The notes below the pieces were generated by a model. That model searched no databases. It worked only from the letters and a program-made list of their open reading frames with translations, and had not been told where the DNA came from. From Bartonella sp. MM73XJBT.G (GTDB lineage: Bacteria > Pseudomonadota > Alphaproteobacteria > Rhizobiales > Rhizobiaceae): DNA of 64,000 bases. Position 1 is the stretch's first letter, and each line of letters opens with the position of its first letter. Shown here piece by piece: positions 1 to 64,000 of the stretch. Position numbers and translations under genes: made by a program. The DNA lies in assembly GCF_028618435.1 (NCBI RefSeq), contig NZ_JAQISW010000007.1, positions 1 through 64,000 on the forward strand, read 5' to 3'.

Positions 1-1146
1 AACATCTGTAACATCGATCTGTCCGCCTTTTTCTGCCAATAATGCATTTTGTTTTCCACTGACAGTTCCACCCGTCTTTGTGATTTTGGCTTTTGGACCT
101 TCTGCATGAAGTCCATTACCTTCAGATGATGTGACGGTTGTTTTTTCGTCTAAAGTGATGGAGCTGCCTTGTTTAGCATATACTCCATTGGTTTTTCCAT
201 CGAATGACCCTTCGGATACTGTTATCGTTGAGTTATCATTTGCCAATATAGCTGTGTTTGCATTCGTGACGGTTACTTTGTTTAAAGTCACAGAGCTTTT
301 TTCGGCATCTATACCTTTATCCATCAAGGGATTATCTTTTCCGCTTGATATCGTTACATTTTCCAGCTTGTTTTCATCATTCTTACTATCATTGAAAACA
401 GCACCAATTTGAGAGGCTGTAATAGAACCATCAGTCATCTTGATTGTAGCACCATTTTCTACCTCAAGCCCATTGGCAACTTTTTCAATGGTTGTTTTGC
501 CTTTTAATGTAATCACGCTGTCAGCGCCATCGGCTTTAGCACCAGTTCCTTTGCTATCTGTTGTTGTTAAAGCAACATCTGTAACATCGATCTGTCCGCC
601 TTTTTCTGCCAATAATGCATTTTGTTTTCCACTGACAGTTCCACCCGTCTTTGTGATTTTGGCTTTTGGACCTTCTGCATGAAGTCCATTACCTTCAGAT
701 GATGTGACGGTTGTTTTTTCGTCTAAAGTGATGGAGCTACCTTGTTTAGCATATACTCCATTGGTTTTTCCATCGAATGACCCTTCGGATACTGTTATCG
801 TGGAGTCATCATTTGCTAATATAGCTGTGTTTGCATTCGTGACGGTTACTTTGTTTAAAGTCACAGAGCTTTTTTCGGCACTTATTCCCTTGTCAATAAA
901 GCGTCCATCTTGGCTACTTGATATCGTTACATTTTCCAGCTTGTTTTCATCATTCTTACTATCATTGAAAACAGCACCCATTATAGACGCTGTAATAGAG
1001 CCATCGGTCATTTTAATGGTACCGCCGTTTGCTTGAAGAGCAATAATAGCATCTTTAATCGTAGTATTTTTATGTAATTCGATCTTGCTATTAGAACCAT
1101 CAGCTTTTGCACCGATTCCGATACCATTTGCTGTTAGAGTAATATT
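1..1146 (-). repeat. Tandem 573-bp (191-residue) repeats inside the autotransporter passenger
   Basis: Bases 1-573 recur at 574-1146 with an exact 573-bp offset. The match is near-identical up to about position 1010 and then diverges. A third, more diverged unit starts near 1150. The period is a multiple of three, so the reading frame is kept. Such long near-identical repeats invite copy-number change by recombination. Confidence 0.85.
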
Positions 1147-1911
1147 CGAGACATCGATCTGTCCGCCATTTTCTGTATATACTGCGGCGGTTTTCCCACT
1201 CACAGTTCCTTCCACCATTGTAATTTTGGCTTCTGAACCTTCTGCATGAAGTCCATTGCCTTCAGATGATGTGACTGTTACTTTTTCGTTTAACGTAATG
1301 GTGCTGCCTTGTTTAGCATATACTCCATTCATTTTTCCATTAAATATTCCGCCAGAGACTTTTATCGTGGAGTTATCCTCTGCTAATATACCGTTGTTTG
1401 CTAAAGAAACAGCTGTGTTTTTCAAAGTGAGGTTGCTGTGGGTAGCATTTATTCCTTTGTCAATAAAGTGGTCATTTTTACCGCTTATAACCACAGTTGT
1501 TAGCTCGTTTTCACTACTACTGTTTTCAAAAGAAGCACCATTTTCAATAGCCGTAATGCTTCCTCCTGTCATTTTAATTTTAGCATTATCTTTGACCTTA
1601 ATACCTAAGTGAATATCAGAATCATTATCATTACTTTTAATAGTCGAACCGGTTAATGTAATTTCACTGTTATCGCCTTCAGCTTTTATAACATATGTAT
1701 CTTTGTTCGTGTCTTTATTTCCGGTTATTGTTAATTTGTCACCAGTGATTTTTCCACCTGTTGTTGCACGAATAGTTTCATAAGTTTCTTGGGACTTTTT
1801 TTCTACTTTCCCATCAGTAATTTCGAGATTTTTAGCATATGCGTTGAAATGGGCGCTAAACAGCGTAACAGCTATCGCTGCTGTACAGAGTAACAGAGAT
1901 TTTTTATACAT
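1..1911 (-). CDS. Autotransporter-like surface protein, N-terminal part (runs off left edge)
   Basis: This reading frame is open from the ATG at 1909-1911 to the window edge, 637 codons without a stop. AGGAA precedes the ATG at SD distance. The first 26 or so residues are a signal peptide (MYKKSLLLCTAAIAV, ending AYA). The rest is low-complexity, Thr/Ser/Gly/Asn-rich and built of short strand-turn units such as GGQIDVTDV, GNGLHAEG and NGVYAKQGSSITL, typical of a right-handed beta-helix passenger domain. A large tandem repeat of 191 residues is present. In Bartonella such passengers usually end in an outer-membrane beta-barrel (autotransporters such as the Iba family), but that barrel would lie outside the window. 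The gene is therefore partial, and the autotransporter call rests on the passenger style and signal peptide. Likely role: surface adhesin or host interaction. Confidence 0.75.
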   Translation of the reverse strand, partial: MYKKSLLLCTAAIAVTLFSAHFNAYAKNLEITDGKVEKKSQETYETIRATTGGKITGDKLTITGNKDTNKDTYVIKAEGDNSEITLTGSTIKSNDNDSDIHLGIKVKDNAKIKMTGGSITAIENGASFENSSSENELTTVVISGKNDHFIDKGINATHSNLTLKNTAVSLANNGILAEDNSTIKVSGGIFNGKMNGVYAKQGSTITLNEKVTVTSSEGNGLHAEGSEAKITMVEGTVSGKTAAVYTENGGQIDVSNITLTANGIGIGAKADGSNSKIELHKNTTIKDAIIALQANGGTIKMTDGSITASIMGAVFNDSKNDENKLENVTISSSQDGRFIDKGISAEKSSVTLNKVTVTNANTAILANDDSTITVSEGSFDGKTNGVYAKQGSSITLDEKTTVTSSEGNGLHAEGPKAKITKTGGTVSGKQNALLAEKGGQIDVTDVALTTTDSKGTGAKADGADSVITLKGKTTIEKVANGLEVENGATIKMTDGSITASQIGAVFNDSKNDENKLENVTISSGKDNPLMDKGIDAEKSSVTLNKVTVTNANTAILANDNSTITVSEGSFDGKTNGVYAKQGSSITLDEKTTVTSSEGNGLHAEGPKAKITKTGGTVSGKQNALLAEKGGQIDVTDV

Positions 1912-2185
1912 TGATATTTTCCTAACTTATAAGCCCCACGCATTTCCTCCCCCGCTTATAAGAAGGATATTAAATGAATGGTTTTCTACTGTGGGATAAA
2001 TAGATTGCTTTTATTCTCGTGTAAAGTATAAAAATAAAATTTATAATAAAACACATAATGATTTACCGTCTATCCAATAATATTAATTATTATAAAATAA
2101 ATTATAAATAAAAATTCTTAATGTAAGGAGGAACATGCATTCATTTTTCATTTTAAATGATAGTTAGGTTGAATTTTTTGTAGTT

Positions 2186-3077
2186 GTTGAGAGTTCCTTT
2201 TCAGCCTCAATTGAAGCGGAATTTGATGATAGCGGCAATGATTTAGAGATTTCCTCCAGTAACAGCGCGCTACAGGTGATCTTTGGCTATGAGAACAGCA
2301 TCAGTGCATTTATGGGGTGTTTTGTTGTCCGAATCGGTTGTAAGTTGTGGTGGCAGTGATGGAGAGATCTTGCGTCTTTGTGGCAAAAGTGCCTCGATGC
2401 GTAAAGAGCTCAAAGAACAGGTGAGTGAGCATTTTGATCACAAAACTGTTGGGGAGATTGTTGAGACACTCGCCAAACGCCATGGCTATCAAGCAAAGGT
2501 CAGTCCACAATTTACCAAACAAACCTTGCCTTATGTGGTACGCACCGATCAATCGGCGATTGATTTTTTAACCCGCCTTGCTGATCGGATGCAGGCGCGT
2601 TTTTTAATCAAAGACAATAAGTTTTTATTTTTAAGCGGGGACAATCTCCCCCTCCAGACCATTCATCAACAGGAATGTTCCCATTGGGAATTTAGTCTCG
2701 AGCCACGCACGCAATATGGCACTATTGAAGCTGCTTATTTTGATCGCTCAAAAGGGCAGCAATGCCAAGTCAAGCATCAGACAGGTTTTAGTGGTCCCGT
2801 GCGTTGTCTGCGTGGTTGTTACACTTGTAAAGAAGAAGCACAAGCTGCTGCTGCATCAGAATCAGACAGGCTGTGTCGTGCTGTGGGCAGTGGTTCTTTG
2901 ACCCTTGCGGGACGCCCAGAAATCATGGCGGATCAGCTTCTAGTGTTGCAGGGGTTCCGCGGAGAAATCAATGGTCCATGGAAAGCCGCTACCGTTACCC
3001 ATCGCTATGAAAAGCAAAGTGGTTACACCACAGAAATCATCTTAGAGGCACCAAATCAAGGAAAGGAAAAAAAATAG
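2186..3077 (+). pseudogene. Phage late control protein D (tail protein gpD), frameshifted and 5'-truncated
   Basis: The main open frame (TTG start at 2283, 264 codons) matches the body and C-terminus of P2-type gpD, a tail-hub or baseplate protein: GEILRLCGKSASMRKELK, then a VGEIVETLAKRHG segment, and the late GFRGEINGPWKAATVTH and TTEIILEAP signatures. The expected start of the family lies upstream in another frame at 2186-2350, with EAEFDDSGNDLEISSSN and FGYENSISAFMGCFVV. The two frames join near 2320-2340, so an indel has split the gene. No start codon is visible for the upstream part. It is a remnant of a P2-like prophage and probably gives no functional product. Confidence 0.75.
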
Positions 3078-3078
3078 A

Positions 3079-3100
3079 GGCTGGGCTGGTCAACCCAGCC
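3079..3100 (+). terminator. Hairpin after phage gene D remnant
   Basis: GGCTGGG at 3079-3085 pairs with CCCAGCC at 3094-3100 right after the stop codon. No clear T-run follows, so it is only a possible terminator. Confidence 0.4.
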
Positions 3101-3219
3101 AACGGGAGAAGTTTTGCGAACACCCCGTCCGATGCAACTTAACTTAACATCGCAGCCACTTCTTATCACTTAAAGCAATGAGAAGATGGCTAATATAGAT
3201 GAAAGAGTGTTAAAAAATT

Positions 3220-4038
3220 ATGGATACACTTTGTAAAGAAACATTAAAATCTGTTGATCCTACGGAACCAGCTGCTGCTTATGTTGGTGGCAAAATCAAG
3301 TTGGCGAAGACCATTATCAAAATCATTGAAGGCATTCCCCATCGCACTTATGCTGAGCCTTTTGTTGGAATGGGGGGAATATTCTTCAGGCGGAAATTGA
3401 TTCCCTTATATGAAGTCATCAATGACCGCTCAGGTGATGTGGTAAATTTTTTTCGGGTGTTGCAACGCCATTATCACCCTTTTATGGATCTGTTGGAGTT
3501 CCAGATAAGCAGTCGTGAGACGTTTCAGCGTTTCACTCTACAAGATCCAAAGACCCTGACAGATTTAGAGCGGGCTTTGCGGTTTTTATATCTCCAGCGG
3601 TTGAGTTTTGCTGGGCAGGTGACTAAACGAACATTTGGCGTTGATCCTAACCGTGGTGCACGGTTTAACAGTTTCAAACTTGAAGGCTTATTAAAGCTTA
3701 TATACCGCCGTTTATCGGGTGTGACCATTGAACATTTAGACTGGTCTGAGTTTATCAGGCGCTATGACCGGCCTACCACTTTGTTTTATCTAGATCCGCC
3801 TTATTTTGGCGTTGAGGATTACTATGGGAAGGATTTGTTTAAGCGTGAGGATTATCAGACGATGTCTGCGCTGCTTACGCAATTAAAGGGGAAGTTTCTG
3901 CTCTCTCTCAATGATGTGCCTGAGATCCGGAAAATCTTTAGCCAATTTAAGATAAAAGAGGTGAATACATCTTATACGTGTGGTTCAAATAATCCGACTC
4001 CGGCTCAAGAGCTCATCATCTCAAATTGTGATTTATAG
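3220..4038 (+). CDS. D12-class DNA adenine N6-methyltransferase (phage type)
   Basis: This 272-residue protein would transfer a methyl group from SAM to adenine N6 in a short DNA site. The SAM-binding region shows AYVGGKIKLAKTI near residue 20 followed by AEPFVGMGGIFF (F-x-G-x-G, motif I), and the catalytic DPPY motif is in FYLDPPYFGVEDYYG near residue 195. Length and motif order fit Dam/DpnM-like enzymes. It lies about 140 bp after the gene D remnant and just before a tRNA, so it is probably the last intact cargo of the decayed prophage. The recognition sequence cannot be told from sequence. No restriction partner is nearby, so it looks like an orphan methylase. Confidence 0.9.
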   Translation: MDTLCKETLKSVDPTEPAAAYVGGKIKLAKTIIKIIEGIPHRTYAEPFVGMGGIFFRRKLIPLYEVINDRSGDVVNFFRVLQRHYHPFMDLLEFQISSRETFQRFTLQDPKTLTDLERALRFLYLQRLSFAGQVTKRTFGVDPNRGARFNSFKLEGLLKLIYRRLSGVTIEHLDWSEFIRRYDRPTTLFYLDPPYFGVEDYYGKDLFKREDYQTMSALLTQLKGKFLLSLNDVPEIRKIFSQFKIKEVNTSYTCGSNNPTPAQELIISNCDL

Positions 4039-4060
4039 GAGAAGAGAAAAAAGATTCATT

Positions 4061-4104
4061 AAAGGGTCTTTAAATACCCTTTGAAAGGCCTTTAAAGACC
4101 CTTT
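4061..4104 (+). terminator. 14-bp inverted repeat after the methylase
   Basis: AAAGGGTCTTTAAA (4061-4074) is perfectly inverted at 4091-4104 (TTTAAAGACCCTTT) with a 16-nt loop. It sits about 20 bp after the methylase stop. It could terminate transcription, but no T-run follows. Confidence 0.5.
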
Positions 4105-4156
4105 GAGACCCCCTTAAAAATCATGTGAAAAAAAATAAATTGGTACAAAACCTGGT

Positions 4157-4245
4157 GTCAAAATATACAAAACCTGCTGGCAAGCTACATACAGTCAAAA
4201 TATACAAAACCTGCTGGCAAGCTACACAAGCTACAAACAAGCTAC
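4157..4245. repeat. Short direct repeats between phage remnant and tRNA-Met
   Basis: A 33-bp unit beginning GTCAAAATATACAAAACC occurs at 4157-4189 and again at 4194-4226 (period 37). It is followed by further CAAGCTACA copies up to about 4245. They lie immediately beyond the 3' end of tRNA-Met, where a phage attachment junction would be expected. Confidence 0.8.
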
Positions 4246-4254
4246 ATCTAAAGA

Positions 4255-4331
4255 TGGTAGCGGAGGAGGGATTTGAACCCCCGACACAAGGATTATGATT
4301 CCTCTGCTCTAACCTACTGAGCTACTCCGCC
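4255..4331 (-). tRNA. tRNA-Met (anticodon CAT), elongator type
   Basis: On the minus strand a full cloverleaf is visible: acceptor GGCGGAG/CTCCGCT, D arm GCTC/GAGC, anticodon loop ATCATAA with stem GAGGA/TCCTT, T arm GGGGG/CCCTC, and an encoded CCA. The anticodon stem lacks the three G-C pairs of initiator tRNA. The sequence matches the elongator Met type of Rhizobiales. The gene's 3' end points at the phage remnant, consistent with use as an integration site. Confidence 0.93.
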
Positions 4332-4492
4332 AAAATAAAATTATAAGTGCAAATAATTACATTTTCTGCGGATATAAGGGGTAGAATAGTAAGATGTCAA
4401 GCATCGTTTTTAAGCTTTTTGCTTGTCATTCTATTTTATCCTGGATATGTAAAAGTATAATTTTATATGATAAGGTAAGGTAAGGCATAAAA

Positions 4493-5449
4493 ATGGTGCC
4501 ACGTGTAGCGGTTTTAGGATGCGGTCATTGGGGTGAAAACCATATACGGACACTCCACTCTCTTGGGGCTTTAGCGGCAGTTTCTGATATTAATGCTGAT
4601 CGTGCTGCCAGTTTTGCAGCGATGTATGGTGTAGAGGTTGTTTCACCAGATGATCTTTTTGCTCATCGAAATATTGATGCGCTCGTATTAGCTCTGCCGC
4701 CACAATTTCATACGGAAAATGTGCTGCGTGCTGTTAAAAATGGTAAAGATGTTTTGGTGGAAAAACCAATAGCTTTGAATATTACTGATGCTGAATGCCA
4801 AGTCCAAATTGCTCGTCAGTACGAACGGATTTTAATGGTGGGTCATATTTTACGTTTTCATCCGGCTTTTGAAAAAATGTGTGAATTGGTGAAAAACGGG
4901 GAATTGGGGGAGGTGCGATATATTTACTCTCATCGATTAGGCTTTGGAAAATTTCACACACACAGTGATGCTTTATGGGATCTTGCCCCTCATGATCTCT
5001 CAATGATTTTAGCGTTGACAGGATGTGAACCCTCTGAAATTCGCGGTGAGGGGGCTGCTGTTGTTGATCAGATTTCTGATTTTTCTCATGTTCATATGAC
5101 TTTTCCAAATGGTGTACGTAGTCATCTTTTTGCTTCACGTTTAAGCCCTTATCGTGAGAGGCGTTTAACTGTTGTTGGGACAAAGGCTATGCTCGTTTTT
5201 GATGATATGGAATCGTGGAACCGTAAATTGGCAATGCACTATTTTGCCGTTTGGAAAGAAAATCAAGAGTGGGCTTTTAGCATGGATGAGCTGAGTTACA
5301 TTGATGTTTGTGAAGATTTGCCACTTACTTGTGAATTACGGCATTTTCTTTATTGTATTCAAACGCGTCAATTGCCTCGTACACATGGTAGTGATGCTAT
5401 TGCGGTTTTACGGATTTTAACAGCTGCTGGTGTCAATTATAATAAATAA
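4493..5449 (+). CDS. gnnA: Gfo/Idh/MocA-type NAD-dependent sugar-nucleotide oxidoreductase (GnnA-like)
   Basis: The 318-residue protein has an N-terminal Rossmann fold (VAVLGCGHWGENHIRTL), the family's LVEKPIAL segment near residue 90 with its conserved EKP, and the Gfo/Idh/MocA C-terminal domain. Together with the aminotransferase that follows after about 50 bp, it matches the GnnA/GnnB pair: oxidation of UDP-GlcNAc at C3, then transamination to the 3-amino sugar. Bartonella lipid A is known to contain 2,3-diamino-2,3-dideoxyglucose, which needs this pair. The pathway assignment is inference from pairing and organism. A related O-antigen sugar role (WbpB-like) is the main alternative. Confidence 0.75.
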   Translation: MVPRVAVLGCGHWGENHIRTLHSLGALAAVSDINADRAASFAAMYGVEVVSPDDLFAHRNIDALVLALPPQFHTENVLRAVKNGKDVLVEKPIALNITDAECQVQIARQYERILMVGHILRFHPAFEKMCELVKNGELGEVRYIYSHRLGFGKFHTHSDALWDLAPHDLSMILALTGCEPSEIRGEGAAVVDQISDFSHVHMTFPNGVRSHLFASRLSPYRERRLTVVGTKAMLVFDDMESWNRKLAMHYFAVWKENQEWAFSMDELSYIDVCEDLPLTCELRHFLYCIQTRQLPRTHGSDAIAVLRILTAAGVNYNK

Positions 5450-5498
5450 AAGAGATAAGTAGTGCTTTTGTATTCTTATGATGATCAATGGAGTTAAT

Positions 5499-6617
5499 AT
5501 GCAATTCATCGACCTTGGGGCGCAGCGGGCGCGTATTGAAGATAAAATTAATTCTGCAATTGCGTATGTGGTTGCGAGTGGTCAGTATATTTTGGGGCCA
5601 AAAGTAACGGAGTTTGAAGAGAAATTGGCTGAGTATCTTGGCGTTAAACATGTCATTGCATGTGCGAATGGAACAGATGCTTTGAAGATGCCTCTTATGG
5701 CTAAAAATATTGGTCTAGGGGATGCTGTATTTTGTCCTAGCTTTACGTTTTCGGCAACAGCTGAAGTCGTTGCTTTGGTGGGAGCTGAGCCTGTTTTTGT
5801 GGATGTTTTACCCGATACGTTTAATATTGATGTTGAAAAACTGTCTCACGCTATTGAAATGGTTAAAAAAGAGGGAAGGTTAAAGCCAAAGGCTATTATT
5901 GCTGTTGATTTATTTGGGCTTCCTGCTGACTATGTGCAAATTGCTCAAGTGGCTGCAAAGGAAAATCTTTTTGTCATTGAAGATGCTGCTCAATCTATGG
6001 GTGGAAGAAGCGGTAATACGATGTGTGGTGCTTTTGGTGAGGTGGCTGCCACAAGTTTTTATCCTGCAAAACCATTAGGGTGTTATGGCGATGGAGGTGC
6101 TATGATCACTAATAATGATGATTTGGCAGAACTTTTACGCTCTATTTTGTTTCATGGGAAAGGTGAAACACAATATGATAATGTACGGATTGGTATGAAT
6201 TCACGTCTTGATAGTATTCAGGCTGCAATTTTACTCGAAAAGTTTGTGATTTTTGAAGATGAAATGGAAAAGCGTGGAGAAATTGCTCAACGCTATTCCA
6301 ATGGTTTAAGAGATATTGTTACAGTTCCAGAAATAGGAAAGAATATTCGTTCTGCTTATGCACAATATACAATTAAGGTAAAAGAGCGTGATAAATTAAA
6401 AGATTTTTTACAAAAAAATTCTATCCCTACAATGATTTATTATAAAGCTCCTTTACATCAACAGCCAGCTTATAAACGCTTTCCTTATGTAAAGGATTCC
6501 CTTTCTGTTTCAGAATCTTTAGGGGAATGTGTGTTAAGTTTACCAATGCATCCTTACTTAGCGCAAACGGATCAGGATATCATTATCCAAAAAATAAGAG
6601 ATTTTTATCACTCTTGA
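5499..6617 (+). CDS. gnnB: DegT/DnrJ/EryC1 family PLP sugar aminotransferase (GnnB-like)
   Basis: The protein has the DegT/DnrJ fold: an N-terminal FIDLGAQRARIEDKI segment, ACANGTDALKM near residue 55, EDAAQSMGGR near residue 160 (PLP-binding Asp), and the Schiff-base lysine in TSFYPAKPLGCYGDGGA near residue 187. ATG at 5499 is preferred over the in-frame ATG at 5478 because GGAG at 5490-5493 is at ideal distance. It should transfer an amino group from glutamate to the 3-keto sugar nucleotide made by the upstream oxidoreductase. The product would feed LpxA to give amide-linked acyl chains in lipid A. The exact substrate is inferred. Confidence 0.78.
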   Translation: MQFIDLGAQRARIEDKINSAIAYVVASGQYILGPKVTEFEEKLAEYLGVKHVIACANGTDALKMPLMAKNIGLGDAVFCPSFTFSATAEVVALVGAEPVFVDVLPDTFNIDVEKLSHAIEMVKKEGRLKPKAIIAVDLFGLPADYVQIAQVAAKENLFVIEDAAQSMGGRSGNTMCGAFGEVAATSFYPAKPLGCYGDGGAMITNNDDLAELLRSILFHGKGETQYDNVRIGMNSRLDSIQAAILLEKFVIFEDEMEKRGEIAQRYSNGLRDIVTVPEIGKNIRSAYAQYTIKVKERDKLKDFLQKNSIPTMIYYKAPLHQQPAYKRFPYVKDSLSVSESLGECVLSLPMHPYLAQTDQDIIIQKIRDFYHS

Positions 6618-6683
6618 AAGTGTGTTTTTATCTTTAAAATTTGTGTAAAAGCTTTATGGGACCATCCTAGATGGTATTTTTTG

Positions 6684-6953
6684 CTAGAATGTATGATGCG
6701 TATTTTTAATGGGGTCACGCCCCTCACGTAAAACAGAACGCCATCCTGTTGCCAATTCACGGGCTTGTTTTAAAGAAACATCTCTCAAAGCACCCAATCC
6801 CATTTCGCGACGACGCCCGTGAAGGGTATAACGATAAATCCATTGAGCACCACCATCTTTACGCTTATGAAGAAGCAAGCCGGCACCATCATTATATTTG
6901 CCAGCCCCCAATGTTGCGACAGACCTTGCATTAAGACGGTTCATAAGGACCAT
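6684..6953 (-). pseudogene. Truncated P4-type integrase: N-terminal DNA-binding domain only
   Basis: An 89-residue product begins at the ATG at 6951-6953 with a strong SD (AAAGGAG, 6960-6966). It carries the arm-type DNA-binding (DUF4102) part of P4-like tyrosine integrases: GKYNDGAGLLLHKRK, WIYRYTLHGRRREMGLGA and SLKQARELA. It stops after GRDPIKN, so the core-binding and catalytic domains (R-H-R-Y) are missing. Remnants of the same start occur near 24765-24855 and 44925-45213. It is probably an inactive leftover of an integrative element, although the remaining piece could still be made and bind DNA. Confidence 0.8.
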
Positions 6954-7010
6954 TTTTACTCCTTTCTTATACAAATTTGATCCACACACTCATCCCACTT
7001 GTTATGTGCA

Positions 7011-7130
7011 AATGAGTGGTTTTGACTGATACAACATACACAGATTTGAAATGAGAGAATCCTACGTTATTCGAGACTCTCATTCAACATACAAAACAGT
7101 GAGTTATCATTATAAATCAGTGTGTTGACT
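7011..7130. repeat. Dispersed ~120-bp repeat, copy 1 (integrase leader)
   Basis: Shared landmarks, in order: GAGTGGTTTTGA, GATTTGAAATGAGAGAATC, TACGTTATTCGAG, CTCATTCAA and TATAAATCAGTGTGTTGA. Five similar stretches occur in this window, at 24920, 41519, 45213, 45490 and 47600. This copy lies directly upstream of the truncated integrase. Confidence 0.8.
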
Positions 7131-7135
7131 AAGTG

Positions 7136-7291
7136 TTATTTGCCTTTAGGACGCATGAAATGTCGTCCTTTAGGGTGCTGATATGACAGGCAAGCGGAAT
7201 CGTTAGATAAGAAGATGGATTTTTTCAAGTCGTTGTAGGGGAAGAAATTTTTCTTTAGTTTAGCGAGAAAGTCACGTTTGGTAAAAGGCAT
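7136..7291 (-). CDS. Short hypothetical ORF, 51 residues
   Basis: An open frame from the ATG at 7289-7291 encodes a basic protein starting MPFTKRDFLAKLKKNFFPYN and ending RPKGK. There is no convincing Shine-Dalgarno sequence and no recognised family. It sits beside the integrase leader repeat, so it may be element cargo or chance. Low confidence that it is expressed. Confidence 0.3.
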   Translation of the reverse strand: MPFTKRDFLAKLKKNFFPYNDLKKSIFLSNDSACLSYQHPKGRHFMRPKGK

Positions 7292-7364
7292 GTGAATTAT
7301 GAGAGTTACAATGAACCTTTATTGATTTTTCTCTCCATTGAAAGTGTTTTAAGAAATAACTTAT

Positions 7365-7631
7365 TTAATAGGTTTTTTTAGAGGAGAGACAAGTTATTTT
7401 TTTGCGAATGCGTGATGCTAAGTCGTTTTTGCTTTTGGGTTTTTGAATTAATGTGTTGATGGGTGATGTATGTCCCTCCTGTAGGGCTATTTGTGCAGCT
7501 AATGTTGCTGCAAGGTCTTTTGTTTCTTCACGGAGTTCTTCCAGTAGTTGGTGGTTAGCAGTCGTATCAAGCTCATGCATTTGGATTTTTTGTAAACGTT
7601 GCTGATAGTATGCGATTTTTTCACGCATCAT
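7365..7631 (-). CDS. Hypothetical coiled-coil protein, 88 residues
   Basis: The ATG at 7629-7631 overlaps the stop of the upstream membrane-protein gene (ATGA arrangement), with GGAAA as its SD inside that gene. The product starts MMREKIAYYQQRLQKIQMHE, is charged and helical, and ends basic (RIRKKITCLSSKK). The frame is open further upstream to 7892, but that part is antiparallel filler within the neighbouring gene, so 7631 is the better start. An alternative is that this and the next gene are one protein split by a frameshift near 7630. No family recognised. Confidence 0.55.
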   Translation of the reverse strand: MMREKIAYYQQRLQKIQMHELDTTANHQLLEELREETKDLAATLAAQIALQEGHTSPINTLIQKPKSKNDLASRIRKKITCLSSKKTY

Positions 7632-8008
7632 TTTTGATTTCCTTTGAAGCTGTTTGTTTTGACAATATTTTGTTTGATGGCGATCGATTCTTTGGAAGAA
7701 GTATTTTGTGTGGGGAGGCATCGCTGATAAAGTTGTTCTGTTACTTGGCTCAGATGTATTTTTTGTTGGGCGTATTTTTTTTGCAAAGATTCGTACTTTT
7801 GTTGGTTTTTTGCTAATTCTACAGCATGTTGTGCGCGGATAAAATCTTGGTTTGCTTGTATTTCCGTGAGTGATAATGGAATTTGTGCACAAATATCTCT
7901 ATGCGCAAAATGAACGGCTTTACGCCAAATGAGAGGAGATAAAAGCACCAGTAACCAAGAAGTGGAGGCAATCCCAAGAATAAAAAAAAGAAACGATTGA
8001 ATAAGCAT
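7628..8008 (-). CDS. Hypothetical membrane-anchored coiled-coil protein
   Basis: The ATG at 8006-8008 follows AGGGG at SD distance and gives 126 residues; an in-frame ATG at 8035 is less likely. Residues 1-25 form one membrane segment (SFLFFILGIASTSWLLVLLS). The remainder is a Gln/Lys/Glu-rich helix (AVELAKNQQKYESLQKKYAQ) expected to be cytoplasmic or periplasmic coiled coil. It starts 27 bp after the DUF1134 gene and overlaps the next ORF by 4 bp, so the three genes look like one operon. Function unknown. Confidence 0.65.
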   Translation of the reverse strand: MLIQSFLFFILGIASTSWLLVLLSPLIWRKAVHFAHRDICAQIPLSLTEIQANQDFIRAQHAVELAKNQQKYESLQKKYAQQKIHLSQVTEQLYQRCLPTQNTSSKESIAIKQNIVKTNSFKGNQK

Positions 8009-8035
8009 AATACCCCTTTTCAAATAAGAATACAT

Positions 8036-8632
8036 TTAAAACGGATTCCATGTCGGTCTAGGTGTTAATTTTAAATATCCTATGTTGATACCAAGGCGTG
8101 CACCAATTCCTGTCCGTATTGGGATTAACAAGGTATCACGGTATTTGAGAACATGAAAACCAACACCTGCAATAAAATAGGCCGAACCTGAAATACCACC
8201 ATAGCGGGCCCATAAATTATTTATGCTCTTAAGATTGTAAACCAAGATCATGAGACGAGAACCTTGGCCACCAAAATCCCATCCTACTGAGGGACCTTGC
8301 CAAAAAACTTTATGCTGGCCATAACTTTTGGTAAAAACTTTTCCTTCGCCATAGGTTAATCCAGCAAAAAAGGCGCCAGAAGCTTCTTCTCCTAAAATAT
8401 AGGCATTGGGATAACCGTATTGTGAAAAAATATTTTGAATTGCGATCGCTAGACCACTGGTTGTTTTTCCAAAAAAAATATGACCAGAATCAATAATTTC
8501 TTGAAGTGAATAATGAGGCTCATTTTGCTCTATCGGTTTTAGTTGAGCATATGTAGTGTTTATGGTGACGAATAAAAGGAAGATTAAAGATATAATATTT
8601 TTGTACCAGTATTTTAGCAGAGAGAGAGCCAT
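8036..8632 (-). CDS. DUF1134 family secreted protein
   Basis: The 198-residue protein matches alphaproteobacterial DUF1134 closely: a signal sequence (ending TTYAQ), YSLQEIIDSGHIFFG, YILGEEASGAFFAGLTYGEG, KVFWQGPSVGWDFGGQGSR, GSAYFIAGVGFH and the C-terminal TPRPTWNPF. The start at 8632 has a good SD (AGGAGAAAA); the longer in-frame ATG at 8695 would add an N-terminal extension with no support. The product is probably periplasmic or envelope-attached. The family's role is not established. It is the first gene of a probable three-gene operon reading left. Confidence 0.88.
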   Translation of the reverse strand: MALSLLKYWYKNIISLIFLLFVTINTTYAQLKPIEQNEPHYSLQEIIDSGHIFFGKTTSGLAIAIQNIFSQYGYPNAYILGEEASGAFFAGLTYGEGKVFTKSYGQHKVFWQGPSVGWDFGGQGSRLMILVYNLKSINNLWARYGGISGSAYFIAGVGFHVLKYRDTLLIPIRTGIGARLGINIGYLKLTPRPTWNPF

Positions 8633-8847
8633 AGAGTTTTCTCCTTTTATTAGTGACAAACAAAAAGATAATATTAGAATTTTCATTCTATTCAAATAAA
8701 AAATAAGATGTAAGGTTATTTAAATTCTTGAATTTATTTCTGAATTTTTTTTAGCATGATTGTTAATGTTTTCTCTTATGCATCAGATGTTAAGAGTTTT
8801 TCTTTAAAATAGAGTTTGTTTTTTGAATTTAGGAGTTTTTAATCGTT

Positions 8848-9486
8848 ATGACGTTCGCTATTTCTTTGAAGCCTATGGATCTTGCTGCTTTGCTTTGTAG
8901 TCGTATTTGCCATGACTTAATTTCACCTGTGGGGGCTATTCAAAATGCAATGGAGCTTTATGACGAGGGGGACGCTGAAGAAGAGGCTTTGCAACTGGTG
9001 CGGTTATCTGTTGCGAGTGCTTCTGCACGTCTACAATTTGCGCGATTGGCTTTTGGTTTTGCTGGTGCAAGTGGAGGACAAATAGATACAGGTGCTGTAG
9101 AGAAAGTTGCTCAACAATATATGCGGCAAGAAAAAGCAACTTTAAAATGGCAGGTTCCCTCTCTTTTATTACAAAAAAATGAAGTTAAACTTTTGCTTAA
9201 TTTGTTATTGATTGCAAATGCAACAGTTTCTCGTGGTGGTGAAATTGTTGTTGTGATTGTGCAAGAGGAAAATAAACGTTCTTTTCGATTTGAGATTTTG
9301 GGTGAAAATCTCCGTATACCTCCACATTTTCTTGCGTTATATCACGGAGAAGCTCAAGAAGAGCTTATTGATGCGCATGTCATCCAATTTTATTACACAA
9401 TGTTACTTGCTGAAGTGACAGAGATGAAAATAAATATTGATGAAAGAGATCATTGTATTGTTTTAGAAAGTATGAAAAAGCTTTGA
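8848..9486 (+). CDS. chpT: Histidine phosphotransferase ChpT
   Basis: ChpT relays phosphate from the hybrid kinase CckA to CtrA and CpdR in the alphaproteobacterial cell-cycle pathway. The 212-residue product carries the family's dimerisation/H-box helix LDLAALLCSRICHDLISPVGAI near residue 12-33 (phospho-accepting His near residue 22), followed by a degenerate ATPase-like domain (LLLNLLLIANATVSRGGEI). Length fits. AGGAG lies 12 nt before the ATG, rather far. It faces ctrA tail to tail across a shared terminator, the usual arrangement in Rhizobiales. Confidence 0.92.
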   Translation: MTFAISLKPMDLAALLCSRICHDLISPVGAIQNAMELYDEGDAEEEALQLVRLSVASASARLQFARLAFGFAGASGGQIDTGAVEKVAQQYMRQEKATLKWQVPSLLLQKNEVKLLLNLLLIANATVSRGGEIVVVIVQEENKRSFRFEILGENLRIPPHFLALYHGEAQEELIDAHVIQFYYTMLLAEVTEMKINIDERDHCIVLESMKKL

Positions 9487-9496
9487 ATTAATAGAG

Positions 9497-9600
9497 AAGC
9501 GCTTAAGCCGTGTTGGGGAAAAGAAACTTCGATCAAATTTACGAGCGATAAAATTATATTTGTGGGTAGAGTGTGGTTACTTCTTAAGCTTTAAGCGCTT
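9497..9600. other. Long-loop inverted repeat after chpT
   Basis: AAGCGCTTAA at 9497-9506 is inverted at 9591-9600 (TTAAGCGCTT), separated by 84 bp. It could fold as the closing stem of a 3'-UTR structure or a small RNA, or be coincidence. Confidence 0.35.
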
Positions 9601-9660
9601 TCTATATGAGATTTTTTGGGTGCGAGTTTTTTTTATTTGTGACAGAGAAAAATCTTGGGA

Positions 9661-9691
9661 AAAATCTCGGCCCGCTACATCCCGAGATTTT
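9661..9691. terminator. Bidirectional terminator between chpT and ctrA
   Basis: AAAATCTCGG (9661-9670) pairs with CCGAGATTTT (9682-9691), loop 11 nt. The A-tract and T-tract on both sides suit termination from either direction for the convergent genes. Confidence 0.8.
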
Positions 9692-9711
9692 AGAATGTGT
9701 ATCTTCACTGC

Positions 9712-10413
9712 TTAAGCGGTTTTTCGTACGTTCTCTTCAATTGGATCACGCAATACATAACCACGTCCCCAAACGGTATCAATGTAGTTTGCATTAGAAG
9801 AGACTGCTTCCAATTTTTTCCGTAGTTTACAGATAAAAACATCGATAATTTTCAGCTCTGGCTCATCCATTCCACCATAGAGATGATTGAGAAACATTTC
9901 CTTGGTAAGTGTTGTGCCTTTGCGCAAAGAGAGAAGCTCTAGCATTTGGTACTCTTTACCTGTTAAGTGAACAGGGCGTCCGGCAACTTCGACGGTTTTT
10001 GCGTCAAGGTTAACGGTGAGATCACCAGTAACAATAACCGACTGTGCATGTCCTTTAGAACGACGAACAACCGCATGAATACGTGCAATAAGCTCATCCT
10101 TATGAAAAGGTTTTGTCATATAATCGTCTGCCCCAGAGCCAAAACCACGAACCTTATCCTCAATGGCATTCATACCGGAAAGGATAAGGACAGGCGTTTT
10201 TATTTTTGCCAACCTTAGAGTTCGCAAGACATCATACCCTGACATATCGGGCAAATTCAGATCAAGCAGAATAATATCATAATCATAGAGTTTCCCTAAA
10301 TCGATACCTTCTTCACCAAGATCAGTGATATAAACGTTAAAATTAGCTGACTTTAACATCAACTCAATGCTTTGAGTAACCGCTCTATCATCTTCAATTA
10401 ATAATACGCGCAT
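9712..10413 (-). CDS. ctrA: Cell-cycle response regulator CtrA
   Basis: This 233-residue OmpR-type response regulator is the master cell-cycle transcription factor of alphaproteobacteria. The receiver domain shows acidic pocket E7-D8-D9, phosphoacceptor D51 ([17 protein letters not shown]), Thr/Ser switch in LILSGMNA and Lys in [10 protein letters not shown]. The C-terminal winged helix includes [17 protein letters not shown] and VDTVWGRGY-type recognition residues ([14 protein letters not shown]). It ends in KTA, near to but not the same as the C-terminal AA degradation tag known from Caulobacter. GAGGG precedes the ATG. Its activator chpT and inhibitor sciP are both within 2 kb. Confidence 0.97.
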
Positions 10414-10965
10414 TTTAGATCCCTCACTTTGCTCCTTTACGAATCATAAGGAGCATTTCTATGCTATCAACAGTTGGTAAAACCATTGTTGATAAAAGTA
10501 ATTCATGAAATCAAACACTTAGCGATAAGCGTTTATGAATATCTCAGTAGTACGCGTAACAATCACTACCAAATTCCCCACTATCCATGATAGTGGTTAA
10601 CAAAATATTGTTATTTTTGAAAGAGGCTATAAAATTATTTTTAAAAAATTGCGTATTTTTTAACATAACTAAGAGATGAAGGTTTTCTTCTATAAGCTTT
10701 AATCTAAAAAAGGCCTTATAAATTACTTTTTTACAATTTTAGTGTTTATTTACGGAGCTTTAAACCTCTTCATTTTATAGTGGGAGGGAAAATAAAGAAA
10801 TAGTTATGGCTCTTTAAAGAAGGTTGTGTTTGCAGATGCTTTAAGGAAGGGCGGAGTTTATAGTCTCATTAATAGACTGTTTTTTTCGGCTAGATATATA
10901 ACTAAAACGATATGAATTGAGTATGAATGCGCGTTTTGAGTTGGCACAATCAAGGAGTAGTGAGT
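10414..10965. other. ctrA/fliJ divergent intergenic region with palindrome
   Basis: About 550 bp carry the control sequences of ctrA (leftward) and the fliJ-like gene (rightward). A perfect palindrome CCACTATC-CAT-GATAGTGG lies at 10578-10596, a candidate operator. No gene was found. Confidence 0.5.
10431..10454 (-). promoter_or_regulatory. ctrA leader hairpin with a GANTC site in its loop
   Basis: GCTCCTT (10431-10437) is inverted at 10448-10454 (AAGGAGC). The 10-nt loop contains GAATC (10441-10445), a CcrM methylation site. It lies 18-41 bp upstream of the ctrA start. In Caulobacter a GANTC in the ctrA promoter makes its transcription respond to replication; the same use here is inference. 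Confidence 0.5.
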
Positions 10966-11352
10966 ATGAAGCCACGGGAAAATATGGTGCGGTTGAGAAT
11001 GTTTCAGGTGCGTGGAAAGCGCCGTGAGATTGCACAGCTTGAGATGATGATTGCAGAATTTGAACGAATGGTGTTAGAACTGGAAACACAAATTTCTCAT
11101 GAAGAACGTAAATCTGGAAACAATGATGTTCACCACTTTGCTTATTCTGCTCTTGCGCGTGCTGCTCGGCAAAGACGTGATAATTTGCTCAACTCCATTC
11201 GTGATTTACAGCTTCAAAAAACCAATGCTGAAATTGCTCTTCATGAAGCTCATACACAGCTACAACATGCACAGCTTTTGGAAGCACGAGAAAAAAAGAC
11301 TACCACGGATGATGAAAATATTTCGATTCAGTCTAATTTAATGGTTGGCTAA
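10966..11352 (+). CDS. fliJ: FliJ-like coiled-coil protein
   Basis: The ATG at 10966 has a strong SD (AAGGAG at 10952-10957); an upstream in-frame ATG at 10927 is less likely. The 128-residue product is helical and charged (RGKRREIAQLEMMIAEFERM, then ALARAARQRRDNLLNSI), as in FliJ, the flagellar type III export chaperone. The same gene sits beside ctrA in related Rhizobiales. No other flagellar gene is in this window, and many Bartonella lack flagella, so its present role is uncertain. It is followed by a strong terminator, so it is a single-gene unit. Confidence 0.65.
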   Translation: MKPRENMVRLRMFQVRGKRREIAQLEMMIAEFERMVLELETQISHEERKSGNNDVHHFAYSALARAARQRRDNLLNSIRDLQLQKTNAEIALHEAHTQLQHAQLLEAREKKTTTDDENISIQSNLMVG

Positions 11353-11424
11353 TTCAATGAATGGGTGATCAAAAAAATTATTGAATTAGTTATTTTTTCA
11401 GATTTATCTTATTAAAATAATATA

Positions 11425-11460
11425 AAAACAGCCAAACTTTTATTAAGTTTGGCTGTTTTT
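11425..11460 (+). terminator. Rho-independent terminator after fliJ-like gene
   Basis: AAAACAGCCAAACTT (11425-11439) pairs with AAGTTTGGCTGTTTT, ending in a T-run at 11456-11460. The flanking A/T runs would also let it stop leftward transcription from sciP. Confidence 0.9.
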
Positions 11461-11493
11461 ATAAAGTGCTTTATGTTATTGATTAATGGTAAC

Positions 11494-11769
11494 TTAATGT
11501 CGGTAGTGTTGAATCTTGGTTGTTCGTAATCCCGCTAAGCCGTGTTCATCGATCAAACTTTGCCATGAAAGAAATTCTTCCACAGTTAAAGTATAACGTT
11601 GACACGCTTCGTCAAGGCTTAACAATCCGCCTCTGACAGCCGCAACAACTTCAGCTTTGCGACGAATCACCCAGCGCCGTGTTGTTTGTGGCGGTAGGTC
11701 GGCAATTGTAAGTGGACTTCCATCTGGCCCAATAACATATTTCATTTGTGTTTTTATCAAATTGGTCAT
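11494..11769 (-). CDS. sciP: CtrA inhibitor SciP (DUF1153)
   Basis: The 91-residue protein contains the full SciP/DUF1153 signature: KYVIGPDGSPLTIADLPP, RWVIRRKAEVVAAVRGGLLS, EACQRYTLTVEEFLSWQ and GLAGLRTT, a helix-turn-helix fold. In Caulobacter SciP binds CtrA-regulated promoters and blocks CtrA's activation in G1. GAGG lies before the start at 11769. Its presence within 1.1 kb of ctrA makes this a compact regulator cluster. It is near full family length. Confidence 0.93.
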   Translation of the reverse strand: MTNLIKTQMKYVIGPDGSPLTIADLPPQTTRRWVIRRKAEVVAAVRGGLLSLDEACQRYTLTVEEFLSWQSLIDEHGLAGLRTTKIQHYRH

Positions 11770-12197
11770 TCGTATCCTCTACCTCTCGTCAAGGATTTGA
11801 TTCGTTTATAGAGCATGAAATTTAAAAAAGAGCTAAACGCGCTGAAAGAAAAAATTAATAAAGTGATTGAGCGTTTAAAAAGAGACTCAAGCGAACTGTG
11901 AAGAAGCGTCTTTTGCAACATTTTGTCAGATTTTAAGAAAGAGAAAAAATTTTTCTCAATGATTTTTCTAAGTGATTTCCTCCAAGTGATTACCATGGTG
12001 CCTTATTTCTATCACTCTTTTTTATTTACAGCTGCTTTTAAGAAAAGTGATGCTATGGTTGTGGAAAGGGTAAAAAAACAATATAAAGGCAATCAATAGT
12101 ATAAAAGTGGCAATAGTATAAAAGTGGTGAAGAAGCGCATATCAGAATGTTAACATATGGGTATCCATTAATAGAGCAATAAATAGAGAATGAGTAT
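11770..12197. other. Intergenic region sciP-mnmA
   Basis: Divergent control region of about 430 bp. A 13-bp direct repeat (AGTATAAAAGTGG) occurs twice around 12098-12127. A minus-strand open frame at 11766-11996 has no family match and looks like chance. No gene supported. Confidence 0.5.
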
Positions 12198-13421
12198 ATG
12201 TTTTTAAATAGTCTTGATTTACCAGGACAACCTGAGGATTCTCGCATTGTTGTTGCAATGTCAGGGGGGGTTGATTCATCGGTCGTTGCAGGTCTTTTAA
12301 AAAAGGAAGGGTATAATGTCATTGGCATTACATTGCAGCTTTATGATCATGGGGCTGCAACGCATCGGATAGGGGCGTGTTGTGCGGGACAAGATATTGA
12401 AGATGCGCGCCGTGTGGCAGAAACATTAGGAATACCGCATTATGTTCTTGATTATGAGAAACGCTTTCGTGAAGCTGTTATTGATCCTTTTGCAGAAAGC
12501 TACGCTCATGGAGAGACTCCAGTTCCATGTATTGCGTGCAATCAGACAGTTAAATTTGCTGATTTATTAGCAACAGCCCGTGAATTGGGGGCAGATGCTT
12601 TGGCAACAGGACATTATATTCGTTCGCGTTCTCATGGGGCACATCGAGCACTCTTTCGTCCTCTCGATAACGATCGTGATCAAAGTTATTTTCTTTTTGC
12701 AACGACACAAGAACAGATTGATTATTTGCGTTTCCCCCTTGGCGATCTTCCAAAGGCGCGCGTTCGTGAAATGGCCGCAGAAATGGGCTTTGCGGTTGCC
12801 AATAAGCATGATAGTCAGGATATTTGTTTTGTTCCACAGGGAAAATATTCAGATGTTATCGCAAAACTGCGTCCAGAGGCCGCTAATCCTGGTTTTATTG
12901 TCCATATTGATGGAAAGATTTTAGGCAAACATTCGGGGATTGTTAATTATACTGTTGGTCAACGTCGTGGTATTGGGGTTTCAACGGGGGAAGCACTTTA
13001 TGTGGTTTATCTCGATGTGGAAAATGCCCGTGTTATTGTTGGTCCGCGTGAAATGTTAGAAACGCATAAGCTTTTTTTACGTGATGTGAATTGGCTTGGT
13101 GATGAGTCGTTGGATAATTTTCCTTCTCAAGGTATTGAGGTGGCGGTCAAGGTGCGTTCAACCCGTCCGCCTCATCTTGCGCGCTTACATTATAAAGAAG
13201 GAGTTTTTTCCGTTGATCTGTTGGAATGTGAAAATGGTGTGGCACCAGGGCAAGCTTGCGTTCTTTATGATGGAAATAACCATGAGGCGCGTATTCTTGG
13301 GGGAGGATTTGTAACGCATTCAGAACGTGCTGCTGACATTGAAATGATGTTGAAGCGTGTTTTGTGCAATCTTGAAACAGAAGATTCTGTTTCCTCTGAA
13401 CTTAAGACAACAGCTTCATAA
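12198..13421 (+). CDS. mnmA: tRNA-specific 2-thiouridylase MnmA
   Basis: MnmA adds sulfur to U34 of Lys, Glu and Gln tRNAs. The 407-residue enzyme has the PP-loop [17 protein letters not shown] near residue 18, the first catalytic Cys in [12 protein letters not shown], the second in [14 protein letters not shown], and the [11 protein letters not shown]-terminal domain start. Length is as usual. It stands alone on this strand, cytoplasmic. Confidence 0.97.
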
Positions 13422-13708
13422 AAAGATAGTAAATTAATTTATAATGATAATTTTATTCTTCAATTTGAATGAGAGGTTTGTGTAAAATTTTCTTATTGCG
13501 GTTTTTTTTATGATTGAATCTATCAAAATCATGTCTTTTGCCTATTACAAGGAGGGATGGTGGACAAGTAGGCTTATGGTGGGTAAGTTGATAAAAAGAA
13601 ATGTAAAAATGTCTTTGATGAATGCTCTCAAATGCTAGCGGATAGCAACTTGTGGGGTTGGCCAAAGAAACACACATCATTGCAAATTTGTTACAACTTA
13701 AAATCTTA

Positions 13709-14524
13709 TCATCTTGAGTGTTTAAAATCGCTAAAATGGGCGAGGGCAATCCCTGAGGTTGTGGCAACATTGAGACTATCAAAGCCATCAATCATAGGAA
13801 TCCGTAAGGCTTGTGATTGTTGTAGTATATAAGGTGGTAAGCCATCACCTTCTGTTCCGAAAATAAGAGCCATTCTTTTGGTTTTGTTTGCTTGCTTGAG
13901 TGTGTGAGAGGCAGAAGGGGAGAGCGCATAAAGATGAAAGTTTTCATCGTTTAGAGCAGCTATAATGTCGTTTATATCAGCATTTTGCGTATAGGGTACT
14001 TTTAGAGCAGCGCCGGCAGAAACTCTGATTGATTTGCGATAAAGTGGATCGCAAGAGGTTTTGTCGATAATAATGCCCTGACTGGCAAAGGCTGCTGCAT
14101 TACGAAAAATTGATCCCATGTTATCATGATTCGAGATACCACATAAAACCAGAATCAAAGCTTTTTCTGGAAGATTTTGTAAAAAACTTTGTAATGATGG
14201 GAGCGTTTTGCGTTTACCGATGCCAAGGACGCCACGATGAACATGAAAACCGGTGATATCATCCATGACTTTTTGTGACACGCAATAAATGGGGCAACGA
14301 GGCTGTGTTTTTTCTAAAAGCGGTAGAAGTCCAGGGAGGCGTTTTGTTAGGATAAGCAGCGAGAGAGGAGAAAATTCTTTCGAATGCAATAAAGCGGACA
14401 ACGTTATTTTACCTTCAGCAATAAATTGCTGTTGTCGTCCAACGAGATCTTTTTCACGGATATTATGATAGTCTTTTAGGCGTGGGTCATTTGTTTCGTC
14501 GATTGTTGTGATATTTAAATACAT
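13709..14524 (-). CDS. TrmH/SpoU family RNA 2'-O-methyltransferase
   Basis: The 271-residue protein has an N-terminal RNA-binding-like domain (YHNIREKDLVGRQQQFIAEG) and a SPOUT catalytic domain with its three motifs: NMGSIFRNAAAF (motif 1, near residue 135), ALIFGTEGDGLP (motif 2) and SLNVATTSGIALAH (motif 3, the SAM-knot). It should methylate a ribose 2'-OH in rRNA or tRNA. The target is not determined. It is convergent with mnmA, with about 290 bp between them. Confidence 0.9.
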   Translation of the reverse strand: MYLNITTIDETNDPRLKDYHNIREKDLVGRQQQFIAEGKITLSALLHSKEFSPLSLLILTKRLPGLLPLLEKTQPRCPIYCVSQKVMDDITGFHVHRGVLGIGKRKTLPSLQSFLQNLPEKALILVLCGISNHDNMGSIFRNAAAFASQGIIIDKTSCDPLYRKSIRVSAGAALKVPYTQNADINDIIAALNDENFHLYALSPSASHTLKQANKTKRMALIFGTEGDGLPPYILQQSQALRIPMIDGFDSLNVATTSGIALAHFSDFKHSR

Positions 14525-14632
14525 GCGAGATTCTTAATGCTTTTTTCTTTCAATTTCCAGTTGTTAGAATTTGCTTTATTTTTAAAAAGAGAGATAAAAA
14601 ACACTATTTTAAAACTTATGGTAGAATCTGTA

Positions 14633-14661
14633 TTGACAACCTATATAAATAGGTGTATTGT
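14633..14661 (+). promoter_or_regulatory. Sigma-70 promoter with palindromic operator in the spacer
   Basis: TTGACA (14633-14638), a 17-bp spacer and TATTGT (14656-14661). The spacer holds the palindrome ACCTAT-ATAA-ATAGGT (14639-14654), placed to block RNA polymerase if a repressor binds. Confidence 0.75.
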
Positions 14662-14667
14662 AAAAAT

Positions 14668-14795
14668 ACTGATGCGGGATAAATTTTATTTTCGTATCGG
14701 GTGCAGTGTCTTGGGTCCCCGCTATTTCCCAAGTTCTGTATGCCCTTAATGATAAGGGAAAAGAATCTGGGTCCCCAATGCCCAGATTCTTTTTG
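14668..14795 (+). ncRNA. Candidate small RNA with two TCCCC loops
   Basis: A transcript starting about 7 nt after the -10 box would be about 128 nt long and end at the terminator at 14761-14795. Three stems are visible: CTTGGG/CCCAAG with TCCCC at the start of its loop, CCCTT/AAGGG around 14743-14758, and the terminator stem, whose loop also begins TCCCC. No ORF with an SD lies inside. Exposed UCCCC could pair with GGGGA-like ribosome binding sites, as in rhizobial trans-acting sRNAs. The family is not assigned. Confidence 0.65.
14761..14795 (+). terminator. Terminator of the sRNA candidate
   Basis: AAGAATCTGGG (14761-14771) pairs with CCCAGATTCTT (14781-14791), followed by a T-run. Confidence 0.88.
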
Positions 14796-15248
14796 GGGTT
14801 CATAAATCTTTTTCTAAGTTTTTTGGCAATCATATTTTAAAACTTCCTTAAGCTGTAAAGGTATAGGGGAATTCTCAGTCATTTTTCTAGGTGCAGAGAT
14901 GCTTATAGATGGCGTCATCGTGCATATTATAAAATGTAAAAAAGAATGCGTGATCATGACACATTTGAGCAAAAGTAGGTTTTTCGCTCATAAAAGGTAA
15001 GATGGCTTTAAGTTGTTCAAAAGATGATTCTATGAAGGGGATTTATTTGTTTATGCCTTATTCTCTTTATCCTTTATTGCTGATGTTCATGTGACCGGAG
15101 AATTTTTTGCGATAACAAGGGCGCGTTGAGACGTTTAGTGTATAGTGAAACTTCTGTAATATTGAGAAAATATTGGCGATATGTCACAAATATCGTTATA
15201 GAGTTGAAGAATATTATTCCTTGTTTCGTAAAGAAAAGGATGGGTTTC
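14796..15248. other. Intergenic region before the CDF gene
   Basis: About 450 bp, AT-rich. No gene, repeat or clear terminator seen. It probably contains the promoter of the metal exporter. Confidence 0.5.
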
Positions 15249-16157
15249 ATGAAAGTGAAAATCAATATACAAAGCTTAACTTTATACTCTATTTTTATTG
15301 CGTGTATTGTTTTTGCTTTGAAATATTGGGCTTATCATATCACAGGGTCGGTTGCACTTTATTCTGATACCTTGGAATCAATTGTCAATATTCTTGCGTC
15401 ATTGGCCGCATGGTGGGCTGTTAAGGTGAGTATGAAGCCAGCAGATCATGATCATCCTTTTGGACATCATAAAGCGGAATATTTTTCTGCGATTCTTGAA
15501 GGAGTTCTCATTATTATTGCGGCAATTGTTATTTTAAGAGAAGCATGGATAGCGCTTGCCACCGTTAAGTTATTGCAGAAACCTGGAATGTGGCTTGTTA
15601 TTCATCTTGTTGCAACTGTTATAAATTTCATGTGGGGTATGGTTCTGATTTGGCAGGGAAAACATCATCGCTCACCAGCTCTTAAAGCTGATGGGGTACA
15701 TTTTATAACGGATGTTTTTACTTCGCTTGCAATTTTAATTGGTCTGATTGCTGGTTTTGTAGGGGGATGGGGTGTTTTAGATCCTATTTTAGCGATAATC
15801 GTTGCTGTTAATATTCTCTTACAGGGTTGGAAGGTGATTAGGAATGCTGTTCAAGGATTAATGGATGTTGGCGTTGAATTGAATGAAACTATGCGGATTC
15901 GGGAGCTTATTTCTGCGAATGCAGATGGCGCACTTGAGATCCATGATTTACGCACGCGTGTTGCTGGGAGGGTTACTTTTATAGAGTTTCATTTGGTTGT
16001 TCCAGCTGTCATGCAGGTCGGGGAAGCCCATAAAATTTGTGATAAAATTGAAGGTGTTCTTCAAAAAGAATTTGATAATGTGCGTATTTCTATTCATGTC
16101 GAGCCTGAAAATGAGGCAAAATTGCCTCCCGGTACAACAATGATACCTTTTATATAA
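15249..16157 (+). CDS. Cation diffusion facilitator (FieF-like metal exporter)
   Basis: The 302-residue inner-membrane transporter should export Zn, Fe or a similar divalent metal in exchange for protons. Metal-site residues are visible in SDTLESIVN (TM2), HDHPFGHHKAEYFSA after it, and ADGVHFITDVFTS (TM5). The C-terminal cytoplasmic domain ends in HVEPENEAKLPPG. ATG at 15249 is chosen because AAGGA at 15236-15240 is 8 nt upstream; frames open further back to 15126 have no SD. Length then equals the family norm. No regulator nearby. Confidence 0.92.
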   Translation: MKVKINIQSLTLYSIFIACIVFALKYWAYHITGSVALYSDTLESIVNILASLAAWWAVKVSMKPADHDHPFGHHKAEYFSAILEGVLIIIAAIVILREAWIALATVKLLQKPGMWLVIHLVATVINFMWGMVLIWQGKHHRSPALKADGVHFITDVFTSLAILIGLIAGFVGGWGVLDPILAIIVAVNILLQGWKVIRNAVQGLMDVGVELNETMRIRELISANADGALEIHDLRTRVAGRVTFIEFHLVVPAVMQVGEAHKICDKIEGVLQKEFDNVRISIHVEPENEAKLPPGTTMIPFI

Positions 16158-16873
16158 AAAGTTTTTTTTAAATTACCTGTCATGTTACGAATGTTATTTT
16201 TTTACGGTGAGGTAGTTTATATTTCTTGAAAATACAATGATGTTCTTTCGATGATTTTATTGTGGCATCAATAAAATGGAAGGTTAAACTGACTATCTAA
16301 GACAAGATTTATTCTGTTGCCGTACGCTATCATTTAAGGGGTAGTGAGATAAGAGCTATAAAGTTTGATTTATTAACTTCTTTTAGAGTGTGCGATAAAT
16401 CTTCAGTAGTAAGGCTTACTGGTGGAGCTTAAGTGAATCACATGAAATGGTTTGTCGCTGGAATTCCTTTAAGAAGATGGACTGTTTATAGGACTGACGG
16501 GAATAGATCTCTTGTTTTTTAGGATGAGGGGGAACGAAGCTTAATTATAAATTTTTATATAAAATACTTTATGAGACAACAACCATAAGATATCTGGCTT
16601 TACTTATTCCTACAAAAAATATGTCTTTTATATTCATAAAAATTAGAGTGCGGTAATCTATAGATCATTCTTGGTTGAGAGTATAAAAAAGAAGTGTGAT
16701 AAGATAACAGAGTTTTGCGTGTCTTCAGCTTTCAGTCAGTAAGATAATTTTAAATCTGTAATTTTCCCAAAATGATCTTATTCGTGTAACTTGTACGAAA
16801 TTAGAGGTTTATTGAATAACTTTAGTATCTCTATTAAGAATAGAGAAATTATTTTCATATCGCTATGATGTTA
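16158..16873. other. Gene-poor region
   Basis: About 715 bp with no supported gene, RNA or repeat; stops are dense in all frames. Confidence 0.5.
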
Positions 16874-17722
16874 TTAAAGAGCCCTTAAAACAATGATTCC
16901 TGGTATTTTTGCAACATAATCCATAAAAGGGGAATCAACGACTTTTTCGTTTTCTTTTCGTGAAGAGGCATTTCGTAACATTGGGCCTTTATCTGTCATG
17001 ATAAAGAACCCCACATGTGTTACATCCAATCCAGCAAGTTTTGTGTAAATGCCAATGAAATCACCTGATTTTAAACGACTTATAACTTCTTCATTAATAA
17101 AGTTATTGGGAATATACGTTATTGTGCGTTTTACAACGGGAAGTCCAGGAAGATAGTTTCCATCATCAGCTTTTTTATTGAGATGTTTTTCTACACTGAT
17201 TGCGTGAGGGCTTATTTCAGCGGTAATATCAGTGGCTCGTTTATATTCTCTATAAGCCCAGTCTGTAAAAAAATGTTTTCGATTTAAAAAATGAACTTTA
17301 CCCTTAATGTAACGCGTTTTTATGACGTTATTGATGAACTCTTTTGGAGATTTTGATTTACGCAATGCTTCAACATAGTCCAGATAAGTGAAGCAATCTA
17401 AGCCTCTAAAATCAATAATGAGTTTTTCTGGTATCTTTTCTGATCCATGTAACATATTTGCTTTGTAAGGTGTTCCTAAAAAAGCTTTAGAAAAAAAATC
17501 AATCAGAGTTCCTTTTTCGTGATCATTTATTTCTGAACGCTTTTGGAGAAGAGCATTTAATTTATTTAAAGTGTAGGGATCTAGCTCTACGTTGGTTGTT
17601 TGTTGACTTTCTATTTTATTTTCTAAAATACCCTCTTGTGAATCAGAATTTTGAACATCACATCCTGTCACAAACATTAAAGTGAGAATTAATAGGGATA
17701 TTTTTTGCATTTTATACACCAT
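16874..17722 (-). CDS. DUF1460 (amidase-like, NlpC/P60-fold) lipoprotein
   Basis: The product begins with a lipoprotein signal (LLILTLMFVTGCDVQ; the Cys after VTG would be lipidated). The mature part matches DUF1460, related to N-acetylmuramoyl-alanine amidases with a papain-like core: DFRGLDCFTYLDYVEALR contains the likely nucleophile Cys, and DVTHVGFFIMTDKG the His. It would act on cell-wall peptides in the periplasm. The start is uncertain among GTG 17734, ATG 17722 and ATG 17710, since none has a good SD. Solitary, flanked by gene-poor DNA. Confidence 0.78.
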   Translation of the reverse strand: MVYKMQKISLLILTLMFVTGCDVQNSDSQEGILENKIESQQTTNVELDPYTLNKLNALLQKRSEINDHEKGTLIDFFSKAFLGTPYKANMLHGSEKIPEKLIIDFRGLDCFTYLDYVEALRKSKSPKEFINNVIKTRYIKGKVHFLNRKHFFTDWAYREYKRATDITAEISPHAISVEKHLNKKADDGNYLPGLPVVKRTITYIPNNFINEEVISRLKSGDFIGIYTKLAGLDVTHVGFFIMTDKGPMLRNASSRKENEKVVDSPFMDYVAKIPGIIVLRAL

Positions 17723-18249
17723 TTTTAAATTCACAGCTCACGGTCAACTCTCACTAAAAGTGGTATTTCCTCATGCTTATTCGTTAGATTATTATTGGGT
17801 TTAATAATAACATATAATCATTGATGGCCTCAATAAATATGCTCCGTTTTTATAGTGCTAAGTTATTCTGATGATGCTTCTTTAACTCTATCGTATATTT
17901 TGAGGATGAGAAAAAACTTTAAAAGATTATCTCTTTTAGGTTTTAATGATTATAGTATATCTCTTCAATAGAATTAAATTTTTTTAAGATGCGATAATGG
18001 AAATAATGTTTAATAAAATAAATTATAATATCTCTAAAATTGTTGAGCTTTTCTATTATTTTGTATGTGAAATTTATGCGGTATAGAATACTTAAAAAAG
18101 GAAAAGATAAAAGAAAGCGGGGGTAGTGTGCGTGTAAAATAAGTAACTGAGTGTAAAATAGTATGTATGTTATGCAAAATCACATGTTCAATCGCAAAAT
18201 TTGTTCGGCGTGGGCTCATTTTAGTGTTCATCACTTTATTGTTAGATAG
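17723..18249. other. Gene-poor region
   Basis: About 525 bp. A minus-strand ORF at 18034-18234 has no SD or family match and was not accepted. Nothing else seen. Confidence 0.45.
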
Positions 18250-19210
18250 GTATTGTAATTATTTGTCCTGTTTTACTTGTTTCTATTATTTGCTTTGCTC
18301 TTGATAATATAGCATGGTGTTATTCTATGTTATTTATCGGGCGTTTTTTGTCAGGAATAAGTGGTGCTAGTTTTGCAACGTATACAGCTTATCTTACTGA
18401 TATATCTGATGAAAAAAACGTACATGTAATTTTAGGTCTATTGGGCGTTGCATCCTCATTAGGATTTATTTTAGGGTCATTTATTGGTGTTTTTTTTAGG
18501 TCAGTTTGATCTGCGTATACTGTTTTATTTCGCTGCTGGTTTTTCACTCATTAATTTTATTTTTTCTTGGGTTATGGTTCCTGAAACTCTTTCTTTATGA
18601 AATAAGCGCTTTTTTGATATTAAGCAGGAAAATCCCTTAGGTGCTGTTTGGCAACTGAAGTAATATCCGATGGTTCTTTGGATATTGTTGGTCTTTTTTC
18701 TTCATTGGTTTGCGGAATCTATATGGCTTAAGTATTTGGGCATTCATTGCAAAAGAACGCTATGAGTGGAATTCATTTTGCATTAGTTTATATATAGTAG
18801 CGTTTTGGGAATAGGTCAATTTACTGTCGTCGCTCTTATTTTGCCTTGTTTTTCTGAACGATGGAGCGATTGGCGTATTACGATAGTGAAGCTTTTGTTT
18901 GCATCGGTCGCTATGCTAGGTTATACATTCACAACAAAGGAGTGGATGGTTTTTATATGGTTTGTGCGTGTACAATGCTTGAATATTTTGTTCATGCTCT
19001 TATACGTACTATTGCTTCAGTGTAGGTGCCGACAAATGTACAAGGAGCCATGACATCTGTTGTTTCATTAAGTTTAATATTTGATTCTGTTTTTTTATGT
19101 GTTTTTCTTTGAGTGTTTTACAGATAAAAATGCACTGTTTTATTTTTTTGGTGCTCTTTTTGTTGAAGGCTTCTTGTCGTTGCAATGGTTATTTTTACCT
19201 TGCGCGTAGG
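18250..19210 (+). pseudogene. TetA-like MFS drug efflux transporter, multiply frameshifted
   Basis: Pieces in several frames line up in order with Tet-type MFS pumps: SMLFIGRFLSGISGASFATY with ITD-like YLTDISDE (18327-18509), then FYFAAGFSLINFIFSWVMVP and ENPLGAVWQLK after a frameshift and stops, then GIGQFTVVALILPCFSERW (about 18805) and VPTNVQGAMTSVVSLSLIFD (about 19026). The first 60 or so residues are missing. At least three frameshifts and several in-frame stops make it non-functional. Confidence 0.75.
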
Positions 19211-20126
19211 TTAATTTGTTGAAGGGGGCTGGTAAGAATATTTTGCTAGAGAATGCAATTTTTTTGTGATATTTGTTTTGCAATATGGGGCTGAATCGTA
19301 AAGCTCGTGTTTTTTTTCATTACCCTTCAGTATTCATGAAGCAGTACGTTGAAAAAATGCTCCAGTGTTAGATGCATCAGTGTTGTACGAATAATTTCAA
19401 ATTTTTGATACTCAAATTGGAAGTAAAATACTGCGTATATTTATTTGCATAATTTCTGGAATCAGAAGCAAATCTCATTTGTGAAGAATATAAAATTATA
19501 AAATTGAAAAACCGTTTTTAGCTCTCCTCTTTTCATTCGACGTACCATTTTCAAAATTATTATTTACGCAAATATTTTTTTTAAAGCAGGGATTTATTGC
19601 CTTATCTCACACTTTTGTTTATTTCATTTTTTAATAGAAGTGATGCCTCTGAGCCCGAGTAAGAATATTTAGAACTGTATTGTAAATCTAACACTTGTTT
19701 TGAGAGGATCGTTTTCAATGGGGCTGTACCAATTTCATGATCATGTCGATGAAAAATGGAAGGGAATAGTTTCTATAAATGGTATAAGATCCACAATACA
19801 CTTCTCTTTATTTATAAAAGATACATCATCATTTACCTTACCAGTTTTCAATGTTACGACAGCTCTTAGTTAGGCAATAAATTATTGATACTCATCTTGT
19901 TTGTGGGGTGTGTAAGCCCGTGATTTTGATTAATACAATCTTAAAAGGAAAGGTATGAGGACGAACAGGAGGAGAGGATGAGAATTTTACGCTATTCAGC
20001 ATTTTTATTTAAGTTGTAAAATAATGAAAATAATACTTATTCCATAAATTGTCGGTAAAAATACCGTTATGGGTAGGAAAATGATATAATTCGAAGACGA
20101 GAAGCAAGAAGGTGAGGCATTTTATT
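19211..20126. other. Gene-poor region
   Basis: About 900 bp beyond the MFS pseudogene. No gene or structured element was recognised; possibly further decayed sequence. Confidence 0.45.
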
Positions 20127-21323
20127 TTAAGATATTTTTTTATAATTCATAATGAGATCAGAAAAATGTTGAAAGAGGTAGTGACTATCTTGTGGTCCCG
20201 GAGAAGCTTCGGGATGATATTGAACAGAAAAAACAGGTTTTCCAATGATTCGAATACCACAGTTTGAACCGTCAAAGAGAGAGATATGGGTTTCTTGAAC
20301 ATGTTTTGGTAAAGAGGTAGTATCGACAGCAAAACCGTGATTCATCGATACAATTTCAACTTTTCCACTGTTAAGGTCTTTAACAGGGTGGTTTGCACCA
20401 TGATGTCCTTGGTGCATTTTTACGGTTTTTGCGCCAACCGTGAGGGCGAGGAGTTGATGACCAAGACATATTCCAAAAATTGGTAAATTATGATCAATCA
20501 ATGTGTTGATTGTTGGGATGGCATATTGAGCTGTTGCTGCAGGATCTCCTGGCCCATTAGAAAGAAAAACACCATCAGGATTCATTGCCAGAATTTCTTG
20601 TGCCGTTGTGTGGGCGGGCACAACAGTGATGCGTGCTTTTTGTGTTGCCATAAGGCGGAGAATATTGCGTTTAATACCATAGTCAATGGCAACGATATGA
20701 AGATTGTGCACATTGTTTGTGCTATATCCTTTATTCCAACGCCATGGTTTTTCATCCCATTGCATTGACGATTGAGATGTCACTTCTTTCGTAAGATCAA
20801 GATTGACGAGACCATGCCATTTTTGTGCACGTTTTTTTAAAGAAGGAATATCAAAATTTCCATCAGGATTATGCGCAATAACAGCATTTTGCGCACCTTT
20901 TTCACGAATAAGGATTGTAAGTGCACGTGTATCAATACCACAAAGTGCAATAATTTTACGGGCTTTAAGCCATTGATGAAGGTTTTCATTGGCACGATAG
21001 TTTGAAGGATGTGTAATATCTGCCTTGAAAATAGCCCCAACAGCACCGTGATTGTTGAGAGGTGTAACAGCTTCAATATCTTCACTATTTGCCCCTACAT
21101 TTCCTATATGAGGAAATGTAAAATTAACGATTTGTTGTGTGTATGATGGGTCTGTGAGGATTTCTTCATAGCCTGTGATGGCGGTATTAAAACATACCTC
21201 AGCTTCAGCAATACCTGTCGCACCTGTTCCTTTGCCTTCAATGACGGTTCCATCAGCAAGGACTAAGAGGGCTGTAGGTTTGCTAACACTCCAAGGGCTG
21301 TTCGATGAAACTGTTTGTATCAT
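20127..21323 (-). CDS. carA: Carbamoyl-phosphate synthase small (glutaminase) subunit
   Basis: CarA hydrolyses glutamine and passes ammonia to CarB for carbamoyl phosphate, used in pyrimidine and arginine synthesis. The N-terminal domain has LVLADGTVIEGKGTG and FNTAITGYEEILTDPSY. The class I amidotransferase domain has the nucleophile Cys in IFGICLGHQLLAL and the His/Glu pair in VQYHPEASPGP. Start at 21323 (MIQTVSS) is preferred, with GGAT upstream; 398 residues, normal length. carB is not in the window. Confidence 0.96.
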   Translation of the reverse strand: MIQTVSSNSPWSVSKPTALLVLADGTVIEGKGTGATGIAEAEVCFNTAITGYEEILTDPSYTQQIVNFTFPHIGNVGANSEDIEAVTPLNNHGAVGAIFKADITHPSNYRANENLHQWLKARKIIALCGIDTRALTILIREKGAQNAVIAHNPDGNFDIPSLKKRAQKWHGLVNLDLTKEVTSQSSMQWDEKPWRWNKGYSTNNVHNLHIVAIDYGIKRNILRLMATQKARITVVPAHTTAQEILAMNPDGVFLSNGPGDPAATAQYAIPTINTLIDHNLPIFGICLGHQLLALTVGAKTVKMHQGHHGANHPVKDLNSGKVEIVSMNHGFAVDTTSLPKHVQETHISLFDGSNCGIRIIGKPVFSVQYHPEASPGPQDSHYLFQHFSDLIMNYKKIS

Positions 21324-21581
21324 AGTGCTTATCCACAATTTACTTTCTGAAAGGTATAATGGTTAACTTTACACAAAAATTATACCTCTAACAGATGCTG
21401 TGTCTATTATTCTAGTCATGTTTTGCTTAAAATAGGGAGTATAAGGATATTCCATGAAGAGGTAAAGTCTTGTTTTTATCTTTTCTAAGATCGAGCTCTC
21501 AATTATTTTTTTATCCCCATTGCAAGATGAATAAAGATTGGTTAAAAGGCATTTTCCATTTGAACAAAATTGGATAAATTT

Positions 21582-22034
21582 ATGTTGCGTGATCAGATTG
21601 ATGGGGCTCTTAGGGCTGCTTTGAAAGTGCAGGATAGTGCGCGTCTTGCTACACTTCGTTTAATGAATGCTGCGGTTAGGGATCGTGATATTCTTTATTA
21701 TGATGAAGGAAAACTAGAAGTCGATGATCAGCAGATACAGTCTGTTTTTACGAAAATGCTTCAACAGCGTGAAGCGTTAATGCATGTGTATAAAGAATCT
21801 GGTTGCTTGGAGTTAGCAAAGAAAGAACAAGCAGAAATAGAAGTTATTCGTGAATTTCTTCCCTATCAGCTTAAAGAGGTGGAAGTAGAACAGGTTATTT
21901 GTGAAGCTTTGGCACAAACGAAAGCTAAAAAATTACGTGATATCGGTAAGGTAATGGCGTGGCTTAAGGAACGGTATGCAGGGCAAATGAATTTTTCTAA
22001 GGTGTGCAATAATCTTCGTAAAAAATTGCAATAG
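21582..22034 (+). CDS. GatB/YqeY domain protein
   Basis: This 150-residue cytosolic protein belongs to the YqeY family, related to the tail of the amidotransferase subunit GatB and thought to bind tRNA. Recognisable: LRDQIDGALRAALKVQD, TLRLMNAAVRDRDI, FLPYQLKE and the C-terminal IGKVMAWLKERYAGQMNFSK. ATG at 21582 is used; the TTG four codons earlier is less likely. It is divergent from carA, the arrangement common in Rhizobiales. Confidence 0.9.
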   Translation: MLRDQIDGALRAALKVQDSARLATLRLMNAAVRDRDILYYDEGKLEVDDQQIQSVFTKMLQQREALMHVYKESGCLELAKKEQAEIEVIREFLPYQLKEVEVEQVICEALAQTKAKKLRDIGKVMAWLKERYAGQMNFSKVCNNLRKKLQ

Positions 22035-22504
22035 ATCTTATCAACTCAAAGGAATTGGACAATGATCTTTTGAAATAAGCCGGTTGTTTTGCGGGCTTAT
22101 GGGGCAATAGGACGTTTTTTCTATCTTATATTTTGCTGTTTTTCAAAGCTGTTACATCATAAAAGAACAAAAAGATTATAGTTTTTTTACTTTTAAAAAG
22201 ATTTATTGTCATCTTTTGTGATGTTTCAAAGCATCTTTTTGATAAAGAATTTCTGTTATTTTTTAAGAGTGGTGATTATTTAGCAAGAAGTTTAAATGCA
22301 GATGGTTTTCATGATTGTGATAAGGACAGAAAAATTTTAAAACGCTTTTTTATAAAAAACATTTTTAAGCTGAGATAAAGAAATATTCCGAATAGAAGTC
22401 TTTGTTTGTAATTTGTTTTAAAACGGCTTTAAGAATTTTTTGCTCTGATACCCCCCTTAAAACTATGAAAAATCTATATATTGTGCAAAATAAAATGAGT
22501 ATCC
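22035..22504. other. Intergenic region yqeY-ubiC
   Basis: About 470 bp. A weak stem ATAAGCC/GGCTTAT occurs near 22075-22100 just after yqeY but without a T-run. No gene supported. Confidence 0.4.
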
Positions 22505-23014
22505 TCATTGATGGTGGGAGTACAGTGGTGAGTCTTTTAAAAACAGCTCAGTGAGCAACAATGGCTCACCCGTTAGTCGCAAACGGGAACGGCGTGCCCA
22601 TAACGTTCCTTGTTGGCCAATATGAATGTAATCGCGGGTTAGTTTGTCACTGTTAAATAAATAGTTGCCTAAGGGGATCGTTCCTAAATGCATCAAGGCT
22701 TGATTGTGGTGAAGGGTTTCTTGTGGAATGACAGTGCGTCCAAGGAGCCAAGGTTTATTATCACCCATCAATATGACTTCACGTAACCAATAACGCGCAC
22801 TTTTGGGAAGATGTTCTGCTTCTTCCTTTAATTTATCTCGTGTAATAAAACATTCGCGTTGTTGTTGAACTTGGAAGCAGGTGCAATATTTTTTTAATCG
22901 AAGCGTCATCGAACCCGTTTCCATGAGCCAATCCCGAATGTTTTCTGGTATGGAAGGATTTTGATCAAAGAGCCACTTCAGAGGTGGTAAGATGGAAACT
23001 TCAAGATCAGACAT
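22505..23014 (-). CDS. ubiC: Chorismate lyase UbiC
   Basis: UbiC converts chorismate to 4-hydroxybenzoate and pyruvate, the first committed step of ubiquinone synthesis. The 169-residue protein has the family's [36 protein letters not shown]-type core with the substrate Arg in LREV, an [11 protein letters not shown] segment and the C-terminal [19 protein letters not shown]-type end. The ATG at 23012-23014 has GGAG at the right distance. Other ubi genes are not nearby. Confidence 0.88.
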
Positions 23015-23994
23015 CGTTTTACTCCACATCTAAAATCCTATTCCACATGTTATGCTGAGTACACTAAAGAGATGGCTTTATTGTCGTACAGACGTATAAA
23101 AGCAGCGAAATTTTAATAGGAAAATATCAAATGAAAAATCGAAAGAAAATATCTTTAAAAGAAGATATGTAAAAATAGGTTATGGAGTATTTTCTACTTT
23201 AACATTCGTTTGTAATTGCATAGGAAAAGGGATGAGGAATAAAGCCCCTTACTATTATATTTTAAAAAGCGGGATACTCAAACCTTTTAGATTAAGATGA
23301 AACGGTTATCGTATTTTTTATAATAAAAGTAGCATTATTTAGATAGATTTTAAGTTATATTAATGATTATTAATATCTTTTCATCGTTAAAAATCAATGC
23401 ACGAATGTATCATCATTTAAATTTTTTATTCAATGCTTTTGATTCCTTTAATTGATAATAATAAAAATATGGAAAAGGAGGATATCAACTTTATAGCGTT
23501 TATTCTTTTATTTTTCATACTAGAAAATTTATTTTTATCATTTACGCTTACTCCTTATCTTTATATTTTTAAAATATAAAAGAGCTCTTCGTTTTTTTTA
23601 GTAAAAATAATCTTGTTGATGAAGTGTATAGACGTTAAGTACTACGCGGTAGGATCTTTAATTATCATGATTAGTTTTCGCCTTTGTAGATTGCCATGAC
23701 AGTGCAATGAGCTGGATTTGCAGGTTTGGTGCCAAGACGCGGTACAAAGTAAGTTCGTATTTTATTAAAATAATGCATACACCTTTCCGTAATATGCGTA
23801 GGCTATAGATATAGAATGGCGTATTATAAAAGTTTTCACCGCTTTTTGTTAGATGTATGATGGTGTATGCTAGAAGTCGTAACTTAAGCACTTCACCATC
23901 ATACCCAAAATGATATCAATGCGTTACGGGAAAATATTTCAAAATATTCCAATTCTATATTGAACACCCAAAGGTGTTTGAATAAATAAATATT
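23015..23994. other. Gene-poor region with an 11-bp inverted repeat
   Basis: About 980 bp. The only clear structure is GTATGATGGTG (23855-23865) inverted at 23894-23904, with a 28-bp spacer. No SD-backed ORF; a minus-strand frame at 23658-23891 looks like chance. Confidence 0.5.
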
Positions 23995-24246
23995 TTATGA
24001 TCGGATTTTTTGTCCTATCCATATAAGAATACAGGCTCCTATAAAACCTGAAATAAGATAACCAAGCCAACCAGCAAAACTTATGCCTAAAAGACTAAAA
24101 AGGAAGCTCGCTAAGGCAGCGCCAATAATCCCTAAGATAATGTTTAACAATATTCCTGTTTGGCTTTTCATAATGTACTGTGCAGCCCAACCAGCAACCC
24201 CGCCGATAATGATCGCTGCTATCCAACCGATATTTGCATTTTCCAT
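23995..24246 (-). CDS. GlsB/YeaQ/YmgE family membrane protein
   Basis: This 83-residue, very hydrophobic protein has about three membrane segments with Gly-rich turns (GWIAAIIIGGVAGWAAQYIM, LGIIGAALASFLFSLLGI, GYLISGFIGACILIWIG). It fits the transglycosylase-associated/GlsB stress-response family. A good SD (AAAGGAG) precedes the ATG. Role in the envelope stress response is known only by association in other bacteria. Confidence 0.9.
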   Translation of the reverse strand: MENANIGWIAAIIIGGVAGWAAQYIMKSQTGILLNIILGIIGAALASFLFSLLGISFAGWLGYLISGFIGACILIWIGQKIRS

Positions 24247-24764
24247 TGTACTCTCCTTTGCCTGAATTTAGATTGTAACTAGAGTAAATTTTGTAAAGAT
24301 CAAGGTTTATTCCCTTTTTACCCAGTGGAAAGGATATTTTTCTGAAGACTTTACTTATTAAGTTTCTGTATATTTAAATAGTATTAATATAATATATTTA
24401 TAAATATATTTAGTATGTTTATATATAATAAATTTTATTTGTTATACTTTTAAAATAATTATTTTATACAAAGTTTTTAAATAAAAAATTGTGATTAAAA
24501 CAATAAGTCAAATGGATATTTAAATATTTTTAGCTTTCCAATTGATATCAATATTGTTTTTAATAAGATTTAAAATTTTTTTGTTCATGCTTTATAAAAT
24601 ACTGTATAAATTAAATCTCTAGAAATATTAATATAAATGTTGCAATTAGGGGGCATTTTGCATTCCTCATCGGATATTTCTTTATTTTCCTACTCCTGTG
24701 AAGTGGTCGCTTTTTTCCAAGGTGAATTTAGGTTGGCACGATCATACTTTTGCCATCTCCTTAC
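24247..24764. other. AT-rich intergenic DNA
   Basis: About 500 bp. 24340-24640 is extremely AT-rich. No gene or RNA found. Confidence 0.4.
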
Positions 24765-24855
24765 GCCCCATCTTTGGGCCTCATAAAAGAGCAAGCCGGT
24801 AGTATAACACACTTGTCTCGAATAGTTCTTTGTTCTTAAGACAGTTCATAAGAGG
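24765..24855 (-). pseudogene. Decayed integrase 5' fragment
   Basis: The stretch keeps blocks of the truncated integrase at 6684-6953 in the same order (CATCTTT, GAAGCAAGCCGG as GAGCAAGCCGG, TTAAGAC.GTTCATAAG) but is full of changes. The dispersed repeat follows at 24920, as it does for the better copy. Confidence 0.55.
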
Positions 24856-24919
24856 TGTTTAAAGTCTTTTTTGTATCATCTTATTCCATGCAGAATTATC
24901 CACATTTTAATGTGTAAGT

Positions 24920-25033
24920 GAATGGTTTTGATTGATTTAACAGGGAACGGCTTTGGAATGAAAGAATCTTACAATATCTTGGGGCTCATTCAATATAAAT
25001 GAGTAAATTATCATTATAAATCAATATATTAAG
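24920..25033. repeat. Dispersed ~120-bp repeat, copy 2
   Basis: Landmarks: GAATGGTTTTGATTGATTTA, GAATGAAAGAATCTTAC, CTCATTCAATAT and TTATCATTATAAATCAATAT. It lies upstream of the decayed integrase fragment. Confidence 0.75.
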
Positions 25034-25102
25034 CAAGATATTTGAAGGTTCAAAATTGAATAATTTATGGGGGCTGTTTCTTGTTTGATTTATTTTATAA
25101 GT

Positions 25103-26794
25103 TTAAGATTTTTCTATCTGTTCTTCAGTAGGATTGCGTAGGCGCGAACTTTGAAGAAGCCCCTGTTCTTCCAAAATAGGGTAGATCATTGAGGTCAACA
25201 GAGAGTTAATTTGTTTAAGATCACGGACAGTATCAAGATGAAGGCTGGATGATTCTACATTTTTGAGATCCCCCTCACGTAAGCGTTTAAAATGTTTTAA
25301 ACTCATCTCTTTTTCTAAGTTTCGTAGTTGATCTTTTTTTTGGACCAATAGATGGGCAGTGTGAGTATCACGGGAGACGAGAACATTAAATGCGATATGC
25401 GCGTTGGCCAGTACAATGGCGTGGAAACGAAGGAGATCATTCCAGCCTTCGTTGCTGAACTTTAGATTTTTTTGTTGCTTCTTTTTAACCAGCATCAGCA
25501 TATTATGAATAATGATATCGCCTGCTTGGTCTAATTTTATACAGGCGCCTAAAAGTTCTTGTGTTTGAAGAGCTTCTTCATCCGATAATTTTTGTCCTGC
25601 TAATCGTGCAAGATAAAGTTTGATGGCGATATGTTTTTTGTCCAATATGGTGTTTAGTTGATTGAGCTCAGCAATAATATTGGGATCTGGCTCTTCATAA
25701 AGTCCCATGATTTTTTCTAGCATGATGTCGACAAGATCACAAATATGAATAACCTCACGCATGACATTGGAGAGCGCTAGAGCTGGGCGTTCAAGAACGC
25801 TATCGTCAAGAGCTGTTTGATCCGATAAATTGAGCGTTTTATCGGTTTGCGTTTTTTTTGTACTCATATGAACGATTTGAGTGGTTAATTTTAAAACCCA
25901 TTTTGAAAGCGGTATTCCAGCGAGGAGAATGAAAACATTAAAAATGATATGGGCGTTGATCACTTGAGTAGGGGCGTTGTTGCCAAGCCATGTGATAGGT
26001 GGTTGAAAAGACAGATATAAGATAAGCACAAGGATTGAACCAGCTCCACGCATGAGTAAATTCCCCAAAGGAACAAGACGGGTATTCGGAGAAGCATTGC
26101 GTGTTAAAAGCGGTGCTATAAGAGAAGAGCCAAAGTTGACACCAAGAACCATGACAACGCAAAGTTGTGTATGGATAAGGTCGTAGTTGGCAAAATTAAC
26201 CAGTAAAATGATTCCTGCAATGGATGAATGCAAGAGATAGGTTAAAGCCGCAGCTAACAAAAAAGTTGAAACAGGATCGGTTGAAAGGTAACGAATGATG
26301 TTCGGCAAAATTTCACTATCCCGCAAAGGTTCTGTCGCTGTACTGATCATTTGTAAAGATAAAATCAAAAGACCAATACCGATGACAATACGTCCTATTT
26401 GACGCCACTCACGTTTTTGTGTTGTCATGAAGATACAAGTACCAATTAAAAGACAAAGGGGCACAACAAGTGTGAGGTCGTAGGTGAGAATTTTAACAAC
26501 GAGTGCTGATCCTAATTCTCCTCCACGTACAGCCATAAGTCCTGCTACTCCAGAGACAAAACCAGATTCAACGAAAGAACCAACGAGAAGCGTTATGGCT
26601 GTAGAGCTCTGTAAGATCATCGCTGTAAAAAGACCAAAACTTACAGCAAACAATGGTTTTGAAATGACGTGGCGCAGGTTATATTTAAGCCTGTCACCAT
26701 AGGCGCGTTCAATTCCTGTACGCACCATGCGTGTCGCCCAGAGAAGTAAAGAAACAGCGCCTGCAAGATGAAGGAGTACCAATGAACCATTCAT
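25103..26794 (-). CDS. Na/Pi cotransporter family protein with PhoU-like tail
   Basis: The 563-residue protein has an N-terminal half of about eight to nine membrane segments with the duplicated Na/Pi (PF02690) signatures: AMILQSSTAITLLVGSF near residue 60 (QSST motif) and LTYLLHSSIAGIILLVNF (second half). Residues from about 330 on are a soluble helical PhoU-like domain (SNVMREVIHICDLVDIMLEK). It likely imports phosphate with sodium at the inner membrane. It is followed upstream, after 70 bp, by an MscS-type channel gene on the same strand; the two may be co-transcribed. Confidence 0.9.
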   Translation of the reverse strand: MNGSLVLLHLAGAVSLLLWATRMVRTGIERAYGDRLKYNLRHVISKPLFAVSFGLFTAMILQSSTAITLLVGSFVESGFVSGVAGLMAVRGGELGSALVVKILTYDLTLVVPLCLLIGTCIFMTTQKREWRQIGRIVIGIGLLILSLQMISTATEPLRDSEILPNIIRYLSTDPVSTFLLAAALTYLLHSSIAGIILLVNFANYDLIHTQLCVVMVLGVNFGSSLIAPLLTRNASPNTRLVPLGNLLMRGAGSILVLILYLSFQPPITWLGNNAPTQVINAHIIFNVFILLAGIPLSKWVLKLTTQIVHMSTKKTQTDKTLNLSDQTALDDSVLERPALALSNVMREVIHICDLVDIMLEKIMGLYEEPDPNIIAELNQLNTILDKKHIAIKLYLARLAGQKLSDEEALQTQELLGACIKLDQAGDIIIHNMLMLVKKKQQKNLKFSNEGWNDLLRFHAIVLANAHIAFNVLVSRDTHTAHLLVQKKDQLRNLEKEMSLKHFKRLREGDLKNVESSSLHLDTVRDLKQINSLLTSMIYPILEEQGLLQSSRLRNPTEEQIEKS

Positions 26795-26864
26795 GATACT
26801 TTTTCTTTCTCTTTTGTTTATGAATAGGGTTAACTCAAAATTGATAACTTGAAGTTTATTGCTT

Positions 26865-28082
26865 TTACTTTGCTTTTGCTTTGAATGCTTGATTAAAATC
26901 AGAACCGCTTGGATTTTGAAAAACCTTTAGACCAAAACAGTGAAGAATGGAATAAAGATGATCGAAAATATCACCTTGAATTTGTTCATAGTCTAGCCAA
27001 ACAGTGGTATTCGTAAAGCAATAGATTTCCAAGGGCAAACCATTTTCTGTAGGGGGCAGTTGTCGGGCCATAAAGGTCATATTGGGGTTGATGTTGAGAT
27101 GCTGTTGTAGATAAGCAAAAACATAAGCACGAAAAGTTCCAATGTTGGTTAAACGGCGCGTATTGGCTACAACGTCATGATTTTTATCTAATTGAGCGTT
27201 CCATTGATCAATTTCTGCTCTTTTTTGCGTGAAATAATTTTCTAATAAATTAAATCGGGAAAGATATTCTTGTTCTTCTTCTGTGAGAAAATGAATACTA
27301 GATTGATCAATAAAAAGAGAGCGTTTGATGCGTCTGCCACCTGATTCTTGCATTCCACGCCAATTTTTAAAAGGATCGGTTACAAGCTTACGAATCGGTA
27401 CTGAGGTGATAGTGTTGTCGAAATTTTGAACTTTAACAGTATGAAGGGCAATTTCAATAACATCACCATCAGCACCAAGATTGGGAATTTCAATCCAATC
27501 ACCAACACGAACCATATCGGTGGATGAAATTTGAATACCGGCAACAAGAGAAAGAAGTGTATCTTGAAAAATTAACATGAGAACTGCGGCCATTGCACCA
27601 AGACCGGAGAAAAGAATAAGAGGGGAGCGGTCAATTAATGTGGCGACCATTAAAACTGCCGCAATCGCAAAAAGTGCAATTTTAGCAATTTGAATATAAC
27701 CTTTTATTGGTTTTAGTCGGGCTGTTGGCCGTTGTTCGTAAAGGATGTTAATGATGTTGAGACAGGCAGAAATTGTTAGAACAACAAAAAAGATAATGAA
27801 GGCATTGGCAACATTATTGATGACAGTGCTGAATGCATCGGGCAATGTTGGTATAAAATTAACACCGACTGAAAGAATAAAAGCTGAAATGATATTTGCT
27901 AGGTATTGAATAGCATTTTTAATATCAGTTGTTGTATTCTTGGGGAGGAGAGAAGAAAGTTTTTTTGCTCCGTGGATGAGTAATTTTCGTCCTGCAAAGT
28001 TGATTAAAAGGGCAAATATAGTAAGAATAACAAGCCAAGAAATAGCTTCTAACCACGGATATTGAACAATAAATTCGATCAC
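26865..28082 (-). CDS. MscS-family mechanosensitive channel (YbdG-like)
   Basis: The 405-residue protein has about five N-terminal membrane helices and the MscS core: pore helix region LFSGLGAMAAVLMLIFQDTLLSLVAG, then the beta domain with DMVRVGDWIEIPNLGADGDV and TITSVPIRKLVTDPFKNWRGM. The C-terminal extension is as in E. coli YbdG, a larger MscS homologue. It opens under membrane tension to release solutes during osmotic downshock. Starts 70 bp before the Na/Pi gene on the same strand. Confidence 0.92.
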   Translation of the reverse strand: MIEFIVQYPWLEAISWLVILTIFALLINFAGRKLLIHGAKKLSSLLPKNTTTDIKNAIQYLANIISAFILSVGVNFIPTLPDAFSTVINNVANAFIIFFVVLTISACLNIINILYEQRPTARLKPIKGYIQIAKIALFAIAAVLMVATLIDRSPLILFSGLGAMAAVLMLIFQDTLLSLVAGIQISSTDMVRVGDWIEIPNLGADGDVIEIALHTVKVQNFDNTITSVPIRKLVTDPFKNWRGMQESGGRRIKRSLFIDQSSIHFLTEEEQEYLSRFNLLENYFTQKRAEIDQWNAQLDKNHDVVANTRRLTNIGTFRAYVFAYLQQHLNINPNMTFMARQLPPTENGLPLEIYCFTNTTVWLDYEQIQGDIFDHLYSILHCFGLKVFQNPSGSDFNQAFKAKAK

Positions 28083-28216
28083 TTTTTACTCTCCATTTCT
28101 AAAATTATAGGCAGTTGAGAGATTAAAATTTTACAACTGCTTAAGAGGAAGTCTTGGAATTATGCTCTAAAGTCGTTAAATATGCAAAAAAGAATTTTTA
28201 AACTCTGTGAGAGATA

Positions 28217-30154
28217 ATGCGTTTCCCGTCTGATTTTCTTAATGAACTGCGTAGCAGACTTCCAATTTCAACAGTGATTGGTCAACGGGTGGACTTTGAT
28301 CCTCGAAAAAGTAAGCCTTCACGGGGAGATTTTTGGTGTTGTTGTCCATTTCATGGTGAGAAAACGCCCAGTTTTCATTGTGATGATCATAAAGGGCGTT
28401 ATTATTGTTTTGGTTGTGGTGTAAGCGGAGATATTTTTACCTTCCTGTGCGAGCTTGATGGATTGCATTTTTCAGAAAGTGTCGAGCGTTTGGCTGATTT
28501 TGCAGGAATGAAACTCCCTATTTTGGATCCACAAAGTCATCAACGTCAAATGGAAAAAGCTGACCTTTATGATGTGATGAAGATTGCGACAGATTTTTTT
28601 CAATATCATTTACGCGATCAAGAAGGTGTGAAGGCACGTTGTTATCTGGAGGAACGTGGTGTTACGCAAAAACTTATAGAGCGTTTTCGAATTGGTTTTG
28701 CACCGGTAAGGCGTACAGCTTTGAAAGAAGCTTTAAGTGCTCGTGGTATCTCAATAAAGCAAATGGAAGAATGTGGACTTCTCACAGCGCATGAGGAGGG
28801 GGGGGCTTCTTATGATCGATTTAGAAATCGCATTATGTTTCCTATCGAAGATTTGCGTGGACGTGTGGTGGCTTTTGGAGGGCGTGCGTTAGAAAAAGAG
28901 AAGCGCGCAAAATATCTTAACAGCCCGGAAACAGTGCTCTTTCATAAAGGAAATATACTTTATAATGCGGCAGCGGCTCGCAAAAATAGTCGCTTTGTTG
29001 GCGATGAAAAAATTCATTCACTTCTGGTTGTCGAGGGGTATATGGATGTCATTGCTTTGACTAAAGCCGGTTTTGAGGGAGTCGTAGCACCCTTAGGAAC
29101 AGCATTGACGGAAGCGCAAATTGAGCTTTTATGGCAGATGGGCAAGGAGCCTATTTTGTGTTTTGATGGTGATGCTGCTGGTTTAAAGGCTGCTTTTCGC
29201 GTTGCTGATCGGGTATTGCCTCTTTTAAAGGTGGGGGTTTGTGTCCGCTTTGTTTTGTTGCCACAAGGAAAAGATCCTGATGAAATTGTTTGTGCTGGTG
29301 GTGCGTCCCTTTTTTCTTCTTTTTTGCAAAAAGCCATACCTTTGATTGAGCTTTTATGGTGGCGGGCTACCTATGGAAAGCATTTTGAAACGCCAGAGGC
29401 ACGAGCGGCGCTTGAAAAACAACTCAAACAACAAATTTTTACGATTAAGGATGAAGATGTCCGTCGTTATTATTTGCAAGATATAAAACAACGCCTTTTT
29501 GATTTTTTTCGTCCCTCTTTTTTTAAAAAGAAGGGGGGAGGGCGCTATGAACAGGTTTCATCCAATAGGATCTTTAAAGATCAATCCTTTTCTCTGTTAG
29601 AAAATTCTGAAATAGTGCGAAATTCTTCACAGGCTATACCTTTACGTGAAGCTGTGATTTTACTTACTTTAGCTTACTATCCTGAGTTATGGCATGAAAA
29701 TTTTGAGATTCTCTCTGAGTTAGAATTAAAAAATACACAATTGATGTATTTTCACCAAACGATGCTGGAAATTCTTGGGAATCAGCTGCTTCATGATAAA
29801 GAAACAATGGTTGCGTTCTTAGAAAGAAGAGGGCAAAAGGCTTTATTAGAGCGTATGAAACATCTTGTGCAAAATATTGGTATGCGTATTATCTTTGCTG
29901 GAGCTCCTATAGAAGATGCACGTGCTATATTAAAACAAGCTGTCTACTTGCATCTTCAGGAATACCACCTACATAAGAGGTTACAGGATATTGAAGAGCA
30001 ACTTGTAGAAAATCCTAAGAGTGAGGTTTTTGATCTGCTTCGGGAGATAAAAAATGAGCTGGAGCAGATGCAGGCGACAGAAGCATTAATTGAAGGGTTT
30101 GGAAGTTGGTTGGATGAAAAAATAGACGGGAATACACAAGATACGATAAAATGA
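28217..30154 (+). CDS. dnaG: DNA primase
   Basis: DnaG makes RNA primers at the replication fork. The 645-residue protein has the N-terminal zinc-binding domain (CCPFHGEKTPSFHCDDHKG, then YYCFGCGVSGD, residues about 35-70), the catalytic TOPRIM domain with LLVVEGYMDVIALTKAG near residue 275 and CFDGDAAGLKAA near 320, and a C-terminal helicase-binding domain. Normal length. It precedes rpoD by 384 bp, the conserved dnaG-rpoD order. Confidence 0.97.
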   Translation: MRFPSDFLNELRSRLPISTVIGQRVDFDPRKSKPSRGDFWCCCPFHGEKTPSFHCDDHKGRYYCFGCGVSGDIFTFLCELDGLHFSESVERLADFAGMKLPILDPQSHQRQMEKADLYDVMKIATDFFQYHLRDQEGVKARCYLEERGVTQKLIERFRIGFAPVRRTALKEALSARGISIKQMEECGLLTAHEEGGASYDRFRNRIMFPIEDLRGRVVAFGGRALEKEKRAKYLNSPETVLFHKGNILYNAAAARKNSRFVGDEKIHSLLVVEGYMDVIALTKAGFEGVVAPLGTALTEAQIELLWQMGKEPILCFDGDAAGLKAAFRVADRVLPLLKVGVCVRFVLLPQGKDPDEIVCAGGASLFSSFLQKAIPLIELLWWRATYGKHFETPEARAALEKQLKQQIFTIKDEDVRRYYLQDIKQRLFDFFRPSFFKKKGGGRYEQVSSNRIFKDQSFSLLENSEIVRNSSQAIPLREAVILLTLAYYPELWHENFEILSELELKNTQLMYFHQTMLEILGNQLLHDKETMVAFLERRGQKALLERMKHLVQNIGMRIIFAGAPIEDARAILKQAVYLHLQEYHLHKRLQDIEEQLVENPKSEVFDLLREIKNELEQMQATEALIEGFGSWLDEKIDGNTQDTIK

Positions 30155-30323
30155 TTCGCTTTTTTAGTGCGAATCAGTCACTTAAATTTTAGATAAGGAA
30201 GTGTATGTGGAATGACATTTTCATAAAGATGATAATGAAATTTTAGAATGAATTTTAGGAAAAGCGGGAAATTGGTTCTTAACGATAGGGTACAGAGATT
30301 ATCTCAGAAGGACTGAGAGGTGT

Positions 30324-30355
30324 CGGGGAAACTTCTGGAGTTTTCCCGCGTTTTT
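30324..30355 (+). terminator. Probable terminator after dnaG
   Basis: CGGGGAAAC (30324-30332) pairs imperfectly with GTTTTCCCG (30340-30348), followed by T5 at 30351-30355. A small stem CTCAG/CTGAG (30303-30317) precedes it. The rest of the 384-bp dnaG-rpoD gap holds no gene. Confidence 0.5.
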
Positions 30356-30538
30356 GTCTGGATGATAAGTTTATCTGGATATTAAGGCATATACAAAATG
30401 TATTCTTTCCAATAGTAATCTCTTAAAAGGAAGTATATATGAGAAGCTGTTGGTCGATTTAAGTGAGAACAAAAAAGCTGGTCACATGGAAACTATGGTT
30501 ACATGGAAGCTATGAAGTGATCGAGTGGAGTTTATGGT

Positions 30539-32554
30539 ATGGCAACAAAGGTTAAACAGAAAGATAATACGGAAGTAACAACCCAAGCGAGTTTGGAGGG
30601 TCCTCTTCTTGATTTTTCTGATGATGCCATCAAGAAAATGATTAAACTTGCCAAAAAAAATGGTTACGTAACGATGGATGAACTCAATGCTGTTCTTCCT
30701 TCCGATGAGGTTACGTCCGAACAAATTGAAGATATCTTGGCGATGTTTTCTGAGATGGGGGTTAATGTTGTCGATGATGAGGATGAAGTTGAGTCCGAAA
30801 ATTATGAAGACGAAGTTACGGTAGAGGGGGGGGATTTAGTAGAGGCCTCTAGCCACGCACTTGCAACGACAACGAATAAACGCGAAGTAACAGATCGTAC
30901 GGATGATCCGGTGCGTATGTATTTACGTGAGATGGGAGCTGTTGAGCTTCTGTCACGGGAAGGCGAAATTGCCATTGCTAAGCGTATTGAGGCAGGGCGT
31001 GAGACAATGATTGCGGGACTTTGTGAGAGCCCTTTAACTTTTCAGGCCCTGATTATCTGGCGTGATGAGTTAAAAGAACAGCGCATTCTTCTTCGTGAAA
31101 TTATTGATCTTGAAACGACTTATGCTGGTCCAGAAGCAAAACAGGCTCCTGTTATTGAGCGAAGTGAAGTTGATAAGATAAAAGAAGAAAAGATGTCTTC
31201 TGCTATACGTAATATGGGGGAAAATATAGGAGAAAGAAGCATTGAAGACGATGATGAAGAAGATGATGATGATGTTAACTTATCCCTTGCAGCAATGGAA
31301 AATGAACTTTGTCCTCAAGTTATGGAAACATTGGATTTTATTGCTCAAACCTATGTAAAATTACGCAAATTACAAGACCAGCATGTTGAAAGCAGTTTGG
31401 CAGAGCGTAAAGAGGGGGCTCTTACAGCTTCTCAAAAGAAAAAATATATTCAACTAAAGGGTGAGTTGATTCAAGCCGTAAAGTCTCTCTCTTTGAACCA
31501 AAATCGTATCGAAGCTTTGGTTGAACAGCTTTATGACATCAATAAGAGATTGATTCATAATGAAGGTAAGCTGAAACGAATTGCGAACAGTTATGGCATT
31601 GGCCATGAAGATTTTTTAAAGGAATATCAAGGCCGTGAATTGGATGCGGATTGGATGAATTATATTGCCGCTTTGCCTGCACCGGGTTGGAAAGAATTTT
31701 CAATGCGTGAAGCAAAAGAAATTCAAAAACTGCGGAGTGAAATACAAAATCTCGCGCAAGAAACGGCTATTTCTATTGGTGAATTTCGCCGGATTGTGAT
31801 GCAGGTGCAGAAAGGTGAACGCGAATCAACCATTGCGAAAAAAGAGATGGTCGAATCTAATTTACGTCTTGTCATTTCAATTGCAAAAAAATACACGAAT
31901 CGTGGTTTGCAGTTTCTTGACCTTATTCAAGAGGGAAATATCGGTTTGATGAAGGCTGTGGATAAGTTTGAATATCGGCGCGGCTACAAATTTTCAACTT
32001 ATGCCACATGGTGGATTCGTCAAGCCATTACGCGGTCAATTGCAGATCAGGCACGTACTATTCGTATCCCTGTTCATATGATTGAAACAATTAATAAAAT
32101 CGTTCGTACTTCACGTCAGATTCTCCATGAAATTGGACGAGAGCCAACACCAGAAGAATTATCTAGCAAGCTTTCTATGCCGTTAGAAAAAGTGAGAAAG
32201 GTTCTAAAAATTGCAAAGGAGCCTATTTCGCTCGAAACACCTGTTGGTGATGAAGATGATTCTCATTTGGGTGATTTTATCGAGGATAGGAATGCATTAT
32301 TACCCATTGATGCTGCTATTCAAGCAAACTTACGCGATACGACAACACGCGTTCTTGCTTCATTAACACCACGCGAAGAACGTGTTTTGCGGATGCGTTT
32401 TGGGATAGGGATGAATACAGATCATACTCTAGAAGAAGTAGGACAACAGTTCTCAGTTACAAGAGAACGCATTCGTCAGATTGAAGCAAAGGCACTTCGT
32501 AAATTGAAGCATCCTAGCCGCTCACGAAAATTACGCAGTTTTCTCGATTCTTAA
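30539..32554 (+). CDS. rpoD: RNA polymerase primary sigma factor RpoD
   Basis: This 671-residue sigma-70 directs housekeeping transcription. Region 1.1 is at the N-terminus; region 1.2 reads [20 protein letters not shown] near residue 122; an acidic non-conserved stretch ([12 protein letters not shown]) lies near 236; region 2 has [20 protein letters not shown] and [19 protein letters not shown]; region 4 has the [27 protein letters not shown] precedes the ATG. Normal alphaproteobacterial length. Confidence 0.98.
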
Positions 32555-33171
32555 ATAAAGAAATTGGTGCATTTAAATCATTTTCCCTTTCTTCTTCATA
32601 GAGGAGGAGGTTTGTTACTGTGTACTTAGAGATTTTTTGAGAAAAATATGGGAAGACTTCAAATAATCTAGAAAACTTACGATATTTAACGTTTTTTATA
32701 GCTTTGAGGTTTTGTACTTCTCTGTTTCAAAAGAATAGATATAAGGCAAAGAATGGTCATGAAGCAGAGAGGTGAGGGGAGCTTTTAAGAAATGAACGAT
32801 AAAATATTATCTTGCCTGGAGCGGTTCGTTTTTTTAAAGATGGGATATCTTAAAAATAAATTTACCGTACAGCGTACTGTCTTTTTGATGAGAAAGATGT
32901 ATTCTTTGTAAGAATTATTCACTTGTTTTTACACAACGCATTTTACTCCTTGTCAGTTTACAAAGGGATTTTTCAATGGGTTATATTCATTTATATGCGC
33001 TATTTTTTGAATATGCCTTTTTTCTTCAGATCAATTTTAAGAAAATTGTATGAAGTAAGCATTGAGCTGAATCTTTTTAAGAGACAGAAATCAATAAAAT
33101 TATAGAAGTTAAACTTCTAATTTTTTCTTTTTTATTAATCGTTTTAATTTTAAAAAGGTGTGTCTGAGTTT
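32555..33171. other. Gene-poor region after rpoD
   Basis: About 615 bp. A short plus-strand frame at 32923-33105 is hydrophobic and AT-rich with no SD or family and was not accepted. Nothing else seen. Confidence 0.45.
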
Positions 33172-33633
33172 ATGAGTAGAGAACTTCCTTTTTGGAAAGT
33201 AAAAAAATTAGAAGAACTTTCCTTTTCTGAGTGGGAAAGCCTTTGTGATGGCTGTGGTCGTTGTTGTCTCCATAAAGTTGAGGATGATGATACGGGCGAT
33301 CTATATGGGACTAGTATTGCTTGTCGTCTTTTAGATGGGGAAACTTGCCAGTGTCGAGACTATGTTCATCGTAAATCAATTGTACCAGATTGTATATCGT
33401 TAGATATTACAACAGTTAAAACGGCGCGTTGGCTTCCAAGAAGTTGTGCTTATAAATTAATTCATGAAGGAAAAGATCTCCCATGGTGGCATCCATTGAT
33501 ATCAGGAGATTGTCAGACGGTGCATAACGCACATATTTCTGCACGTGGATACATAGAGATCTACGAAGATGAATTGTCATCTGAAGAAGATTACCTTACT
33601 CATATTACTGGTCTCCTATGCGAAGGCCAGTAA
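33172..33633 (+). CDS. UPF0260 / YcgN-type cysteine-cluster protein
   Basis: The protein (153 residues from ATG 33172; GTG 33160 in frame is an alternative) has the family's cysteine cluster CDGCGRCCLHKVED near residue 25, then CRLLDGETCQCRDYVHR and CISLD, eight or more conserved Cys that probably bind a metal or Fe-S cluster. Further family signatures are WLPRSCAYKL and WWHPLISGD. Function is not established. Convergent with the SIMPL gene, 29 bp apart. Confidence 0.9.
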   Translation: MSRELPFWKVKKLEELSFSEWESLCDGCGRCCLHKVEDDDTGDLYGTSIACRLLDGETCQCRDYVHRKSIVPDCISLDITTVKTARWLPRSCAYKLIHEGKDLPWWHPLISGDCQTVHNAHISARGYIEIYEDELSSEEDYLTHITGLLCEGQ

Positions 33634-33662
33634 TATGAGCGTTTTATAGAATGGTTGGTGAT

Positions 33663-34394
33663 TTAATCGATCGCAAAGACGACAGTGATACTCACATTAT
33701 AATTTAATTCACCCCCGGCAAAATTTGTATCTGCGTAGCTTGCATCTGCTGCTCTACTCATGAGACGCGGGGTTGGACGATAGTAATCATCTTTTTCATT
33801 GATTTCAATAATTTTTCCTAATTTTAAATCAGCCGCTTTTGCTATTGTTTGCGCTTTTTCAATGGCTTCAGTAATGGCTTTTTTACGTGCTTCTTGATAA
33901 AATGGCTTTGTATCTGCGTTGGTAAAAGTGATGCCATTCACTGAATTAACTCCCAAGGCCATTGCTTGGTCAAAGATTTTACCAGCATTGTTAAGATCAC
34001 GAATGCGTACAGTTAAAGAATTTGAAACGTGATAGAGTTTTTCATTATTCTTTTTTTCGTGGGACGACTGATAAATAGATAAACCTGATGTTTGTAAATC
34101 ATTGGCTTGGATGCCATTATTTTTAAAAGCTTTTATAATATCGTTGACTGATTGATTATTGGACGCTAATGCTTTCTGAGCTGTTTTATCATGGGTGACA
34201 ACGGCGAGATTAATAATTGCCATATCCGGTGCAGCTTGACTCTCTCCCACTGCGGTCACTGTAATCGTTGCATCTCTTTTATTTTCTTCAGCATAAGCAC
34301 GTACAATAGTCAACGAAGTTGCTAAGAGTGTGAATATTAATATAGCTATTTTAACCAAAGAACTCTTCAATGGTTGAATTTTCTTTTCTATCAT
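33663..34394 (-). CDS. SIMPL (DUF541) periplasmic protein, BP26/Omp28-like
   Basis: The 243-residue protein has an N-terminal signal peptide (AILIFTLLATSLTIVRAYA) and one SIMPL domain: ITVTAVGESQAAPDMAIINL, GIQANDLQTSGLSIYQ, LTVRIRDLNNAGKIFDQAM, and ARKKAITEAIEKAQTIAKAA near residue 170. Brucella BP26/Omp28, a major periplasmic antigen, belongs to this family and has about the same length. The product probably assembles into a periplasmic oligomer. AAGGA precedes the start. Confidence 0.88.
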   Translation of the reverse strand: MIEKKIQPLKSSLVKIAILIFTLLATSLTIVRAYAEENKRDATITVTAVGESQAAPDMAIINLAVVTHDKTAQKALASNNQSVNDIIKAFKNNGIQANDLQTSGLSIYQSSHEKKNNEKLYHVSNSLTVRIRDLNNAGKIFDQAMALGVNSVNGITFTNADTKPFYQEARKKAITEAIEKAQTIAKAADLKLGKIIEINEKDDYYRPTPRLMSRAADASYADTNFAGGELNYNVSITVVFAID

Positions 34395-34562
34395 ATCTAT
34401 TCCTTTACATTTGTTATGACTACTCTCTCATTTTTGAGAGTTCTTGTAAAGAAATTAGGGCATTAGAAAAAAAACCAATAGAAAAGAGAAAAAGATGGGT
34501 TATAATCCACGTCAGCTCTTGTATCATAGAGCATTTTAGTTTAGAGAGAGACCACCTATATG

Positions 34563-34639
34563 GGGCCTGTAGCTCAATTGGTTAGAGCCAGCGGCTCATA
34601 ACCGCTTGGTTGGGGGTTCGAGTCCCTCCGGGCCCACCA
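34563..34639 (+). tRNA. tRNA with CAT anticodon, tRNA-Ile2 type
   Basis: Acceptor GGGCCTG/CGGGCCC, D arm GCTC/GAGC, anticodon loop CTCATAA in stem GCGG/CCGC, T arm GGGGG/CCCTC, encoded CCA. The body matches tRNA-Ile2, whose C34 is changed to lysidine by TilS to read AUA. Annotation software often labels it tRNA-Met. It differs from the elongator tRNA-Met at 4255-4331. Confidence 0.9.
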
Positions 34640-35793
34640 ATAGGGGATTGTCCAATAGGAAAATGAATACTTAGTGAAAGTTTGAAGATGCTCCTTTGCT
34701 TCGTTTTTTGATTTATTTCTCCGTTTGTTCTTGATTGTTTTGTCATTTTTTGTTGCAGTGTTTTTCTATAAATCATTTTAATATATAGAATGATGATATA
34801 CTTTTCAGTCTCATCAAAAAAATGCTTTCATTTGCAACATTGGGGAAATCTGGATTAATTTGATGTGTGTTTCTGCTTACACTCTTAATTCATATACTGT
34901 TTTTTACTTTATTCTGTGAGATGTTTTTCATAAAGTAGGAGTTTAACCTCTTCATGAGGTGAGTTTGTTTATGCTTGTTCTGCAAATGACAGGATCGAAT
35001 AAAATCAAAGCTAAACATTGTGTTTGTTCATAGCAAATGTCGCGGAAAACGGTGAGTGTTAATCCACTTTCTTTGAATGATCTCTACCTTTTGAGACGTT
35101 TGAATAACATCTTCTGCCTCATGCTCAAATTGTTATTGAACTCAGAAAATCTTTTTTTACCTTATTCTCATAAGGAATCTTCCGTATTTTGGTAAATCTT
35201 CCATTTTTTTATTTACGTGAGAGAATTTCTTCCTTGTTGTAAATCTATATACAATTTACGTATGGAGATCATAGGTGATGATTCATTTTATTTTTTTAAC
35301 ATCGCCATTTTTATTCATGATAGAGAATCAGTATTTAAAGAGTGTTTTTAGAGGGAGATTGCTTTGTAAATGCATTACAGGGTTTTAGGGAACATGACTG
35401 TTTATAAGGACTTATTCTTATAACATTGTTATATTCTTATTTTGTAATATTGTTTAAAAAACATAGATGGTTCTATGTAGAATAAGATTATGGTATATTT
35501 TTCTTTTGAAATAAGCTTCTTCGTATTCTTTTATAAAGAGTTCAGGGGTATCTTCAGGGATATTTTCACATTAATTTGTTATTGGTCCGAATCACAAGAT
35601 TTTCGTAATATTATGTGCGTTGTTGATAGATCGTACCAATTTTCATAAGAAAGTTTGGATCGAGCGATGCTTTCTTTTTCACCATGGTACATAACTCATA
35701 GAATTTTATCTTATTTTATAAAATAAGTTTGTACACAATTGCTTCCATACTGCCTATTGCAAATATTTTTTTCTAAGGTATGAGATATATTTA
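34640..35793. other. Gene-poor region at the left edge of the accessory island
   Basis: About 1.15 kb directly after the tRNA. No SD-backed ORF or repeat was found; stops are frequent in all frames. Its position next to a tRNA 3' end would suit decayed integrated DNA. Confidence 0.45.
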
Positions 35794-35807
35794 AACGCTT
35801 TAGCGTT
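35794..35807. promoter_or_regulatory. Palindromic operator, left copy
   Basis: AACGCT-TT-AGCGTT, a perfect palindrome, is followed by a TATATT box (35807-35812) 24 nt before the small gene's start. The same core ACGCT-WT-AGCGT is found at 36277-36288. Confidence 0.7.
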
Positions 35808-35835
35808 ATATTGTTTGACAATATGGAGTGTGACT

Positions 35836-36018
35836 ATGAAGAGTGATGAAAAATTTGAGACGACTTTATCGGATATTATTGTTAAATGGGAGTCTTTATC
35901 AACCTCTCAAAAGCAAGCAATATTGGATAGAGTAGAAAATTCTACAACTGCTTCTCATTCAACAGAACATTTAAAGCCTCAATCTTCTTTTTATCTCCAG
36001 ACGAAATCAAAGCTATAA
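35836..36018 (+). CDS. Small hypothetical protein, 60 residues, operator-controlled
   Basis: ATG at 35836 has GGAG at 35825-35828. The product starts MKSDEKFETTLSDIIVKWES and is charged and probably helical in its first 40 residues (SLSTSQKQAILDRVEN), with a Ser/Thr-rich tail. No family recognised. Its last 77 bp overlap the end of the HTH gene on the other strand, and both genes have the same operator at their promoters. That pairing suggests a regulator-target or toxin-antitoxin-like unit, which is inference. Confidence 0.55.
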   Translation: MKSDEKFETTLSDIIVKWESLSTSQKQAILDRVENSTTASHSTEHLKPQSSFYLQTKSKL

Positions 36019-36256
36019 GTTTTAAGTCTTCATCGGAGATGTTGAAGCCAGTTATGACATATATGGCGCTAGCATTTCCGAGTGTGTTTAGAATAGCCAT
36101 CAGTTTATCGACTGAAGGTCTCTTGCCTCCTTTTATCATTTGTTGGACATAGTTTTGTCCACATCCTGCTGCTCTGCTTATTTCGATCATTGTCCGTCCG
36201 TCACTTTTTATCAATTCAATTAAGCGTTGGAACCAATCTTTTTCAGTCTTTGTCAT
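35942..36256 (-). CDS. Small XRE/phage-type helix-turn-helix repressor
   Basis: ATG at 36254-36256 has AAAGG at 36264-36268; the longer frame to 36274 is less likely. The 104-residue protein has an HTH at about residues 17-50: GRTMIEISRAAGCGQNYVQQ and then KGGKRPSVDKLMAILNTLG, as in lambda-type repressors. A helical C-terminus (SDEDLKLIALISSGDKKKIE) could dimerise. It has no peptidase domain. The palindrome at 36277-36288 lies just upstream of its SD, so autoregulation is likely. Confidence 0.8.
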   Translation of the reverse strand: MTKTEKDWFQRLIELIKSDGRTMIEISRAAGCGQNYVQQMIKGGKRPSVDKLMAILNTLGNASAIYVITGFNISDEDLKLIALISSGDKKKIEALNVLLNEKQL

Positions 36257-36276
36257 TTTTAGACCTTTACACATTT

Positions 36277-36288
36277 ACGCTATAGCGT
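36277..36288. promoter_or_regulatory. Palindromic operator, right copy
   Basis: ACGCTATAGCGT, perfect palindrome, 21 bp upstream of the HTH start codon. It shares the core ACGCT-WT-AGCGT with 35794-35807. Confidence 0.7.
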
Positions 36289-36341
36289 TAATATTGCATC
36301 GCGAATCCATAATATATGATACAAGGAGCGTGAAAATATCC

Positions 36342-36443
36342 ATGCGTAGCTCTTCGCTAATGAAGCATATAGAGTTGTTTTTAACTAATAACAAAATGTC
36401 CCCATACACTTTTAGATTCGAATCAATAAAAATGGTTCCTTAG
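36342..36443 (+). pseudogene. Possible short remnant of a phage regulator
   Basis: A 33-residue frame (SSLMKHIELFLTNNKMSPYT and on) resembles the start of small phage DNA-binding proteins that begin with an IExFL..NxMSxxTF helix pair, then stops where the recognition part should follow. AAGGAG lies 13 nt upstream. Weak evidence. Confidence 0.25.
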
Positions 36444-36720
36444 TTCCACGGTTGTGAAGAAATCAGCGCGTATACCAGAAACGGTAATACGCATGCGTGT
36501 TTTCATAAGATTTCGCTGTGATAGTATACGTAGCAGCATTATAAATCAAGATATACCCCAACATCAGCATTTGTAAAAATTCTGTGTTAAGTCGATATGT
36601 GAGTATATGATGAAAGCTTTACAGCCTTAAGATATAAAATCGTGATTATAGAAAAAACATAAATTCATAGGTTTAAAATGCTCATTTCTCTTTTATTGTA
36701 ATAAATTAGGTCACTATCAG

Positions 36721-37310
36721 ATGGTATGTCGTATGTATGTGTTAAAAAACTTTGGAAATATCAAAAAAAGTGATTTTGCTGTTTTTATAGAACATAAAAA
36801 TAATTTGGGGCACGAAGATGGTTGTGTGGGGAATAGAATATACGCAACCAATAGTTCTATGAAGATGGGGGTACTTTTGATGATACGACAGTTTATAATA
36901 AAATCTGTGTTTATGACAATGCGCTAATATATGATCGTCTAAGTTGGTCAATAATTTGCATGTTTATGAGGGGGGAGAATTTTTTGTCATTTGAATATGA
37001 GTGGAGAGGTATATGTTTATACTAACGTAGTCGTTTTGGGTTAAATTTTGAATGCTTAATATCTCAATATATTGAAGTTTATAGAGATACTCGTGATTAT
37101 AGAAAGGCTCGTGTTTATAATAATGTTTTGGTTTGTGGTGATGTAAAAATTTGTGGGAAGGTAAAACTACTTTACAGAAAAGCTGTGTTTTGTGACACTG
37201 AAGATTTTTGTAATAACGAAAAAATTTTCACATACATCCATATTCCATACAGCGAAAAGAGGAAGATAGGGACATTTCAAAGAAGGCGTGTATTGGTTTT
37301 ATCACATTAT
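36721..37310 (+). pseudogene. Decayed hexapeptide-repeat (VYDNA-type) phage protein
   Basis: The start (LKNFGNIKKSDFAVFIEHKN, then LGHEDGC) matches phage-associated proteins that begin with a K-x-F-G-x-[IV]-K-K-G-D-x-G-G-F-[IV]-E segment and continue with long VYDNA-type beta-helix repeats. After frameshifts the repeats are still visible: TVYNKICVYDNALIYD (about 36877), GEVYVYTNVVVLG (about 36995) and YRKARVYNNVLVCGDVKICG (about 37100). Stops and shifts break it up. It is probably a tail-associated or surface protein gene in decay. Confidence 0.55.
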
Positions 37311-37569
37311 TCGTTTTGTTAGGAGTTCCTTATTTTTTATATTTTGGATCAGTAAATATGTCGAAAGTAATTGGTGAGAGCGTGTGGATTTAGACGCTTT
37401 CAGAGTGTTTTTTGCGTCATTTATCAATGTTTTAATGGAGAAAATAGGAATGCCGAGGGCGATTATTCGCACTTGGAATATGTGGTTTATTGCCTTCTTT
37501 TTTGATGGAGGATGAATCAAAACAAATTGCTTAAGATGATCACTTGAGCGGTAATGAGAGGAGATCAAA

Positions 37570-37881
37570 ATGAGTGTAAACGAAATTTTATTGGGAGCAA
37601 TGATTGTTGTTTTGTTGTTCAGTGGAGTTATATTTCGGTTTTCTTTATATTATCGCAGTCAAATTAAAGCTCTAAAAGAGGAATCCAGAAGGATAAAGCA
37701 TGAGTTTTTGAGGGATTCTATGAAGATGACTGAAGAACGAGATAGAACTCTTAGAGAGCAAAATATGGTGATTAAAAGACGTGATAAAGCAATTGAAAAA
37801 CTAAAAAAACAAATTAGGCAATATGAAGAAAATGAAAAAAAATATCAAAAAGTGCTTAAATCTGAAGATAATAAAAGCTAA
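37570..37881 (+). CDS. Small membrane-anchored coiled-coil protein
   Basis: ATG at 37570 has GAGGAG upstream at ideal spacing. The 103-residue product has one N-terminal membrane segment (ILLGAMIVVLLFSGVIF) followed by a long basic coiled coil (KALKEESRRIKHEFLRDSMK and on). It resembles Rz/spanin-like or other small phage envelope proteins in layout only; no family is recognised. It is intact although both flanks are decayed repeat genes, so it may be under selection. Confidence 0.6.
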   Translation: MSVNEILLGAMIVVLLFSGVIFRFSLYYRSQIKALKEESRRIKHEFLRDSMKMTEERDRTLREQNMVIKRRDKAIEKLKKQIRQYEENEKKYQKVLKSEDNKS

Positions 37882-37959
37882 TCATATTTATATTTTGCAT
37901 CCAATTTATCCATTAAAGGATTTTTAGATGCGTTAGAAAGATTAGAAATAATAAGAAAG

Positions 37960-38200
37960 AGACATGACTTTCATAAAGTTTATAATGATGCTTATAGAGA
38001 GGTTGTTTTGGAAAAGAATATTCAAGGTTGCTCTGATCAATAATTTATAAAATCGTTAAAGTTTATAGAAAAGTAATCGTTGGCGACAAAATAAAATTTA
38101 TGATACTGTCCCAGTTTATAGCTATGCTAGAGTATTAAAAAGGGGATCTATACGGTCCGGCTATTGTTGTGGTGGATTTATATTATTGTAGAAAACAATT
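37960..38200 (+). pseudogene. Second decayed VYDNA-type repeat fragment
   Basis: KVYNDAYREVVL (about 37977), KVYRKVIVGDK (about 38060) and, one frame over, NKIYDTVPVYSYARVLKRGS (about 38090) are hexapeptide-type repeats split by frameshifts. It is likely part of the same gene family as 36721-37310. The following DNA to 38667 holds no supported gene; a plus-strand frame at 38421-38687 looks like chance. Confidence 0.4.
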
Positions 38201-38667
38201 TTGCGTATTCTTATTAGGTTTTAGGTATAATGTTTCGATAGTTTCAAGGAATAGGCATAAAAAATTGCATGATAATAAAAAGAAAGAGATATTTTATTTT
38301 TATGATGATGAAGGGATAAGTCAGTTATGATAATTCGATATAAAATAGAACGATAAATGCAAATGATATTGACAGCTAGGAAAGCACTTACATTCCCAAT
38401 TTATAATTTATTTTCTCTTCATGGACGTTTGTTCTATGAAGAGACGCAGGGCTTGTGGAATTTTCTGCTTGATAGATGCTATCAAAATTCAATTATATCT
38501 GAATATAACACACACTCTACAAACATTTAATTGTTACGCACACGTACTAAAAATAACGCAAAAAACTCCTTTATTGAGAAAAAATCAGTTACCTCTCATT
38601 CATTACAAAAATGCAACCAGCAATCTCATTATACAAATTAAACTCTTAACCTTAATGGTAAGGAATG

Positions 38668-38847
38668 TTAAGACTGCAGTTCTTTAATAAGAGCTTTATG
38701 GGTAATTTCTTTGATTTGCTCAATATTCATTAAGATATCTTGTTTTGTTGGATATCCTTTACTCGAAAAAGCAACTTTTTGTGCATCTCCTGAGATTAAA
38801 CGCCAATACCACTGATTGTGAACACCTTGAAACACCTCAAAATACAT
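38668..38847 (-). CDS. DUF1508 (YegP-like) microprotein, 59 residues
   Basis: ATG at 38845-38847 has AGGTGG upstream. The product starts MYFEVFQGVHNQWYWRLISG and continues DAQKVAFSSKGYPTKQDIL, matching one DUF1508/YegP unit (F-E-[IV]-Y...W-x-W-R-L...I-A-x-S-x-x-G-Y-x-x-K). These units form a small alpha-beta fold; function is unknown. E. coli YegP has two units, here there is one. Its stop lies 19 codons after the GYPTK motif, a normal single-unit length. Confidence 0.8.
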   Translation of the reverse strand: MYFEVFQGVHNQWYWRLISGDAQKVAFSSKGYPTKQDILMNIEQIKEITHKALIKELQS

Positions 38848-39228
38848 GTTTCCACCTCATAAAATAGCTGATAATTTTCAGGATGAATACTCAACTAACC
38901 CATTTACAAATACTAATGTATGTCTCTATAGGAAGTCGTCAATATATTCCCCTTAAATTTTCTGACCTTTAAAAATAATTTCTATGAGAGCTATTATTCT
39001 TCTAACAAGAAAAAATTTCTTGTCAATAAGATATGAATAAGAATTTTATACTATAAAATTATTTTTCTAATTTAATGACACTATATGTTCATTTACAATA
39101 CAAATATTTTTCTTTTACAGAAGTAAATTTTATAGAGCGCAAAAACTTCCACCAGCATTGACAGAGGAAAGATACTAGTCTCCATGCTGGTGGCGCTTAA
39201 TCACTTCTTGTTTTTTTGAAGTAGGCGT
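38848..39228. other. Intergenic region between DUF1508 and XRE genes
   Basis: About 380 bp. The inverted repeat at 39136-39197 is described separately. No gene seen. Confidence 0.45.
39136..39197 (-). terminator. Long hairpin after the XRE gene
   Basis: CCACCAGCAT (39149-39158) is inverted at 39184-39193, and AGCGC (39136-39140) pairs with GCGCT (39193-39197). Read on the minus strand it follows the XRE stop by 30 bp and has a short T-run inside its 3' arm. Possible terminator or 3' structure. Confidence 0.55.
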
Positions 39229-39768
39229 TTATTGATTAGCAATAACTTCTTTTTGGGATACGCTTCGAATGAGTAAATCAATGAATAAGCTAAGGGTATA
39301 AGAATTAGACATTTTGGCTTTCATATCGATCAGAGAGGTTGCAGTTTTAGGGTTAAGGCCATTTGATAAACCTTGTCTTGATAAATATTGCTGCAATTTT
39401 TCATAAGAGCTGTCGATTTTTTCTTGATTTATTTTTTCATTACGATCACACTTGGTAAGTGTTTCTTCTAACCCCTCAATTTTTTTTATAAAATAATTCC
39501 AGTCAAAATCACCTTTTGTATATTCGGTGTCAAACATTTTTCCTTGTCCGGTTAAAAGCCAATTAATGTTGACACCATATAACGTGCGATATGTTTGTAA
39601 GACACTAAGATTGGGTTCTCTCTCTCCACGCTCATAAAAAGCAATGGAATTTTTTGTCATACTAAAACTTTTAGCTAAGGTTTCACGTGATGGATCGCCT
39701 AAAGCAAGACGTACATAACGTAAACGTTTTCCAAATATGGTTTTTGATTCAGTTTCAGGACGTGCCAC
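39229..39768 (-). CDS. XRE-family helix-turn-helix regulator
   Basis: The 179-residue protein has an N-terminal lambda-repressor-like HTH at residues about 10-70: FGKRLRYVRLALGDPSRETL, then SFSMTKNSIAFYERGEREPN and VNINWLLTGQG, the usual end of XRE/Cro domains. The C-terminal 100 residues are helical and of no recognised family; they lack the S24 peptidase. It is probably a prophage-derived repressor now standing alone. Targets unknown. Confidence 0.88.
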   Translation of the reverse strand: MARPETESKTIFGKRLRYVRLALGDPSRETLAKSFSMTKNSIAFYERGEREPNLSVLQTYRTLYGVNINWLLTGQGKMFDTEYTKGDFDWNYFIKKIEGLEETLTKCDRNEKINQEKIDSSYEKLQQYLSRQGLSNGLNPKTATSLIDMKAKMSNSYTLSLFIDLLIRSVSQKEVIANQ

Positions 39769-40132
39769 GAATTATCTCCCTCAGTAAATCATCATGGTAT
39801 AAATCATTAAATAATAAAAGCACACTATGTATTAATATTCTATGACACAATGTCAATATTTATCGTTTTAATTTTTCTTTATTTTTTTATTTTAATGGAT
39901 AAAAAATACTCTCTCAACTCTCTTGTGTTGACGATTAACATTCATTTCAAAACAAAATTCTCTGTTTACTGCATTTGTCTTTTGCTTTTTTGAGAAAATT
40001 TTCATGTAACTTTACCATATATATTCTATACACCTCTGCATTAAGAGATGCAACTTTAAAGAAATACAAGCTTTTGATTTGTATTATGTGTGTTCTGTAA
40101 GTGAATTAGAAAATAAACTTTGAGGAATGATC
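39769..40132. other. Divergent promoter region XRE / DUF475
   Basis: About 360 bp, AT-rich, carrying both promoters. No palindrome or RNA element was clear. Confidence 0.45.
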
Positions 40133-41182
40133 ATGTCTCTATTACGCTATTTTGGTTTTGCTTTTTTTTTCACCATTATTGGTGTCTTTTTAGGAGGGGC
40201 TATCGGTTGGTTTGAAACGGGAAGCATTACTGGTTTTTTTAAATATTTTTTTATTTGCTGTGTTTTAGGGGTTTTGGAAATTTCTTTATCCTTTGATAAT
40301 TCTATTATTAATGCACGTGTTCTTGGTAAAATGAATCCGTTATGGCGTCGTCGTTTTCTTATATGGGGTATTTTGATTGCTGTATTTGGGATGCGGATTG
40401 TTTTCCCGTTGTTAGTAGTTGTCGTGGCTGTTGGAATTAATCCAATTGCGGCAGTTAAATTAGCAATAGGGGAACCACATCGATATGCCGAAGTTTTAAC
40501 CAATGCGCATATGGGAATTGCCGCTTTTGGAGGAACTTTCCTTATGATGGTTGGTTTAAAATATTTTTTTGATTTTGAAAAAGAGGTCCATTGGCTTGAT
40601 GTTATAGAGAAACCTGCTCAAAAGTTTGGAGCACTTGTTGGAATGGATATTGCAATTGTTTTGATTTTGATCTTATTCATATCAGGGCAGATTGGGGCGG
40701 AAGATAAAGTCACTTTTTTATTGGCAGCCCTTTATGGACTTTTGACTTTTATAGCTGTTGAGGCTGCCGGTCATTTCTTGGATTCTTCTAAGAAAACTTT
40801 GACGACAGTAGCTCAAGGGGGACTCGGGGCATTTCTTTATTTAGAAGTTCTCGATGCGAGTTTTTCTTTCGATGGTGTGGTTGGTGCTTTTGTTTTTTCA
40901 CACAATCTCTTTATTATCGCAATTGGTCTTGGAATTGGTGCATTTTACGTTCGTTCTATGACAATTATGTTGGTCGAATCAGGTACATTATTGCATTATC
41001 GTTATTTGGAGCATGGTGCTTTTTATGCAATTTTAGTTCTTGCCGTGATTATGTATCTGCAAACGATTATATCGGTTCCTGAAGTCTTAACAGGACTTGT
41101 GGGAGTCTGTATTATTGGAATGGCATTGTATTCTTCGCTTCGTTTTAAACGTCGTCAATTGGATAAACATGTTGCGTCTTAA
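40133..41182 (+). CDS. DUF475 (TerC-superfamily) integral membrane protein
   Basis: ATG at 40133 is favoured over 40127 because GAGGA at 40122-40126 is then 6 nt away. The 349-residue protein has about eight to nine membrane segments with acidic TerC-type motifs in each half: LGVLEISLSFDNSIINARVL near residue 50 and YLEVLDASFSFDGVVGAFVF near residue 240. TerC relatives bind or move metal ions such as Mn. The specific substrate here is unknown. Confidence 0.88.
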   Translation: MSLLRYFGFAFFFTIIGVFLGGAIGWFETGSITGFFKYFFICCVLGVLEISLSFDNSIINARVLGKMNPLWRRRFLIWGILIAVFGMRIVFPLLVVVVAVGINPIAAVKLAIGEPHRYAEVLTNAHMGIAAFGGTFLMMVGLKYFFDFEKEVHWLDVIEKPAQKFGALVGMDIAIVLILILFISGQIGAEDKVTFLLAALYGLLTFIAVEAAGHFLDSSKKTLTTVAQGGLGAFLYLEVLDASFSFDGVVGAFVFSHNLFIIAIGLGIGAFYVRSMTIMLVESGTLLHYRYLEHGAFYAILVLAVIMYLQTIISVPEVLTGLVGVCIIGMALYSSLRFKRRQLDKHVAS

Positions 41183-41518
41183 CTAATAAAACTTCTATTT
41201 TTTTCATAATTTTGTTTATCGCATATTCGTAATAGAATTAATAGAAGAGATTTTTCGTGCAAAACAAAATGCCATTGTCTTTCTTAGTGGAGTCCTTATT
41301 TTAAAGTTGAATCTATGACGTGCTTCTTCCCGTGAAGGGATAATGTAAAATCTCTTGGATAGATTGAACTTAAATAAAAGGTGCAAACGGGCATTATTAT
41401 TTTTATCCGCTTTAAGGATGTCGACAGCTCTTGTATTTAACGATGTATAAGAGGCATTTTTGCTGCTTTCTTGAATGATTTTTATTTTTATATTGATCCT
41501 ATTTGTGGTGTGTAAGAG
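41183..41518. other. Intergenic region
   Basis: About 335 bp with no gene; it leads into dispersed repeat copy 3. Confidence 0.4.
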
Positions 41519-41640
41519 AATAGTTCATTCATTATAAATTAGGTTTGAAATGAGAGAATCTTATCCTATTCTAGGTTTCTCACTTAATATGAAAAAATAT
41601 GCAAAGAATAATTTATTTCTTATAAATCAGTGCCCTTATA
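41519..41640. repeat. Dispersed ~120-bp repeat, copy 3 (no integrase)
   Basis: Landmarks: TAGTTCATTCATT, GGTTTGAAATGAGAGAATCT, CTCACTTAATATGAAAAA and CTTATAAATCAGTG. No integrase sequence is next to it. Confidence 0.65.
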
Positions 41641-41663
41641 ATAGATCGCTAGAAAACAATATT

Positions 41664-42272
41664 TTAGGAAACCATTAACAGTTCGATACCAGCTTCGTTC
41701 ATCGTTTTAAGCATTGTGTTCAGGGATTCGTTTACATCAATACCAGCACAGGCATTTAATGAAACACTGACTTGAAAACCATATTGTATGGCGTGTAGAG
41801 CAGAAAATCCAACACAAAAATCTGTTGCTAAGCCACACATAACGAGCTTGGTAAAACCATGTTCTTTGAGATAAACTTGTAAACCCGTTGGTGTTTTTTG
41901 ATCATTTTCAAGAAAAGCAGAATAACTATCCATTTTTTGATTATAGCCTTTTCTAAGGATAAGTTGTGCCTTTTCTACTCTGAGAGATGGGTGAAATTCT
42001 GCTCCTTGTGTTCCTTGTATGCAATGATCAGGCCAAAGTATTTGAGGACCATAGTCAAGATTGATGGTATCATAGGGCTTTTTTTCAGGATAGCAGGAAG
42101 CAAAGCTGCAATGGTTTTGGGGGTGCCAGTCCTGGGTTAAGATAACGTGATCAAAACGATTAATGAGATTATTGACAGTGGGTAAAATAGCATCACCTTG
42201 TGGTACTGCAAGTGCTCCACCAGGTAAGAAGTCATTTTGAACATCAATGACGAGTAAGGCTTTTTTTTCCAT
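41664..42272 (-). CDS. pncA: Nicotinamidase / pyrazinamidase PncA
   Basis: PncA deamidates nicotinamide to nicotinate for NAD salvage. The 202-residue enzyme has the catalytic Asp10 in LLVIDVQNDFLPGGAL, metal ligands in LTQDWHPQNHCSF, the catalytic Lys in LILRKGYNQKMDSYSAF and the nucleophile Cys in VMCGLATDFCVGFSALHA. Length is as in E. coli. It lies 45 bp after an unknown gene on the same strand, with which it may be transcribed. Confidence 0.95.
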   Translation of the reverse strand: MEKKALLVIDVQNDFLPGGALAVPQGDAILPTVNNLINRFDHVILTQDWHPQNHCSFASCYPEKKPYDTINLDYGPQILWPDHCIQGTQGAEFHPSLRVEKAQLILRKGYNQKMDSYSAFLENDQKTPTGLQVYLKEHGFTKLVMCGLATDFCVGFSALHAIQYGFQVSVSLNACAGIDVNESLNTMLKTMNEAGIELLMVS

Positions 42273-42317
42273 AAATATATTCCTATAGGAGATGAGCTTT
42301 TATCGTATTTTTAAAAG

Positions 42318-42854
42318 CTATATTTCGTCTTGAAGTTTTAAAATGGCTTGTTGAAGATTGATCTTATTTTTATAATTATCAAGCCAAAAGAGGGGAATAG
42401 GTAAGTTTTTACAGTTTATTTTATAGTTTTTTACGAAGTGTAACCACGTACCAATGGGAAGCGTACTGTCGTTATTTGTTGCGACGTGTTGACGCAAAGC
42501 TTTCATGATCATTGGGCTTGGGACGTCAGATCCCATAAGGCGGCAGTCGTTTTGTAAACGCAATTTAAGCCACATCAAGGCAAGGGGTGAAGTCCATTGT
42601 TTCCCGTAACAAAAAACTGATGAAAAGAGGGAAGGATTTTTTACTGCGTAATGCAAAGCCCATAAAGAAAAAAAAGAAGGCGCATAGAGAACTACTTTTC
42701 TTTCTGTCTCCATATTACATTGATAGGTTGGTTTAATACGGTAAAAATATAATGTTATATCTGGTATGGAAAAGAGGGGTAATGTTTGATAACATGTTTC
42801 TGGTACTGCTAAAAAGATTTTCTTTTTTCTTCTTGAAGGGATGTTTTTTTGCAT
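42318..42854 (-). CDS. Hypothetical protein, 178 residues
   Basis: No family recognised. The protein is basic at the start (IPSRRKKKIFLAVPE), then has a segment KVVLYAPSFFSLWALHYAVK and NPSLFSSVFCYGKQW that faintly recalls an alpha/beta-hydrolase nucleophile turn, but the G-x-S-x-G motif is absent. No signal peptide and no clear membrane helix. It precedes pncA on the same strand by 45 bp. Codon use looks like its neighbours, so it is probably a real gene. Confidence 0.55.
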   Translation of the reverse strand: MQKNIPSRRKKKIFLAVPETCYQTLPLFSIPDITLYFYRIKPTYQCNMETERKVVLYAPSFFSLWALHYAVKNPSLFSSVFCYGKQWTSPLALMWLKLRLQNDCRLMGSDVPSPMIMKALRQHVATNNDSTLPIGTWLHFVKNYKINCKNLPIPLFWLDNYKNKINLQQAILKLQDEI

Positions 42855-43032
42855 TTAAAACCATACTGGGGCTTGTGAGATAGGAAAAAATGTACCAATA
42901 TTAAAGCGAAAAGCTTTTGAGATGATGTAAGCTCTATTTACTGTACAGTTTCAAAAAGCGAAAGCAGTTTTCTCAAAATCCTGATCTTTAATATCGCACA
43001 ATATAAAAAGAAACTTATATAAAGAGAAATTT

Positions 43033-44682
43033 ATGGCACGTCAATTTATCTACCATATGGCTGGGCTCAACAAGTTTTACGGCAATAAAAAAATTTTAGA
43101 AAATATTCATTTGTCTTTTTATCCAGATGCGAAGATCGGCATTTTAGGACCAAATGGTGCGGGTAAATCGACTATTCTACGGATTATGGCTGGGCTAGAT
43201 AAAGAATATACAGGAGAAGCATGGCTTTCTGAAGGGGCACGTTGTGGCTATCTACCACAGGAACCTTTGCTTGATGCAAGTAAAGATGTGCGTGGCAATG
43301 TGATGGAAGGTGTTGCGGATAAACAGGCTATTCTTGAGCGTTATAACGAATTGATGATGAATTATAGCGAGGAAACGGCTGATGAAAGTGCAAAGCTTCA
43401 GGATATTATTGACAGTCAGAATCTTTGGGATTTAGAAAGTCAAGTGGAAATGGCGATGGCTGCTCTTGGTTGTCCGCCTGCTAAGGGTGATGTGACAAAA
43501 CTTTCGGGTGGTGAAAAGCGGCGTGTGGCGCTTTGTAAATTGCTTTTGTCAAAACCTGATTTGTTGCTTTTGGATGAACCAACAAACCACTTAGATGCTG
43601 AAACGACGGCTTGGCTTGAAAGGTATCTGCGTGAATATCCTGGCGCTGTACTTTTAATAACCCATGATCGTTACTTTCTCGACAATGTTACGGGATGGAT
43701 TTTAGAGTTAGATCGTGGTAAAGGTATCCCTTATGAGGGGAACTACTCTGCTTATTTGGGGGCTAAAGCTAAGCGTTTGGCTCAAGAAGGGCGTGAAGAG
43801 GCGGCGCGTCAACGTGCTTTATCACGTGAGAAAGAATGGATTGCTTCTAGTCCAAAAGGGAGACAAGCAAAGTCAAAAGCGCGGATTAAAGCTTATGATG
43901 AGTTGGTTCAGGCGGCACGTGAACGCCGTCCTGGAGAGGCGCAAATCATTATTCCTATTGGAGAAAGATTAGGGCAGGTTGTTATTGAAGTTGATCATCT
44001 CTCTAAAGCTTATGGTGAACGTGTGTTGATTGATTCTCTCTCTTTTAAACTTCCCGCTGGGGGCATTGTTGGCGTTATTGGGGCCAATGGTATGGGAAAG
44101 TCGACCTTGTTTAAAATGTTGACGGGACAAGAACAGCCCGATTCAGGTCAAATACGGATCGGTGAAACAGTTCACATGAGTTATGTGGATCAGAGTCGCG
44201 ATTCCTTGGCTGGGGATAAAACTGTTTGGGAGGAGATTTCTGGCGGAAATGATATTATTAAGTTAGGCAAATATGAGATGAATAGTCGTGCTTATTGCGG
44301 TGCTTTTAATTTCAAAGGGACCGACCAACAGCAAAGGGTAGCAAATTTGTCAGGAGGGCAGCGCAATCGTGTCCATTTGGCTAAACTTTTAAAAGAGGGG
44401 GGGAATGTGCTGCTTCTTGATGAACCGACAAATGATCTTGATACTGAAACGTTGGGTGCATTGGAAGATGCATTAGAAAATTTTGCTGGTTGTGCAGTGA
44501 TTATATCGCATGATCGTATGTTTCTTGATCGATTGGCAACACATATTTTAGCCTTTGAAGGTGATGGTCATGTGGAATGGTTTGAAGGGAATTTTGCTGA
44601 ATATGAGGCTGATAAAGTTCGCCGCCTTGGGGCAGAATCCCTTAATCCTAAGCATGTAAATTATAAGCCTCTTACACGCTAG
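43033..44682 (+). CDS. ettA: Energy-dependent translational throttle protein EttA (ABC-F)
   Basis: This 549-residue ABC-F ATPase binds the ribosomal E site and gates the first peptide bonds according to ATP/ADP. It has two ATPase domains: Walker A GPNGAGKST near residue 39 and GANGMGKST near 352; signatures LSGGEKRRVALCKLL and LSGGQRNRVHLAKLL; Walker B LLLLDEPTNHLD and VLLLDEPTNDLD. The linker between them (RQRALSREKEWIASSPKGRQ) and the overall length fit EttA rather than other ABC-F proteins. No membrane domain. Confidence 0.96.
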   Translation: MARQFIYHMAGLNKFYGNKKILENIHLSFYPDAKIGILGPNGAGKSTILRIMAGLDKEYTGEAWLSEGARCGYLPQEPLLDASKDVRGNVMEGVADKQAILERYNELMMNYSEETADESAKLQDIIDSQNLWDLESQVEMAMAALGCPPAKGDVTKLSGGEKRRVALCKLLLSKPDLLLLDEPTNHLDAETTAWLERYLREYPGAVLLITHDRYFLDNVTGWILELDRGKGIPYEGNYSAYLGAKAKRLAQEGREEAARQRALSREKEWIASSPKGRQAKSKARIKAYDELVQAARERRPGEAQIIIPIGERLGQVVIEVDHLSKAYGERVLIDSLSFKLPAGGIVGVIGANGMGKSTLFKMLTGQEQPDSGQIRIGETVHMSYVDQSRDSLAGDKTVWEEISGGNDIIKLGKYEMNSRAYCGAFNFKGTDQQQRVANLSGGQRNRVHLAKLLKEGGNVLLLDEPTNDLDTETLGALEDALENFAGCAVIISHDRMFLDRLATHILAFEGDGHVEWFEGNFAEYEADKVRRLGAESLNPKHVNYKPLTR

Positions 44683-44924
44683 AATTTCTTAATCTTATTG
44701 GAATTTTATCGAGAAAATAAGTGTGTTGTTGTGTTAATGATATTCATCAATAAAGTCGTGTTTGCTTTGTGAAAGTTTTTATTCATTGAAAAAAGGAGAG
44801 ACTGTTTATGAGTCCATGGTGTAAATAACGCCATTCTACTCGTGATATAGTTGTTCTTATTTATAAAGTTGCCATGAAGAGGGAGAATCTTTTTATGGAA
44901 AATGCTATTCTGCAAATGCTCTGG

Positions 44925-45213
44925 TCATAATGAAGATTACGCATTGCCTCACGCTTTTGTTTATTGCGTTCTTTAATGGGGGGCACGCCCCTCATGGAAA
45001 ACAGAACGCCACCCAGTTGCCAATTCACGTGCTTTTTTTAAAGAGACGTTTTTCAACGCTCCTAAAACCCATTTCGCGACGACGCCCGTGAAGAGTATAA
45101 CGATAAAGCCCCATTGAGCACTCCCATCTTTACGCTTGTGGAGAAGCAGGCCGGCACCATCAATTATTATTTACCAGCCCCCAATGTTGCGACAGCCCTA
45201 GCATTAAGACGGT
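44925..45213 (-). pseudogene. Decayed integrase fragment, longer version
   Basis: It aligns block by block with the truncated integrase at 6684-6953 but with several indels. At its 3' side it reaches further, with PIKERNKQKREAMRNLHY, the linker towards the core-binding domain of P4-like integrases. The 5' end runs straight into dispersed repeat copy 4, the spacer present at 6954-7010 being deleted. Confidence 0.7.
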
Positions 45214-45335
45214 GAGTGGTTTTGATTGATTCAAGATAGAGAGATTTGAAATGAGATAATCTTACGTTATTCGAGGGTCTAATTCAATATGAATAACGAT
45301 AGATTATTATTATAAATCAATTGGTTATATTAAGA
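45213..45335. repeat. Dispersed ~120-bp repeat, copy 4
   Basis: Landmarks: GAGTGGTTTTGATTGATTCA, GAGATTTGAAATGAGATAAT, CTTACGTTATTCGAGGGTCT and TTATTATTATAAATCAATTG. It is the closest to copy 1 and is fused to the decayed integrase. Confidence 0.8.
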
Positions 45336-45489
45336 ATGAGCGTCTTTTCTTAAAAAGCGAAAAGTAAAACTATCTTATTATTTATTCTCTCTCCATATTG
45401 GATCGTTTTTGTTTTGAGATAGTTATGAAGAGGCATTTTATTTACCTTCATGTTTTTTATCTATAGAGCACTGTTTTTGAGGTGCTAGA

Positions 45490-45600
45490 GAATGGTTTTG
45501 TTTGATTTACCATGAATAGGTTCGAAATGAGAAAAAATTACGATAGCCTTTTATTTAAGTTAAAAATGATAAGTAACTATTATAAATCAATATATTATAA
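45490..45600. repeat. Dispersed ~120-bp repeat, copy 5 (no integrase)
   Basis: Landmarks: GAATGGTTTTGTTTGATTTA, GGTTCGAAATGAGAAAAAAT, TAAAAATGATAAG and ACTATTATAAATCAATATAT. It stands alone about 150 bp after copy 4, in the same orientation. Confidence 0.7.
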
Positions 45601-45759
45601 TTATTTTTGGCAATGAAATAAGAGCTATTCATCTTTTGTAGTGGCCCATTTTTTTCGTAGTGTGATAAAAAGTGGTAACGAAATAGATAAGAATATGCGC
45701 ATTATGCTTGACTTTTGTTCCTATAAATAAATCTTTATAGGAAAGGTTAGGGAATAATT

Positions 45760-46698
45760 ATGAAAAAAAGTGCAAGTTTAGATGCGATGATTGTGCTGCT
45801 GAAAGCAGTTGCAGAAGTGAGTCATTTACGTATTCTCAGACTCTTAAATCATGAAGATTTAACAATTCCTGATTTTATTTTTATTCTTAATCAGTCGCAA
45901 GCGTGTATATTGCGACATTTGTGTTTATTGTACGAAGCACGATTGATTGGGCGTTATCAGAAGGAAGGTTGTCTTTATTTTAAGTTTTGTCATGATTTTT
46001 GGGGTAAAGACATTGTGATGAGCATTCTTTCATCTTTGCCAAAGCATGATATGTTGTTAGCGCATGATTTAGAGCGTTTGAAGGATATCAAAAAGCAGCG
46101 TCAAAAAACGAGGAAGAAACATTTCTTACAAAATACATCGCAATGGGATGTCTTGCGATCCTCTTATGTGGCAGATCAGAGTATTGAAAATGCTTTACTT
46201 AAAATCGTGGGTGATAAGCCATTTCAGACGATGCTCAATATTGGAATGGGGGGAGCTTCTCTCTTAAAATTGTTTTCTGATCTTTATACGCATGCGGTTG
46301 AAGTTGTGCTTAATCGTGATATTTTGCATTTGCCTGTTGGAGAGACAACTTTTGATTTAGTCATTCTTCATTGGGTTTTACATTTTCTTGAAAACCCTGA
46401 AATGGTTCTTCATAAGATATCAGATGTTTTACGTCCTCATGGGCGTTTATTGATTGTGGATTTTTGTTATCATAAAGTTGAATCTTCACATCCTGATCAA
46501 GAGCGGATACACCTTGGATTTTCGGATTCACAAATAGAACAATGGCTTAAAAATGCGGAACTTGTTTTAGAGCAAACGATTTGTCTTACTCCTATACAAA
46601 GTAAAAACAGTGAAGTGTGTGGGGTAACAATTTGGCTTGCTCGTGATCCGCGTTTATTGGTTGATGATATTAAAGATAAACAAATCAATTTTGCATAA
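45760..46698 (+). CDS. ArsR-type regulator fused to a SAM-methyltransferase-like domain
   Basis: The N-terminal 90 residues form an ArsR winged helix (LKAVAEVSHLRILRLLNHED, then FILNQSQACILRHLCLLYEA). The rest resembles a class I methyltransferase: ILHLPVGETTFDLVILHWVL, then LRPHGRLLIVDF, with LGFSDSQIEQWLKNA. In related Rhizobiales this fusion lies before metF and responds to SAM. Here the SAM-binding loop is weak (TMLNIGMGGASLLKLF instead of D-x-G-x-G-x-G) and a stretch between it and the ILHLP strand is shortened, so methyl transfer may be lost. GGAAAGG lies upstream. No metF follows. Confidence 0.8.
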   Translation: MKKSASLDAMIVLLKAVAEVSHLRILRLLNHEDLTIPDFIFILNQSQACILRHLCLLYEARLIGRYQKEGCLYFKFCHDFWGKDIVMSILSSLPKHDMLLAHDLERLKDIKKQRQKTRKKHFLQNTSQWDVLRSSYVADQSIENALLKIVGDKPFQTMLNIGMGGASLLKLFSDLYTHAVEVVLNRDILHLPVGETTFDLVILHWVLHFLENPEMVLHKISDVLRPHGRLLIVDFCYHKVESSHPDQERIHLGFSDSQIEQWLKNAELVLEQTICLTPIQSKNSEVCGVTIWLARDPRLLVDDIKDKQINFA

Positions 46699-48437
46699 AC
46701 CGTGTTTGTTAATATGCTTTATTCTCTATTTTTCTCAAGGAATAGCGCAGTGATAAAACTTTATTCAATTATTGAGAAGTTATTATTTTTTGTATTATGT
46801 CTTTATATAAGGTATTGGTATTTCATAGCGGCGTGGAGGCCTGTGTAATTCTTATAGAGTAAGGTTGTAAGAATTATCATTTCAGGTGTCTTGATATCGT
46901 GTTATTAATTCATCAATAAATTGATTTTAAAAGATGAATGATCTTTTAAAACTCCAATAAGGTCTTTCAATAAAAGAATATTTTTTATTTTAAATCTTTA
47001 ATTTTTACAATCAAAAGGCATCTGTTTTTCTGTTACAAAGAGAGGTTTTTGTGTCAATAAAACCGTTTGAAAAAGGCATAAACCTTTCATACATATTGCT
47101 CAATATGAGAGCAGCTACAATATAATATGGTGGTGGTTTGTATCTTCATAAATGTCAAAGATGGTGCTTTTTAATTTTATCTTACAAGCATTCATATATA
47201 TGCTTTGTGTTATATTTATAAAAATTAGATTGGTAGTGAGCTATGGGTAATCCGTGTTTGAAAGCAATAAGAAAAAGCATCATATCACATGAAATCTTTG
47301 TATTTCTTGATCATGAAAAATCATGAAGGTTATTAAATAAGTCCATTTTTCTTGCCAAAAGTGAATTTCTTTTTTTCTTATGCGGGCATCTTACGGTACA
47401 GTTTATGAATGATATAGCGTAAAATTCATGGAGCGGTGTCTTTTTTCGTTTAAATAAAAATTGTAAGCCTGCATCATCATTTTATTTTCAGTTTTCAATA
47501 TTGTGTCATCCTTGCTTTAAAATGGCTCATCGGAGATATTTTGACTCTTTTTTTATTACTTTTATTCCTATGCCAATCTATTTATGATATTCTGAGAGTG
47601 TGGCTGTGATTGATTCAATATTGGAAGATTTAAAATAGGGGGTGCTTATTAAGATTGGGAACGGCCATTTAATATAAAAATGATCAATAATTATTAAAAT
47701 CAATATCTTGATATGTGAAAAGAGTAGAGAGATTTTTGAATACAAAAATTGTTTTATTGATCATTTTGTAAGGCAGTTTAAGTGGTAAAGATTAAAAGGT
47801 CTGTATTTATCGTTTTTGTTACGATAGCATAGAGGGGGTGGTTGGCTATTGTAAGGTAGTTTATTGTTATTGAGAATGATCATGAGGCATGATTCGAAAT
47901 AAATGCCTTTAGAATTCTCATTTTTTGTAAGCTGTTTCAATTCTCTTCATTGATGCTAGCAGTCAAGAGATTTGATAGTATTTTTTTAAGGGCTATTTTC
48001 AGAAACTTTTATGAAGATAGATAAGATTTTTTCTCTCTAATTTATTGTTTTATTTTAAATAATTTATCTGTTCTTTTGAACAGATATTTCTACTGTTATT
48101 GTATCAGACTTAAAGACGACGTTTTTCTTTTGTGGTGATCGCTGTTGGACAAGTGATTCTCCTGATTCTATTTTTTATAGGATGAATATATACAGATTAC
48201 TTGTTTTTTAATGATGATCACTAAAGTTGTGAAAGAAATTATTATAAAAATCATGATGGTTGTAGATTCTGATTAATATTTTGGAGAATAAAATTGCTTC
48301 AAATTGGGTCATTTTAAATTTTTTTTGCCTAAATTACACCATTTTTAAACAATTTATAATTCTTTTTTGTTTTTTTGCGTAGAAGATGATAAGAATTTCT
48401 TGTTGTTTAAAGCATTTTATTCCATAGCAAGAATATT
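46699..48437. other. Long gene-poor region
   Basis: About 1.7 kb without a supported gene in any frame. It contains dispersed repeat copy 6 (47600-47715) and ends at the sRNA candidate. Scattered T-rich tracts give no clear terminators. Confidence 0.5.
47600..47715. repeat. Dispersed ~120-bp repeat, copy 6 (diverged)
   Basis: Landmarks: GTGGCTGTGATTGATTCAAT, GGAAGATTTAAAATAGG, CATTTAATATAAAAATGATC and AATTATTAAAATCAATAT. The most diverged copy; assignment is by order of blocks. Confidence 0.5.
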
Positions 48438-48556
48438 GCATCGGCTATCTTAGTGGTCGATGCGAGAAGACGATCGGGGAACCTCCTCCCCCCCCCCCCG
48501 CGTGGATCCCCTAGATCGTCTGGCCTGACTGAGGATTTCCTCAGTCAGGTTTTTTT
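48438..48556 (+). ncRNA. Candidate small RNA with CCTCCT/poly-C loop
   Basis: Three stems in order: GCATCG/CGATGC (48438-48463); a long stem AGACGATC+GGGGA (48468-48480) with TCCCC+GATCGTCT (48507-48521, 2-nt bulge); then a perfect terminator. The loop of the middle stem (48481-48506) carries CCTCCT followed by twelve C, an anti-Shine-Dalgarno motif. A weak promoter TTGTTG-N17-CATAGC lies at 48400-48428. The layout recalls the alpha-r14-type sRNAs of Rhizobiales and CCUCCUCCC-motif RNAs of Rhodobacter; that link is from memory, not a search. Confidence 0.75.
48524..48556 (+). terminator. Terminator of the CCTCCT sRNA
   Basis: CCTGACTGAGG (48524-48534), 4-nt loop, CCTCAGTCAGG (48539-48549), then T7. 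Confidence 0.95.
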
Positions 48557-48776
48557 ATAAATTACTTTTAGGGCTTGGTAAGGTGTTTTCTGGGGCCTTA
48601 AAAGATGTAAAATTTATTATTACGTAGCATGTAGTCCTAGGGGGGAGATAAGAGTTCGTTGAGTGGTTCGTGTTATCGTGTTCATTTGCAATGATGAGAG
48701 TTTTTCTTTATTGAAAAATCGTTGAATGCTATAAAGAGAAACTGTGTTTGATTCTGTGGTCTTTAGGTAAGAGATA

Positions 48777-49169
48777 ATGGGATTTTCCTCCAGTCGTATT
48801 GTTTTTATTTTATTTATATTTCTTCTTTTTGGCGTGTGCATTTTTGCTTCTCGCAGTGTTGTGGTTCATAAGTTTCTTTCTAGCTACCTATTCTCTTCCT
48901 CCTCCTCCTCTTCTTCTCAGCAGGTTGAGGTAACAGAGGCGTTATTGCTAGAGAGATGGGCGATGGCTTTTCCAGATATTATTGAGCGTCTTTCTAAGAT
49001 GAGTCCTCAGCAGCAAGAGCTGTTTATTGAGCAAGTGCGTCGCAATGCGGTTTCATTTGCTTCGGAGAGTGGTCAGAGTCGTGAAGAAGCCCACAAGTTT
49101 GGTGAAACTGTTGCTATGGCTCTCTCAAAAGCGATGTCTCGTCCTTCCATTGCAAATGCTTATTTTTAA
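48777..49169 (+). CDS. Hypothetical small secreted or membrane protein, 130 residues
   Basis: The N-terminus is hydrophobic (IVFILFIFLLFGVCIFASRS), a signal anchor. It is followed by a run of eight Ser encoded by an imperfect TCC/TCT tract (48893-48919) and a helical, Gln/Glu-rich domain (FPDIIERLSKMSPQQQELFI) ending SRPSIANAYF. The SD is weak. No family recognised. The Ser tract could vary in length by slippage in steps of three without breaking the frame. Confidence 0.5.
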   Translation: MGFSSSRIVFILFIFLLFGVCIFASRSVVVHKFLSSYLFSSSSSSSSQQVEVTEALLLERWAMAFPDIIERLSKMSPQQQELFIEQVRRNAVSFASESGQSREEAHKFGETVAMALSKAMSRPSIANAYF

Positions 49170-50594
49170 TTATTTTTTTTATCGCGCTTTTGGGTTTGAT
49201 TTTGATGGGTAGGGCTTTTTGTGATGTTTTGAAAAGTGCATGGAAAATAGTCAATTTGTGAGATCATTCGCAAAATTTATATTACCTAAAATGTAAAACA
49301 AGCGGATTATAAGAATCATGTTGTGATCATTACAGAGAGTGATCGCAAGTTTATAAGGGATGCTTCAGGTTAACTATATTGTCAATGGTTACAGTGACAA
49401 AAGGAATAAAAAGCAGCTTAAATCAAAACAGTATTTTCATTAAAGAGTGCGAATAATCTGATAGCGCTTATTGCTAACAAAGCAAAGGCATGGGTTGTTA
49501 TAATAAAGCATATTAAGCGGATTTTATATGTCCGTTATTTTTTGTTTGAGTTAAGAGAATAGAAAGTTCTCAAAAGGCTTGATTTTCCTTTTCTTTTCTT
49601 GCGGATTTTAAGATGTTTATTCATTTGTACGATTTGTAAAGATGAGGTGCAAGACTGATAAGGTGATAATCTGGGATCAAGTAAAAAATATTTAGATGAG
49701 GATGAGAGGTCTATTTTCCTTCAAAAGGCTTTGAGGATATTGCATTTTCAAGAATTAAAAAACAGATAAAAATAATTATTAATCTTTGTTGTATGAACAA
49801 AGAAGGATGTTGTTTTTAATAGTCATTTTTCCTTTTATACGTGAAGTTTGAATCTCGAATATTGTGGAATTCTCTTGTTTTCAATCTGTTAAAGAAATCA
49901 AGATCAGTTTTTTACACAACACAAAGCAAGGGGACATTTGTGGATAAAAACTCTTTTTAGAAAGAAGCAAAAAGCTTTCTTTAAGTTATCTCAAATATCA
50001 AAGGCTGTTGCTACATTTTGAATTGATAAAGATTATGAGAATTTTGGTATATTTATGAGCTTTTTATGCACGATGCTGAGGTAAGAGATTGGTTTTGGGT
50101 TAATGGTTTATTGATGATAAAAAGTGTTGCCGGTTATTTATTGGCGCGTGAGAAGCATGGATAACGGTTTTTATTTTTTGTGAAACTTTTGCGATATCGA
50201 GGCTCTTCAATAAAGATGATTTTGTCTCTATTGCTTTGTTGAATTAATTTCAATAAAGAATTTAATCATTGCTTGTAAAAAATATTATGCCTATTTAAAT
50301 TGCTATCTTTGTACTATAAAATTGGTGATACGACAGCAATAATAGAAATGGATCGAATATATCATATTCATTGAATATGCTATAAGATTAACTATAGTTT
50401 CTTTATTTTTTTATTTTATGATATAGGCCAATCTATAATTTGTGCATAAAGAGATTTTCTTTTGATACAGAATTTTATCTTGAAATTATCTTAGTATTTC
50501 CTTTTTTAAGCCGTTCTTTTGCTTTCTTTTTTTGTACAATATGCTTGCAAATTATTTGCGGATAGAATTTGAGAATGTTGTGAAGAGAAAGAAA
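49170..50594. other. Gene-poor region
   Basis: About 1.4 kb. No ORF with an SD, no repeat copy and no strong hairpin recognised. Confidence 0.5.
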
Positions 50595-51104
50595 ATGCAA
50601 TTTTTAAAAATCTTGTTAAATACAGCGTGTGCTGTATTTTTTATATTTGATATAAACTGGACTCATAGTGCCTTAAATATTGCAGAATCAAAAGAAGGCT
50701 CAGTGATTGTTGCTTCTAAGACACCTGCGCGTCCTTATGAGTTTCTTATTCGGAAACTTGCAACGAAGCATAATGTTCCCGTTAATTTAGCACATGCTGT
50801 TGTAAAAGTTGAAAGTAATTATAAGGCAAGCATAAAAGGGGCCGCGGGCGAAATAGGTTTGATGCAAATAAAACCTTCTACAGCACGAGGGTTGGGCTTT
50901 AATGGTTCTGTAAAAGATTTGTACGATCCTGCGACCAATCTTGAATATGGTATGCGTTATTTGGCGCAAGCCTATAAGCTCAGTGGTGGAAGTACGTGTG
51001 GTACAATCCTTAAATATAACGCAGGTCATGCTGCAAAAAAAATGAATTCCATTTCGGCAAAATATTGCGCAAAAGTGAAAATGTATTTAGCTTCATTAAA
51101 ATAA
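50595..51104 (+). CDS. Lytic transglycosylase (SLT domain)
   Basis: The product (169 residues from ATG 50595; an in-frame ATG 50532 is possible) has a signal peptide (KILLNTACAVFFIFDINW and on) and a single SLT domain: HAVVKVESNYKASIKGAAGE with the catalytic Glu in VESNY, EIGLMQIKPSTARGLGF and NLEYGMRYLAQAYKLSGG, then LKYNAGHAAKK. It cleaves the MurNAc-GlcNAc bond in the periplasm with 1,6-anhydro formation. It is small for the family, like enzymes that open the wall for secretion systems, but it lies next to the cell-wall cluster. Confidence 0.9.
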   Translation: MQFLKILLNTACAVFFIFDINWTHSALNIAESKEGSVIVASKTPARPYEFLIRKLATKHNVPVNLAHAVVKVESNYKASIKGAAGEIGLMQIKPSTARGLGFNGSVKDLYDPATNLEYGMRYLAQAYKLSGGSTCGTILKYNAGHAAKKMNSISAKYCAKVKMYLASLK

Positions 51105-51187
51105 AAACGTCTTCTGAAAGGGAGGGGCTATAAAATATTTTTAAGAGGCTATTTTCACGGAGCAGAAAATGTTTTATGATTTAACAC

Positions 51188-51575
51188 GTCAGTCGGCTGG
51201 GCAGCCGCGCTTGTCCAATGCTGAAAAGCGGCAGGTGAGGAAAGTCCGGGCTCCATGGAAAGACGGTGCCGGGTAACACCCGGCGGGGGTGACCCTAGGG
51301 AAAGTGCCACAGAAAGTAAACCGCCTATTTTTATAGGTAAGGGTGAAAGGGTGGAGTAAGAGCCCACCGCGCATTCAGTAATGAATGTGGCAAGGTAAAC
51401 CCCACCGGGAGCAAGACCAAATAGAAATGACGTGCAAAATTTAATTGCAGCCGATTTCCGGGCGAGTCATTCGGGTAGGTTGCACGAGGCGGGTGGTAAC
51501 ATCCGTCCCAGATGAATGGTTGCCATGTAAAGTGTGAGCTTTACTATACAGAACCCGGCTTATAGGCCGACTGAT
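51188..51575 (+). ncRNA. rnpB: RNase P RNA (rnpB)
   Basis: The bacterial class A RNase P RNA is recognised by the closing helix P1 (CAGTCGGC at 51190 with GCCGACTG at 51566), the conserved GAGGAAAGTCCGGGCTCC block (CR-I) near 51238, the CCACAGAAAGTAAACCGCC region near 51308, GGTAAGGGTGAAAGGGTG near 51337, and AGATGAATGGTTGCCATGT near 51511 towards the end. About 388 nt, typical. It cuts the 5' leaders of tRNA precursors. The ends are estimated from P1. Confidence 0.95.
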
Positions 51576-51841
51576 ATTTCATGATGATACGCGATATTTT
51601 ATACGTTCAATGACGTATGGGCTTTTATAAAGTCTGTATTTGAAATAGGCACTTGAATAAAGAGTATTTTTAAAAATTATAACATTTCTTTAAGTATAAT
51701 ACACTAGGATATGTCTTGGGATAACTTTAGCTTTTTTCGTTCATAGTCATTAATATGAAAGTTAAGGGTTGGGTTATTCTTATATCGGTTGTTATGAGAG
51801 AGCTGTTGATTTGAAACAGCATAACTTCAAGACGGATTATT

Positions 51842-52840
51842 TTGACAAAACAGGATCAAAGAGCTGAACGCCATATTCCAGTGTTGTTGCAGCCAGTTTT
51901 GGCTGGGCTTATGCCATTGGTTGGAGCAAAAGTGATTGATGGCACCTTTGGTGCTGGTGGTTATACGCGCGCTTTGTTAAAGGCAGGGGCAAAGGTGATT
52001 GCTCTTGATCGTGATCCTCACGCTATTGATGCTGGGCAATCTCTTGTTGATGAATTTTTTCCACGGCTTCGTTTGGTTCATATGGAATTTTCACAGCTCG
52101 ATCGTGTCGTTGAAGAGAAAGTGGATGCAGTTATTTTGGATATTGGTGTTTCTTCAATGCAGCTTGATGAAGCAGAAAGAGGCTTTTCTTTCCAAAAAGA
52201 TGGTCCCTTAGATATGCGAATGGCTCAGACGGGTTTTACAGCAAGTGATGTTGTAAATCATCTACAAGCAAGAGATTTAGCACGTATTTTTAAGATATTA
52301 GGAGAAGAGCGTTATGCGGGACGAATTGCACGAATGATTGAAAAGCGTCGTGTTGTTCAGCCTTTTTTGCGTACAGGTGATCTTGCGCATGCCATTGAGG
52401 TGTTGGTAGGGCGTAAGCCTGGAGATCGCATTCATCCTGCAACACGTGTATTTCAGGCTCTTCGTATCTATGTTAATGATGAAATTGGTGAATTAGCGCG
52501 TGGTTTATTTGCTGCTGAACGCGTTTTAAAAGCTGGAGGACGTTTGGGTGTTGTCAGTTTTCATTCTCTTGAAGATCGTATGGTCAAAAGATTTTTTGTC
52601 GCTCGTTCTGGAGAAGGTATGAGATCACGCCATTTACCTGAAACAAAGCATTCTCCAGCAACATTTTTCCCTTTGTTTAAAGGGGGAATAACGGCAAATA
52701 AAGAGGAATTACAGCAAAATCCTCGTTCACGTTCTGCGAGATTGCGTATAGGGGTGCGGACTGATGCAGAAGCTCTTGCAGAGGATATAAAGTTATTTGG
52801 TTTAGCAGAGATTGCCGGTTTTAAAGGTGGCAAAAAATGA
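51842..52840 (+). CDS. rsmH: 16S rRNA (cytosine-1402-N4) methyltransferase RsmH
   Basis: RsmH (MraW) methylates C1402 of 16S rRNA and opens the dcw cluster. The 332-residue protein has [20 protein letters not shown], the SAM loop [19 protein letters not shown] near residue 37, LDRDPHAID, and [20 protein letters not shown] near residue 98, with [20 protein letters not shown] near 240. A TTG start at 51842 is used; GGA lies 7 nt upstream and no ATG fits. There is no mraZ upstream: rnpB ends only 266 bp before. Confidence 0.95.
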
Positions 52841-53244
52841 CAGTTTTCCGTACATTTGATATGATTTTAGTGATGATTATGATTTGTATGGCTGGTCTTA
52901 CTTATAAAATAAAATATGATGTTCAAAAACGAATGAGCGAGGTTCGTCATCTTGAGCATGAAATTGCTGCAGCAAAAAATACGGTGAGTTTGCTTCATGC
53001 TGAGTGGGCTGTCATGATAAAGCCTTCACGCATGCAAAAACTTGCGAAACGTTATCAAAAACAACTTGGGTTAGAGGTTATACAGCCGCATCAAATCGTG
53101 GAGCTTAAAGATATTCCTGTACGAGAACACGATCCAATTGAAGATATAATTAAACAAAATATCTTGGAAGATAATCAGGATATTTTAGTAAATAATAGGG
53201 CTTCTCAAGTCAATCGCGTTGTTCAAAAAGGCGTACAGCAATGA
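52837..53244 (+). CDS. ftsL: Cell-division protein FtsL
   Basis: The 135-residue bitopic protein starts in an ATGA overlap with rsmH. It has one membrane segment ([20 protein letters not shown]) followed by a periplasmic coiled coil ([20 protein letters not shown]) and the [18 protein letters not shown] segment of alphaproteobacterial FtsL. It forms the FtsQLB complex that activates FtsWI. Position between rsmH and ftsI supports the call more than similarity does. Confidence 0.88.
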
Positions 53245-54983
53245 AATCGGCTTGTTTATCCTCACAGAAAAAAAAGCGCTTAAAGGATTCGTTGAATCAT
53301 CCTAATGTTTCTATTCATCGTTCGTATTCTAGTCGTCCACGTTTGCTTTTTTCGTTGTTCTGTTTTTTGGTTTTATATGGCATCATGGGAGCTTGCCTGA
53401 TTTCTTATGGGTTGGAAGGTGGACAGATTGAAGAAGCAAAAGGGCCAAGCGTTCTTCAATTGACGGCACGGCCAGATATTGTTGATCGTAATGGTCGTTT
53501 ATTAGCAACAGATATTAAAACCTATTCACTTTTTGCTGAGCCACGACGTATTATTGATGTAGATGAAACAATTGAATTGCTTTCAACAGTTTTACCGGAT
53601 CTGAATTGGCAGGAAACTTATAAACGTTTAAAAAGAAAAACCGGTTTTTCTTGGATACAGCGTGGGTTAACACCTATGCAGAAAACGCAAATTATGGCTC
53701 TTGGTATCCCAGGAATTGGTTTTCGGACTGAAATTCGTCGTTTTTATCCCGATGGAGCGATAACTTCCCATATTCTCGGCATGGTCAATGTGGATAATCA
53801 GGGCATTGCAGGTATGGAAAAATATATCGATGATACGGGGTTGAGTGCTTTGCGTGCTGCTGGTCTTGCCGTGGAAGAATCATTAAAACAAGTTCAGCTT
53901 TCGATTGATGTGCGACTTCAGACAATTGTTCATGATGAACTTATTCAGGCTATGAAGCGTTATAAGGCAATTGCTGCAGGTGCTGTTATTTTAAATATAC
54001 ATACGGGGGAAATTTTGGCTTTGGCATCACTCCCAGATTTTGATCCTGGAAATCCTATTGAAGCTTTAAAAAGTGATCGTCTTAATCGGATGACGGCTGG
54101 AACCTTTGAAATGGGGTCGATCATTAAAAGTTTTACGACCGCCATGGCCCTTGATTCCGGTATTTTTCACTTAAACAGTGTTATCGATGCTTCCAAGCCT
54201 ATAAAAGCAAGTAGTGGCTATACGATTCATGATTTTCACGGAAAAAATCGTCCTTTAACGTTATGGGAGGTTTTTATTTATTCTTCCAACATTGGTTCTG
54301 CTAAAGAGGCTTTGGCGATAGGGATTGATAAACATCGTGGTTTTTTGCAAAAACTTGGGCTTTTGGATCGTCTTACAACAGAGTTGCCTGAAGTTGCCCA
54401 TCCTATTGTGCCCCATCATTGGAAAGATATCCATTCTATGACAATTTCTTTTGGGCATGGTATGGCGACAACACCTTTGCAAACAGCTGTTGGGGCTGCT
54501 GCTTTAATGAATGGTGGTTGGTTGATTACACCGACATTTTTAAAACGGACAAAAGAACAAACTTTGCACCATGCAAAACAGGTTTTGAAGGCCAAAACAA
54601 GTCAAAATATGCGTTACCTTTATAAATTAAATAGTGATATTGGCTCTGGACGTAATGCAAAAGTAGAAGGCTATCGGGTGGGTGGAAAGACAGGAACAGC
54701 TGAGAAAGTTGAAAATGGGAAATATTCTAAAACAAAAAATTTCAATAGTTTTCTGGCTGCTTTTCCGATTGATGATCCTGCTTATGTTGTTTTAACAATT
54801 ATTGATGAACCTAAGCCAGAGGAGGGAAAACATTCCGCAACAGCAGGGATGAATGCTGGACCAATGCTTGCGAATATTGTTCGTCGCTCAGCCAGTTTTC
54901 TTGGTATAAAACCTGATTTCAAAAAAGAATATGAGCCTTTTTTAGGTAAAAAGAGCCATTCAAGTTTCGTTAAACAGCGGTAA
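53241..54983 (+). CDS. ftsI: Peptidoglycan transpeptidase FtsI (PBP3)
   Basis: FtsI cross-links septal peptidoglycan. The 580-residue protein has one N-terminal membrane helix (LLFSLFCFLVLYGIMGACL), a PBP dimer domain (RPDIVDRNGRLLATDIKTYS and on), and the transpeptidase with the active-site Ser in FEMGSIIKSF (S-x-x-K, near residue 294), SSN in YSSNIGSAKE and KTG in VGGKTGTAEK. It overlaps ftsL by 4 bp. Confidence 0.97.
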   Translation: MKSACLSSQKKKRLKDSLNHPNVSIHRSYSSRPRLLFSLFCFLVLYGIMGACLISYGLEGGQIEEAKGPSVLQLTARPDIVDRNGRLLATDIKTYSLFAEPRRIIDVDETIELLSTVLPDLNWQETYKRLKRKTGFSWIQRGLTPMQKTQIMALGIPGIGFRTEIRRFYPDGAITSHILGMVNVDNQGIAGMEKYIDDTGLSALRAAGLAVEESLKQVQLSIDVRLQTIVHDELIQAMKRYKAIAAGAVILNIHTGEILALASLPDFDPGNPIEALKSDRLNRMTAGTFEMGSIIKSFTTAMALDSGIFHLNSVIDASKPIKASSGYTIHDFHGKNRPLTLWEVFIYSSNIGSAKEALAIGIDKHRGFLQKLGLLDRLTTELPEVAHPIVPHHWKDIHSMTISFGHGMATTPLQTAVGAAALMNGGWLITPTFLKRTKEQTLHHAKQVLKAKTSQNMRYLYKLNSDIGSGRNAKVEGYRVGGKTGTAEKVENGKYSKTKNFNSFLAAFPIDDPAYVVLTIIDEPKPEEGKHSATAGMNAGPMLANIVRRSASFLGIKPDFKKEYEPFLGKKSHSSFVKQR

Positions 54984-55006
54984 AATAAATATAAAGGTGT
55001 GTCGTT

Positions 55007-56458
55007 ATGTTGTTTGGAACAGTTTTTACAGAATGTCTTGAAGATCAGAAGCTTTCTTCAATAGAAATAACAGGGATCAGTGCAGATTCTCGACAAGTTT
55101 TGCCGGGCTATGTTTTTGTCGCTGTTCGAGGAACGAAAGGGGATGGAAGAGACTATATCAATGATGCGATAAAGCGGGGAGCGCGCGCAATTGTTACTGA
55201 TTACGAGGCGGTTCTTGAGGATTTATCTGTTCCGATTTTACGGGTTACTAATGTTCGTCATAGTCTCGCGTTGGCGGCTGCACGTTTTTATGGCTCTCAG
55301 CCTGAAACAGTCGTTGCTGTGACCGGTACAAGTGGTAAAACATCTGTTGTCTCTTTTGTTCGGCAAATTTGGACTCATGTTGGATTGTGTGCTGCCAGTA
55401 TAGGAACGGTTGGTGTTGTTTCTCCTCACCGGAATGATTATGGTTCTCTCACAACACCTGATCCGGTTGTCTTGCACCGTCTTCTTTATGAAATTTCTCA
55501 TGAAGGTGTGACTCATGCAGCTCTTGAGGCTTCTTCACATGGACTTGATCAAGGACGCCTTGATGGAGTCCGTTTAACGGCTGGTGCCTTTACCAATTTA
55601 GGGCGAGATCACATGGACTATCACAGGTGTGTAGAGGATTATTTGCGGGCGAAAATGAGGTTGTTTGATACACTGTTGCCTGAAGATGCTCCTGCTCTGG
55701 TTTTTGCTGATGATGTCTATTCACAAAAGGTTATTAATGCTGTTACACAAGCGCGCCGCCGTATCTTGACAATTGGACGTAAGGGACAATTTATCACGAT
55801 TAATCGTGTTGAACATCAACGTTCAAAACAGTGTATCGAATGTCGTGTGGAAAACAAGATTTATACATTTGATTTGCCTTTAGCTGGAGATTTTCAGGTA
55901 ACCAATGCACTGGTGGCGGCTGGGCTAGCCATTGCAACAGGTCTTTCTCCTGATAAGGTTTTTTCTGCGCTTGAAATTTTGCAGGGGGCCCCTGGTCGGT
56001 TGGAGCTTGTTGGAAAGAAAGAAAATAATGCGCCTGTCTATATTGATTATGCGCATAAACCAGAAGCTTTGGAGCAGGTTTTGCTTTCTGTTCGTCCCTT
56101 TACGCAAGGGCGTTTGGTTGTTGTTTTTGGTTGTGGAGGAGATCGAGATCAAGGGAAAAGAGCTTTGATGGGAAAAATTGCAGCCGATAAAGCGGATATT
56201 GTTATTGTAACGGATGATAATCCGCGTACAGAAATACCAGAAAAAATACGCAAGGATATTTTGCAGGCGGTACCAACAGCAATAGAGATCGCAGATCGTG
56301 GTGAAGCTATTTCTTATGCGGTGGGGCTTTTGAAAGCTGGTGATACACTCATCATTGCTGGAAAAGGTCATGAAGATGGCCAAATTATAGGGCAGACAAC
56401 TTATCCTTTTTCAGATCGTCTGAAGACTATAGAAGCTCTAAAGGATCAGAGGAGATGA
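55007..56458 (+). CDS. murE: UDP-MurNAc-tripeptide synthetase MurE
   Basis: MurE adds the third residue (meso-diaminopimelate in these bacteria) to UDP-MurNAc-L-Ala-D-Glu. The 483-residue ligase has the N-terminal Mur domain ([20 protein letters not shown]), P-loop [14 protein letters not shown] near residue 106, [29 protein letters not shown] and the C-terminal [20 protein letters not shown], which contains the DNPR motif that selects DAP. SD GGTGTG upstream; 23 bp after ftsI. Confidence 0.97.
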
Positions 56459-57876
56459 CAGCTTTATGGGATAAACAAGCACTTGTTGCGGCCATTGATG
56501 GTATTGGTATAGGAAGCGTGCCGGAAACTTTTTCTGGGGTTTCCATTGATAGCCGTACTCTTGTAGAAGGCGATATTTTTTTCTGCATTAAGGGGAATTA
56601 TCTCGATGGTCATGATTTTGCTGCGCAGGCTTATGCACGAGGTGCAGGCGTTCTTATTGTTGCGGAAAATCGTTTGAAGGATATGGAAAAGATATCAGCT
56701 CCATTGATTGTTGTTCCTGATGTTTTGCAAGCCCTAGAAAAACTTGGAAAAGCCGCACGAAAACGTTCAAGAGCTAGAATTATCGCGATAACAGGATCGG
56801 TGGGAAAAACAACAACAAAAGAAGCTTTAAAACAAGTCCTTGCAATGGCTGGGAATGTTCATGGCAATCTCGCTTCTTTAAATAATTGCTGGGGGGTTCC
56901 ACTTACTTTGGCGCGAATGCCTAAAGAGAGTGATTATGGTATCTTTGAAATTGGTATGAATCATAAGGATGAAATTCGTCCTCTGGTTAAACTGGTTTGT
57001 CCGCATGTTGCTCTCATTACGCATATTTGTGCAGGACATATGGGTTTTTTTAAAGATCTTGAAGAAATAGCAGAGGCAAAAGCTGAAATTTTTGAAGGAT
57101 TGAATGAGGAAGGCATTGCCATTTTAAATGCAGATAGTGATTTTTTTTCTTATCTCGTTCAAAAAGCAATGCAATGCGGTGTGAAAAAGATCTTAAGCTT
57201 TGGTGAGACTGAAAATGCTGATTATCAGGCACGGGATATACGTCTTTTAACCGATCATTCTTCTATGATGGTGCGCATTGGAGGACAGGATAGGGAGGTC
57301 CAAATTGGTGCTCCTGGACGCCATATTGTGCAAAATAGTTTAGCTGTTCTTGCTGTTTGTGATGCTATTGGTGTTGATTTAGATCCTATTGTGTTTTCTT
57401 TGAGTCATTTTTCTTCTCAAAAAGGGCGGGGTGTTCGTTATCGGTTGTCTTTATCAAATGAAGGTGAATTTTATCTCATTGATGAAAGCTATAATGCTAA
57501 TCCCGCATCTATGCGTGCGGCTCTTGAGCTTCTTGCGACAGGAGCAGTCGGGGAAGGGGGGCGGCGAATTGCTGTTTTAGGGGATATGCTAGAGTTAGGA
57601 GAGTATAGTGAAAAGCTTCATCGTGATTTAATAAAGCCCATACGTCTTTCTGGAGCTAATCCCGTTTTTTTATTTGGTAAGGCGATGAAATCTTTAGTCA
57701 GTGATTTATCTGCTGATGTTGAGGTTCATTATGCTGAAAATATTGAGAAAATTTTACCGCTTCTTTTGGCAGAAATTTCTCCTGGAGATCTCTTGATGAT
57801 TAAATCATCCAATAGCCTTTGTTCATCAAATATTGTTACGGCATTGCTTGAGCGCTATAAAGCGGTTTCTTCATAG
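56455..57876 (+). CDS. murF: UDP-MurNAc-pentapeptide synthetase MurF
   Basis: MurF ligates D-Ala-D-Ala to complete the pentapeptide precursor. The 473-residue protein has [21 protein letters not shown]-loop [16 protein letters not shown] near residue 114, [33 protein letters not shown] near residue 347 and [11 protein letters not shown]. It overlaps murE by 4 bp (ATGA), which implies coupled translation. Confidence 0.97.
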
Positions 57877-57897
57877 TTTTAAAAGGTTTTTTGTCCC

Positions 57898-58968
57898 ATG
57901 ATGCTGTTTTTTTCTTCGTTTAGTGATTGGCTTCCAGGTGTGAATGTTTTCCGCTACATTACTTTTCGTACGATAGCAGCGATGCTGACTTCTGGACTCA
58001 TTGTTTTTTTGTTCGGACCTAGCATCATTGCTTCTCTTAAGTTGCGGCAGGGCAAAGGGCAACCAATTCGTGCCGATGGCCCTCAAACACATTTTAAAAA
58101 GGCTGGAACACCTACAATGGGTGGATTAATGATTTTAACCGGCATTGTTGTATCAGCATTTTTGTGGTGTAATTTATCGAATATTTATTTTTGGGTATCG
58201 CTCTTGGTTATGCTTTCTTTTGGGGCAATTGGATTTTATGATGATTATCTTAAGGTTACAAAACAAACAGACAAAGGATTTTCTGGGAAAGCACGTTTAA
58301 GTCTTGAGTTTGTTGTTGCAGCAATTGCTGCTTTTATCATCCTGCAAATTGGCTCATCTGGATTCGCTTTGCCTTTTTTAAAAGATTATCTTATCAATTT
58401 GGGTTGGTTTTTCATTCCTTTTTCTGCTTTTGTTATTGTCGCGACAGGGAATGCGGTTAATTTGACCGATGGTCTTGATGGTCTTGCTATTGTTCCTGTG
58501 ATGGTTGCTGCCTTATCTTTTGCTCTGATTGCTTATCTTTGTGGTAATATGAATTTTGCTGATTACCTCCAAATACACTATGTATCGGGAACAGGTGAAT
58601 TGGCTGTTTTATTGGGAGCTGTTGTAGGGGCAGGGCTTGGCTTTTTATGGTTTAATGCACCGCCTGCTGCTATTTTTATGGGGGATACTGGTTCGTTGGC
58701 TCTTGGAGGTTTATTGGGGACTGTTGCGGTTGCTACAAAGCACGAAATTGTGTTGGCTCTTATTGGTGGACTGTTTGTTATGGAAGCTTTTTCGGTCGTT
58801 ATTCAGGTTGGTTATTTCAAATTGACAAGAAAACGCGTGTTTCTTATGGCACCAATCCATCATCATTTTGAAAAAAAAGGCTGGACTGAAAGCCAAGTGG
58901 TGATACGGTTTTGGATTATTTCAATTGTTCTTGCTCTCATTGGTCTTTCAACACTTAAATTGCGGTGA
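57898..58968 (+). CDS. mraY: Phospho-MurNAc-pentapeptide transferase MraY
   Basis: MraY moves phospho-MurNAc-pentapeptide onto undecaprenyl phosphate at the inner membrane, giving lipid I. The 356-residue protein has ten membrane segments and the family motifs [10 protein letters not shown] near residue 64, the catalytic Asp pair in [22 protein letters not shown] near residue 187, [15 protein letters not shown] and [12 protein letters not shown] near residue 320. 21 bp after murF. Confidence 0.97.
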
Positions 58969-58972
58969 GATT

Positions 58973-60367
58973 TTGATTTCTATTGCGTGTTATAAGGGGA
59001 AAAAAGTTGCTTTGTTTGGATTAGGAAAGTCTGGATTAGCAACGGCACAAGCGTTGATGTGTGGTGATGCAGAAGTGGTGGCATGGGATGATAATCCTGC
59101 GAGCGTGCAAGAAGCTTTTCGGCAAAATATTCCAACAAGAGATCTCCACAGTGAAGATTGGTCAGAATTTGTAGCATTGATTCTCGCCCCTGGCGTTCCT
59201 TTAAATTATCCTCAACCTCATTGGGTTGTTAAAAAAGCACGTCAAGCGAATATAGAAATTATCGGTGATATTGAATTATTTGTTCGTGCGCGCCATCATT
59301 TTTTACAGCGTTATGGTTTTTGTGATGAGGATGTTCCTTTCATTGCGATTACGGGTACGAATGGAAAGTCGACAACAACGGCTTTGCTTGCACATTTGTT
59401 GGAAAAAATGGGTTATGATGTGCAAATGGGGGGAAATATTGGAAATGCAATATTGATGCTTAAGCCTTTTGTTAAACAACGTATCTATGTGATTGAATGT
59501 TCATCATTTCAAATTAATCTTACGCCCTCTCTTCAGCCAACCATTGGGCTTTTATTAAACTTGACACCTGATCATATTGATCGTCATGGGAGTTTTGCGC
59601 ATTATGTGCAAACCAAAAGGCATTTGGTTGCTCAGGCTTCTAAGGCTTTTATTTCAGTTGATGATGCCGCTTGTGAGATGTTGTATCAACAATTGCTTTA
59701 CGAGGGGCATCAAATTGAGGCAGTTTCCAAGGATCATTTGCTAGAAAATGGTTTTTATGCAGAGGGGACCAAGCTCTTTTCTGTTCGTCAAGGACAGCGA
59801 TATATGCTTGCAGATCTTGCTTCTGTGCCTTCTTTGCGTGGAGGTCATAATGCGCAAAATGCTCTTATGGCTTTGGCAACGTTGCAGGCTTTAAAAATAA
59901 CCGATCCTTTTATGGACAAGTATTTAGCAAGCTATAAAGGATTGCCTCATCGTATGCAGCAGGTGCGTAAAATGGGGGCGGTTTTATTTATCAATGATAG
60001 CAAGGCGACGAATGCGGATGCAACAGCGCCTGCACTTTGCGCCTTTAATGATATTTTTTGGATTGTTGGGGGGCAGGCAAAAAAGGGAGGAATTGAGTCT
60101 CTTAGAGATTTTTTTCCTAAAATTCGTAAGGCCTATTTGATTGGGAGTGCGGCAGAAGAATTTGCTCGCATTATTGGTTCTGCTTTTCCTTTTTCAATGA
60201 GTTTAACTTTGGAGAATGCGGTGCATGAAGCGAGCATTGATGCAATGCATTGCAAGGCAAAGGAGGTGGTGGTTCTTTTGTCACCTGCTTGTGCAAGTTA
60301 TGACCAATTTAAAAATTATGAGGTGCGGGGTGAAGCATTTGTCTCTTTGGTGATGCAGTTACAATAA
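58973..60367 (+). CDS. murD: UDP-MurNAc-L-Ala:D-Glu ligase MurD
   Basis: MurD adds D-glutamate to UDP-MurNAc-L-Ala. TTG at 58973 with GGTGAG 6 nt upstream is chosen; the frame is open into mraY, but MurD proteins of this class start at [20 protein letters not shown]. The 464-residue enzyme has P-loop [20 protein letters not shown] near residue 123, [12 protein letters not shown] near residue 199, and [17 protein letters not shown] near residue 337. It starts 4 bp after mraY. Confidence 0.95.
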
Positions 60368-60511
60368 AAAAGTATCAATTATAAAAAAATATTTTTGCGT
60401 TAAGACTCCAGAATCTTTTTTTGTATAATTTAGTTTTTAAAGTGTTTGTTAGGCAGGTTGGGGAACCTTATCACTTTGAGACGATTTATAAAACGGATAA
60501 GGTGGATATAA

Positions 60512-61660
60512 ATGATTACGCGTGCAGATAGAGACCCAATTGCGAATTGGTGGTGGACAATTGATCGCTCTATTTTTGCTGCTTGTTTAATTTTAATGGG
60601 GATTGGCATTATGCTGTCTTTTGCTGCTAGTCCCACTATTGCAAAAAAAATCGGAATTGCTGATAGTTTTTATTTTGTTCGCTGGCATATCATTTTTAGC
60701 ATTTTAGCATTTTTTACAATGGTTACTATTTCCTTTTTTTCGCTTCCTAATATTCGTCGTTTATGTGCTCTTTTGCTCATTGTAACGCTTGTTCTTATGG
60801 TTGTAACTCTATTTTGGGGTCCTGAATTAAAGGGAGCACGGCGGTGGATTTTGCTCTTTGGTTTTTCTGTACAAGCTTCAGAGTTTATGAAGCCGGCTTT
60901 TGTGGTGATGTCCGCTTGGCTTTTTTCAGAACAGATACGTAAGAGGGGAATTCCAGGTTACATGTTAGCAACTCTACTTTATGCCATTTGTTGTGTTCTT
61001 CTGGTTTTACAGCCTGATATTGGACAAACAATTTTAATAAGTGCAACATGGGGAGGGCTTTTTTTTATTGCTGGTGTGCCTCTTACGGTTATTTTTTTCT
61101 TTCTCATTTTTGGCGTTGTAGGAATTATTCTTGCTTATCTTTTTCTGCCTCATGTGCGCGATCGTATCAATGGTTTTTTGACAGGGGAAGGAGATACCTT
61201 CCAAGTGGATGTAGGACGTGAGGCTATTTTAAATGGTGGTTGGTTTGGACAAGGTCCTGGAGAGGGAACAGTAAAACGGATCATTCCTGATAGCCATACA
61301 GATTTTGTATTTTCTGTTGCTGCTGAAGAATATGGTATTATTCTTTGTTTGTTAATTATGATGCTTTTTGGCTTTATCGTTATGCGCTCATTGTATATAG
61401 CTATGAATACGCGTGATTCCTTTATACGTCTAGGTATTACGGGCATAGCCATGATGATAGGCTTTCAATCAGCGATTAATATGGCTGTTAATCTTCACTT
61501 AATCCCTCCCAAAGGCATGACATTGCCGTTTATTTCTTATGGTGGTTCATCAATGGTGGCGATTGCATTTTCAATGGGAATTTTACTCAGTTTAACACGT
61601 CGTTGGCCAGAGTCCCGTCTTTCAGCTGTTTCTTCTTCTGTCTTGGATACCTCTTCATGA
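60512..61660 (+). CDS. ftsW: Septal peptidoglycan glycosyltransferase FtsW
   Basis: FtsW (SEDS family) polymerises lipid II at the division site with FtsI. The 382-residue protein has about ten membrane segments, GARRWILLFGFSVQASEFMK near residue 110, the QPDIGQTILI loop with its catalytic-region Asp, GQGPGEGTVKRIIPDSHTDF and the C-terminal GMTLPFISYGGSSMVAIAFS. It starts 144 bp after murD, the only sizeable gap in this cluster, so a promoter may lie there. Confidence 0.96.
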   Translation: MITRADRDPIANWWWTIDRSIFAACLILMGIGIMLSFAASPTIAKKIGIADSFYFVRWHIIFSILAFFTMVTISFFSLPNIRRLCALLLIVTLVLMVVTLFWGPELKGARRWILLFGFSVQASEFMKPAFVVMSAWLFSEQIRKRGIPGYMLATLLYAICCVLLVLQPDIGQTILISATWGGLFFIAGVPLTVIFFFLIFGVVGIILAYLFLPHVRDRINGFLTGEGDTFQVDVGREAILNGGWFGQGPGEGTVKRIIPDSHTDFVFSVAAEEYGIILCLLIMMLFGFIVMRSLYIAMNTRDSFIRLGITGIAMMIGFQSAINMAVNLHLIPPKGMTLPFISYGGSSMVAIAFSMGILLSLTRRWPESRLSAVSSSVLDTSS

Positions 61661-62793
61661 ATGATAAAAAAGTTATTGTTTTGGTGGCGGGGGGGACAGG
61701 TGGACATCTTTTTCCTGCTGAGGCCCTTGCTGTTGAATTAAGGTGGCGTGGATATGATGTTCATTTAATAACAGACGAAAGAGCGCGATCTTTTGTAAGC
61801 AGCTTTGATGAAGAGCATATACATATCGTTTCATCGGCAACATTTATACGACGCCATCCTTTTGCTTTGATAAAAACGTTTTGGTCTTTGCTAAAAGGTA
61901 TGGGGCAATCGTTGGCGTTATTTTACAAATTACGTCCTGTTCTCGTTGGTGGTTTTGGGGGGTATCCCAGTTTCCCTCCTCTTTTTATGGCGACCTTAAT
62001 GCGGCGTGTAACATTTATTCATGAGCAAAATGCTGTTATGGGGCGTGCTAACCGAGTGTTGGCAATTTTTGTGCGTGCAATCGCTGGTGGTTTGTTGTCA
62101 CCACATGGTCCTTATGCTCATAAAACGCTTTTAACGGGGAATCCAGTGCGTGAGGCTGTGTTGAAAGCGGCAGAAATTCCTTATCAGTCTTCTATAGGTG
62201 ATGAGCCATTTTATTTTTTGGTTTTTGGGGGTAGTCAAGGAGCTTCTTTTTTTTCACATATTGTTCCAGAAGCGATTGCTTTGCTCGATGATCAGAACCG
62301 TAAACGCTTACGCATTGTACAGCAAATTCGTGGTGACGCTGAAGAGTTGATTAAAACCTATCGTGATATGGGGGTACAAGCTGAGGTTGCTCCTTTCTTT
62401 GATGATATGGCTGAACGTATGGCACATGCCCATTTTATTTTGTCGCGCGCAGGGGCTTCAACGGTTTGTGAGATAGCGGTGATTGGTCGACCTGCTTTAC
62501 TTGTTCCTTATCCTCATGCTTTGGATCATGATCAGGCTGCCAATGCTGCTCTTCTTGCACGTATGGGTGGTGCGCAAATTATATTAGAAAAAGATTTAAA
62601 TGCACAAAAGCTTTCTGCTCTTCTAACGCAAGCTTATTGTGCACCACATTTATTGGAAGAACAAGCGCTTGCTGCAAAAAAAGTTGGGCAACCTCATGCA
62701 ACACGGTGCCTTGCTGATATGGCTGAATCCTTAATTGCAGGGCGATTGTTGTCAGATATAAAAGAGGAGCTTTTTGATGAAAATGCCACTTGA
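61657..62793 (+). CDS. murG: Lipid II synthase MurG
   Basis: MurG adds GlcNAc to lipid I on the inner membrane's cytoplasmic face. The ATG at 61657 overlaps the ftsW stop by 4 bp; the earlier open frame lies within ftsW. The 378-residue GT-B enzyme has [20 protein letters not shown] near residue 10, [11 protein letters not shown] near 94, [16 protein letters not shown] near 120, [12 protein letters not shown] near 190 and [20 protein letters not shown] near 265. Confidence 0.97.
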
Positions 62794-64000
62794 TATAGGC
62801 GTTATCCATTTTATTGGAATCGGGGGGATTGGTATGAGTGGAATTGCGGAGGTTTTTTATAATCTTGGCTATAAAGTTCAAGGGTCCGATCAAATTGAGA
62901 GTGCCAATGTTGAACGTTTACGGAGAAAAGGAATTAATATTCATATCGGTCATTGTGCTGAAAATTTAGGAAATGCAGAGGTTGTTGTTTTTTCTACTGC
63001 CGTTAAAAAAACAAATCCTGAATATATTGCTGCAAAAGAAAGACATTTGCCGCTTGTCAGACGTGCAGAAATGCTGGCGGAACTAATGCGATTTCGGCGC
63101 GCAATCGCGGTGGGTGGTACACATGGTAAAACAACGACTACATCAATGGTTGCAGCGCTTCTTGATGCTGGTCGTTTTGATCCAGTGGTGATTAATGGCG
63201 GTATTATTAATGCCTATGGTACGAATTCTCGTACGGGAGAGGGCGATTGGATGATTGTTGAAGCCGATGAAAGCGATGGAACATTTTTAAAGCTGCCTGC
63301 TGATATTGCTGTTGTTACCAATATTGATGCTGAGCATTTGGATCATTATGGAAGTTTTGATGCTGTCCGCGCAGCTTTTCGGCAATTCGTCGAAAATGTT
63401 CCTTTTTATGGTTTCGCTGTTTTGTGTCTTGATCATCCAGAGGTTCAGTCATTGGCGGGCCGTATTGATGATCGTTGGGTGATTACTTATGGTGCAAATC
63501 CACAAGCGGATGTTCGTTTTCTTAATCTTTCGATGGATGGTCAAAAAACCTATTTTGATGTTCTTGTTCGTTCACGCAAGACAGGAAGGACGATTGAGTT
63601 GAAAAATTTGCTTTTGCCCATGGCAGGAGAGCATAATGTTGCCAATGCAACAGCAGCGATAGCGATTGCGTATGAACTTGGCATTTCAAATGAATTAATA
63701 AAGAAGGGGTTAGCGGAATTTGGAGGCGTAAAACGGCGTTTTACACGAACAGGAAGTTGGCGTGGCATTGAAATATTTGATGATTATGGACATCACCCTG
63801 TTGAAATAAAAGCTGTTTTGCGTGCGGCGCGTGAGAGTGCAAAAGGGCGTGTCATTGCCATTGCACAACCCCATCGTTATTCGCGTTTGTATCATTTATT
63901 TGATGAGTTTGCTGCTTGTTTTAATGATGCCGATACAGTGTTGATTGCCCCTGTTTATGCGGCTGGAGAAGAGCCTATTGTAGGGTTTGGTTCGAAAGAA
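62777..64000 (+). CDS. murC: UDP-MurNAc:L-Ala ligase MurC (3' end outside window)
   Basis: MurC adds L-alanine to UDP-MurNAc, the first peptide step. 408 codons are visible of about 470. It has [20 protein letters not shown] at the N-terminus, P-loop [20 protein letters not shown] near residue 112, [12 protein letters not shown] near 170, [12 protein letters not shown] near 190 and [20 protein letters not shown] near 333. GAGGAG precedes the ATG, and the gene overlaps murG by 17 bp. Confidence 0.97.

Follow-up and report, generated by a model that had tools for sequence, protein, structure and literature searches.

A run of twelve cytosines in the 64,000-nt stretch of Bartonella sp. MM73XJBT.G DNA analyzed here (herein referred to as the window) raises the question of whether it belongs to a gene and what a homopolymer of this kind would do there. 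The tract, C12 (48488-48499, plus strand), is the sole plus-strand C run longer than 6 in the window, where G runs reach 8, and one of eight places in the 2.23-Mb genome with a C run of at least 9 on either strand. The 3' end of another gene in the same genome, on contig C7, also carries a C tract (C10, L188:993-1002), directly followed by a terminator-like hairpin. Conserved sequence, structure, and gene order make it very likely that C12 lies within a real RNA gene of Bartonella. The anatomy of this RNA makes a regulatory role likely, and such a role would most likely involve pairing with G-rich mRNA stretches.

The preliminary description of this locus proposed a small RNA (sRNA) with three hairpins, a middle loop displaying CCTCCT and twelve C, and a terminator at its end; the fold prediction agrees with it on each of these points. 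Positions 48430-48558 of the plus strand are predicted to form three hairpins, the middle loop containing C12 and the terminator coming last. The minimum free energy (MFE) of the segment 48390-48570 is -70.4 kcal/mol, compared with a shuffle mean of -40.6 (SD 3.8, n = 200; z = -7.8), and the segment 48430-48558 has an MFE of -62.6 (z = -6.9 against shuffles). The fold of the reverse strand also beats its shuffles, less strongly (z = -3.9). All features of the RNA lie on the plus strand. Hairpin 1 (48436-48465) has 13 bp and is the most variable of the stems. Hairpin 2 (48468-48521) bears the C-rich loop, and hairpin 3 (48522-48556) is an intrinsic terminator with its stem at 48522-48551 and T's up to 48556, the T run being interrupted in some relatives. 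The stem of hairpin 2 contains 13 bp with a 2-nt bulge, beyond which an A/A mismatch precedes two C-G pairs, and displays ACCTCCT, C12, and GCGTGGA. The 13-bp stem and 26-nt loop (48481-48506) described earlier hold when both C-G pairs are assigned to the loop, and 20 nt are free if these bases are paired. The loop contains an anti-Shine-Dalgarno-like CCTCCT (48482-48487), and C12 is followed by GCGTGGATCCC (48500-48510).

Related loci were found throughout the analyzed Bartonella genomes. By blastn, the RNA locus was detected in 57 of 71 genomes, including the one under study, with one place per genome. A covariance model herein referred to as R1 matched all of the 14 other genomes (2.2-2.9 Mb; best E-values from 1.7e-9 to 5.7e-5) and gave a weak second match in two of them. 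These 14 genomes, which, judging by their size, presumably represent bee-gut and other early-branching Bartonella lineages, are referred to below as the other clade. The RNA is also present in B. bacilliformis Ver097. Among genome contigs, 36 stretches matched the core of the loop, 34 of which belong to Bartonella and the remaining two to metagenome bins. The segment GCGTGGATCCC is nearly invariant among the 57 loci (mean conservation 1.0 after rounding), L052 and L054 being the deviating ones, and C5-GCGTGG occurs in 57/57.

The stems covary across species, which supports the earlier claim of a structured sRNA gene, and the loss of pairing in relatives that had been named as the refuting outcome did not occur. 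In an alignment of 48 of the 57 blastn sequences, 98.4% of the cells pair. Cells changed on both sides number 67, whereas shuffles give 24.1 and slid partners no more than 14. Two of the five measures used are weak: 11 of 35 pairs have both sides changed, which 10 of 500 shuffles also attain, and the 38 further pair types are not unusual, being equalled in 80 of 500 shuffles. Most of the covariation falls in hairpin 1, where 4 of 9 consensus pairs are changed on both sides, and in the terminator. Hairpin 2, with 2 of 15 consensus pairs changed on both sides and 99.2% of cells paired, says less about pairing because its sequence is nearly invariant.

A putative promoter precedes the RNA on the plus strand (48399-48427). 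It comprises a -35-like CTTGTT (48399-48404), a 17-nt spacer, and a -10-like CCATAG (48422-48427), as read from the sequence; this site was absent from the output of a consensus promoter scan, which gave another site at 48333-48360. With this promoter, the RNA should start near 48433, about 6 nt past the -10-like box, and extend for approximately 124 nt (48433-48556). The pattern TTCTTG-N18-24-CATA was found in 53 of the 57 loci. In the other clade, TTG-N16-26-CATA was found in 14/14 genomes and CTTG in 13/14. Mean column conservation across 48392-48431 is 0.92. An inverted repeat, AAGAA-N-TTCTT (48391-48402), overlaps the -35-like box, occurs in 48 of the 57 loci, and is possibly an operator.

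The preliminary description was also right in calling the region gene-poor over about 2 kb, since no ORF of at least 60 aa lies between 46699 and 48619. The neighboring genes, all on the plus strand, serve as landmarks of gene order. Upstream lies a gene for a protein with a methyltransferase domain (45760-46698; Pfam Methyltransf_11, 40.2 bits) and an ArsR-type HTH, for which HTH_5 scores 21.5 bits, just under the Pfam cut-off of 22. Downstream are a 130-aa ORF without a Pfam match (orf130, 48777-49169) and rnpB, encoding RNase P RNA (51189-51578; Rfam RF00010, 321 bits). Two further observations concern the downstream side: GGGGGGAG, at approximately 48640-48647 just 3' of the sRNA, complements part of the loop, and G runs of at least 5 occur within 250 nt downstream of the sRNA in 27 of the 57 loci, which are related to each other, and in 58 of 510 bins of the window.

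An orf130-like match was found at 53 of the 57 loci (none at L021, L047, L051, and L056) and is oriented differently in a few of them. Of the 27 loci in this set that span about 5 kb, 26 show rnpB. Long stretches were available from 8 of the 14 other-clade genomes; orf130 and rnpB lie downstream in 8/8 and the ArsR/methyltransferase gene upstream in 7/8. Another other-clade genome, G062, has a short contig that carries the ArsR/methyltransferase gene. This gene order supports the orthology of the sRNA loci in both clades. Two basal loci were available at full length, and in both of them metF (Pfam MTHFR) sits directly upstream of the sRNA, with the ArsR/methyltransferase gene on its other side (L121:6327-7268 and L120:7766-8683). 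Of 41 genomes searched, the one under study among them, 39 gave a metF match, whereas the genome under study gave none at E 1e-40. Given this absence, the gene-poor stretch upstream of the sRNA (46699-48399) may mark the site of a lost metF.

Outside the genus, no convincing homologues were found in 297 genomes of the family searched with strict filters. R1 matched 10 of these genomes, 5 of which are Bartonella, and the loci in the other 5 look like terminator hairpins by eye. A second model, R2, the automatic structure of which has 18 pairs and omits hairpin 1, matched 13 genomes, including the same 5 Bartonella. Of the 8 non-Bartonella genomes, 7 gave alignments, all lacking the C-rich middle loop, while L168 is represented by table rows only. 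The non-Bartonella locus L163 has a GGGA...TCCC stem and no C run. Among 30 loci inspected downstream of metF, from 40 metF matches, none had a C-rich three-hairpin RNA by eye or by a simple script, and C5 was seen in several. The RNA thus looks genus-specific within the genomes sampled.

The reading that we favor with moderate confidence is a genus-wide trans-acting sRNA of about 124 nt, the homopolymeric C seed of which pairs with G-rich mRNA leaders and mainly lowers their translation. The sRNA would be transcribed independently, with hairpin 1 and the terminator flanking the stable middle hairpin. The C-rich loop with its GC end would act as the seed, and pairing with G-rich leaders, in many cases on or close to the ribosome-binding site, would mainly reduce translation. 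Drift in tract length would be largely buffered, because every register of the C run offers the same seed, and would at most tune affinity. Searches for candidate targets gave no support. The pattern GCGGGGG-N2-14-RTG occurs 62 times and its reversed control 46 times, with overlapping rows included in the counts, and so is not clearly enriched; among the window genes, 14 rows of G-run leaders were listed, none convincing by eye. Genome G007, which carries the RNA, is taken by us to be B. bacilliformis strain KC583. When its loop was scored against 126 gene starts, the fractions were 0.17 for nuoF, 0.10 for gcvT, and 0.73 for ftsH, nothing special.

An alternative role for the same loop is general inhibition of translation, with CCUCCU acting as an anti-Shine-Dalgarno sequence, a mechanism put forward for ar14 and RNAs related to it. 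The loop is complementary to Shine-Dalgarno sequences, as claimed earlier, CCTCCT being present in 42 of the 57 loci, and the predicted mean duplex energy to GGAGG lies between -7.3 and -10.9 kcal/mol, depending on the length class. However, CCTCCT is absent from 15 of the 57 loci and from 14/14 of the other clade, which leaves this claim partly supported; what is constant in all clades compared is a C run followed by GC. The predicted duplex to G6 is also stronger, at -16.3 to -17.6 kcal/mol. We consider general inhibition through CCUCCU unlikely.

The length of the tract differs among the loci. The longest C run in the 57 loci is 6 (3 loci), 7 (1), 8 (1), 9 (2), 10 (16), 11 (16), 12 (12), 13 (5), or 14 (1). 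The run is C9-C14 in 52 loci, and the five runs shorter than 9 are broken by T inside a C/T stretch. In the other clade, the alignment of which took in 13 of the 14 sequences, the run is C6 in 13 of 14 genomes and C7 in one. We infer growth from C6-C7 to C9-C14 in the lineage of the window rather than shrinkage. On a quick 57-row tree built without the tract, the length of the longest run changes at least 30 times; this tree includes non-coding DNA columns and has its long branches flagged, and the states are the longest C runs, the five interrupted tracts being scored by their longest piece. Close pairs also differ, for example, L014 (C11) and L016 (C9), or L024 (C11) and L031 (C9). Differences were found as well within B. 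tribocorum (C635 with C12, L103 with C10), B. queenslandensis (BqUM with C12, AUST/NH15 with C11), and the subspecies of B. vinsonii (C9, C10, and C11), all of which the collection counts as separate species. The C tract at the 3' end of another gene (L188), which served as a rough 3' UTR control, is C5-C10 in the 12 loci given, of 51 genomes matched. The sRNA run exceeds it in 12/12, a comparison in which the control is biased toward shorter runs elsewhere because it was picked for being long in the genome of the window. The preliminary description had suggested that the length may vary within a population; the variation found here lies between species (C9-C14 and C6-C7, with at least 30 changes), each represented by one genome.

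Such variability could mean that the tract slips within populations and that the strength of regulation depends on tract length, making the seed a phase-variable rheostat. The changes counted on the tree and the differing close pairs are consistent with this, as is the report that the length of the G-repeat in the target sets the outcome of RepG regulation in Helicobacter pylori (PMC8295292). However, the variation seen is between species only, with one genome per species, and some of the one-base differences could be assembly errors. The predicted energies also argue against it. In 19 of the 57 natural variants, which have like stems and C9-C13, the MFE of the hairpin is -19.3 to -21.1 kcal/mol, and for duplexes with G6 or G8 the predicted mean energy does not change between C9 and C14. 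The fold thus predicts no switching on and off by length, and graded effects at most. When the whole RNA is folded, most length classes leave an average of 77-89% of the pyrimidine stretch unpaired, but L053 (53%) and L055 (47%) fall below this, a point against the favored seed reading. We regard a length-dependent rheostat as improbable. The fuller version of this idea, in which the seed has grown from about C6 to C9-C14 in one branch and undergoes slippage as cells grow, which would give a population RNAs of graded strength against G-rich leaders, is doubtful to the same degree. Coding potential was also considered. Plus-strand frames of at least 20 aa cross it in 45 of the 57 loci with any start codon and in 25 with ATG, and minus-strand frames in 7; run lengths of 9-14 shift the frame between species, which makes a conserved peptide unlikely.

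A protein-binding RNA, the C-rich loop of which titrates an RNA-binding protein instead of pairing with mRNAs, would account for a tract that tolerates changes in length and keeps its composition, but would need another reason for the invariant GCGTGG; we give it little credence. That the sRNA is the leftover 3' end of a metF transcript after the loss of metF, rather than a free sRNA, is suggested by the two basal loci and the missing metF match in the genome of the window, but is highly improbable given a promoter-like block in both clades and a structure and loop that are still conserved in a genome without metF.

If the favored reading of a G-pairing C seed is right, these data point to a predicted regulatory RNA common to the genus with a testable pairing site, easily located in other strains by its landmarks, the ArsR/methyltransferase gene and rnpB. 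The homopolymer loop appears unusual, and phase variation is a good question to ask of it: does the same reading in every register make slippage free of cost, or is slippage a dial? The C6-C7 and C9-C14 runs in two branches of one genus offer natural alleles to compare in this respect.

A scan of the locus against Rfam gave no match at the curated score. Membership in the ar14 family (RF02344), which the preliminary description had proposed to check, was not borne out: the window gives a full-length match of 24 bits, far below the gathering threshold of 58.8, with a C-rich loop in hairpin 2 only, and 9 other loci (4 from the 57 and 5 from the other 14) gave no ar14 match at E-values up to 10. 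The ar14 family is characterized by an Hfq-independent transcript of about 123 nt. Each of its three hairpins carries CCUCCUCCC in unpaired form (PMC10746234). The RNAs ar14, NfeR1, and SmelA075 resemble the Bartonella RNA in length (about 123 nt, compared with about 124 nt predicted here), in having three hairpins and a CCUCC-type loop, and in their origin from relatives within Rhizobiales (PMC10746234; PMC3927594). The difference is that all three ar14 loops carry CCUCCUCCC, whereas in Bartonella one loop is C-rich and the C run replaces the motif. The best matches to anti-hemB, NsiR1, and Hrs13 reached 30.3, 28.4, and 24.6 bits, all below the gathering scores; they fall on the loop and terminator or on the terminator side and were taken as chance likeness.

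Among the RNAs of Bartonella itself, the Brt RNAs are likewise genus-specific. They are described as 194-203 nt long and as absent from B. bacilliformis; B. henselae has nine, every one of them located upstream of an HTH gene (PMC5387305). The RNA analyzed here does not belong with them, having a predicted length of about 124 nt, its own terminator, a downstream ORF without a Pfam match, and a copy in B. bacilliformis Ver097. A study of B. bacilliformis reported 57 intergenic sRNAs, including five that are widespread in Bartonella, BbsR9 among them (PMC7717549). BbsR9, which corresponds to BB092 in strain KC583, is reported to be conserved in several Bartonella species, to have a predicted sigma-70 promoter and a terminator, and to bind nuoF, gcvT, and ftsH (PMC7717549). 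Judging by this conservation, promoter, and terminator, the RNA may be BbsR9 or another of those 57 intergenic sRNAs; the fractions given above for nuoF, gcvT, and ftsH in G007 lend no support to identity with BbsR9 and do not refute it, because several regions of BbsR9 reportedly take part in pairing. BbsR14, BB019, BB113, and BB125-2 are said to hold anti-Shine-Dalgarno sequences (PMC7717549), whereas the G007 copy of the RNA has no CCTCCT on either strand. Within the literature searched, mostly titles and the openings of abstracts, no published description of a Bartonella C-run RNA was found.

The claim of novelty for phase-variable regulatory RNAs was too wide, since NikS (HPnc4160) of H. 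pylori has been called a phase-variable sRNA (PMC8295292), a variable T-repeat in its promoter region changing its expression (PMC8035401). NikS shares with the Bartonella RNA the link between an sRNA and a variable homopolymer; the T-repeat lies in the promoter region, whereas the C tract lies inside the RNA. The same literature, again mostly titles and abstract openings, yielded no sRNA whose own presumed pairing site contains a homopolymer that slips.

The closest parallels in anatomy are RepG and GsrN. The C/U-rich loop of H. pylori RepG pairs with a G-repeat in an mRNA leader (PMC8295292), and both RNAs have a stable hairpin with such a loop, pairing with G runs being presumed in Bartonella. 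The loop is part of the terminator in RepG, whereas it belongs to a separate hairpin here; the variable homopolymer lies in the RepG target and here in the sRNA, and the organisms are unrelated, so that no homology is claimed. GsrN of Caulobacter is, like the Bartonella RNA, an alphaproteobacterial sRNA with a conserved C-rich loop, which in GsrN pairs with a G-tract in the katG leader (PMC5869019) and here presumably finds similar partners. It differs in that its C-rich loop is located at the 5' end and its blastn hits are limited to Caulobacteraceae, and the portion of that report consulted mentions no long C homopolymer (PMC5869019). The constant stem, C run, and GC of the Bartonella RNA resemble the seed loops of RepG and GsrN in anatomy, and on this ground trans-acting pairing with G-rich leaders is predicted in Bartonella as well.
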